This document shows, piece by piece, positions 1 to 29,974 of a stretch of DNA of 29,974 nt. Every line of letters begins with the position of its first letter. The stretch's first letter is position 1. The DNA comes from a virus. Below the pieces are notes generated by a model, which saw only the letters and a program-made list of their open reading frames with translations, made no database searches and was not told the origin of the DNA. The position numbers and the translations under genes were made by a program. The stretch covers positions 1-29,974 of IMG/VR virus record IMGVR_UViG_3300025065_000030. The stretch is one strand, 5' to 3'.

Positions 1-1
1 G

Positions 2-133
2 GAAGATGAGTTAAAGAAAAAACATAAATATTCCAATATAAAAGATGCTGATATTTTAGAAAAAGCTAATCACATAATCCAAAACGAATTAGCCAAATGG
101 ACTAAGGGGTATTATGAACAAAACAAAAATTGA
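2..133 (+). CDS. 3' end of an unidentified gene (partial)
   Basis: An open frame enters from the left edge and ends at a TGA at 131-133, giving 43 visible residues. They are rich in Lys, Glu and Asn and look helical (ILEKANHIIQNELAKW), ending in GYYEQNKN. There is no recognisable domain in the visible part. It is on the same strand as its neighbours and is followed by a 35-base gap with a purine-rich ribosome binding site for the next gene. Function unknown. Confidence 0.55.
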   Translation, partial: EDELKKKHKYSNIKDADILEKANHIIQNELAKWTKGYYEQNKN

Positions 134-168
134 GTGGACGGCCAGGACTGTCCACATAGGGAGGGGAG

Positions 169-336
169 ATGATTGAGCTAGTTGGATTTGGCTTAGGCTG
201 GCTGCTTGGAAAAAAAGTTCTTTTCCCGAAGCGCAAAACCATTGATTACTACGACGAAGATTTTATAGATTTAATAACATATTTAGAGATATGTAAAAAT
301 GAGCAAAGAGAAATAAAAAAGGAGCAACCAAAATGA
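169..336 (+). CDS. Small membrane-anchored protein, unknown function
   Basis: This 55-residue ORF starts at ATG 169 just after a GGGAGGGGAG purine tract (about 159-168). Residues 1-15 (MIELVGFGLGWLLGK) are hydrophobic and glycine-rich and are followed by a basic stretch (KKVLFPKRK), which suggests one short membrane anchor with a cytoplasmic acidic-helical tail. It resembles the small membrane proteins common in phage accessory regions, but I cannot assign it to a family. The stop codon overlaps a downstream ATG (ATGA at 333-336), which suggests translational coupling. Confidence 0.5.
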   Translation: MIELVGFGLGWLLGKKVLFPKRKTIDYYDEDFIDLITYLEICKNEQREIKKEQPK

Positions 337-377
337 CACTAAAGGAATCTAAAAAAAATATAAGGAGTATGAAATGA
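333..377 (+). CDS. Possible 14-residue coupling mini-ORF
   Basis: ATG 333 overlaps the stop of the previous gene (ATGA). It has its own AAAGGAG 8 bases upstream and runs 14 codons (MTLKESKKNIRSMK) to a TGA that itself overlaps the ATG of the next gene (ATGA at 374-377). Ribosome binding site and double overlap are right for a translated peptide or a coupling device. The length makes this a weak call with no functional inference. Confidence 0.3.
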   Translation: MTLKESKKNIRSMK

Positions 378-703
378 ATGAAAACGAAAGAAACAACGGG
401 GAAGTAAATCCTGACATCGTTTCGATGACAGAGGGAGCCTTCCAGGAAAAAATGAGGAACGAAATTCTTCCTAGCGTGATCAAACAAGTCCAGGAAGCGG
501 CCGACGCCGGAAAAATTAAGTCGATTAAACAGGATCACCCTATCCACAGAATCCCAAAAGAGGAGTCCGAGGATGGGCTGGAACACCTCGTCACAGACCC
601 CATCAAGACGATTACGATCGAGATTGTGACGGGTGAGCAAGAGAGAGAGAAGGTCAATCCGGAAGGGATGGAAGAGACTGTGGAGCCGGATGAAAAAGGT
701 TAA
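374..703 (+). CDS. Hypothetical acidic phage protein
   Basis: A 109-residue, Glu/Asp-rich soluble protein. ATG 374 is preceded by AAGGAG at 362-367. The middle has helical segments (FQEKMRNEILPSVIKQVQEAAD) and the C-terminal third is acidic (EGMEETVEPDEKG). No catalytic motif or signal peptide is visible and I do not recognise the family. It overlaps the RusA-like gene by 14 bases, so the two are probably co-translated. That makes a role near recombination or replication possible but unproven. Confidence 0.7.
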   Translation: MNENERNNGEVNPDIVSMTEGAFQEKMRNEILPSVIKQVQEAADAGKIKSIKQDHPIHRIPKEESEDGLEHLVTDPIKTITIEIVTGEQEREKVNPEGMEETVEPDEKG

Positions 704-1097
704 TTTCCTTATTCTGGGGGCAACACCCTGTAAGAAGAACATGCTTACGATAAGGCGGTCCTACCGAGGCGGCAAAAGGACTTGGATAGCACCGAATGAC
801 AAATACCAAGCGTGGGAGAAAGGGGCTGGAGCCGATCTATGGGCGCAATCGTTAATAAACGAGGCTTTAGCCATAGCGGATCCGGTTTGGCTGAAGGTGA
901 TTTTCTACCGGAAGAGGAAACGGAAGATTGACTTGTCGAACCTTCTCCAGTCGATCGAAGACGCCATGGTTCGAGGAGGAGTGATTATGGACGACAGCCA
1001 GATTAAGAGCTTTGACGGGAGCCGGGTTTATTTTGGCCATGATGACGAACGTGTGGAAATTACGCTATACTGGCCTTTTAAGGAGGTAACAAAATGA
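690..1097 (+). CDS. rusA: RusA-like Holliday junction resolvase
   Basis: A RusA-family endodeoxyribonuclease, which resolves four-way DNA junctions made during phage replication or recombination before packaging. The frame is open from 633, but ATG 690 is preferred: it has GGAG just upstream and gives 135 residues, close to the roughly 120 of E. coli RusA. The family signature is clear: IDLSNLLQSIEDAM (residues 80-93) supplies the first acidic residues (D81, D91), and GVIMDDSQI (97-105) supplies the DD pair (101-102). The start overlaps the preceding gene by 14 bases. The stop overlaps the next ATG (ATGA at 1094-1097). Confidence 0.85.
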   Translation: MKKVNFLILGATPCKKNMLTIRRSYRGGKRTWIAPNDKYQAWEKGAGADLWAQSLINEALAIADPVWLKVIFYRKRKRKIDLSNLLQSIEDAMVRGGVIMDDSQIKSFDGSRVYFGHDDERVEITLYWPFKEVTK

Positions 1098-1264
1098 TGC
1101 CAAGTTGGATTCTGTTTTTAATTGGAGTTTTTCTAGGTGCAATTATCGGTTTCTTTGCTGCTGTATTATGTGTGGCTGGAGGGAGGGCAGATGACGACGA
1201 AAAACGCCTATGTCTTGAAATAGAATTAGTAGAATTGAGAAAACAAATAGGGATAAATGATTAA
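1094..1264 (+). CDS. Small single-pass membrane protein with helical tail
   Basis: 56 residues starting at ATG 1094, 8 bases after a strong AAGGAGG (about 1079-1085) that lies inside the end of the RusA-like gene. Residues 4-28 are hydrophobic (SWILFLIGVFLGAIIGFFAA, then VLCVAGG), giving one membrane span. A short acidic/basic helix follows (EIELVELRKQ), possibly a coiled coil. This layout is seen in phage Rz-like and holin-accessory proteins, but there is no specific motif. The 3' end overlaps the next gene by 8 bases. Confidence 0.6.
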   Translation: MMPSWILFLIGVFLGAIIGFFAAVLCVAGGRADDDEKRLCLEIELVELRKQIGIND

Positions 1265-1763
1265 ACTCAACGCAATCGAACAAGGGCTCGTCCTCATCCT
1301 CGTGGAAAAGCGGAGGGAGGAGAACCTTAAAAGCGATTACACCTTCGAAGATATGAACCTTGGAGACAATAACGCTGAGGAAAAAATGAAAAACGCCATA
1401 GGTGCAGAACTCGCATTTTGTAAGCTGGTGAACTCGTATCCAGACCTTCAATACAAAGATAGGCGAATCTCGGATACAAGGCTTTCAAACGGAAAGACGG
1501 TTGACGTTAAAAATACAGACAAAGAGGAAGGAAACTTACTTGTCCCACTATGGAAAGATCGCAAGCAAAGCGACATTTATGTCCTTATGATAGGTACTTT
1601 TCCTGAGTATCGATGCGCTGGATATGCGGCAAAAGACGAGGTTTTTCTCGATCAAAACATAAGTGATCCCGGGTTACATGGACGGCCTGTTTACTTTGTC
1701 AGACAGGTTGACTTAGCCCCGATCACTGCATTACATTTATTTTTAAGGAAGGAGGTAAAATGA
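1257..1763 (+). CDS. Putative PD-(D/E)XK nuclease-like protein
   Basis: 168 residues. After a charged helical N-terminus comes GAELAFCKLVNSYPDL (residues 49-64), then DTRLSNGKTVDVKNTD (73-88) with a D-x-K (D83, K85), then a hydrophobic strand SDIYVLMIGTF. A conserved Glu in a helix, a strand ending in DxK and a following strand fit the restriction-endonuclease fold core, with E51, D83 and K85 as candidate metal and catalytic residues. Similar ORFs occur in phages as nucleases of unknown target. The fold is inferred from the motif pattern alone. The gene overlaps both neighbours (ATGA at the 3' end). Confidence 0.55.
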   Translation: MIKLNAIEQGLVLILVEKRREENLKSDYTFEDMNLGDNNAEEKMKNAIGAELAFCKLVNSYPDLQYKDRRISDTRLSNGKTVDVKNTDKEEGNLLVPLWKDRKQSDIYVLMIGTFPEYRCAGYAAKDEVFLDQNISDPGLHGRPVYFVRQVDLAPITALHLFLRKEVK

Positions 1764-2011
1764 AAATACCAGAATTTGAACTAAAATGGTCTCATGTGAT
1801 TTTTGGAGCAATTCAAATCGTGATCATCGTACTTTGTCTTTTACTGTTTGTTGAGTTTCGTGTCAACAAATTCAGAGGACAAATCAACGTAAACACGGGC
1901 ACTATAAATGCTATGGTGCAACAGTTGGTCCAAAAAGGCATTTTAGAGGTTCAGGCACAGCAGCAGCCGGCCGCAACGCCGGTTGAACAGCCCGTGCCTG
2001 AGAAAAAATAA
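1760..2011 (+). CDS. Small membrane protein with Gln/Pro-rich tail
   Basis: 83 residues. ATG 1760 overlaps the previous stop (ATGA) and has AAGGAGG just upstream. Residues 12-32 form one strong hydrophobic span (VIFGAIQIVIIVLCLLLFVE). An amphipathic stretch follows (INAMVQQLVQKGILEVQAQQ), then a low-complexity Pro/Gln/Ala tail. It lies just before a second membrane protein (2027-2362), so both may belong to the lysis or membrane-remodelling set. That is inference from position. Confidence 0.65.
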   Translation: MKIPEFELKWSHVIFGAIQIVIIVLCLLLFVEFRVNKFRGQINVNTGTINAMVQQLVQKGILEVQAQQQPAATPVEQPVPEKK

Positions 2012-2026
2012 CCATAGGAGGTTATC

Positions 2027-2362
2027 ATGGAATTTTTGAAAGGGAAGAAGACGTTTATTACTCTTGCCCTATTTGCGGTCCTAGCGGTCGTTTCACTTAT
2101 CGCCAAAATCGAAGTACCGGAATGGACTTTCGTTGTCCTGGCCGGCCTGGGGCTTGGATTCCTGAGAAGCGCAGTTAAACACTTGTCCGGGAATAGTGGG
2201 TGCAAAACCTATGTCGCTGTTGTGGCGACTGTCGGCCTGGGGACACTGCAAGCATTTGGGGTGACAATCCCTCCCGATGTTTTGACGGCCGTTTATGGTA
2301 TGCTTGGAGCATTTGGCGTAGTCGGGGTTCGGGACGCATTAGCAGAGATCCCGAAAAAATGA
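2027..2362 (+). CDS. Holin-like multi-span membrane protein
   Basis: 111 residues with a good ribosome binding site (AGGAGG about 8 bases upstream). The N-terminus is short and basic (MEFLKGKKTF). Three hydrophobic segments lie at about 10-27, 35-50 and 64-100, the last ending AFGVVGVRDAL. Size, basic start and three short glycine/alanine-rich membrane segments resemble phage holins, which form the membrane lesions that time lysis. No endolysin is visible in the window, so the holin call is tentative. It could be another small membrane protein. The stop overlaps the next ATG (ATGA). Confidence 0.5.
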   Translation: MEFLKGKKTFITLALFAVLAVVSLIAKIEVPEWTFVVLAGLGLGFLRSAVKHLSGNSGCKTYVAVVATVGLGTLQAFGVTIPPDVLTAVYGMLGAFGVVGVRDALAEIPKK

Positions 2363-2541
2363 ACATAACAAAAGGAGAAGTCAAGGCTATCCTTGTTGAA
2401 TGGGACAAAAGGATACGGAAGGACCCGGATTTATTCATGACTGAGGAGGAGCAGTTAAAGGAATCATCCGAAGAATACGGCGAAGGCGCCTGTTTTTATT
2501 TCTTGGAGCTCCTAAAAGAGCTCAAAAAAGCCAACAAGTAA
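2359..2541 (+). CDS. Hypothetical small acidic protein
   Basis: 60 residues. The frame is open further upstream, but ATG 2359 overlaps the stop of the holin-like gene (ATGA) and is the natural start. The protein is helical and charged (MNITKGEVKAILVEWDKR, then MTEEEQLKESSEEYGEGA) and ends in LLKELKKANK. No membrane segment or known motif. Co-transcribed and probably translationally coupled with 2027-2362. Function unknown. Confidence 0.6.
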   Translation: MNITKGEVKAILVEWDKRIRKDPDLFMTEEEQLKESSEEYGEGACFYFLELLKELKKANK

Positions 2542-2589
2542 AAAAAACCAGGGAGGGAGGAGGGCTAAACATTAAGGAGGTGGTTTCTC

Positions 2590-2883
2590 TTGGCAAAAAA
2601 GAAGACGCTCGAGGGAGAGATCGTAAAAGACATCAAGGAGAAATTCGACCCTCAAGATATGTCGGCATCGGAAAAGCGGTTCATTCAGATTATTGAGATG
2701 ATAGCCAAAGGAGAGACAACCAGAATCGATCTCGACGGCTGGGAAGATGGACAAAGACACGTTTCAATCTGGTGGAAAAAGGACAAGAAAAAGAAAAAGA
2801 GTCAAAGAGAGTCTGTGAACATGGACATAAACAGGGAAGATAGAGATCGTTTCCACATGGAAGACGTTCCTCTTCTCGATTAA
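2590..2883 (+). CDS. Hypothetical charged protein, TTG start
   Basis: 97 residues starting with TTG at 2590, chosen because AAGGAGGT (2574-2581) lies 8 bases upstream and no in-frame ATG lies near it. The sequence is strongly charged: Lys/Glu-rich N-terminus, a central RIDLDGWEDGQRHVSIWW strand pair, and a very basic run of lysines (KKDKKKKKSQR) before an acidic end. The basic run could contact nucleic acid. No recognised family. The 48 bases upstream hold only a GGGAGGGAGGAGGG purine tract and the ribosome binding site. Confidence 0.65.
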   Translation: MAKKKTLEGEIVKDIKEKFDPQDMSASEKRFIQIIEMIAKGETTRIDLDGWEDGQRHVSIWWKKDKKKKKSQRESVNMDINREDRDRFHMEDVPLLD

Positions 2884-2908
2884 ATAGACAAAATTTTAGG
2901 AGGTATTT

Positions 2909-3160
2909 ATGCCAACAAAACCGATCACAAAAAAGGAGATGGCCGCAAGAGCCAAGAAAATTAAAGACTTAGCAAAAGGCGAAGTCCGACCCATTGAAGG
3001 AGTGCTGGTTTGCGCGTGCCCTTGTACCGCTTGTAGAAAAGTGGGTAAAATAACCGTACACGTCAACTTGATTGCAGATGTGGCCAAGTGTCATCTGTGC
3101 GGCGTGGAAATGAGCGTCAAGACCCTGATTCGGAAATGGGAGGAGGGCGACGATGATTGA
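2909..3160 (+). CDS. Small zinc-binding (zinc ribbon-like) protein
   Basis: 83 residues, with AGGAGGT about 8 bases before ATG 2909. After a basic helix (ITKKEMAARAKKIKDLA) there is a cysteine cluster, VCACPCTACRKVG (residues 34-46), and a second pair, KCHLCG (about 61-66). The CxxC plus CxxC layout is a zinc ribbon or rubredoxin-like knuckle, typical of small phage regulators or nucleic-acid-binding proteins. The five cysteines in the first cluster are more than a plain ribbon needs. The gene overlaps the next by 8 bases. Confidence 0.6.
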   Translation: MPTKPITKKEMAARAKKIKDLAKGEVRPIEGVLVCACPCTACRKVGKITVHVNLIADVAKCHLCGVEMSVKTLIRKWEEGDDD

Positions 3161-3479
3161 GGAAAAGAAAGAAAAGTATGTTTTCGTTATCCACCTAAAG
3201 GAACCAGAGGGTCAGGTACTCTTGATACCATCTTCAAAGAACTTGACTTTTGAAATGCTGGTAAAAAAGATCAACCAAAATCCGGCTGCTATGACGCTGA
3301 AAGGGAAAGACGGGTTAAATGTCATAATCACAAGGCCGGCAGAAACCATAGGCTTCGTTGTCGAGGACAAGGCTGAGGTTGTCCAGGAAAACATAAAGAA
3401 GATGGCCGAGGCCCAGAGGAGAGAGGTTGGCCAAATCGTAACACCAAAGCTCCAGTTTCCAGGACGGAGAGGTCATTGA
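3153..3479 (+). CDS. Hypothetical protein
   Basis: 108 residues starting at ATG 3153, inside the last codons of the zinc-ribbon gene and preceded by GGAGG. The first 70 residues alternate strand-like stretches (KYVFVIHLKEPEGQVLLIP, LNVIITRPAETIGFVVED), suggesting a small beta-rich fold. A helix (VVQENIKKMAEAQRREVG) and a basic tail ending FPGRRGH follow. Family not recognised. The stop overlaps the next start (TTGA). Confidence 0.6.
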   Translation: MIEEKKEKYVFVIHLKEPEGQVLLIPSSKNLTFEMLVKKINQNPAAMTLKGKDGLNVIITRPAETIGFVVEDKAEVVQENIKKMAEAQRREVGQIVTPKLQFPGRRGH

Positions 3480-3676
3480 GTTTTTATGTCGTCTTGAAAG
3501 GGATGGAAGATAAAGCCTTTCATTCTCCAAACACCATGGCTATTGTGCCGAGCAGTGTCAAAATGGTTGGGAAAAAAGAGTTCCTGATCCTACTCTCTGA
3601 AGAAAAGGTTGAGACTCTTTTGTCTATTGAAGACATCATCTACATCGGAGGGGAGCCCCCAAGGAGGAGGCTGTGA
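3476..3676 (+). CDS. Small hypothetical protein, TTG start
   Basis: 66 residues. TTG 3476 overlaps the TGA of the previous gene (TTGA) and follows a GGAGAGG tract. A later ATG (about residue 10) is possible. The protein has a strand-rich SH3-like or LSm-like feel (SFYVVLKG, EFLILLSEEKVETLLSIEDI, IYIGGEPP) but no diagnostic motif. The end AGGAGGAGG, encoding the last residues, doubles as the ribosome binding site of the ParB-fold gene, which starts 4 bases before this stop ends. Confidence 0.5.
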   Translation: MSFYVVLKGMEDKAFHSPNTMAIVPSSVKMVGKKEFLILLSEEKVETLLSIEDIIYIGGEPPRRRL

Positions 3677-4350
3677 TAAAGCAAAATAAACCAATAGAGA
3701 TGGAGATCGATAAAATCAAGCTAAACCCGGACAATGCCAGGGTTTTAAGAAGAAGGGCGGAACTCGGGCTGGAGAGTTCACTCGAAGAGTTAGGAAACCT
3801 TGGCGTGATCGTTGTAAACAAAAGGACAGGAAACCTTGTTTCCGGAGAGCAAAGGCTGAAAATTATGAAGAGGGAAGGAGCAAAGACTACCTATGGCTAT
3901 GAGATTGATGTTCCAAAGGAGAAAGAGCTAGCTGTTATGCTCGCCATGAACAACAAGAATATCACAGGAGATGACAAGCCCGGGGATCAAATCAAGAACA
4001 TAGAAAAGATCGCAAAGGCTCTCCCAGACATTTATGATAAATTGCAGTTGGTGGACCTAAAGCGCCAGCTTCAAGCAATGAAACCGGCACCTTTGTCGTT
4101 CGAAGCAGAAGAGCGGATCCCCGACATGGAGATTCAGCCGTATGAGCATTACGATTACATAGTAATTATGTGCAAAGATGTGAGGGACTGGCTGTCGTTG
4201 CTCGATATTTTCGGGATAAAAAAGACGAAGGTTAAGCTCGAGCGGAGGAAGGCAAAAGTCGGGCTTGGCCGGGTTATAGATGGGGGGCTTGTCTTGAAGA
4301 AAATCTTCCACAAAGAGAGCGCAGTGAGCAAGGAAGAGAAAGACGGATGA
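3673..4350 (+). CDS. ParB/sulfiredoxin-fold domain protein
   Basis: 225 residues starting with GTG 3673 after AGGAGGAGG. The N-terminal 90 residues carry the ParB-like signature: LNPDNARVL (17-25), a short helix, VIVVNKRTGNLVSGEQRLKI (45-64), where SGEQR (57-61) matches the usual G-x-x-R/H phosphate-binding box, then GYEIDVPKEKELAVMLAMNN. The C-terminal half (about 130-225) is a separate domain with HYDYIVIMCKDVRDWLSLL and a basic tail. ParB-fold proteins in phages cut, bind or modify nucleotides and DNA, and often sit next to base-modifying enzymes. Here the next gene, a glycosyltransferase, overlaps by 4 bases (ATGA). Host-type partition function is unlikely because no HTH region is seen. 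Confidence 0.7.
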   Translation: MIKQNKPIEMEIDKIKLNPDNARVLRRRAELGLESSLEELGNLGVIVVNKRTGNLVSGEQRLKIMKREGAKTTYGYEIDVPKEKELAVMLAMNNKNITGDDKPGDQIKNIEKIAKALPDIYDKLQLVDLKRQLQAMKPAPLSFEAEERIPDMEIQPYEHYDYIVIMCKDVRDWLSLLDIFGIKKTKVKLERRKAKVGLGRVIDGGLVLKKIFHKESAVSKEEKDG

Positions 4351-5114
4351 AGGTCGTTATTATTTCCAGGAAGCGACCCGCTATCGCCTGCAAGACTAGC
4401 TTGAGGCTCTTTCCTGATGCGCTTGTAAGCATATCAGAGGAAGATGTCGAAGATTATGCAAACGCAGGGGTCAAGGAAAGCCAGATGCTTGTCCATCCAA
4501 ACGAAATGAAAGGCGTAACAAAAAAAAGGAATTGGGTGCTGAGAAATATCGAGGATGAAACCTGTGTAACCGTTGATGACGATCTTAAAGGGCTGATATG
4601 TTTTACAGGAAAGTTCGGGAGGCACATCAAAGACCCGGAAGATATAAACCAAATACTCCTTAATAGCGAAACGATCGCAAAAGGAATAAGGACTCCAATG
4701 TTCAGCTTCTCGAATGTTGGCACTGATATACGGAAATACATTCCTCATAAGCCGTTTCATGTTGTCGGGTATCCAACAGGAGTCCACGGGATGATTGGAA
4801 GAAATCTGTGGTATGACGAAAAGCTGACGAGCCATGAAGACGTAGACATGGGTCTTCAAGTAGTGAGAAAATATAGAATAATCTGGATAGACCTGAGGTT
4901 CAGCTTTTTTCAGCAAGTTTCGACAGGAATGATGGCCGGAGGAAGGGCGGGTACTTATGCGAAAAAAGATGAGGTTGAGGGAGAGCGATACCTAAAACGG
5001 AAATGGGGCGCACATTATAAGTTCTCAAAATGGCAAAAAGGAACAACAAAATCGGTGATAGTTGTGCAGAGGGAGCAAACAGGGCTTATCCTTCCACACC
5101 AAACAAAGGCTTGA
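4347..5114 (+). CDS. GT-A glycosyltransferase, TET-associated (TAGT)-like; possible DNA base glycosylation
   Basis: 255 residues. It opens with the GT-A nucleotide-binding strand KVVIISRKRP (2-11), then KKRNWVLRN (59-67) and CVTVDDDLKGL (73-83), whose DDD supplies the metal/UDP-sugar-binding DxD. A later SHEDVDMGL (162-170) gives the acidic catalytic region. The order S-R-x-R, K-R-N, V-D-D-D, E-D-x-D is like the glycosyltransferases in phage TET/JBP and ParB-associated DNA hypermodification clusters, which add sugars to hydroxymethylated bases. The ParB-fold gene directly upstream (ATGA overlap) fits. No oxygenase or hydroxymethyltransferase is visible in this window, so the acceptor (DNA or surface glycan) is inference. 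The -35 box of a promoter overlaps its stop codon. Confidence 0.6.
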   Translation: MKVVIISRKRPAIACKTSLRLFPDALVSISEEDVEDYANAGVKESQMLVHPNEMKGVTKKRNWVLRNIEDETCVTVDDDLKGLICFTGKFGRHIKDPEDINQILLNSETIAKGIRTPMFSFSNVGTDIRKYIPHKPFHVVGYPTGVHGMIGRNLWYDEKLTSHEDVDMGLQVVRKYRIIWIDLRFSFFQQVSTGMMAGGRAGTYAKKDEVEGERYLKRKWGAHYKFSKWQKGTTKSVIVVQREQTGLILPHQTKA

Positions 5115-5139
5115 CATATGTTAATTAATATTATACGAT
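5111..5139 (+). promoter_or_regulatory. Sigma70-like promoter before the RarA-C-like gene
   Basis: An exact TTGACA -35 box (5111-5116) is followed after 17 bases by TACGAT (5134-5139, 4 of 6 matches to TATAAT) in an AT-rich stretch. The transcript would start near 5146 and the AAAAGGAG of the gene at 5176 follows. The -35 box overlaps the stop codon of the glycosyltransferase. An overlapping GATAAT at 5137-5142 has poorer spacing. Confidence 0.6.
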
Positions 5140-5175
5140 AATGCTATACAAATAATTTTAAAAAAAGGAGATTAA

Positions 5176-5811
5176 ATGGGTAGCGAAAAAAGAAAATTCA
5201 ACATGACCACTGCGAGCCATGGGCACCCTCTCGATGAGGTGGTGTCGGCTCTGCAAAAAGAGATCAGAAGGGGGAAAGAGAGAGAGGCGCTGTATTGGGC
5301 GGTTGAGATGTTGCCAAACTATGAGGCGTATCTCTGGAGACGGCTCAAGATAATCGCAAATGAAGATATCGGAGTGGCGAACCCCATAGCAATTATCCTG
5401 GTGGAAATCCTAGAGAAGCAATATTTTGAGTTCAGGAAAAAACCAACAACCGATTCAATGTTGATGCTTACTAATGCTGTGATGTATCTCTGCCGGTCCA
5501 AAAAGACAAGGGAAGGATGCCATCTTGTAAATATCATTCAGCAGATATTCTCTCAAAACCTTGAGCCCGGGAAAAAACCCCCGGACTATGCCATTGACGA
5601 ACACACAAAAAAAGGAAGGAAGATAGGACGAGGTGATGCTCATTTTAGAGAAGAAGGAGCCCTCCTGATTCAAGATGACGGGGAGCCGACTCCAAAAGAC
5701 CAGTATGAAGATGAATGTTATAAAATACTTAAAAATGGCGTAAAGTGGTTCTATAATGACAGTGCGATGAAAAATTATCAGAACAGGAGTTTAGACTTTA
5801 AAGAACGATGA
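5176..5811 (+). CDS. Stand-alone RarA/MgsA C-terminal domain-like protein
   Basis: 211 residues, preceded by AAAAAAGGAG. The segment LQKEIRRGKEREALYWAVEML (26-46), then YLWRRLKIIANEDIGVANPIA (52-72), then LTNAVMYLCRSKKT (98-111), is the pattern of the C-terminal oligomerisation domain of RarA/MgsA (bacterial homologues of Mgs1/WRNIP1), with the hallmark R-L-x-x-x-A-x-E-D-I-G. Later DEHTKKGRKIGRG (141-153) matches the H...G.G region near the family's end. The AAA+ ATPase half is absent: there is no Walker A or B. RarA acts at stalled replication forks, so a domain lacking ATPase could tetramerise with or block host RarA, or serve phage replication. It has its own promoter and overlaps the next gene by 4 bases. 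Confidence 0.7.
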   Translation: MGSEKRKFNMTTASHGHPLDEVVSALQKEIRRGKEREALYWAVEMLPNYEAYLWRRLKIIANEDIGVANPIAIILVEILEKQYFEFRKKPTTDSMLMLTNAVMYLCRSKKTREGCHLVNIIQQIFSQNLEPGKKPPDYAIDEHTKKGRKIGRGDAHFREEGALLIQDDGEPTPKDQYEDECYKILKNGVKWFYNDSAMKNYQNRSLDFKER

Positions 5812-6086
5812 AAAGGCGTGAGTTTCTAAAGGTCGTAAGCATAATGGCCATAGCGGTCAAGGCCGCCCCGATGGTAAAGCTGTTGCCTCCGGAGCCGGAG
5901 CCTTCAGCTTTAACATATCAAGCGATAGCGGATGTATTCGAAAAATTACATTACAACAGGGAAAGTGAAGCCGGAGACTACCTAGTCCCAGAAGAGTTCG
6001 TGCGTCAATTAATGGAGGTAGTCAAGTTGTCTGATGAATTTTTAGGGCTTTCAAGTAAATGTCCACATGCTTTATTGGAGGAATAA
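5808..6086 (+). CDS. Small protein with Tat-like N-terminus
   Basis: 92 residues starting at ATG 5808 (ATGA overlap with the previous stop). The N-terminus MKRREFLKVVSIMAIAVKAA carries R-R-E-F-L-K, a close match to the twin-arginine export motif (S/T-R-R-x-F-L-K), followed by a moderately hydrophobic stretch and Pro-rich residues (LLPPEPEPSA). The remainder is a soluble helical domain (YQAIADVFEKLHYN, EEFVRQLMEVVKLSDEF). The hydrophobic core is short and contains a Lys, so a cytoplasmic protein with a chance RR pair is possible. Family not recognised. Confidence 0.55.
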   Translation: MKRREFLKVVSIMAIAVKAAPMVKLLPPEPEPSALTYQAIADVFEKLHYNRESEAGDYLVPEEFVRQLMEVVKLSDEFLGLSSKCPHALLEE

Positions 6087-6248
6087 ATGGACAAAGAAGA
6101 AATCAGAAAAAAAATGAGAGCCCTCAAAAGGCAAGCTCTGATTGAGAAAATTATGATAAGCAAGGAAAAAAGAAAGAACAGGACAGCTTGTATCGAATAT
6201 GCAGAACTAAAAAGACTGTTTAGGAAGGCGAGAAATTTAGCAAAATGA
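6087..6248 (+). CDS. Small basic helical protein
   Basis: 53 residues starting at ATG 6087 directly after the previous stop, with TTGGAGGA about 6 bases upstream. Almost half the residues are Lys or Arg (EEIRKKMRALKRQALIEKI, ISKEKRKNRTA, LKRLFRKARNLAK), consistent with a continuous basic helix that could bind nucleic acid. No known family. The stop overlaps a short downstream ORF (ATGA at 6245-6248). Confidence 0.5.
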   Translation: MDKEEIRKKMRALKRQALIEKIMISKEKRKNRTACIEYAELKRLFRKARNLAK

Positions 6249-6319
6249 AGCTCCTTATCCGAAAGCTAAATAATTTCCTGTGTTTAATGAGGATGCGAAG
6301 ACATGAAAAAACAAATTGA
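6245..6319 (+). CDS. Possible 24-residue basic peptide
   Basis: ATG 6245 overlaps the stop of the previous gene (ATGA). It encodes 24 residues (MKLLIRKLNNFLCLMRMRRH and four more) and runs 17 bases into the next gene. The peptide is basic and hydrophobic. Coupled start and coding direction are the only support, so it may be non-coding spacer. Confidence 0.25.
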   Translation: MKLLIRKLNNFLCLMRMRRHEKTN

Positions 6320-6533
6320 GATAAAATGGAATGAAGACGAAAACGGAAAAGACCAAATAAAGGTTTTTGTCGACAATGAGTTAATCGTAACTCAGCACAG
6401 CCTGAGTGCGGTCGCCCTGGCGGAAGTGCTCTGTAAGGTAGGATGCGAGGTTTATATTTCAAGCCAATGGATGAAGAATCATTCTATCAGACGTAAATAC
6501 AAGCCCCACTCAGGTCACGTAATTCAACGCTAA
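6303..6533 (+). CDS. Hypothetical small protein
   Basis: 76 residues starting at ATG 6303, with GAGG 10 bases upstream. It begins with strand-like stretches (KQIEIKWNEDENGKDQIKVF and VDNELIVTQHS), then a helix (LSAVALAEVLCKVG) and a second strand (CEVYISSQW), ending with a basic tail. This looks like a small alpha/beta domain. No family recognised. It is the last gene before the promoter at 6558. Confidence 0.55.
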   Translation: MKKQIEIKWNEDENGKDQIKVFVDNELIVTQHSLSAVALAEVLCKVGCEVYISSQWMKNHSIRRKYKPHSGHVIQR

Positions 6534-6557
6534 CTTTCCCAAAATAACACAAAGTTC

Positions 6558-6586
6558 TTGACATTTAATTATTAGCCCTCTATGTT
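6558..6586 (+). promoter_or_regulatory. Sigma70-like promoter ahead of the packaging/head operon
   Basis: An exact TTGACA (6558-6563), a 17-base spacer and TATGTT (6581-6586, 4 of 6 matches to TATAAT) lie in the 86-base gap after 6533. It is the last clear promoter before the packaging genes, since the genes from 6620 to the terminator at 15162 are packed or overlapping. It may therefore drive the late operon, unless a phage-specific promoter is missed. Confidence 0.6.
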
Positions 6587-6619
6587 TATAGCGACTACTA
6601 TAAGCACAAGGCTAATAAC

Positions 6620-6994
6620 ATGCCCGATGTCTCAGAGTCTAAAACAGAGCTGAGAATATCCTTTTTCCTAAAAATCTGCGCTTTCCTAATCCTCTGTAAA
6701 TTCAAGAAAATAAAGCTGATGCCGATCTGTTTCCATAGGTCTACAGAAGATCAGCACAAACGGTTCCAACAAGGCCGACTTCGGCCAGGTAAAATCATCA
6801 CGTACTGTGACGGTCGAATCAGAATATCATGGCACCAACGTTGGAGAGCTATGGATTTTGTAATCATTAAGGATGGGGAGTTGATCTGGAGCGAGTGCCC
6901 CGAGTACCACACGGCAGGAAGGATATGGAAACGACTTGGTGGACGGTGGGGAGGAGACTTCTCGTTTAAAGACTTCGGCCACTTCGAGGCTTAG
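6620..6994 (+). CDS. Hypothetical protein, start uncertain
   Basis: The frame is open for 124 residues from ATG 6620, 34 bases after the -10 box, with only a weak AAGG upstream. An internal ATG at 6719 would give 91 residues. The part after it looks more like a real protein: PICFHRSTEDQHKRFQQGRL, then GKIITYCDGRIRISWHQRW, IKDGELIWSECPEYHTAGR and a tryptophan/glycine-rich end. Two Cys-His clusters (CFH, CPEYH) could bind metal. The region 6620-6718 may be an untranslated leader. Confidence 0.45.
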   Translation: MPDVSESKTELRISFFLKICAFLILCKFKKIKLMPICFHRSTEDQHKRFQQGRLRPGKIITYCDGRIRISWHQRWRAMDFVIIKDGELIWSECPEYHTAGRIWKRLGGRWGGDFSFKDFGHFEA

Positions 6995-6995
6995 A

Positions 6996-7313
6996 ATGGA
7001 AGCGATAAAAAAGCTCATAACTATCCTCTATGACCTCATTGTGATAGGAAAATCTGTAAGCATAGATTTACAGCTAAAAAGGGACGTGCGCATGGCAAAG
7101 CGTATCAGAGAGGCAGCCGAAGAGTTTGACGAGGAAAAGCTCAGAAAGGTTATGATGAGAGGCCATGTGTTTCTAGGTGAAGAAGATATAGTCGGGCTCG
7201 CAGTAACGCCTATAAACAAGACCCGAGCGCTTGTTTCAATAGATTTTTTGATTATGTACAAACAAATGTATCTCGACTTACGAAGATGCAAAAGATCAAG
7301 AGGGAGGAAATGA
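6996..7313 (+). CDS. Hypothetical protein
   Basis: ATG 6996 follows the previous stop by one base and is preferred over an upstream in-frame ATG (6936) that would overlap it heavily. 105 residues: an amphipathic N-terminal helix (MEAIKKLITILYDLIVIG), a charged helical middle (KRIREAAEEFDEEKLRKVMM), then strand-like LVSIDFLIMYKQMYLDLRR and a very basic end (CKRSRGRK). No motif is recognised. The stop overlaps the next start (ATGA at 7310-7313). Confidence 0.6.
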   Translation: MEAIKKLITILYDLIVIGKSVSIDLQLKRDVRMAKRIREAAEEFDEEKLRKVMMRGHVFLGEEDIVGLAVTPINKTRALVSIDFLIMYKQMYLDLRRCKRSRGRK

Positions 7314-7588
7314 TGTCTGAAATACCTATCCTTGAAATTGGAGCAGGAGGAGCGTTTGCACTCCTAGTCATTAAAGAATTTAGGCATTGGACCGCTACGG
7401 CGTTAGCAAAAAAGAATGGAGGCAACCAAAGTGTCGGATCTTCAACCGTGCTGAGAAAACATGGGGAGAGAATAGCTTCCAATGAAACCGATATCGGAAA
7501 TATCAAAGAAGGGCTCAAAGACATGAAAGATGAAAACACAAGAGAGCATAAAGAGATAAAAGACTTGATTATTAATGGGGGGAAATGA
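7310..7588 (+). CDS. Small membrane-anchored coiled-coil protein
   Basis: 92 residues from ATG 7310. A second ATG at 7313 is equally likely and lies 5 bases after GGAGG (7303-7307). Residues 8-21 form one short hydrophobic segment (EIGAGGAFALLVIK). The C-terminal half is heptad-like and charged (HGERIASNETDIGNIKEGLK, DMKDENTREHKEIKDLI), typical of a coiled coil. A membrane anchor plus coiled coil is also the plan of XhlA-type phage lysis accessory proteins, but the position just before terminase is not diagnostic. Confidence 0.55.
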   Translation: MMSEIPILEIGAGGAFALLVIKEFRHWTATALAKKNGGNQSVGSSTVLRKHGERIASNETDIGNIKEGLKDMKDENTREHKEIKDLIINGGK

Positions 7589-7605
7589 ATTGCCAAGGAG
7601 GATCT

Positions 7606-7824
7606 ATGGTATTATTTATCGGAATGATTAAAGAGATCCGGAAGTTCACGTCAGCATCCGGAGATAAGACGTTTACAGTGAAGATAGAGACCAATGCTTT
7701 AGGGAACGAAGGCGTCATGGCTAAGATTGATGACCTCGACCAACCCGAAGTTGGAATCGGGTGTGCCCTAATGAGCGCTGAAGAGTATGCTATATTTGAG
7801 AAGAAGCTGAGGGATAAAAAATGA
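7606..7824 (+). CDS. Hypothetical protein upstream of terminase
   Basis: 72 residues from ATG 7606, chosen because AAGGAG (7595-7600) lies 5 bases before it. An in-frame ATG at 7585 would add 7 residues and overlap the previous gene. The sequence suggests a small beta-rich domain (MVLFIGMIKEIRKFTSASGD, KTFTVKIETNALGNEGV, MAKIDDL) with a short C-terminal helix. No family is recognised. The stop overlaps the small terminase start (ATGA). Confidence 0.6.
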   Translation: MVLFIGMIKEIRKFTSASGDKTFTVKIETNALGNEGVMAKIDDLDQPEVGIGCALMSAEEYAIFEKKLRDKK

Positions 7825-8399
7825 TTAAGAATCGGTATAGGCATAACCTTAACGCTTTTAAGCTGATCGAAATGATTCAAAATAAGCGACTTGGACCAGA
7901 TGAATTAACTGCTCGTCAACGGAGACTTGTTGTTAAGTATTATATGGAGGAAGTGAGCGAGACGTCTAATCGAGCGATAGCCCTCTTGATAGGGGTGTCG
8001 GACCTCCATGTTAGCCGGTTGAAGCGCGACCTGCTAAAGAAGGCATCCTGGGAAGTGGAGCATATTGATGTTAAGATCATGGCCACAGCGTTCAAGAAGA
8101 AGAAAGAAGAGCTCCAGCGCAGGGCTATGGAAGGGCAAGATTATTCATTAGCATGGAAAATAGAATGTGATTACATAGCAAAGATGCAAGATCTTGGGTT
8201 TATATACAAAGAGCCCGAAAAGCACCTTGTCGGCTCGATTGAGCTAGACATGGAGAGAGGGCTCATGGAATATTTCGAGGAGAACGGTGTCCCGAGTGTC
8301 AGCCAGTTTATAGAAAGAATGAGTCAAATAGGAGATGGGAATGGAAACGGCAGTAAGCCAGGAGAAAATACGAAGCTTCTGGCAAAATCAGTCAATTAG
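7821..8399 (+). CDS. terS: Terminase small subunit (DNA recognition)
   Basis: 192 residues, directly upstream of and overlapping the large terminase, the standard place for the subunit that recognises packaging sites and loads the motor. LTARQRRLVVKYYMEEVSET (29-48), then NRAIALLIGVSDLHVSRLKRDLL (50-72), reads as a helix-turn-helix. Helical residues 80-130 would form the oligomerisation core, and the C-terminus is flexible and Gly/Asn-rich (GDGNGNGSKPGEN). Assignment rests on position, size and the HTH pattern. A pac or cos site may lie in or near this gene but cannot be pinpointed. Confidence 0.7.
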   Translation: MIKNRYRHNLNAFKLIEMIQNKRLGPDELTARQRRLVVKYYMEEVSETSNRAIALLIGVSDLHVSRLKRDLLKKASWEVEHIDVKIMATAFKKKKEELQRRAMEGQDYSLAWKIECDYIAKMQDLGFIYKEPEKHLVGSIELDMERGLMEYFEENGVPSVSQFIERMSQIGDGNGNGSKPGENTKLLAKSVN

Positions 8400-9816
8400 A
8401 TCAATCCAAAAGACCCATATCGAAGGTCTGAGGGTTGGAGGGCTAAAGACTGAAGCAGACATCGCCGCTCTTCTTTCATGGCTTAAGGATCCGATTGTAG
8501 CGACCAAAAAGAATTGTAGGCATAAGTCAGGCGAAGATCATGTCCCGCCTTTCAAATTCGTTGCTGATATACTGTTGATGCGGGTGTTCAATTACATTGT
8601 CTGGGCGAACAGGTCCGGCTCGAAGTCTTATTTGGCAGGGATGATAACCTGGGTGCTCAGCTCGTTCCTTGAGCGGCTAGAAACGATGATCCTGGGAGGG
8701 TCGTTTGAACAATCAGAGAAGTCGTACAAGGCTATGAATGATTTTTGGCTCTCTACTGGATTGGCAAATAAGTATCTCGCTCAAGACATGACGATGAAGA
8801 AAAGCCTATGGGTCAACGGAAGTATGGCCGGGGTGCTTACCGCATCACAAAAGTCGGTTCGAGGGCCTCATCCCCAAAGGCTTATACTTGATGAGATAGA
8901 CGAGATGGACGAAGAAGTTTACAAAGCCGCCCTTTCGCAACCACAGAGTAAGCATGGCCAGAAAGCATCTATGGGCAGGCTCTCTACTAATCACAATATT
9001 GGCGGTGTGATGGACATGGCCCTCGAAAAAGCGTTCGAGTCCGGGACGAAGATTTACAAGTGGTGTGTCTGGGAGTGCCTTCAGTCGTGCAAAGATTATA
9101 ACTGTTCTACCTGCAAACTCTCTTCCTATTGCCCAGGGAAGCACATGAAAAATGCTGATGGGTATTATCTGATAGACGACTTCGTTCAAAAACTCTATGA
9201 GCTATCAGACATGACGCTCCAAGTGGAATGGCTTTGTGAGAAAGTAGGCCGTGATGATCTTGTCTATGGCGCTCAATATGATGATGAGATAAACAGCCCG
9301 AATGATCTTCCTGTCTTTGACCCCACAAAACCGGTAAAGCTCTCGATAGATTGGGGAGGTACAAACCCGTTCTCGTGCGGAGTGTGGCAGGAGTTTAAGG
9401 GGCTTGGATGGGTGAGGGTCGATGAGGTCTATATGGGGAATACGACCAATTCAAGGTTCATAAAAGAGTGTAAAAGCCGACCGTGGTGGAAGAAAGTAAA
9501 AGAAGGCGTGGCGGACCCAAATCGTTCAGACCTAATTAGGGAATGGCGGGATGATGGGGTGGATCTGTATAGGGCTAAAGGTGATGTAGAGGAAGGAATC
9601 GAAGCCATGAGAGATTGCTTAAGCCCCGTGCTTGGAAAGCCAAAAATATATATCAATAGACGCTGCAGAGCGTGGAGAACTGAAGTTGGTCAGTATTCGG
9701 AAAAGAACGGAAAGCCGATCGATGAAAATAATCACGCTATGGACGAAACCAGATATTTTGTAGCGCGGTGGGTAAAACCATTAAAGCAGATAAGAGTGAG
9801 GGGGATCACGCAATGA
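8341..9816 (+). CDS. terL: Terminase large subunit (packaging ATPase-nuclease)
   Basis: 491 residues from ATG 8341, six bases after GGAG (8331-8334). ATG 8335 overlaps that site, so it is less likely. ATPase domain: Walker A-like ANRSGSKSYLAG (89-100, R-S-G-x-K-S) and Walker B RLILDEIDE (180-188). A cysteine cluster (CLQSCKDYNCSTCKLSSYC, about 246-264) forms a probable zinc site between the domains. Nuclease domain: LSIDWGGTNPFSCGVW (about 334-349) with the first catalytic Asp, then ADPNRSDLIREW and NHAMDETRYF with later acidic residues, an RNase H-like fold. It pumps DNA into the prohead through the portal encoded next. It overlaps the small subunit by 59 bases. Confidence 0.93.
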   Translation: METAVSQEKIRSFWQNQSIRSIQKTHIEGLRVGGLKTEADIAALLSWLKDPIVATKKNCRHKSGEDHVPPFKFVADILLMRVFNYIVWANRSGSKSYLAGMITWVLSSFLERLETMILGGSFEQSEKSYKAMNDFWLSTGLANKYLAQDMTMKKSLWVNGSMAGVLTASQKSVRGPHPQRLILDEIDEMDEEVYKAALSQPQSKHGQKASMGRLSTNHNIGGVMDMALEKAFESGTKIYKWCVWECLQSCKDYNCSTCKLSSYCPGKHMKNADGYYLIDDFVQKLYELSDMTLQVEWLCEKVGRDDLVYGAQYDDEINSPNDLPVFDPTKPVKLSIDWGGTNPFSCGVWQEFKGLGWVRVDEVYMGNTTNSRFIKECKSRPWWKKVKEGVADPNRSDLIREWRDDGVDLYRAKGDVEEGIEAMRDCLSPVLGKPKIYINRRCRAWRTEVGQYSEKNGKPIDENNHAMDETRYFVARWVKPLKQIRVRGITQ

Positions 9817-11291
9817 AAATACCATACCCAAAGGTCAACATAGAGAACGGCCATGTCAAGGCCGGAATTGCCAATATAGATGTAAGATTCAAGGGCAGAG
9901 CCTGGGTGAGCCCTTCGATAGATGACGAGTCGGCCTGGGGAGGTGGCGATACATGGGGAGAGAGCCGGTTCCAAGCGCTCAATGAGCCGTCGATACAGCT
10001 TAAATATTACAACTCATGGGGCTATATCTGCATCAATTACAACGCAAAACAAATTTCGAGACAGAAACTAAAGCTCTATGTGACGAAGAAAGTTGGCTCT
10101 GCCTCGTTTAAAAACACGCTCACAAGGAAGCTGAGTACAAAAGAAGTAGCTTGGGTCAAGGAGAACCGTGGACTCCAGAGATGGGTAGCAAAGGACGTTG
10201 AGATCGAAGAGGTGTTGGAGCACCCGTTCTTAGAGATGATGAAGGCTATAAATCCACTCCAGAACCAAGCAGATATGTGGATGCTGACTGAGACTTTTAT
10301 GGGGATTACGGGCAACTGTTATTGGTGGATGCGCCCCAATAATCTAGGAATCCCTTATCAGCTCTGGATTTTAGAGACACAGCGAACGGTCCCAGTGCCG
10401 GGAACAAGCATTGATAATTATGTCGCTGGCTATGTCCACCGGATAGGAATGAAAGATATCCCTTTTGATGCAGATGAAGTAGTCCATCATAAATATCCAA
10501 ACCCTCATACAAAGCTAATAGGCTTGAGTCCTATGCAGGCGCTTCAAGACCCGTTGGTCATAAACGATGAAATGTATAGGTATGAGAGAGGGGTATTTGC
10601 GAACATGGCACGACCGGACGGAGTACTTGAAACTCAAGATGACGAGGTGCTGGCAAAGACAACTTTTAATAAAATAAAGAAAGAGTGGAATCAGACCTAT
10701 GGCGGGGCGGCTCAAGCGGGCAAGGTGGCGTTGCTTGAGGGCGGAGTTAAATACAAGCAAATCTCAATGAAGCCAAAGGACTTGGGACACCTCGAGGGGA
10801 GAAAGCTCACGAGAGAAGAGATAGCGGGCGGGTACGGTGTACCGATGGCTTTGCTTACGCCAGATAAAGTGAACCTGGCCAACGCAAGAATAGCCTACGT
10901 CCAGTATATGAGGGACACGATTGACCCAAAGCTCAAAGTCTATGAGCAGAAGATAAACGAACAGCTTCTGATAAGATACGAGGATGAAAATATCTTCTGT
11001 GCTTTTGATGATTGCATCCCGGGAGACAGGGAGTTTGCGCTCAAAGAGAGGGAAGCTAATCTTAAGTCCGGATATTCTGTCATAAACGAGCTGAGGAAAG
11101 AGGACGGCAAAGAGCCACATGAGGAGTATGGGGACATGCCGATTATGGGTTCGAACATGGTTGAGTTCGACCCGAACGCTGAGCCCGAACCCAAGGTGCC
11201 GTTGCTTCCTCCTAAACCCGAAGAGGAAGAGGAGGAGGAAGAGGGTAAACTTGCCAAAAGGATAGCGAAGGAGATTTTTGAAAGGCTATGA
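9813..11291 (+). CDS. Portal protein (HK97-type)
   Basis: 492 residues from ATG 9813 (ATGA overlap with terminase). The frame opens earlier, at 9768. It forms the dodecameric ring at the special capsid vertex. Family features in order: SWGYICINYNAKQISRQKLK (wing), FMGITGNCYWWM, PFDADEVVHHKYPNP (the conserved D-E-V-x-H motif), GLSPMQAL, YERGVFANMARPDGVLE and EIAGGYGVPMALLTPDKVNLANA, then ANLKSGYSVINELRKEDG near the C-terminus. Length is usual for the family. The last 25 residues are a Glu run (EEEEEEEEGKLAKR). The stop overlaps the MuF-like start (ATGA). Confidence 0.92.
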   Translation: MKIPYPKVNIENGHVKAGIANIDVRFKGRAWVSPSIDDESAWGGGDTWGESRFQALNEPSIQLKYYNSWGYICINYNAKQISRQKLKLYVTKKVGSASFKNTLTRKLSTKEVAWVKENRGLQRWVAKDVEIEEVLEHPFLEMMKAINPLQNQADMWMLTETFMGITGNCYWWMRPNNLGIPYQLWILETQRTVPVPGTSIDNYVAGYVHRIGMKDIPFDADEVVHHKYPNPHTKLIGLSPMQALQDPLVINDEMYRYERGVFANMARPDGVLETQDDEVLAKTTFNKIKKEWNQTYGGAAQAGKVALLEGGVKYKQISMKPKDLGHLEGRKLTREEIAGGYGVPMALLTPDKVNLANARIAYVQYMRDTIDPKLKVYEQKINEQLLIRYEDENIFCAFDDCIPGDREFALKEREANLKSGYSVINELRKEDGKEPHEEYGDMPIMGSNMVEFDPNAEPEPKVPLLPPKPEEEEEEEEGKLAKRIAKEIFERL

Positions 11292-13444
11292 ATTTCGCAA
11301 AGATTGATACTGTAAAGCTCGTAAAGCTCGTAAAGAGTGAGCTGTTTATCCTCATCCTGAAGGAACATTTGCCCAAGCACCTGAAAAAGAAGTTCGATGA
11401 AGCTTTAGTCAAGAAGATCACTCATGCTCAATTTCTAAGGATAAATAAAGATCATATCAAAAAATACACAGCCCAGCTCGAGAAACGGTTCAATGAGATA
11501 GGGCGTGAGGTATTAGGTAACATCAAAAAGACTCCTAAGTCGTTTGACCGTTGGAATGAGGCCAGACGGCAGGCAGAAGCCATGAAGACGTTGATTAAAA
11601 CATGGAAAGCATGGGTTGAAGCTGACGAGACAGAGAGAAGCGCCGTTATGCCAGAAGCTCTCTTGTATGCCAAATTCGATGTTGATCAATGGCTATTTAG
11701 CCGTCAAAAATGGAGGGGGATTTTTACTACGGACGGCAAGCTCTATACGGCAGCGCCGCTAAAAGACGGTGGTGTGATGGTGCTGGACGATCTTCCTGTG
11801 GAGATGTCGTTTGATCATACAGACCCAAGGGCAATAAAATGGGTGGCAGAGAACGCAAAGAACGCCGGCTGGTCGATAACTCAGACCCAGTACGACAGGC
11901 TAAAAGTCGTTCTCATGGACTCTCTGGCCGATGGTCTTTCTATCCCCAAAATAAGGGATAAGATTGAAGAGGCGATGGAGGTAGCGGCTAAAAGGGCAGA
12001 GCAGATAGCCAGGACTGAGGTGCTCAAGGCTTCGAACCGAGGCGTATTAATAGGGATGAAACAGAGCGGAGTGGTAGAGGGGCGTCAATGGCTGGCAACG
12101 ATGGACAACAGAACATGTTTTCTAGCCAAAACAAAAGTCATGACAGATAAGGGGGAAAGGAATATTGAGGATATAAAAATAGGTGAGATTGTCTTGACTC
12201 ACCTTGGGTGGAACAGAGTAAAAAATACATACAAAAGAGAATACAATAAGCCATTAACTGAAATCAAAATGTCAAACGAGAGGACATTAAGGGCTACTCC
12301 TGACCATCCAGTCTTTGAGATGAATCGTGGATGGGTTGATGCTGGGGATTTACTTGCTGGCTCGAAACTTCAAGCTTGTGAAAACAAAATGGTTTATGTC
12401 AGAGCAATTAACAATATCGGTCTCCTTGAGGCGAATTACCTTATAACCAAGGGCAAGAAGTTTTCTGTCTTTAATGGAATCTTTCTTAATATCAGAGTGC
12501 CAATATTCACTGTCAACTTCAAGACAAAGATTAAGATGTGGAATAAAAAAATCAATACTATAAGTAGAAATTTGATATTCTTGAATGAAATCAACTTTAA
12601 GAAACTCAAGAGATTTGCGTATCGTCTTTTCAAGCGATGTTTCTCCAGAGTGTTTACGATAACAAGAAAAAGAACAAAAACGTCGGATCCCTTTTTCGCT
12701 AGGGCAAATGCGAAACCTTTTTTTGCATTGAAGACATTGAATATAGACAGGAGGACGCCTACATTCTTCAGAACAATATTTAATATCTTCTCTTTTTGCA
12801 GTAAATATTTTTCCGCACCGCTTACATTCTCTATAGAGCGTAAATTTTGTTTTGCATTCTCGACTACAGACGATATATCTATGAGAAATGTTTTTATAAA
12901 CAGAAAACTCCTTATTGCATACAGGGCACATTTTTATAATTTTTTTCCCTTCCTTATGAGCGGTCATGTAGCAAGCACGAGAACAATATTTCCTTGGACG
13001 GCTTCGATAAGAATAAATTACTTTTCCACATTGTTTACAAACGCTTTTTTTCCTAGTGATAGTAGACTTATGATAGCAATCCGCAGAACAATAAATCGAT
13101 TTAAGAGAAGTAGAAGAAAACTTTTTTCCGCAATATTTGCAAGAATGCATCATTACGCTAGATATTGTACATCAAAAGTCAAAAGAAGTAAACCACTATT
13201 TGTTTATAACTTGGAAGTGGATAAAGCAAAAACATATTTTGCAGAAGGCATCTTAGTGCACAACTGTACAGGTTGCGCTGAAATGGACGGCACTACAATG
13301 GCGTTAGATAAACCGTTCTTTAAAAAAGGGAGCTCAACCATGTTGGGTGGCATCCATTTTGCTTTCGACTATGAGGAGATACAGCATCCTCCGCTTCACG
13401 TTTCGTGTCGCTGTACGCTGTTGGCAATCCTAAAACAGGTTTAG
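11288..13444 (+). CDS. MuF/SPP1 gp7-like head morphogenesis protein interrupted by an intein
   Basis: The 718-codon frame encodes an extein split at residues 1-276 and 660-718 around a 383-residue intein. The spliced product would be 335 residues, normal for SPP1 gp7/Mu gpF-type proteins that bind the portal and enter the head with DNA. The extein carries the family's conserved end: AEQIARTEVLKASNRGVLIG, QWLATMDNRT, then after splicing CTGCAEMDG and PPLHVSCRCTLLAI, the usual C-x-x-C...H...C-R-C cluster. The intein splits the first cysteine of that cluster, so splicing is needed for function. ATG 11288 overlaps the portal stop. Codons 355-622 are also read on the other strand as an endonuclease gene. 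They translate here as a low-complexity Arg/Lys/Phe-rich linker that looks like no protein domain. Confidence 0.92.
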   Translation: MNFAKIDTVKLVKLVKSELFILILKEHLPKHLKKKFDEALVKKITHAQFLRINKDHIKKYTAQLEKRFNEIGREVLGNIKKTPKSFDRWNEARRQAEAMKTLIKTWKAWVEADETERSAVMPEALLYAKFDVDQWLFSRQKWRGIFTTDGKLYTAAPLKDGGVMVLDDLPVEMSFDHTDPRAIKWVAENAKNAGWSITQTQYDRLKVVLMDSLADGLSIPKIRDKIEEAMEVAAKRAEQIARTEVLKASNRGVLIGMKQSGVVEGRQWLATMDNRTCFLAKTKVMTDKGERNIEDIKIGEIVLTHLGWNRVKNTYKREYNKPLTEIKMSNERTLRATPDHPVFEMNRGWVDAGDLLAGSKLQACENKMVYVRAINNIGLLEANYLITKGKKFSVFNGIFLNIRVPIFTVNFKTKIKMWNKKINTISRNLIFLNEINFKKLKRFAYRLFKRCFSRVFTITRKRTKTSDPFFARANAKPFFALKTLNIDRRTPTFFRTIFNIFSFCSKYFSAPLTFSIERKFCFAFSTTDDISMRNVFINRKLLIAYRAHFYNFFPFLMSGHVASTRTIFPWTASIRINYFSTLFTNAFFPSDSRLMIAIRRTINRFKRSRRKLFSAIFARMHHYARYCTSKVKRSKPLFVYNLEVDKAKTYFAEGILVHNCTGCAEMDGTTMALDKPFFKKGSSTMLGGIHFAFDYEEIQHPPLHVSCRCTLLAILKQV
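11312..11335 (+). repeat. Short in-frame tandem repeat (9-base unit)
   Basis: GTAAAGCTC occurs twice in tandem (11312-11320, 11321-11329), followed by GTAAAG, encoding VKLVKLVKS near the N-terminus of the MuF-like protein. Probably a slipped-strand duplication that lengthens a basic amphipathic segment. Confidence 0.7.
12350..13153 (-). CDS. Antisense Vsr-like homing endonuclease with five zinc modules, nested in the intein
   Basis: 267 residues on the minus strand inside the intein. Residues 1-168 hold five repeats of C-x2-C...C-x3-C: Cys 5/8/22/26, 39/42/57/61, 76/79/96/100, 110/113/127/131 and 140/143/160/164, each typically followed by G-K-x-F or a similar strand. These read as zinc-ribbon DNA-binding fingers. 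Residues 173-246 form a Vsr/DUF559-like nuclease: helix SLEKTIRKSLEFL (E175), YSIDFFIP (D201), CLEVDSEYWHSD (E212, D214, H219) and KDRKLLALGYKVIRLKETD (D229). The E-D-x-H-D order is that of I-Bth0305I-type homing endonucleases. No clear Shine-Dalgarno precedes the start. The stop codon lies opposite Leu355 of intein block B. It is the only minus-strand gene in the window. Confidence 0.88.
   Translation of the reverse strand: MMHSCKYCGKKFSSTSLKSIYCSADCYHKSTITRKKSVCKQCGKVIYSYRSRPRKYCSRACYMTAHKEGKKIIKMCPVCNKEFSVYKNISHRYIVCSRECKTKFTLYRECKRCGKIFTAKREDIKYCSEECRRPPVYIQCLQCKKRFRICPSEKGIRRFCSFSCYRKHSGETSLEKTIRKSLEFLKVDFIQEYQISTYSIDFFIPHLNLCLEVDSEYWHSDIKKDSIKDRKLLALGYKVIRLKETDIVNCSDINHFVFTSLKFRASK
13164..13192 (-). 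promoter_or_regulatory. Possible minus-strand promoter for the endonuclease
   Basis: On the minus strand a TTTACT (13187-13192, 4 of 6 matches to TTGACA) and a TACAAT (13164-13169, 5 of 6 to TATAAT) are separated by 17 bases. The -10 box ends only about 10 bases before the endonuclease ATG (13151-13153), so the mRNA would be nearly leaderless, which fits the missing ribosome binding site. In an AT-rich region such matches are common, so confidence is low. Confidence 0.3.
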
Positions 13445-13480
13445 ATATAAAAGCATGACCGAAAATTAAGGAGGCTTAAA

Positions 13481-14983
13481 ATGAGGGAGCTAATAACGCA
13501 AAGAAAAAACCTGAGCGAGGTCAATTTCGCCGCCCAGGATATTGTCGATGGGTTCATCGATGAAACACTAAAGGGGGACTGGCCGTTTACGACCGATACG
13601 GAGATCCCGTTTGTTAGGAAATTCTACATCCAGGATGAGATCCAAACAAAGGCTACACCAAGGCAAAAGCTGGACGCTGGTCAAGTTGTCCACTATATCT
13701 CGACTGCGGCACTAGATAGGGATCATGAAATAATGAAACCAAGTGGCGTGGAGCTTAAACACTACAGGAAAAATCCATTGGTGCTGTGGTCGCATGATCC
13801 CACAGATCCAGATAACATCGTTGGTAAAAACGTATGGGTAAACCAAGACCAAAAAGGGCTTGTTTCGTTAACCCAGTTTGCGTTGTCAAACGAGAAAGCA
13901 GCTAAAGTATACAACCTATACCGGGATGGTTTTCTCAGGGCATGGTCAGTCGGGTTTACTCCGCTAAAGGGGAAGAAGCCAAAGCCTGATGAGAAGCTCA
14001 CGTTTATAATGGGCGACACTCCAAAACCAGGTGAGGTTATGTACGTCCATGAGAAATGGGCGTTGCTTGAATACTCTGCCGTTGGCGTACCGTCCAATCC
14101 AGAAGCGCTCACAGAGCAGGTAGCGAAAGGCTATGAGCTCACAGACGAGCTTGTCAAAGAGCTTGAAATAAATTTGGAGGGATACGAAATTGGGAAAAAA
14201 GACAAAACGATCATTGACCTTGGAGGGATATTAGGCGATGGGGAGTCGAAAGAAAAAGGCAAAGAAAGCAAGGAGGAAGAAGGTGGCGAAGAAGGCAAAG
14301 AGAAGGGCGGTGATGGGCTAAAAGGCATGGACTTAGAAGGCAATCCTTCAGCTTGGGATATTGCCTCAGCTTTAAGGGCTGTATTTCGGAAGAAGGAAAC
14401 GAAAGATAAGTACATTTATGTCGCAGATCTATATCCTGTGAACTATCCTGATGGGCACTGTGTTGCTGAAATAAACACCGCCGGCAAGCCGAATAAATAT
14501 TTCCTTTATGATTACACATACAACGAAGGCGAAATTGAAATCGAAAACCCACGGGAACTTGATCTTGGATACACAGCGAGATCGTGGACTGAGATACTCC
14601 AGAGAGCCGATACGACCATCATGACAACCGAACTCTATGAAGGCATAGCTGAGAATATCGAAGGCATGAAATCGGAGCTTATGGAGCTAAAGGCTGGCCG
14701 TGAAATCTCGGCAAAGAACATGAAAATGTTAAGCGAAGTGGCGGAGAAAATGGAAGAAGCGACCACGGCGGTTCGTGCACTGCTCGATGCCAACAAACCC
14801 GAAGAAGGAAAACACGATGACTCCAAAACGATAAATGTTGAGGCTCTGATGAAAGACGTTAAAGTTGACAAGGAGGATGAAGCTGTGCTAACAAAAGAAG
14901 ACCAGCTAAAAGTGCTCGAGGATATAAGCATGGACGACCTGGCAAAGGAAGTCATGGAAAAGCGAAAAGGGAAAGTGAGTTAA
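13481..14983 (+). CDS. Prohead protease (HK97 family) with extra domain and scaffold-like C-terminus
   Basis: 500 residues after AAGGAGG (about 13467-13473). The N-terminal part is a U35-type capsid maturation protease: TAALDRDHEIMKPSGV, catalytic His105 in VLWSHDP, GLVSLTQFALSNEKA and Ser156 in RAWSVGF, then YSAVGVPSNPEAL. A Gly/Glu/Lys linker (about 254-280) leads to a second domain (about 288-370: AWDIASALRAVF, YIYVADLYPVNYPDGHCV, KYFLYDYTYNEGEIEI) that recurs in phage head proteins. The end (about 380-500) is a heptad-rich, charged helix like a scaffold (delta) domain. It is therefore a protease-scaffold fusion, about twice the length of the HK97 enzyme. It cleaves the scaffold and capsid N-terminus during head maturation. 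Confidence 0.87.
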   Translation: MRELITQRKNLSEVNFAAQDIVDGFIDETLKGDWPFTTDTEIPFVRKFYIQDEIQTKATPRQKLDAGQVVHYISTAALDRDHEIMKPSGVELKHYRKNPLVLWSHDPTDPDNIVGKNVWVNQDQKGLVSLTQFALSNEKAAKVYNLYRDGFLRAWSVGFTPLKGKKPKPDEKLTFIMGDTPKPGEVMYVHEKWALLEYSAVGVPSNPEALTEQVAKGYELTDELVKELEINLEGYEIGKKDKTIIDLGGILGDGESKEKGKESKEEEGGEEGKEKGGDGLKGMDLEGNPSAWDIASALRAVFRKKETKDKYIYVADLYPVNYPDGHCVAEINTAGKPNKYFLYDYTYNEGEIEIENPRELDLGYTARSWTEILQRADTTIMTTELYEGIAENIEGMKSELMELKAGREISAKNMKMLSEVAEKMEEATTAVRALLDANKPEEGKHDDSKTINVEALMKDVKVDKEDEAVLTKEDQLKVLEDISMDDLAKEVMEKRKGKVS

Positions 14984-14988
14984 GGAAG

Positions 14989-15075
14989 ATGAAATTTAGC
15001 CATACTAACCTATACCCCAAGAAGACAAAGGCCCGCTATGAGCTTCTAAAGGAGCCGCTAAATGCATATAAATAA
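14989..15075 (+). CDS. Possible 28-residue peptide
   Basis: ATG 14989, just after AAGGA downstream of the protease stop, opens a 28-codon ORF (MKFSHTNLYPKKTKARYELL and eight more) that is basic and ends at TAA 15073-15075. Spacing from the purine tract is very short. This gap before the capsid gene carries little else, so it may be a leader peptide or chance. Confidence 0.25.
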   Translation: MKFSHTNLYPKKTKARYELLKEPLNAYK

Positions 15076-15115
15076 ACACTTTACGCCGATATTGGGAAAA
15101 ACAGAGGAAAAATAA
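15062..15115 (+). CDS. Possible 17-residue leader peptide
   Basis: ATG 15062 lies 7 bases after AAAGGAG (15048-15054), a good ribosome binding site, and opens 17 codons (MHINKHFTPILGKTEEK) ending at TAA. It sits 46 bases before the terminator hairpin at 15162, the geometry of an attenuator leader peptide. No run of a single amino acid supports that, so it is a weak call. Confidence 0.25.
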   Translation: MHINKHFTPILGKTEEK

Positions 15116-15161
15116 CAGAAAATGCACAAAAAAAGGCATATTTCAAGTAATAACGCAACAT

Positions 15162-15188
15162 AAAGCCCATAACAGGGCTTTTATTTTT
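15162..15188 (+). terminator. Rho-independent terminator between protease and major capsid genes
   Basis: AAAGCCC (15162-15168), a six-base loop ATAACA and GGGCTTT (15175-15181) form a 7-bp stem, followed by a T-rich tail (TTATTTTT, to 15188). It lies 141 bases before the TTG of the major capsid gene and would lower or stop transcription from upstream. Yet no clear promoter lies between it and the capsid gene, so read-through, antitermination or an unrecognised phage promoter must be involved. Confidence 0.75.
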
Positions 15189-15189
15189 A

Positions 15190-15305
15190 AAGGTAGCTGA
15201 AGATGAAACGGTTATCTGAGGTAAGCTGGACAGGTCAGGCGATGAAAAATGTCAAGGGACAGCAGTAATCGCTGGAGATGCTGAGGCTTACGGAAGGTAG
15301 CAGAC
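15190..15305 (+). promoter_or_regulatory. Potentially structured 5' leader of the major capsid gene
   Basis: Within the 345-base gap between protease and major capsid gene, the part after the terminator shows nested inverted repeats. The outer pair is GTAAGC (15221-15226)/GCTTAC (15286-15291). The middle pair is GCGAT (15239-15243)/ATCGC (15268-15272). The inner hairpin is TGTC-AAGG-GACA (15250-15261). An alternative hairpin CAGC (15260-15263)/GCTG (15271-15274) is mutually exclusive with the middle pair, so it could switch. Direct copies of AGGTAGC flank the region (about 15191 and 15295). A 21-codon ORF (15203-15268) also overlaps it. An RNA regulator, a packaging or processing element, or chance are all possible. 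Confidence 0.35.
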
Positions 15306-15328
15306 AAATTTAAGTAAGGAGAAAAAAA

Positions 15329-16684
15329 TTGGGAGACGAAAACAAAGACAACAAAATTGATAGTGTCGATAAGCTGAAGTTCCTGGTTGGTGACATCGTT
15401 GACCGCAAAATGAAAGAAGACGAGTTTGTCAAATGCGGAGACTTAAAAGAGCTCGTCAGAGAAGAGATGAAGCATGTTGTATCCGATGAGCTCAAAGACG
15501 CCTTCGAAGAGCAGATCAAAAAGCTCGAAAAACTCCCTGGCCAGAATGGTGAGAAAGACATCAAGGCGGGAGACAACGAGCTTAAAGGATTGTCGAAAAC
15601 AGGGAACTACGATTACTTCGCCGAATATGCAAAAGACGTCTATCTCGCAGGCATGAGAGGAGCCGAGCCTTCACCTAAATTCGATGCTTGGCAGGGAAGC
15701 GTTAAGGCGTACAATAAAGTAGTCAAGGCCGGAGATCCAAGTCTTGAAGTCGGCGATCCAGAGCAGGGCGGATACCTCGTGCCAGAAGAGTTCTCAGCGA
15801 CACTGCTTGAACGTGGATTTACAAACTCAGATTTTATCAGCCGGTGTACAAAAGTTCCGATGCAGACCAATCAGGTCGGGATGCCTTTCCAGGAAGACTT
15901 CACTCACACATCATATCTGCATGGCGCTATGATGGCATACTGGAAAGAGGAGTTGGGGACAAAGGTGGCCACGAAACCCAAGTTCGGAAAAGTTACACTG
16001 AAACTCCAAAAGCTGATTTTGATGGTCTATTCTTCGGACGAGCTGCTTGAGGATTCAGTCGTGTCTATGGAGCCGTTACTGAGAAAGAAAGCCGGAGATG
16101 TGTTCGGATGGAAAATCGACGAATCAGTGATCAGAGGTTCAGGAGCAGGCCAGCCGCTAGGAATACTCGGAGCACCCGCACTTGTATCCCAGGCTAAAGA
16201 GGCAGGCCAGGCAGCTGATACGATTGTCTACAATAACATAATTAAAATGTGGAGTCGGATGCACCCAAGAAACCTCGCTAATGCGGTTTGGGTCGCAAAC
16301 TCGAATACGTTCCCACAGATAGCGACAATGACGATCGTTGTTGGCACGGGTGGAGCACCTGTTTACCTGCCAGCCAACGGTGCGGCTGGAGCCCCGTTCG
16401 GGACGCTCATGGGTAAGCCAATTATCTTCACAGAGCACGCTTCGACGCTGGGAGACCTCGGTGACATAATGCTCATTGACTTCTCGGAATACCTCATCGG
16501 ACAGAAACGAGGCGCAGGAAGAGGAGTTCAATACGCGAAATCTATCCACGTTCAGTTTATCTATGATCAGACAGCGTTCCGGTTCGTACTCAGGATGGAC
16601 GGTCAGCCTTGGTGGCCTTCTGTGTTTACGCCCATCCGTGGAGATACTCAGTCACCTTATGTCGCACTTGCGGAAAGGGCATAG
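15329..16684 (+). CDS. Major capsid protein (HK97 fold)
   Basis: 451 residues. TTG 15329 is the start, with AAGGAG (15316-15321) 7 bases upstream. Residues 1-95 are charged and helical (the delta/scaffold-like part usually removed by the prohead protease). The mature shell domain begins near GDPEQGGYLVPEEF, then ATLLERGFTNSDFISRCTKV (N-arm/E-loop), LQKLILMVYSSDELLEDSVV (spine), IDESVIRGSGAGQPLGILGA (a family signature near the A-domain), and late strands VQFIYDQTAFRFVLRMDGQP. It forms the icosahedral head together with the portal and protease upstream. A TTG start for the most abundant virion protein is noteworthy. Confidence 0.92.
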   Translation: MGDENKDNKIDSVDKLKFLVGDIVDRKMKEDEFVKCGDLKELVREEMKHVVSDELKDAFEEQIKKLEKLPGQNGEKDIKAGDNELKGLSKTGNYDYFAEYAKDVYLAGMRGAEPSPKFDAWQGSVKAYNKVVKAGDPSLEVGDPEQGGYLVPEEFSATLLERGFTNSDFISRCTKVPMQTNQVGMPFQEDFTHTSYLHGAMMAYWKEELGTKVATKPKFGKVTLKLQKLILMVYSSDELLEDSVVSMEPLLRKKAGDVFGWKIDESVIRGSGAGQPLGILGAPALVSQAKEAGQAADTIVYNNIIKMWSRMHPRNLANAVWVANSNTFPQIATMTIVVGTGGAPVYLPANGAAGAPFGTLMGKPIIFTEHASTLGDLGDIMLIDFSEYLIGQKRGAGRGVQYAKSIHVQFIYDQTAFRFVLRMDGQPWWPSVFTPIRGDTQSPYVALAERA

Positions 16685-16696
16685 AAGGAGGATAAA

Positions 16697-17128
16697 ATGG
16701 CTTATGTAGCAATGCAAAAAAAGTTTGACCTGGATACGGTCATCACACTGAAGGTTCCAAACGCCATAATCTCAAGCGCGACCACAACCACTCAGAGCAC
16801 TCCGTATATCTCGATGGCGAAGTCGTTCCACCTGGCTTTTATCATGCAGCCGCTTGATACGACTCTTGCGGGTGCAGTGACGGCCTGGCTGTTAGAAGCA
16901 ACAGGCTCAACAACCGGACTCAAGACAGGGACGCCTTTGGGGACTACATCATGGAGTGCAGGGACAGGAGACCTGGGGATTAAAATCCTGGAAGTTGAGA
17001 GCGCAGAGCTTGATGTGGCGAACGGTTATGATTTTGTGGCACTCAAAGTTAAGACGGCGGGAGCCGACTCTTGGGGTGTCCATCTTATCAGAGGCCCGAA
17101 CAGATACGATCCTGCGAGCCTGATTTAG
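16697..17128 (+). CDS. Probable head accessory (decoration-like) protein
   Basis: 143 residues with GAAGGAGG upstream of ATG 16697, 12 bases after the major capsid stop. It is rich in Thr, Ser, Ala and Gly and strand-like (VITLKVPNAIISSATTTTQS, SMAKSFHLAFIMQPLDT, IKILEVESAEL, YDFVALKVKTAG), with no signal or membrane span. Size, beta character and position directly after the capsid gene suit a capsid-stabilising or decoration protein. There is no specific family match, so the role is inferred from position. Confidence 0.55.
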   Translation: MAYVAMQKKFDLDTVITLKVPNAIISSATTTTQSTPYISMAKSFHLAFIMQPLDTTLAGAVTAWLLEATGSTTGLKTGTPLGTTSWSAGTGDLGIKILEVESAELDVANGYDFVALKVKTAGADSWGVHLIRGPNRYDPASLI

Positions 17129-17146
17129 TGATATAGGAGGCATGAG

Positions 17147-17413
17147 GTGGAAGTTAAACTAAAGAAACCCTGGAAAAACCACCCTGCCGGAACTGTCATC
17201 GAGTCAGTAAGCGATGGTGTCATGAGTGATCTCAGAAAGCTGGGAGTCTTAGATACTGGGAGAAAAAAACCTTCCAAAAAACCACCTGTGGTTTCGATGG
17301 AGGAAAAGACCAAATCGGTCATATCTCCTGTAAATAAGATGATCAGCGAAGCACCTAAAGAAAAGAAAGAGGAGGGGGAGGCCAAATCCCCCTCTTCATC
17401 CAAGGAGAAGTAG
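17147..17413 (+). CDS. Small head-module protein with Lys-rich tail (paralogue 1)
   Basis: 88 residues starting with GTG 17147, 6 bases after TAGGAGG. An N-terminal domain of about 40 residues (VKLKKPWKNHPAGTVIESVS, then SDLRKLGVLDTG) is followed by a disordered Lys/Glu/Ser tail (KEKKEEGEAKSPSSSKEK). The same plan and similar N-terminal pattern (K-x-K-K...G-x-V-x-E-V...L...L-x-V-L) recur in the next gene, so the two look like tandem paralogues. Similar small proteins follow the capsid gene in many siphoviruses. Function unknown. Confidence 0.6.
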   Translation: MEVKLKKPWKNHPAGTVIESVSDGVMSDLRKLGVLDTGRKKPSKKPPVVSMEEKTKSVISPVNKMISEAPKEKKEEGEAKSPSSSKEK

Positions 17414-17671
17414 ATGCTGGAAATCAAATTCAAAAAGCGATACAGGGACTACAATAGGGGTGATGTTCTGGAAGTTACAGATCAGAGGCTCTTGACACGA
17501 CTGCTAGTGCTTGATGTTATCGAGTTCCCAGGGAAAAGGTACTTAGTAAAGCCCGCAAAGAAGAAAGTTGCGGCAAAAAAGCCCACTCTGAAAGGAACCG
17601 CAAAGAAGAAATCCTTGACGAGTGTGAGCAAACCCAAGACGGCCAAGGAGACTGCGGAATCTTCGGGCTAA
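17414..17671 (+). CDS. Small head-module protein with Lys-rich tail (paralogue 2)
   Basis: 85 residues. ATG 17414 directly follows the stop of its paralogue, with AAGGAG at 17402-17407. The N-terminus (LEIKFKKRYRDYNRGDVLEV and TDQRLLTRLLVLDVIEF) parallels the upstream gene. The tail is strongly basic (KPAKKKVAAKKPTLKGTAKK), like a histone H1 tail, and ends ETAESSG. The basic tail suggests contact with DNA or another acidic surface in the head. Inference only. Confidence 0.6.
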   Translation: MLEIKFKKRYRDYNRGDVLEVTDQRLLTRLLVLDVIEFPGKRYLVKPAKKKVAAKKPTLKGTAKKKSLTSVSKPKTAKETAESSG

Positions 17672-17686
17672 AATAGGAGGTAAGCA

Positions 17687-18502
17687 ATGGCACATGAATT
17701 TAACACACGGGGAAGTAATTGGTATGGGAATTTCTCAGTATGGGACTCAACGGTATGCCCTCAAAAGCATACGTCCCTTTTTGAGCTAGTTCCCTTGGCA
17801 ATGCTGTCATATCCGAACCTAGCATTTACGTTTTTCGATGACTTCATCACCATGCCATCGACCAAGGCCGCACAATCCGGCCATTGGGCTGTGACTGAGG
17901 ATGATGGAGCAGACGGAACGGACGCTGTGCAGGAAGCCGTAAACGGCGTTTATCGCCACTACTGCGACGGAGACGATAATGACGAGGCATACGTCCATCA
18001 CAATCTCGAGATGTTCCAACTCAGGAATGGGAAACACTTATTTTGGCAAGCTCGGGTCAAGTTGACCGAAAGTGCCACGAATAAGGCGAATTTCATCGTC
18101 GGACTGAGTGAAAACGTTGGGGCAGACCACTTGGTTGATAACGGAGGCGGACCGCCAGCTAACTATGACGGCATGTGCTGGTACAAGCTAGACTCGAATA
18201 TGTTTATCGAGTTTGAGACATCGTTGGCAACAGCACAGGTTGAATCATCTGATGTGGCCGCTCATACGTCCGGCACGTGGTACGAACTCGGTGCATGGTG
18301 TAAGCCTAACACGGCTACGACGTTTACAGTGTTTCCGTATTATCGGATAGGCACAGCGAACGGAGTTCTGAGGGCATCCAATACTCACGCATTGACTCTT
18401 ACGGGTCACGGTGAGATGGAAGCCTTTTTTGGTGTCAAGGCAGGCTCTGGAGCCGAGGAGTATATCGAGATCGATTACTTCTGGGTATGCCAGGAGAGAT
18501 AG
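17687..18502 (+). CDS. Structural protein, beta-sandwich (lectin/LamG-like)
   Basis: 271 residues after TAGGAGG. From residue 45 it alternates strands typical of a jelly-roll: LAFTFFDDFIT, SGHWAVTEDDGADGTDAV, KHLFWQARVKLTE, ANFIVGLSENVGAD, NMFIEFETSLATAQVES, TWYELGAWCKPNTATTFTVF, MEAFFGVKAGSGAEEYIEID and finally YFWVCQER. Similar ConA-like beta-sandwich proteins occur in phage head modules as surface decoration that may bind glycans. The paired W/F-rich strands and Asp-rich loops fit such a fold. Exact function unknown. Confidence 0.6.
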   Translation: MAHEFNTRGSNWYGNFSVWDSTVCPQKHTSLFELVPLAMLSYPNLAFTFFDDFITMPSTKAAQSGHWAVTEDDGADGTDAVQEAVNGVYRHYCDGDDNDEAYVHHNLEMFQLRNGKHLFWQARVKLTESATNKANFIVGLSENVGADHLVDNGGGPPANYDGMCWYKLDSNMFIEFETSLATAQVESSDVAAHTSGTWYELGAWCKPNTATTFTVFPYYRIGTANGVLRASNTHALTLTGHGEMEAFFGVKAGSGAEEYIEIDYFWVCQER

Positions 18503-18514
18503 GCGATAGTGAAA

Positions 18515-18592
18515 ATGAATCGGGATAACGGGGCAGAGATGGCCTCTGGCTTGTCCAGGTATGGCGTCCCTTCCCCTGTTCCCGATAAATAA
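18515..18592 (+). CDS. Possible 25-residue peptide within a hairpin-forming region
   Basis: ATG 18515 (or GTG 18509 in frame) opens 25 codons: MNRDNGAEMASGLSRYGVPS then PVPDK, ending at TAA. It lies between the beta-sandwich gene and the next AAAAGGAG. The same bases form a long hairpin (18519-18586), which could instead explain the sequence. Weak coding call. Confidence 0.25.
   Translation: MNRDNGAEMASGLSRYGVPSPVPDK
18519..18586 (+). repeat. Long imperfect inverted repeat (intercistronic hairpin)
   Basis: ATCGGGATAACGGGG (18519-18533) pairs with CCCCTGTTCCCGAT (18573-18586): 7 and 4 perfect pairs joined by a short imperfect section, with a 39-base loop that itself holds CTGG-CTTGT-CCAG. 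The + strand continues as AAATAAAAAAAGG, so it is not a + strand intrinsic terminator. It may be an mRNA stability or processing element, or may mask the downstream ribosome binding site. Confidence 0.5.
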
Positions 18593-18607
18593 AAAAAGGA
18601 GAATAAT

Positions 18608-18805
18608 ATGAAAAAAGTAAAACTTATTATCGAGGCAACAAAAGAGGAAAACGAAATAACCATTCCATTGCATATTCGAGGCGTCGAAACGTGTACATCT
18701 TTTAATGGAGAGCCAAAGTTGGTCATCACCGCAATCGGTGAGAAAAAATCAGAAGTGGAAAATTGGGGGAAACTGGCAGTTGAAGCGACCCCATTTTCGG
18801 AGTGA
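18608..18805 (+). CDS. Hypothetical small protein
   Basis: 65 residues with AAAAAAGGAG about 7 bases before ATG 18608. It is strand-rich (KKVKLIIEATKEENEITIPL, EPKLVITAIGEKKSEV), consistent with a small all-beta domain, with no Cys clusters or membrane segment. Family unknown. It sits just downstream of the hairpin described above and three bases before the next gene. Confidence 0.55.
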   Translation: MKKVKLIIEATKEENEITIPLHIRGVETCTSFNGEPKLVITAIGEKKSEVENWGKLAVEATPFSE

Positions 18806-18808
18806 GGC

Positions 18809-19687
18809 ATGGAATCAAAACCATACGAGCAGTTCTGGAATATCCAAGCAGAGCCGCTAGAGCTAAACAGCCGAGCTGATATGAGGTGTATTTTCTGTAA
18901 TGGAAAAATGGAGGTCTCACATGGCGTATATTTCGAGTTCGAGCTTACCATGCACGGACCCGTTGATAAGAAAAGTCACGCTATGGATACGTGGGTCAGA
19001 TGTCAAGATTGCGGATACACAAACGTGCACGGAGTCGCTATTAACGAGGCGACACATCGGGCTATTGAGAGAATAGTCCAGACCGCTCCTCAGATGGACC
19101 CGCAGGGTAAAATCACAGAAAGGGATGCGGACTTTGAAATCGAGGAAGGGACGAAAGGGATGGTATTCCCTTTCAACAAAAAGGAGCCAAATATGAAACC
19201 AGGAAAACCTGCATGGGACGGGTATGAAAACATAGTCGCTCTTGTGCCAAAATTTGATATGACATGCAAGATGTGCGGGAATTGGATGAAGATGGAGAAG
19301 AACAAAGGGAACTTTAAGGACGTTAAGCTCATAGACGGACAAGTACCTCTTGTGCTCAGGCACTCCAGGATGCATAAAATCCGGAGGACGAAAGTTGTAA
19401 AAAGACTGAGGCCGCCGTTTCGGTTTCCGTTTTTTGACAAGTTTCAAATAACAATCGAAAAACCAACAGGTAATTGGTTTACGTTGCCTGTTTTTAGGAT
19501 AAGCTACAAATGTCCTGTATGCGATTGGCTGCCTACGTTTATAGTGCCAGTCCCGCAGGATTACTGGGATACAATTTTAGGGCTGAGGAAAGGCGAGCCG
19601 ATGTACTATCCACCGCTTGACGAGTGGGGGAAAGAGGCGGATTACGACCTCGTAAAGGAGAAGCTCGAATCTCTCGGCTACGTATAA
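18809..19687 (+). CDS. Unknown zinc-binding protein with four CxxC knuckles
   Basis: 292 residues. It holds two zinc-ribbon-like units, each from a pair of C-x-x-C: CIFC (about residue 27) with CQDC (about 67), and CKMC with CPVC (MTCKMCGNWMKM, then SYKCPVCDWLP). Between the units lies a linker (EGTKGMVFPFNKKEPNMKPG). A basic patch (MHKIRRTKVVKRLRPPFR) precedes the last knuckle. No family is recognised. Duplicated ribbons suggest an ancient internal duplication. In this head-to-connector position it may be structural or an assembly factor. Confidence 0.55.
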   Translation: MESKPYEQFWNIQAEPLELNSRADMRCIFCNGKMEVSHGVYFEFELTMHGPVDKKSHAMDTWVRCQDCGYTNVHGVAINEATHRAIERIVQTAPQMDPQGKITERDADFEIEEGTKGMVFPFNKKEPNMKPGKPAWDGYENIVALVPKFDMTCKMCGNWMKMEKNKGNFKDVKLIDGQVPLVLRHSRMHKIRRTKVVKRLRPPFRFPFFDKFQITIEKPTGNWFTLPVFRISYKCPVCDWLPTFIVPVPQDYWDTILGLRKGEPMYYPPLDEWGKEADYDLVKEKLESLGYV

Positions 19688-19697
19688 GGAGGATAAA

Positions 19698-20054
19698 ATG
19701 AAAAAGCTGCTTATAGCCTTAGCGGTTATACTGCTAATTCTTCCGGCGTTTGGGAACTTGAGGTACTCGTATGATTTCTTGGCTGCTGATGAGACGGTGG
19801 ATGATAATACAACTTCAGTCCACGGGACAGGTTTTGCTGCATATACGACAGGTGGAACAGTTCAGGAGGCTACACATTTGGAAGTTCATTCCCATAGAAA
19901 ATTTGCCATACAGGATGATATTGGAAGTTCTAGCGGTGGTAATCTCGTATCTTTGACGGCAACAAATACTATTGAAATGTACATAAAGGGAGTTACGGAT
20001 GCGACGAATTTTACTTTCGATTGTCTTACAGTGAGGATAGTTAGGATTAATTAA
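19698..20054 (+). CDS. Small protein with Sec-type signal peptide
   Basis: 118 residues after AAGGAGG. The N-terminus MKKLLIALAVILLILPAFG is a typical Sec signal: two lysines, a 14-residue hydrophobic core and a Pro-Ala-Phe-Gly end with a plausible cleavage site. The mature part is Thr/Gly/Ser-rich and strand-like (SVHGTGFAAYTTGGTVQEAT, SLTATNTIEMYIKGVTDATN, CLTVRIVRIN), like a small surface or decoration domain. An exported protein in the head module is unusual. It could modify the infected cell's envelope, or the hydrophobic start could be a virion anchor. Confidence 0.6.
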   Translation: MKKLLIALAVILLILPAFGNLRYSYDFLAADETVDDNTTSVHGTGFAAYTTGGTVQEATHLEVHSHRKFAIQDDIGSSSGGNLVSLTATNTIEMYIKGVTDATNFTFDCLTVRIVRIN

Positions 20055-20066
20055 CGGAGGTGTAAA

Positions 20067-21191
20067 ATGGCCGTAGCTTCAGATTCTTTAATTACAGTCG
20101 AAGATTACAAGAGCTGGAAAGGAATCGAGAACAGCATGATTGAAAGAGACGCAATCTCTCTTTACTGTTCTGCAGGAGACGCTACGGCAGCTACAGTCAC
20201 GAAAAGTGGAGATACTCTTACCCTTGTGATCACAGGCGGGACAAGTGCCGGAACGAACGCCTTGGATTTAACAGCCGCAGCAAACGATACGCTCGGAGAA
20301 CTGGCCGCAGTGATTGAGGCTCTTGCGGGATGGACAGCGACTTTAATTGGTTGGAGTTCAGCGGATTCGACTGATCTAAAAAACCTAGCCTCGACAAGCG
20401 TGCTCGGTTCATCGCTGGAAAAGACGCTTATCTTTTACGATAACTATATCATCGAACGGATGATTGACATGGCAAGCGATGTTATAGAGAATTACCTGAA
20501 CAGGAAAATTAAAACTGCCACATACACAAACGAAAGATACGACGGCGGAAAAGACATGATCTTCCTCGAGCAGTATCCGGTCACAGCCGTAACTCAGGTG
20601 TGCAACGGATATGAAGACCCGATAAGGATAAAAAACACGTCTGGAAAATTCAACGCCTATGCGATTGTATCGGCTACGGGGGTTGCGTTGAATGTAGATG
20701 GAACGCCTGTAGCAGAAAAGACCTTTGCATCGTATGCGACAATGGCGCTCTTGGCGGCGGCTCTAAACGCAGAGAGCGGATGGGAGGCGTCGTGTCCTAC
20801 GAGTGCATACAACGATTGGCCTTCGAGCCTGTTGTTTGTCCAACCGAATGTTTTCTGTCTGGACATGTATGGATACCTTCAATGTCCTAGTGATCCGCTT
20901 GAAGACTACACTTTTGACCTCAGAGACGGGATTGTTTATCTTCCTGGGGGATTCGCAGGTGGGTATAAGGATGTTTTTGTCACATACGTTGCCGGATACT
21001 CAACGGTTCCGGATGATATTATCTACGGCGTGTGTAAATTTGTGGGCTGGATGGACGACGGAAGAGAGGAAGACGAAAGCATGAAGGGTGAAAAGTTGGG
21101 AGATTACAATTATACGAGAGCCGACCTTGAAGAAGCCTTATCGGTCTCGGAGATCAAAGCGCTGAGAAAACACAGGAGGCCGTTGATCTGA
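20067..21191 (+). CDS. Head-tail connector (HK97 gp6-like) with two inserted domains
   Basis: 374 residues after ACGGAGG. The gp6-like connector core is split in three: SLITVEDYKSWKGI (7-20) and a helix MIDMASDVIENYLNRKI (132-148), then GGKDMIFLEQYPVTAVTQV (160-178), and DGIVYLPGGFAGGYKDVFVT (287-306) with YVAGYSTVPDDIIYGVCKFV. Inserted between these are two similar beta-alpha-beta domains, at about 33-112 and 185-265. Each ends with the pattern T-x-x-x-L-A-A-x-x-x-A-x-x-G-W-x-A. It forms the adaptor ring below the portal. The usual family length is about half of this, because of the insertions. The stop overlaps the next ATG by one base (ATGATGA... junction at 21191). Confidence 0.78.
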   Translation: MAVASDSLITVEDYKSWKGIENSMIERDAISLYCSAGDATAATVTKSGDTLTLVITGGTSAGTNALDLTAAANDTLGELAAVIEALAGWTATLIGWSSADSTDLKNLASTSVLGSSLEKTLIFYDNYIIERMIDMASDVIENYLNRKIKTATYTNERYDGGKDMIFLEQYPVTAVTQVCNGYEDPIRIKNTSGKFNAYAIVSATGVALNVDGTPVAEKTFASYATMALLAAALNAESGWEASCPTSAYNDWPSSLLFVQPNVFCLDMYGYLQCPSDPLEDYTFDLRDGIVYLPGGFAGGYKDVFVTYVAGYSTVPDDIIYGVCKFVGWMDDGREEDESMKGEKLGDYNYTRADLEEALSVSEIKALRKHRRPLI

Positions 21192-21526
21192 TGAGCTTAA
21201 AAACTATGATCCGGAAAGCGCACACAAAATGTGACATCAAATCTCTTTCTACCTCTAAGGGTGCAGGAGGAAAACTCACTAAAACCTGGAGCATGAGATA
21301 CCATGATGTACCATGTCGAATGAACGCCGAGATGTCTCAAGCTGAAATACTCCGTTATCAAAAAGCGAGCATATTTCCGGATTTTATCATGTATGTCTTG
21401 TACCGGAGCGGGATAGAAATAACAGACAGAGTGATTTTTAAGAGCAGAACTTTCGATATAAAAAAAATAGACGACTGGGACGAACAGCAAAAATATCTTA
21501 AACTTGCATTAAAGGAGATTGTATGA
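21191..21526 (+). CDS. Head closure protein (SPP1 gp16/Hc1-like)
   Basis: 111 residues beginning at ATG 21191, the last base of the connector's stop. Strand-rich with the family's usual plan: KTWSMRYHDVPCRMNAEM, SIFPDFIMYVLYRSGIEITD, then RVIFKSRTFDIKKIDDWDEQ (the R-I-x-x...Y/F-x-V/I-x-x-V-x-x pattern), ending KYLKLALKEIV. It seals the connector after packaging. Position after the gp6-like gene supports the call. The stop overlaps the next gene (ATGA). Confidence 0.72.
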   Translation: MSLKTMIRKAHTKCDIKSLSTSKGAGGKLTKTWSMRYHDVPCRMNAEMSQAEILRYQKASIFPDFIMYVLYRSGIEITDRVIFKSRTFDIKKIDDWDEQQKYLKLALKEIV

Positions 21527-21906
21527 ACGAAAAAAAATCCAATACTCCCGAAGAGGTTCTCGCACGTTTTCTTGCGTGCTGGAAGGAGAGACAATGGGAT
21601 AAAATGGTCGAATTTACCCAGCTATCCTGGGTTGATGCTTGCGACGACCCAGTGGAAATGCTGAAGGGCACTTTCTCGTATAAGCCACTTAAAATTACCG
21701 TTGTCGGAGCGGAGAAAATAAGCGACGTGGCGTATAAAGCTGTGCTGGATATAGCATACGCACCGGCAAGAGGAGTTATTACAAACATGAAAGTAGAAGC
21801 CAGGGTGATTTGCGAGGCCGTACCTATGCAGCCGGACCCGAATGGTGTGTGGGGTGTAAATCCTGAAAGTTTATGGAATAGGATCGATGGCGAAAAGACC
21901 GGTTAA
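21523..21906 (+). CDS. Possible NTF2-like domain protein
   Basis: 127 residues. N-terminal TPEEVLARFLACWKERQWDK MVEF (8-31) and a following helix, then LKITVVGAEKISDVAYKAVL with DIAYAP and MKVEARVICEAVPM strands, suggest a cone-shaped NTF2/SnoaL-like fold (helices followed by a curved sheet). It is unusual between closure and tail-completion proteins, where only structural adaptors are expected. The C-terminus ends DGEKTG, overlapping the next gene by 20 bases. No catalytic residues can be named. Confidence 0.45.
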   Translation: MNEKKSNTPEEVLARFLACWKERQWDKMVEFTQLSWVDACDDPVEMLKGTFSYKPLKITVVGAEKISDVAYKAVLDIAYAPARGVITNMKVEARVICEAVPMQPDPNGVWGVNPESLWNRIDGEKTG

Positions 21907-22357
21907 TCCGACAATAAAAATGAGCGGAGTGGAAGCTCTTGCGGAGAACTTTAACAAGCTGCGAAAAAAGGCGAGGGACGGAGTGAGGAAAGCAACGATG
22001 GTCACTCTTATGCTTATCCAAAATGACGCAAAGAGATTTTGCCCGGTTGATACGAACAGGCTGAGGGCTTCTATTTCTTCAAACTGGACTGATTCAGGGA
22101 TGGCAAGAGGAAGGGTTCAAGGTAAAGTCGAAGCGAGGCCGGGCAAAAAACCGAGTACTCCGGCAGATGGAATCGGAAACCCAGACGCCTTGGGACTAAA
22201 GGGAATAACCGGAGTGGTTGGGACAAATGTTGAATATGCAGAAGCCGTAGAAAATCTCACTCCTTTCCTTTGGGGAGCTTTCCAAACGAACAAAGCCGGC
22301 CATAAACAGAGACTTGTAACAGCCCTTGGTCGGGAGTTTGAAACCTTGAGAGTGTAA
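21887..22357 (+). CDS. HK97 gp10-like tail completion/head-tail joining protein
   Basis: 156 residues from ATG 21887. Family marks: SGVEALAENFNKLRKKARDG (helix), ATMVTLMLIQNDAKRFCPVD and TNRLRASISSNW (the conserved A-x-x-x-x-P-V-D-T-x-x-L-R-x-S-I motif), then GVVGTNVEYAEAVE (the V-G-T-x-x-x-Y-A-x-x-x-E motif). A Lys/Pro loop (GKVEARPGKKPSTPADG) is a small insertion. It connects the filled head with the tail. Position between closure protein and tail terminator fits. Confidence 0.88.
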   Translation: MAKRPVNPTIKMSGVEALAENFNKLRKKARDGVRKATMVTLMLIQNDAKRFCPVDTNRLRASISSNWTDSGMARGRVQGKVEARPGKKPSTPADGIGNPDALGLKGITGVVGTNVEYAEAVENLTPFLWGAFQTNKAGHKQRLVTALGREFETLRV

Positions 22358-22358
22358 C

Positions 22359-22775
22359 ATGAGCGATGCAACAGACGTACCTTTTGATGACATCCAAAAC
22401 GCTTGCTATGCGCTTTTTATAGCCGCACCTGCGATTACTGGGACGGTTTACGATGAAGTCGATGAAAACGAGTCCTGGCCGTATACGATTTTAGGAGAGC
22501 CGAGCGACACTCCGATGGAAGCACGAGGCGTAAAAGGCCGGATTGTTATCGTCCCATTTGAAGTTTTTAGTCGTGGCGCTGGAGGGAAACAGGAAGTCTA
22601 TACAATCATGAGTGAGATTGTGGTCAAGCTGACAGCAGCCAAATTAACGATGACAAACTGGAGTGAGATATGGAAAACATTTAATGCTGGAAGAGTCGTT
22701 AGGGAGCAAAAAGAGGGAAGCCCGCTTGTATTTCGTGGAACGGTTACGATGTTAATCTCGGTGGCGAAGAAATGA
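22359..22775 (+). CDS. Tail terminator (DUF3168/gp17-like)
   Basis: 138 residues starting one base after the previous stop. Pattern of the tail terminator family: IQNACYALFIAAPAITGTVY, ENESWPYTILGEPSDTPMEA, GRIVIVPFEVFSRGAGGKQE with VYTIMSEIVVKLTA, and a last strand VFRGTVTMLISV. It caps the growing tail tube and joins it to the head. Synteny supports the call. The stop overlaps the ATG of the small membrane ORF (ATGA at 22772-22775), which begins an AT-rich cassette. Confidence 0.8.
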   Translation: MSDATDVPFDDIQNACYALFIAAPAITGTVYDEVDENESWPYTILGEPSDTPMEARGVKGRIVIVPFEVFSRGAGGKQEVYTIMSEIVVKLTAAKLTMTNWSEIWKTFNAGRVVREQKEGSPLVFRGTVTMLISVAKK

Positions 22776-22894
22776 AGATCTTATTTTTAATTTTCGTAAT
22801 AATAATAATAGTGCTATATTTATTGATTCTAGTATGTGGCATTATTTTTTTTGCTTCTATTGCATTAAAAAATAATCCGAGGAATTTTCAATGA
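22772..22894 (+). CDS. 40-residue hydrophobic membrane peptide
   Basis: ATG 22772 overlaps the tail terminator stop (ATGA). The 40 residues are nearly all hydrophobic: MKILFLIFVIIIIVLYLLIL, VCGIIFFASIALK, then NNPRNFQ. One long or two short membrane spans. The stop overlaps the sulfotransferase start (ATGA). The DNA is very AT-rich (13 of 60 G or C at 22801-22860). It may anchor or assist the cassette's enzymes, or be a coupling ORF. Function unknown. Confidence 0.55.
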   Translation: MKILFLIFVIIIIVLYLLILVCGIIFFASIALKNNPRNFQ

Positions 22895-23706
22895 AAATAT
22901 TCGTAGCGTCAACAGGGAGATGCGGGACGGTTTTTATGTCCGAAATTTTCAGAAGATTGACCGCTATCCCGAGTTTCCATGAGCCAAAACCAAGGTGTGA
23001 TGGCGAGATTCTAAAATATATCAACAAAGATAATACGCTGAAAAGGATGCCTAACAAAGTGATGCAAGAGCTTGTGAATAAAATCACTCAAGTAAGAAAT
23101 GATTCAGTCGATGGTAATTATTTTGAATCAAGCCAGTTATTCGTAAAAAGTTTTTGCTATTGGATGATCGAGGCATTTAAAAAGGACGTTTATGTAATTT
23201 ATTTACACAGAAATCCAATAGAAGTAACGATGTCATACTACAAGAAAAAAATACACCAGGAAAAACAATGGAACAGTTGGCATCTTCAGAGTCATTGGGG
23301 CAAGAACATATTGAAGACAAAAGGGAAGCTGAGTTTCTATGAAAACTGCCTGTGGCAATGTTATGAAATCAGAGAGCGGTTTTTACGTTTATATTGGGAA
23401 CTCCCAGAGCCAAACACGTTCGAATTTGACTTTAGAAAATTAAACGATGTGACCGAATGGAAGAGGCTTTTCAGGCAATTCAGAATAAAGCACAAGCCGT
23501 TTTCCAGCCTTCCCGTTGTCTCAAAAAATGAAATTGCGGGAGACAAACTGGAAACGCTGGAAGGGCTTTTATCGAAATGGGATGAGCCTGGGGTGTGGCC
23601 AGAGGACGAGCAGGATGATTTCGATCGGTTGGATTCGATAATTGACGAAGGTCAAAAAATTATAACTCATAATACAAGAAGGATGGTAGCAAATGAACTT
23701 AGATGA
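22891..23706 (+). CDS. Sulfotransferase-like protein (PAPS-dependent family)
   Basis: 271 residues. MKIFVASTGRCGTVFMSEIF (1-20) has the P-loop-like 5'-phosphosulfate-binding loop (T-G-R-C-G-T), and FHEPKP follows at 29-34. VYVIYLHRNPIEVTMSYYKK (100-119) is the 3'-phosphate-binding loop (R-N-P...S). Together these are diagnostic of the PAPS sulfotransferase fold. The middle has aromatic-rich helices (WNSWHLQSHWGKNIL) that could bind a glycan acceptor. It sits between tail terminator and tail tube genes, coupled to a glycosyltransferase (14-base overlap), so sulfation of a sugar added by that enzyme is a plausible joint role. Substrate is inferred only. Confidence 0.72.
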   Translation: MKIFVASTGRCGTVFMSEIFRRLTAIPSFHEPKPRCDGEILKYINKDNTLKRMPNKVMQELVNKITQVRNDSVDGNYFESSQLFVKSFCYWMIEAFKKDVYVIYLHRNPIEVTMSYYKKKIHQEKQWNSWHLQSHWGKNILKTKGKLSFYENCLWQCYEIRERFLRLYWELPEPNTFEFDFRKLNDVTEWKRLFRQFRIKHKPFSSLPVVSKNEIAGDKLETLEGLLSKWDEPGVWPEDEQDDFDRLDSIIDEGQKIITHNTRRMVANELR

Positions 23707-24580
23707 TGTCGCTGTGGTGGTGACAACGTTTATCCGGCCAAAGGAGCTTATGACTTGCGTGGCCAGTATAAGAAAATTCTACCCTGATATTAAAATAATG
23801 GTCGCCGATAATGGACGACCCCATGCAGAACAGGCCAAATTTATGCGTAATATGCATTGTGAGCACTTACTTTTACCTTTTGATAGTGGGCTTGCGATGA
23901 CGAGAAATAAAGCGTTAGATCGGCTCTCTGAATATCCGTACATCATAATGACAGAAGACGACATGGAGTTTACCGAAGAGTCGAGTATCGAGAAATTCAA
24001 GGCCGTCATAGAGGCGCATCCAGAAATAGGAGTTGTTGCCGGAGGGCTTGAGCTTGACTGCGGGACGAAGAATCTGTTTGCAAATGAGATATATGTAGAT
24101 AAGTCAAAAAATATGTACAAAGTAAAAAAAATAGATTCCCCAGAATGGCATAACACAGGAGGGGTCAGATGGTATTATGCTGATTATGTCTATAATTTTC
24201 ACATCATGCGCAATGCTCCCGATATCCGTTGGGATGCGGAGCTGAAACAATGTATTGAACATTTTGATTTTGCTGTACATATGAAGATAGAAACCGACTG
24301 GCTGGTAGCAGCGACTCCTGATATAGTTTGCAAACATCATGTGGCGGACGAATCCGCCGAGTATGTGAAACACAGACGTAACTTCGAGACCTGGAAAACA
24401 TTCTTTAAGAAACGAGGCGTCCGTTTCTTAGAGAGCGATTCTGAGAAAACGATGAGGGATTTTCAGACAGTAGAAAAGCTCTCGTATCCGGAATACATAT
24501 ACCGGATGATAAGGACAATGAACGAAGCCCAAAGCGGGGTCGATATGATAGACCGCTCGCTATACAGGGATATAAATTAA
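23693..24580 (+). CDS. Family 2 (GT-A) glycosyltransferase
   Basis: 295 residues from ATG 23693 with AAGGA upstream. GT2 marks: VAVVVTTFIRPKELMTCVAS (6-25), VADNGRP (37-43, nucleotide-binding D39), FDSGLAMTRNKALDRL (63-78) and YIIMTEDDMEF (83-93), the E-D-D metal site. Later come WHNTGGVRWYYADYVYNFHI and EHFDFAVHMK with an acidic/His acceptor region, resembling N-acetylgalactosaminyl/galactosyltransferases. Acceptor unknown: host envelope glycan, virion protein or DNA. It forms one coupled unit with the upstream sulfotransferase and is followed directly by the tail tube gene. Confidence 0.8.
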   Translation: MNLDDVAVVVTTFIRPKELMTCVASIRKFYPDIKIMVADNGRPHAEQAKFMRNMHCEHLLLPFDSGLAMTRNKALDRLSEYPYIIMTEDDMEFTEESSIEKFKAVIEAHPEIGVVAGGLELDCGTKNLFANEIYVDKSKNMYKVKKIDSPEWHNTGGVRWYYADYVYNFHIMRNAPDIRWDAELKQCIEHFDFAVHMKIETDWLVAATPDIVCKHHVADESAEYVKHRRNFETWKTFFKKRGVRFLESDSEKTMRDFQTVEKLSYPEYIYRMIRTMNEAQSGVDMIDRSLYRDIN

Positions 24581-24597
24581 TTTTTTAGGAGGCTAAA

Positions 24598-25044
24598 ATG
24601 GCAACTGACCACGTACCAATTTCAGGAGAATATTGTACTTTCTGGCTTGAGGGAGTCGCCGTGGCCGCTACCCGTACGTTCAATATGAACGTTGACCGGG
24701 CAAGCTATGGGACTTTTGTTGCTCGGGGTACGTCGAAATGGAGAACAAACTATGTCGCCGACATCGGCGGAACGTTTGATGTCGATGGACTCATCGTAGT
24801 CCAGGACACCTCCCCGACCGAAAAGCAGTTTGACGACCTGTTCACTTACATGGGAGCAGGGACACGGGTGACAATTATCTTCACTCTCCGAACAAACACA
24901 AGCGGGGAAAAGACGTTCATCTACACAGCAGAGGCGTATATTACATCATTGACAGCAAGTGCGCCGCAATTCGGGGAGGCCACATGGTCTTGTTCGCTGA
25001 TCGTCTCGGGTGCAATAGCTCAGACGACAGGAACGGTTAGTTAA
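24598..25044 (+). CDS. Major tail tube protein
   Basis: 148 residues after TTAGGAGG. Beta-rich with family landmarks: YCTFWLEGVAVAATRTFNMN, VDRASYGTFVARGTSKWRTN, YVADIGGTFDVDGLIVVQDT, RVTIIFTLRTNTSGEKTFIY and AEAYITSLTASAPQFGEATW, ending with a strand CSLIVSGAI. Strand-loop-strand order and the S-x-x-x-A...G-x-A-T-W pattern are those of siphovirus tube proteins (TP901-1/phi13 type). It polymerises around the tape measure. No sheath gene is present, which supports a flexible non-contractile tail. Confidence 0.8.
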   Translation: MATDHVPISGEYCTFWLEGVAVAATRTFNMNVDRASYGTFVARGTSKWRTNYVADIGGTFDVDGLIVVQDTSPTEKQFDDLFTYMGAGTRVTIIFTLRTNTSGEKTFIYTAEAYITSLTASAPQFGEATWSCSLIVSGAIAQTTGTVS

Positions 25045-25060
25045 ATTATAAGGAGGTTTC

Positions 25061-25456
25061 ATGGAAGGAGCAATTTCGCACATTATCTTGAATCTCGATA
25101 AGCCGAGAAAATTTCGGATGGACATGACCGCAATCTATGATTTTCAGCATGAGACTGGGTTTAAAATGTCTCAACTCCCAACACTCGGACCAAAGATTGA
25201 TGGGGACTCGTCTATTTTACTAAAGCTGATTTGGTGTGGAGTGAGACATGAGGACGAGAGTTTAACCTGGAGAGAGATAGGCAGGTTTATCTCACCGAAA
25301 GATTATGCTGATATTATGACTCGGGTGATCACCCACATCATTGAATCCCTAGGACTGAAGCGTCTAGCAAAAAAAGGAGAGAGGGCGACCCCCAAAAAGA
25401 CGGTCCCCAAAAAGAGTGGGACTGGGAAGAAGCCCTCGAAACCGCAACAAAAGTAG
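25061..25456 (+). CDS. Tail assembly chaperone (gpG-like), zero-frame product
   Basis: 131 residues after AAGGAGG. Typical chaperone pattern: a short strand ISHIILNLDKPRKFRMDMTA, a helix IYDFQHETGFKMSQL, a second part ILLKLIWCGVRHEDESLTWR (the W-x-G-L/V-x-H-E-D motif) and YADIMTRVITHIIESLGL. The tail is Lys/Pro-rich, KKTVPKKSGTGKKPSKPQQK. The -1 frame is open from 25345 to 25830 and would extend it, so the ribosome slips there as in lambda G/GT. It keeps the tape measure soluble and recruits the tube. Confidence 0.83.
   Translation: MEGAISHIILNLDKPRKFRMDMTAIYDFQHETGFKMSQLPTLGPKIDGDSSILLKLIWCGVRHEDESLTWREIGRFISPKDYADIMTRVITHIIESLGLKRLAKKGERATPKKTVPKKSGTGKKPSKPQQK
25369..25414 (+). promoter_or_regulatory. 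Programmed -1 ribosomal frameshift region with three slip sites
   Basis: In the zero frame, A AAA AAA (25369-25375, canonical X XXY YYZ) is followed by CCC AAA AAG (25391-25399) and again CCC AAA AAG (25406-25414). The last two lie in a near-perfect repeat, CCCAAAAAGA then CGGTC then CCCAAAAAGA. AGGAGAGAGG (25375-25384) lies 8-17 bases before the second site and could act as a stimulatory Shine-Dalgarno. All lie in the overlap with the open -1 frame. Confidence 0.75.
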
Positions 25457-25830
25457 GAATAGGGCCAGATAAATTCTGGCGGTTAACAGTACTCGAGTTT
25501 ACGCTCGCTATCGATGGATTCGAGTGGCGAGAGAAAAACGAATGGTTCGGACGCGCAACTCAATCCGCATGGCTTATGAATATGTGGAGTGGGAAAGGCC
25601 AGAGAATAACTGCTTCGAAGCTCCTTCCTCCAGAACTCCTGGAAGGGGTGCTTCCTGGAAAAGGAAAGGTTTATAAAACAAAGGCAGAGTGGGAAGAGAA
25701 CAAAAAAGAAATAATGAAAATGGCAAAATGGCACGGCCAGGTATTAAAAGCTCTGAGAAGAGGCTGGAAAACGGCTACTATTGTAGGCCACGGAGAGCTT
25801 ATGAAAGACTTTAAGGGCAAGAGGAAATAG
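25375..25830 (+). CDS. Tail assembly chaperone gpT-like extension (made by -1 frameshift)
   Basis: The frame has no good start of its own near the overlap and is open from 25345, so it should be read as a -1 extension of the gpG-like gene (start given for a slip at 25369-25375; slips at 25393 or 25408 would begin later). Residues after the junction include PQKEWDWEEALETATKVGI, then DKFWRLTVLEFTLAIDGFEW, typical of the T domain (F/Y-W-x-L-T...E-F), NEWFGRATQSAWLMNMWSGK, a basic region and a C-terminus MKDFKGKRK. The fusion would be about 255 residues. It ends 3 bases before the tape measure start and acts as its assembly chaperone. Confidence 0.75.
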   Translation, partial: RREGDPQKDGPQKEWDWEEALETATKVGIGPDKFWRLTVLEFTLAIDGFEWREKNEWFGRATQSAWLMNMWSGKGQRITASKLLPPELLEGVLPGKGKVYKTKAEWEENKKEIMKMAKWHGQVLKALRRGWKTATIVGHGELMKDFKGKRK

Positions 25831-25833
25831 ACA

Positions 25834-28800
25834 ATGGCAACAAGTATAGGGCGGCTGTTTGCGATTATAGGCGCCGATACGTCTGAATGGGATCGCAAGA
25901 TGAAGGGACTCTCTCAGAGCGCCGGAAAACTCGGAAAGTCGCTGACGATGAAATTGACGCTTCCCATCCTGGCCATAGGCGGGGCGGCGGTTAAGATGGG
26001 GGCTGATTTTGAACAGGCTATGGTAAACGCCAAAGCCGTAAGCGGTGCGACCGCAGAAGAGTTTGTTATGATGGAGCAGGTCGCGCGCGACATGGGAAAA
26101 GCGACCGTCTTCTCGGCAAAAGAAGCGGCCGACGCTATGTATTACATGGCCAGCGCGGGATGGAAAGCCAATGATATGGCCAAAGCCATAAAGCCAACAC
26201 TCGATCTTGCCGCAGCTACTCAGAGTGAACTTGCTTTTACGACAAATGCAGTCGTAGCTTCGCTAAACCAATTTCAACTCGGATCGGAAGGTGCAGAGCG
26301 TGTAACAAACGTTTTCGCCGCCGCTATCGGGAACTCCCAAGCCACACTCGAAAAACTCAAAATATCTATGACCTATATCGGCCCCCTGGCTAAGTCTTTG
26401 GGCTATTCCATCGAGGGTACGACTGCAACGTTGATGAGCCTTTATAACGCCGGCTATGAAGCCTCTACCGCAGGGACGGCATTGAGGATGTCGTTTGCGA
26501 AATTGATGGAGGGCTCACAGAAGACGCGCGAAGGGCTCAAGATGATAGGTCTTGCCCTTGAAGACGTCAATCCGAAGTTTAACACACAGGAGCAAATAAT
26601 CCGGAAACTTGAAAATGCGGGTATGGGAGCCGCAGAAGCGATCAAGATATTCGGCGTTCGGTCTGGTCCGGCTATGGTTGCGCTTGTCGGACAGGGATCA
26701 AATGCAATAGCAGAGTTTGAAGAGAAAATTACCGACACGACAGCAGCCAGCGATATGGCGGAAATGCAGGTTGATACCTTAAAAGGATCATTCAAGCTCT
26801 TGAAGTCGATCGTAACAGAAGTAGCAATCCAGTTCTCAAAGATTCTCGGTCCTGCTCTGAAGGATTTAATTGACAATAAAATACGTCCAGCCATAGAAAA
26901 ATTCTCAGAAATGGCGAAGTGGAAAAAGGAGCTTATTGTAAAAGTTGCCGCCCTAGCCGCAGCGCTTGGTCCATTGCTCCTCGTTTTCAGCAAGTTGACA
27001 GGAGTTATTGCCGCTATGCCTGGATTGCTTGTCGCGCTTGCGAGCCCGGTTGGAATCGTCGTGGCAGCGCTCGCATTGTTGGCAATTACAATAGGGAAGG
27101 TCAAGCGTGGTATCGATGACATGACTGGCAAGACATGGCGCAAATCTATAAAAGCTATGAATGACGCTGAAGCGCAACTTAAGTCCCATGAAGTAGGCTA
27201 TAGAGAGTTTCTTGTCGCCGTAAAAGACATGGGGAAAGAGGCTGATTCATTCTGGGAAAAATTTCTACTTAACAAAAGCGACGCCGCTAAAACGATTCAA
27301 CAGCTAAAAGATGGAGAGATCAAGGGCTCTAAAGAAGTCGTAGCTGTCTATATGCAAATGGCCAAAGAAGCCGAAAAAAGAGCAGAGGCAGAAAAAAAGG
27401 CCATGGAAGACATTTCTAGGTTTGCGATGATTGAAGCGAAGGACAAGAAGAGCCTTGAAGTAGCAACAATCGCTCTAGCACAAGCACAAGAGGCATTGAT
27501 TGGGACAGAGGAGGACTGGGGTTTAGCGCTCGGAGCCGTACAAGACGCCTTGTCAAGTAAATATAGGGTAACAAGCGAAGTGTCAGACCAGCTAAAAGCT
27601 CTTGAAGCGAGATTAAAAACCCTTATAGCCAGAGAAAAAGAGCGACGGGAGGGACTGTCAAAAGACGTTGCCCTCCAAGAAGAGTATGTTAAGTTTTATA
27701 ACCTTGAAGTCGGACTCACGCTTGACCAACAGGCCGAACGTATCCAATGGCTGACAAAATACCAGGAATGGCTAAACGACCAACTCAGAGACGGGAAGAT
27801 TGAGCTTGAAGCGTATGCAAAAGCGATGGACGGCGTCAATCGAGAAATGGCTACGCTGACAGAGAAGATTGTTGATACTACGATTCCAGCGGCAAAAGAC
27901 TTTGGGGATATGATTGTGTGGACTGGGGATCAATTCGATACTTTGCCTGCTAAGGCTGAAATTGCAACGGGTGAAATGAGCACAAGTTGGAAAACCACTG
28001 CTACTGAAATGGGCGAAGATTGGGAAGCAGCTACGTCTGAAATGGTGACAGAATGGACTAATACTATAGCTGATATTATCTTAAAAAATGAAGACTTAGC
28101 AACGGCATTTAATGAACTCGGAAAGGCCGGCCTTGAAATCTTTGTAGATATGTTCGCAAAAATAGTAGCTGACTTCACAGTAGAGTTGATAAAACCACTT
28201 ATGAAAGTCTTTGGAGAATTATTCAAATCAATGGCCATAAACATAGCGGCATTAGCAAAGTACATCGTATCGAATCCAGCAGGAATGAAAATGGCCTTTG
28301 CTGCAGTCGCCGCATATGTCAGCGTAAATCTTGTCAAAACAATATTAAGTGGTCTTGGGATAATCAGGACTGGTTATGATGAGGCCGGAAAAGCGATTCT
28401 TGAAAACTTGGAAGAAATACGGGCTGCTGGAGGGTTTATCTTAGAGCAAATAGAAAAATCACAATTATCTAAGCTTTGGCCAAAAGATGAAGATACAAAA
28501 ACATCGGCTCAAATATATAAGGATGCGATTGAGTCTATAATTACACAATTTAAACACCTAGATGAGGGTGGCATATACTCTAAAGATAGATTGATAGAAA
28601 ATTTTGAAGCTATGGTAGGAGCCGCTGAAGAACTTGGGATCACTGGGAGCGCAGAAATGGCAATGATTGTTCTCAAGATGAAAGAGCTTGGAGTAGAATC
28701 AGAGTCTCTGTCAAATTTTATCATTAAACAATTCGAACGGATACCAGAGCCATTAACAACCTTAATTGATGTCATCCCGAGTGTTGGTGATTCTGTTGAG

Positions 28801-29925
28801 GATTTACGAGAGCGGCTTGCGGCACAAAATGAAGAATTAGAAGGAATGGAAGTTGGCACGAAAGAATATGCGAAGCTGAGAAAGGAGATTACTGAAACTG
28901 AAGGACTTATTGCTAGGCAGATAGAAAACATCGCCTTATATTCTGATGACCTTGAGGGATTAGGGATTATTGCCGTAGATACTTTCCAAGGAATGAGAAA
29001 CGAAGGAGTGCCTTGGACTGAAGCCGTAGAGGCTATGAAAGATCCCTTAATAGCACTGAGAGACAAATATGAAGAGTTAGGCTTAGAGTCAGACGGGACT
29101 CTTGAGAAATTATTTGAAATCGTAGAGGCCACAGAAAAACATGGAGAGCTTTTCGAGGCGATAGACGCAAATAAAGAAATAATCGAAGCACTCGGTATGG
29201 CAGGTGCTTTGACCCAAGAATCGCTGGAAGTTTTAGGCAGAAATGCAGTCAAAAGTTTCGAAGACCTAACCGCAGCAGGAGTAGACAGCGATATTGCTTT
29301 ACAGGCGCTTGCCCCTAGTTTACAAGATTTGGTTAATTATGCCGATGCTTACGGACTTGAGTTAGACGATGCTACGCAAGCGCTCGTTGACCAGGCAAGA
29401 GAGGCCGGACACGTAGTTGATGCACAAGAGGACATAGGGAAAGTAACAGAAGACATCAGAGACGCCGTTGTTGAGATGAAGGATGCGATTCTTGAGTTTT
29501 TAGACGCCTTAAAAGAGCCGATGGCAGCAACAGTTGATTTTAAATATGAAATACCGGACTTCGAGGCGGAAATAGGAGACCTTAAAATCCCAGTAGATTT
29601 TGAGCCAAGAGACGGAACTGACACAACTTTCGTCTCACCTACTATCCCAGAGCTTCAGGAAGGGGGGATAGTAATGAGAGAGACGCTGGCCAGGATAGGT
29701 GAAGTTCCCGAAGCCGTAATCCCTCTGCATAAGTTAGGTCAGGAAGGACTTGGGGGTCTCGGTGGCGGGACAAAAATAGAGATGAATAATACAATCTATG
29801 CTATGGACAGTGAAGATGTTTATCATTTTATGGAGCAAAAAGCCGCTCCCGCATTGGTCAAGCTCATAGAGGGGAATGTAAGCGGGATAACCAAAGCGAT
29901 TAAGGAAGAGACGGAGGCATATTGA
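25834..29925 (+). CDS. Tail tape measure protein
   Basis: 1363 residues, by far the longest gene in the window. N-terminal TP901-type core: GRLFAIIGADTSEWDRKMKG, LTLPILAIGGAAVKMGADFE, then QVARDMGKATVFSAKEAADA and MYYMASAGWKANDMAKAIKP, and SMTYIGPLAKSLGYSIEGTT (up to about 300). Hydrophobic segments at about 375-425 (VKVAALAAALGPLLLVFSKL and LVALASPVGIVVAALALLAI) may span the membrane during DNA ejection. The rest is long coiled-coil helices with Glu/Lys repeats, a second hydrophobic stretch (NIAALAKYIVSN, AFAAVAAYVSVNLV) and a Gly-rich end. It sets tail length: at about 1.5 angstrom per residue, roughly 0.2 micrometre. The part after about 28060 looks more AT-rich than the first half. Confidence 0.9.
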   Translation: MATSIGRLFAIIGADTSEWDRKMKGLSQSAGKLGKSLTMKLTLPILAIGGAAVKMGADFEQAMVNAKAVSGATAEEFVMMEQVARDMGKATVFSAKEAADAMYYMASAGWKANDMAKAIKPTLDLAAATQSELAFTTNAVVASLNQFQLGSEGAERVTNVFAAAIGNSQATLEKLKISMTYIGPLAKSLGYSIEGTTATLMSLYNAGYEASTAGTALRMSFAKLMEGSQKTREGLKMIGLALEDVNPKFNTQEQIIRKLENAGMGAAEAIKIFGVRSGPAMVALVGQGSNAIAEFEEKITDTTAASDMAEMQVDTLKGSFKLLKSIVTEVAIQFSKILGPALKDLIDNKIRPAIEKFSEMAKWKKELIVKVAALAAALGPLLLVFSKLTGVIAAMPGLLVALASPVGIVVAALALLAITIGKVKRGIDDMTGKTWRKSIKAMNDAEAQLKSHEVGYREFLVAVKDMGKEADSFWEKFLLNKSDAAKTIQQLKDGEIKGSKEVVAVYMQMAKEAEKRAEAEKKAMEDISRFAMIEAKDKKSLEVATIALAQAQEALIGTEEDWGLALGAVQDALSSKYRVTSEVSDQLKALEARLKTLIAREKERREGLSKDVALQEEYVKFYNLEVGLTLDQQAERIQWLTKYQEWLNDQLRDGKIELEAYAKAMDGVNREMATLTEKIVDTTIPAAKDFGDMIVWTGDQFDTLPAKAEIATGEMSTSWKTTATEMGEDWEAATSEMVTEWTNTIADIILKNEDLATAFNELGKAGLEIFVDMFAKIVADFTVELIKPLMKVFGELFKSMAINIAALAKYIVSNPAGMKMAFAAVAAYVSVNLVKTILSGLGIIRTGYDEAGKAILENLEEIRAAGGFILEQIEKSQLSKLWPKDEDTKTSAQIYKDAIESIITQFKHLDEGGIYSKDRLIENFEAMVGAAEELGITGSAEMAMIVLKMKELGVESESLSNFIIKQFERIPEPLTTLIDVIPSVGDSVEDLRERLAAQNEELEGMEVGTKEYAKLRKEITETEGLIARQIENIALYSDDLEGLGIIAVDTFQGMRNEGVPWTEAVEAMKDPLIALRDKYEELGLESDGTLEKLFEIVEATEKHGELFEAIDANKEIIEALGMAGALTQESLEVLGRNAVKSFEDLTAAGVDSDIALQALAPSLQDLVNYADAYGLELDDATQALVDQAREAGHVVDAQEDIGKVTEDIRDAVVEMKDAILEFLDALKEPMAATVDFKYEIPDFEAEIGDLKIPVDFEPRDGTDTTFVSPTIPELQEGGIVMRETLARIGEVPEAVIPLHKLGQEGLGGLGGGTKIEMNNTIYAMDSEDVYHFMEQKAAPALVKLIEGNVSGITKAIKEETEAY

Positions 29926-29928
29926 TCA

Positions 29929-29974
29929 ATGGCAAACGAAACCTATTATTTATTTAACGATTATTTTAAGGACA
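29929..29974 (+). CDS. Start of the next tail gene (partial)
   Basis: ATG 29929 follows the tape measure stop by three bases, with GGAGG (29913-29917) 11 bases upstream, and is open to the window end. Only 15 residues are visible (MANETYYLFNDYFKD). By synteny this should be a distal tail or baseplate-hub protein, but the visible residues do not show it. Confidence 0.5.
   Translation, partial: MANETYYLFNDYFKD

Follow-up and report, generated by a model that had tools for sequence, protein, structure and literature searches.

A phage MuF intein whose splicing and homing functions are likely encoded on opposite strands

Canonical large inteins combine a Hint splicing domain with a nuclease that lies between blocks B and F, serves homing, and is part of the translated precursor. 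How is homing provided for in an intein that has the same Hint blocks, but whose nuclease is a separate antisense gene? The case considered here comes from a viral contig (IMG/VR record IMGVR_UViG_3300025065_000030), the whole analysed stretch of which, 29,974 nucleotides, is called the window. The features at issue are listed below; a slash within a motif marks a splice junction.

9768-11291: portal gene, neighbour of MuF
11288-13444, plus strand: MuF-type head morphogenesis gene, ORF of 718 aa (Pfam Phage_Mu_F 7.6e-11, above cut-off)
11288..12115, plus strand: MuF N-extein, residues 1-276, which carries the Phage_Mu_F match
12116..13264, plus strand: intein, precursor residues 277-659, 383 aa (Pfam Intein_splicing 5.5e-11, above cut-off; Cys1, TPDH, VYNLEV, VHN/C)
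12116..12382, plus strand: N-terminal half of Hint, blocks A-B (AF2 pLDDT about 88 over intein residues 1-89)
13155..13264, plus strand: C-terminal part of Hint, blocks F-G (AF2 confident from about intein residue 347 to the end)
13265..13444, plus strand: MuF C-extein including the stop, beginning with the +1 Cys (CTGCAEMDGT...HVSCRC) and alignable to the C-extein of relative L021
12350-13153, minus strand: nested endonuclease gene, 267 aa, ATG start, TAA stop
13076..13141, minus strand: zinc module 1, C5xxC8...C22xxxC26
12971..13039, minus strand: zinc module 2, C39xxC42...C57xxxC61
12854..12928, minus strand: zinc module 3, C76xxC79...C96xxxC100
12761..12826, minus strand: zinc module 4, C110xxC113...C127xxxC131
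12662..12736, minus strand: zinc module 5, C140xxC143...C160xxxC164
12407..12643, minus strand: EDxHD/DUF559 nuclease domain, residues 171-249 (DUF559 1.2e-7, above cut-off)
13164..13192, minus strand: promoter-like TTTACT-N17-TACAAT
13481-14983: prohead protease gene, neighbour of MuF

All residues of a class-1 intein are present: C277 (in CFLAKTKV), TPDH in block B, VYNLEV in block F, VHN in block G, and C660 at the +1 position; judged by these motifs the intein is class-1-like. The host motif DNRT/CTGCAEMDGT spans the 3' junction, and the predicted spliced MuF has 335 aa (718-383). The first-pass annotation had described an intact intein at 12116-13264 without an in-frame endonuclease domain; its boundaries proved exact, and the sense frame holds no nuclease, which sets this intein apart from the canonical homing intein. 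A split intein or fractured gene is ruled out by the one unbroken 718-codon ORF, and a MuF polymorphic toxin with a PT-HINT arrangement (Hint followed by a C-terminal toxin, with no C-extein) by the remainder of MuF that follows the Hint domain. Elsewhere in the window, 4347-5114 has a weak match to phrog_842 (beta-glucosyl-HMC-alpha-glucosyltransferase, 1.6e-6) and possibly encodes a glycosyltransferase.

The nested gene is codon-aligned with the intein, each sense codon being the reverse complement of one nuclease codon. It had been annotated as a complete 267-codon minus-strand gene with five zinc modules between blocks B and F, and both its limits and its modules are confirmed. Candidate active-site residues are E175, D201, E212, D214, H219, and D225, among which D201, E212, D214, and D225 are invariant in alignment A3. 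The AF2 model of the nuclease (pLDDT 78) has as its best PDB match by Foldseek the catalytic domain of I-Bth0305I (3r3p; E=4.3e-5, TM-score 0.80 on target), with Vsr ranking lower; the earlier label "Vsr-like" is corrected in that this Vsr-type EDxHD nuclease is nearest to I-Bth0305I, not to Vsr itself. By its Vsr-like PD-(D/E)xK fold and family residues (DUF559, 3r3p E=4e-5) the protein belongs with the EDxHD homing endonucleases, sharing with I-Bth0305I the nuclease fold, a phage context, and the association with an intein. Essentially identical copies of intein and nuclease are found in four other IMG/VR contigs, and these near-identical copies represent one species; the window-type nuclease has no match in GTDB genomes.

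The reading that we consider likely is a mobile MuF intein that divides its two jobs, splicing and homing, between the two DNA strands. On the sense strand would be a mini-intein, a Hint fold of about 125 aa broken by a long disordered linker; opposite that linker, the complementary strand would carry a zinc-array EDxHD endonuclease as a gene in its own right. After synthesis of the MuF precursor, the intein would splice itself out to leave the 335-aa MuF; the nuclease, transcribed separately from the other strand, would cut the MuF gene of coinfecting phages that lack the intein, close to where the intein inserts, and repair would copy intein and nuclease together into the cut allele, giving homing by co-conversion. 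As the frames are codon-aligned, the host gene stays open because the nuclease avoids TTA, CTA, and TCA.

The arrangement is not a one-off, as the window alone might have implied: numerous unrelated phages have it, their MuF inteins occupying two different insertion sites and drawing on several families of nuclease. A tblastn search of cultured phages with the MuF intein of the window recovered MuF inteins at a second site, HPN/CR, and the search proposed at the outset, for phage MuF intein genes with minus-strand nuclease ORFs, yielded many cases. All of the first MuF inteins inspected contain a codon-aligned antisense ORF (Pantoea AH01, Salmonella, Idiomarinaceae 1N2-2, Vibrio 1.082.O and 1.265.O, and Gordonia SchottB), and further nested cases are Gordonia Angelicage, Nordenberg, and Sampson, Vibrio 1.113.A and PvVp04, Aaphi23, Klebsiella KpTDp1, Pseudomonas CF74b, Edwardsiella MSW-3, and a Helicobacter prophage. 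The phage groups concerned are those of Salmonella, Pantoea, Vibrio, Klebsiella, Edwardsiella, Pseudomonas, Haemophilus, Idiomarinaceae, Helicobacter, and Gordonia. Besides the zinc-array EDxHD type of the window there are at least three kinds of nested nuclease: a helix-turn-helix (HTH) domain with a PD-(D/E)xK-like nuclease in most cases, HTH with DUF559 in Vibrio (Pfam 2e-10 and 8e-13), and a phrog_5046 endonuclease of the Gordonia SchottB type (2.5e-15). Most records annotate only the sense head protein at these loci, and a few also carry hypothetical proteins. When IMG/VR was searched with the Klebsiella/Edwardsiella nuclease as an unbiased check, 15 of 16 loci lay inside a codon-aligned sense ORF of 574-686 aa; the nine distant zinc/EDxHD nucleases that served as the control set (L071-L075, L087, L100, L103, and L106) are nested in none of nine cases. 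A GTDB scan with the same Klebsiella/Edwardsiella nuclease gave no match.

Other Hint/intein matches (L017-L063) are mostly without an antisense ORF of at least 120 aa inside the intein, and antisense nesting is therefore not general among inteins. Some of these matches proved instead to hide a nuclease in another frame of the same strand. Outside MuF genes, such same-strand nucleases occur at L019:5284-5889, L032:5242-5811, and L035:5290-6060 (DUF559 1e-11 to 6e-14) and at L120:3054-3968 and L124:3069-3866, the five loci including the Tetrasphaera TJE1 terminase (HNH_3 3e-14) and the Xanthomonas FoX3 helicase (LAGLIDADG_2 4e-22). In view of these same-strand cases, overlapping-frame inteins are a wider theme, of which the antisense MuF inteins are one branch.

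Closer to the window, three layouts surround the same host gene. Relative L021 shows the canonical design: its MuF intein occupies the insertion site seen in the window, and a zinc module and an EDxHD-type nuclease form part of its reading frame; in L006-L008 MuF lacks an intein, and a homologous nuclease, free-standing and antisense, overlaps the 3' end of the gene (56% identity to the window nuclease for L008:5004-5813); and in the window the nuclease is nested. Together these layouts suggest that MuF is a shared target of fused, free-standing, and nested nucleases, and that mini-inteins captured free-standing antisense neighbours. The first 227 codons of the L008 nuclease are free of sense-stop codons but the last 42 include five, which may mean that it recently left a nested position or may reflect codon bias. 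A free-standing member of a nested-nuclease family is also found in Acinetobacter IME285 (L131:455-1345), where it converges on the 3' end of a MuF-like gene that lacks an intein. That the family lives outside inteins in L008 and L131 would also fit a selfish nuclease that merely shelters in the intein as a safe harbour, with its target elsewhere and its movements independent of the intein. We think this unlikely: the free-standing members sit right at the 3' ends of intein-less MuF genes, and the same-site MuF intein carries an in-frame nuclease of the same fold, both of which point to MuF as the target.

For the reading of a mobile two-strand intein, the sense product has to tolerate its insert. 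For the 384-residue sense intein, AF2 predicts Hint with confidence at residues 1-89 and 347-384, and pLDDT is below 50 at residues 90-346, almost exactly the span of the antisense gene; the best Foldseek match is the phage gp41-1 intein (E=4.7e-7), and other inteins are matched as well. Two confident Hint halves around a low-pLDDT middle point to a functional mini-intein of probably about 125 residues with a disordered insert. The sense linker had been called meaningless, and in the window it does look disordered, but the inteins with HTH-class nucleases (L125-L133, L064-L065) keep a sense motif, FHGD...E[IV], within the nuclease overlap near the C-terminal end of the nuclease.

A large disordered linker could hinder splicing, and free-standing relatives of the nuclease adjoin MuF, so that a nuclease might have landed in a mini-intein by accident and killed it, leaving the MuF gene or the intein defunct. 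The codons argue otherwise. Because the frames are aligned, a sense stop can arise only from nuclease TTA and CTA (Leu) or TCA (Ser), and the window nuclease, with 14 Leu and 29 Ser, has none of them; given its protein sequence and the codon usage of the window phage, the probability of no sense stop is 4e-5. Across the 267 codons 7.8 sense stops are expected and none is observed, and among 2,177 stretches of 267 codons in 15 other window genes not one is free of stops when read antisense in the codon-aligned phase. Taking the internal composition of the nuclease gene as the control, 0 of 34 codons in the TCN and CTN boxes end in A, versus 17 of 55 in the remaining fourfold boxes (Fisher p=9e-5). 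For 16 nested genes taken together the figure is 0/384 versus 243/1484 (CMH z=-8.9); nested genes necessarily have zero sense stops, and this value expresses how unlikely a chance open frame would be. The free-standing IME285 nuclease does not share the avoidance (TTA in 8 of 12 TTR codons, A-ending 4 of 15 Ser/Leu codons), and stop-codon avoidance therefore tracks nesting. With the sense frame open, every splicing residue intact, and the same nested layout kept in many phages, an accidentally broken intein is rejected as very improbable.

The distribution of the insert bears on mobility. The MuF gene finds 406 matching records among phages of the Guernseyvirinae type; in 58 the match covers at least 80% of the gene and the insert is present, and in many others both exteins match but the insert is missing. 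Salmonella MA12 has the second site uninterrupted (HPNCRSTTAP) within extein DNA that is 95% identical, and L008 likewise provides an intein-less MuF allele among the relatives of the window; one narrow DNA pattern found no empty-site allele of the window species itself in IMG/VR. A homing element would be expected to show such patchy presence and empty sites. The window and L009 show four differences in 7.6 kb, two of which, at 13268 and 13276, lie 4 and 12 nt beyond the intein (p about 1.5e-5), a faint hint of a possible homing conversion boundary. Alternatively, the intein could be kept mainly as a switch for MuF maturation while the antisense gene does something else, for instance keeping rival phages out; interference among phages by means of nucleases is a known phenomenon, and in the nested layout the nuclease is produced apart from splicing. 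Patchy distribution and clean empty sites in close relatives are, however, typical of a mobile, non-essential element, and we consider the switch very improbable.

Selection on the nuclease itself is visible in the pattern of substitutions. Window and L008 nucleases differ at codon positions 1/2/3 in 89/58/138 cases; the excess of position 3 over position 1 (p=7e-4) is a prediction of a coding antisense frame, because position 3 of the nuclease is position 1 of the sense codon. In the antisense reading the two are 58% identical, against 38% when the sense frame is read. The same bias is found in Salmonella pairs, Pantoea/Salmonella, a Vibrio pair, a Gordonia pair, and Klebsiella/Edwardsiella, and is absent in the most divergent pairs compared, where sites are probably saturated. 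That the minus-strand frame is a mere shadow of codon usage in the sense gene is hardly credible, and both homology and codon-position bias refute it. In GC-rich genomes chance often produces long codon-aligned antisense frames, as at the Gordonia and Mycobacterium loci, but the window gene is AT-rich with a DUF559 match above cut-off, has a free-standing homologue and a model that folds like I-Bth0305I, and concentrates substitutions at its own third positions. Both frames of the window are coding and under selection, and homologues retaining both, which the first-pass annotation had made a touchstone, exist in the MuF inteins of many phages with codon-aligned antisense nucleases.

How is the nested gene started? 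For nucleases of the HTH class, the ATG is formed by the complement of the His codon in block F HVYNLE, and the Shine-Dalgarno sequence (GAGGT/GGAGGT) is mostly the complement of the next Asn-Leu (AAC CTC); the exception is Helicobacter, in which TCC TTA gives AAGGAG. The block F Leu is CTC in seven of eight HTH-class cases, CTC making up only 12-33% of Leu codons in the same genes (the product of these fractions, 1.5e-5, is not a p-value, the lineages being of common ancestry), and the other aligned inteins (A5) are without the block F His of this class. The window and L008 nuclease genes have no clear Shine-Dalgarno sequence. Within the coding sequence of the C-terminal part of the window intein, the promoter-like element lies 10 nt before the nuclease ATG, and L008 has TTTACA-N17-TATAAT at the matching place; the common form, TTTAC(T/A)-N17-TA(C/T)AAT at 10-13 nt before the ATG, is consistent with a near-leaderless transcript, although a promoter scan of the window region gave no more matches than expected by chance. 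Independent or early expression of the nuclease is plausible on these signals.

Taken as a class, antisense-nested inteins are somewhat likely to be widespread, with splicing and homing functions on opposite strands and more than one origin involving different nuclease families in MuF. On this reading they would always be codon-aligned because that phase keeps the sense frame open through synonymous choice alone; one branch would build the start codon and ribosome-binding site of the nuclease from block F, and nuclease production would be decoupled from late-gene expression and splicing.

Several described systems resemble parts of this design. In fractured genes, which Dassa et al. reportedly described in 2009, intein and host gene are each split in two and a nuclease ORF separates the halves; in the window, gene and intein are contiguous, with the nuclease gene overlapping both on the opposite strand.

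In the ShiLan insertion element an HNH endonuclease is hidden in an alternate frame of the same strand, with no splicing domain (PMC11855218, 2025). As in the window, the endonuclease occupies another frame of the insert while the host frame is kept open, but the opposite strand, the EDxHD nuclease, and the splicing domain rule out an insert of this type, which is not an intein. Porphyra group I introns carry an endonuclease ORF on the complementary strand (PMC2585584), thus also an antisense endonuclease gene within a self-splicing element; they differ in splicing as RNA and in having no protein-coding sense frame that must stay open. For Salmonella, the part of the text of PMC8425127 consulted refers to an "intein-containing capsid morphogenesis protein" without mention of an antisense gene. 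No antisense-nested intein was described in the literature searched. For overlapping frames, PMC11855218 cites a 2025 preprint on "non-canonical" actinophage inteins; this preprint probably describes overlapping-frame endonucleases in such inteins and may anticipate part of these findings, perhaps the Gordonia cases.

The nested intein breaks the textbook picture in that a homing endonuclease is not always a domain of the translated intein, and it offers an unusually clean natural case of opposite-strand overlapping genes that are both under protein-level selection. Antisense nesting explains inteins that resemble a mini-intein plus a junk linker, and the nuclease gene has been missed in many records of cultured phages. 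Since closely related Salmonella phages exist with and without the insert, the claim of mobility is directly testable in crosses.
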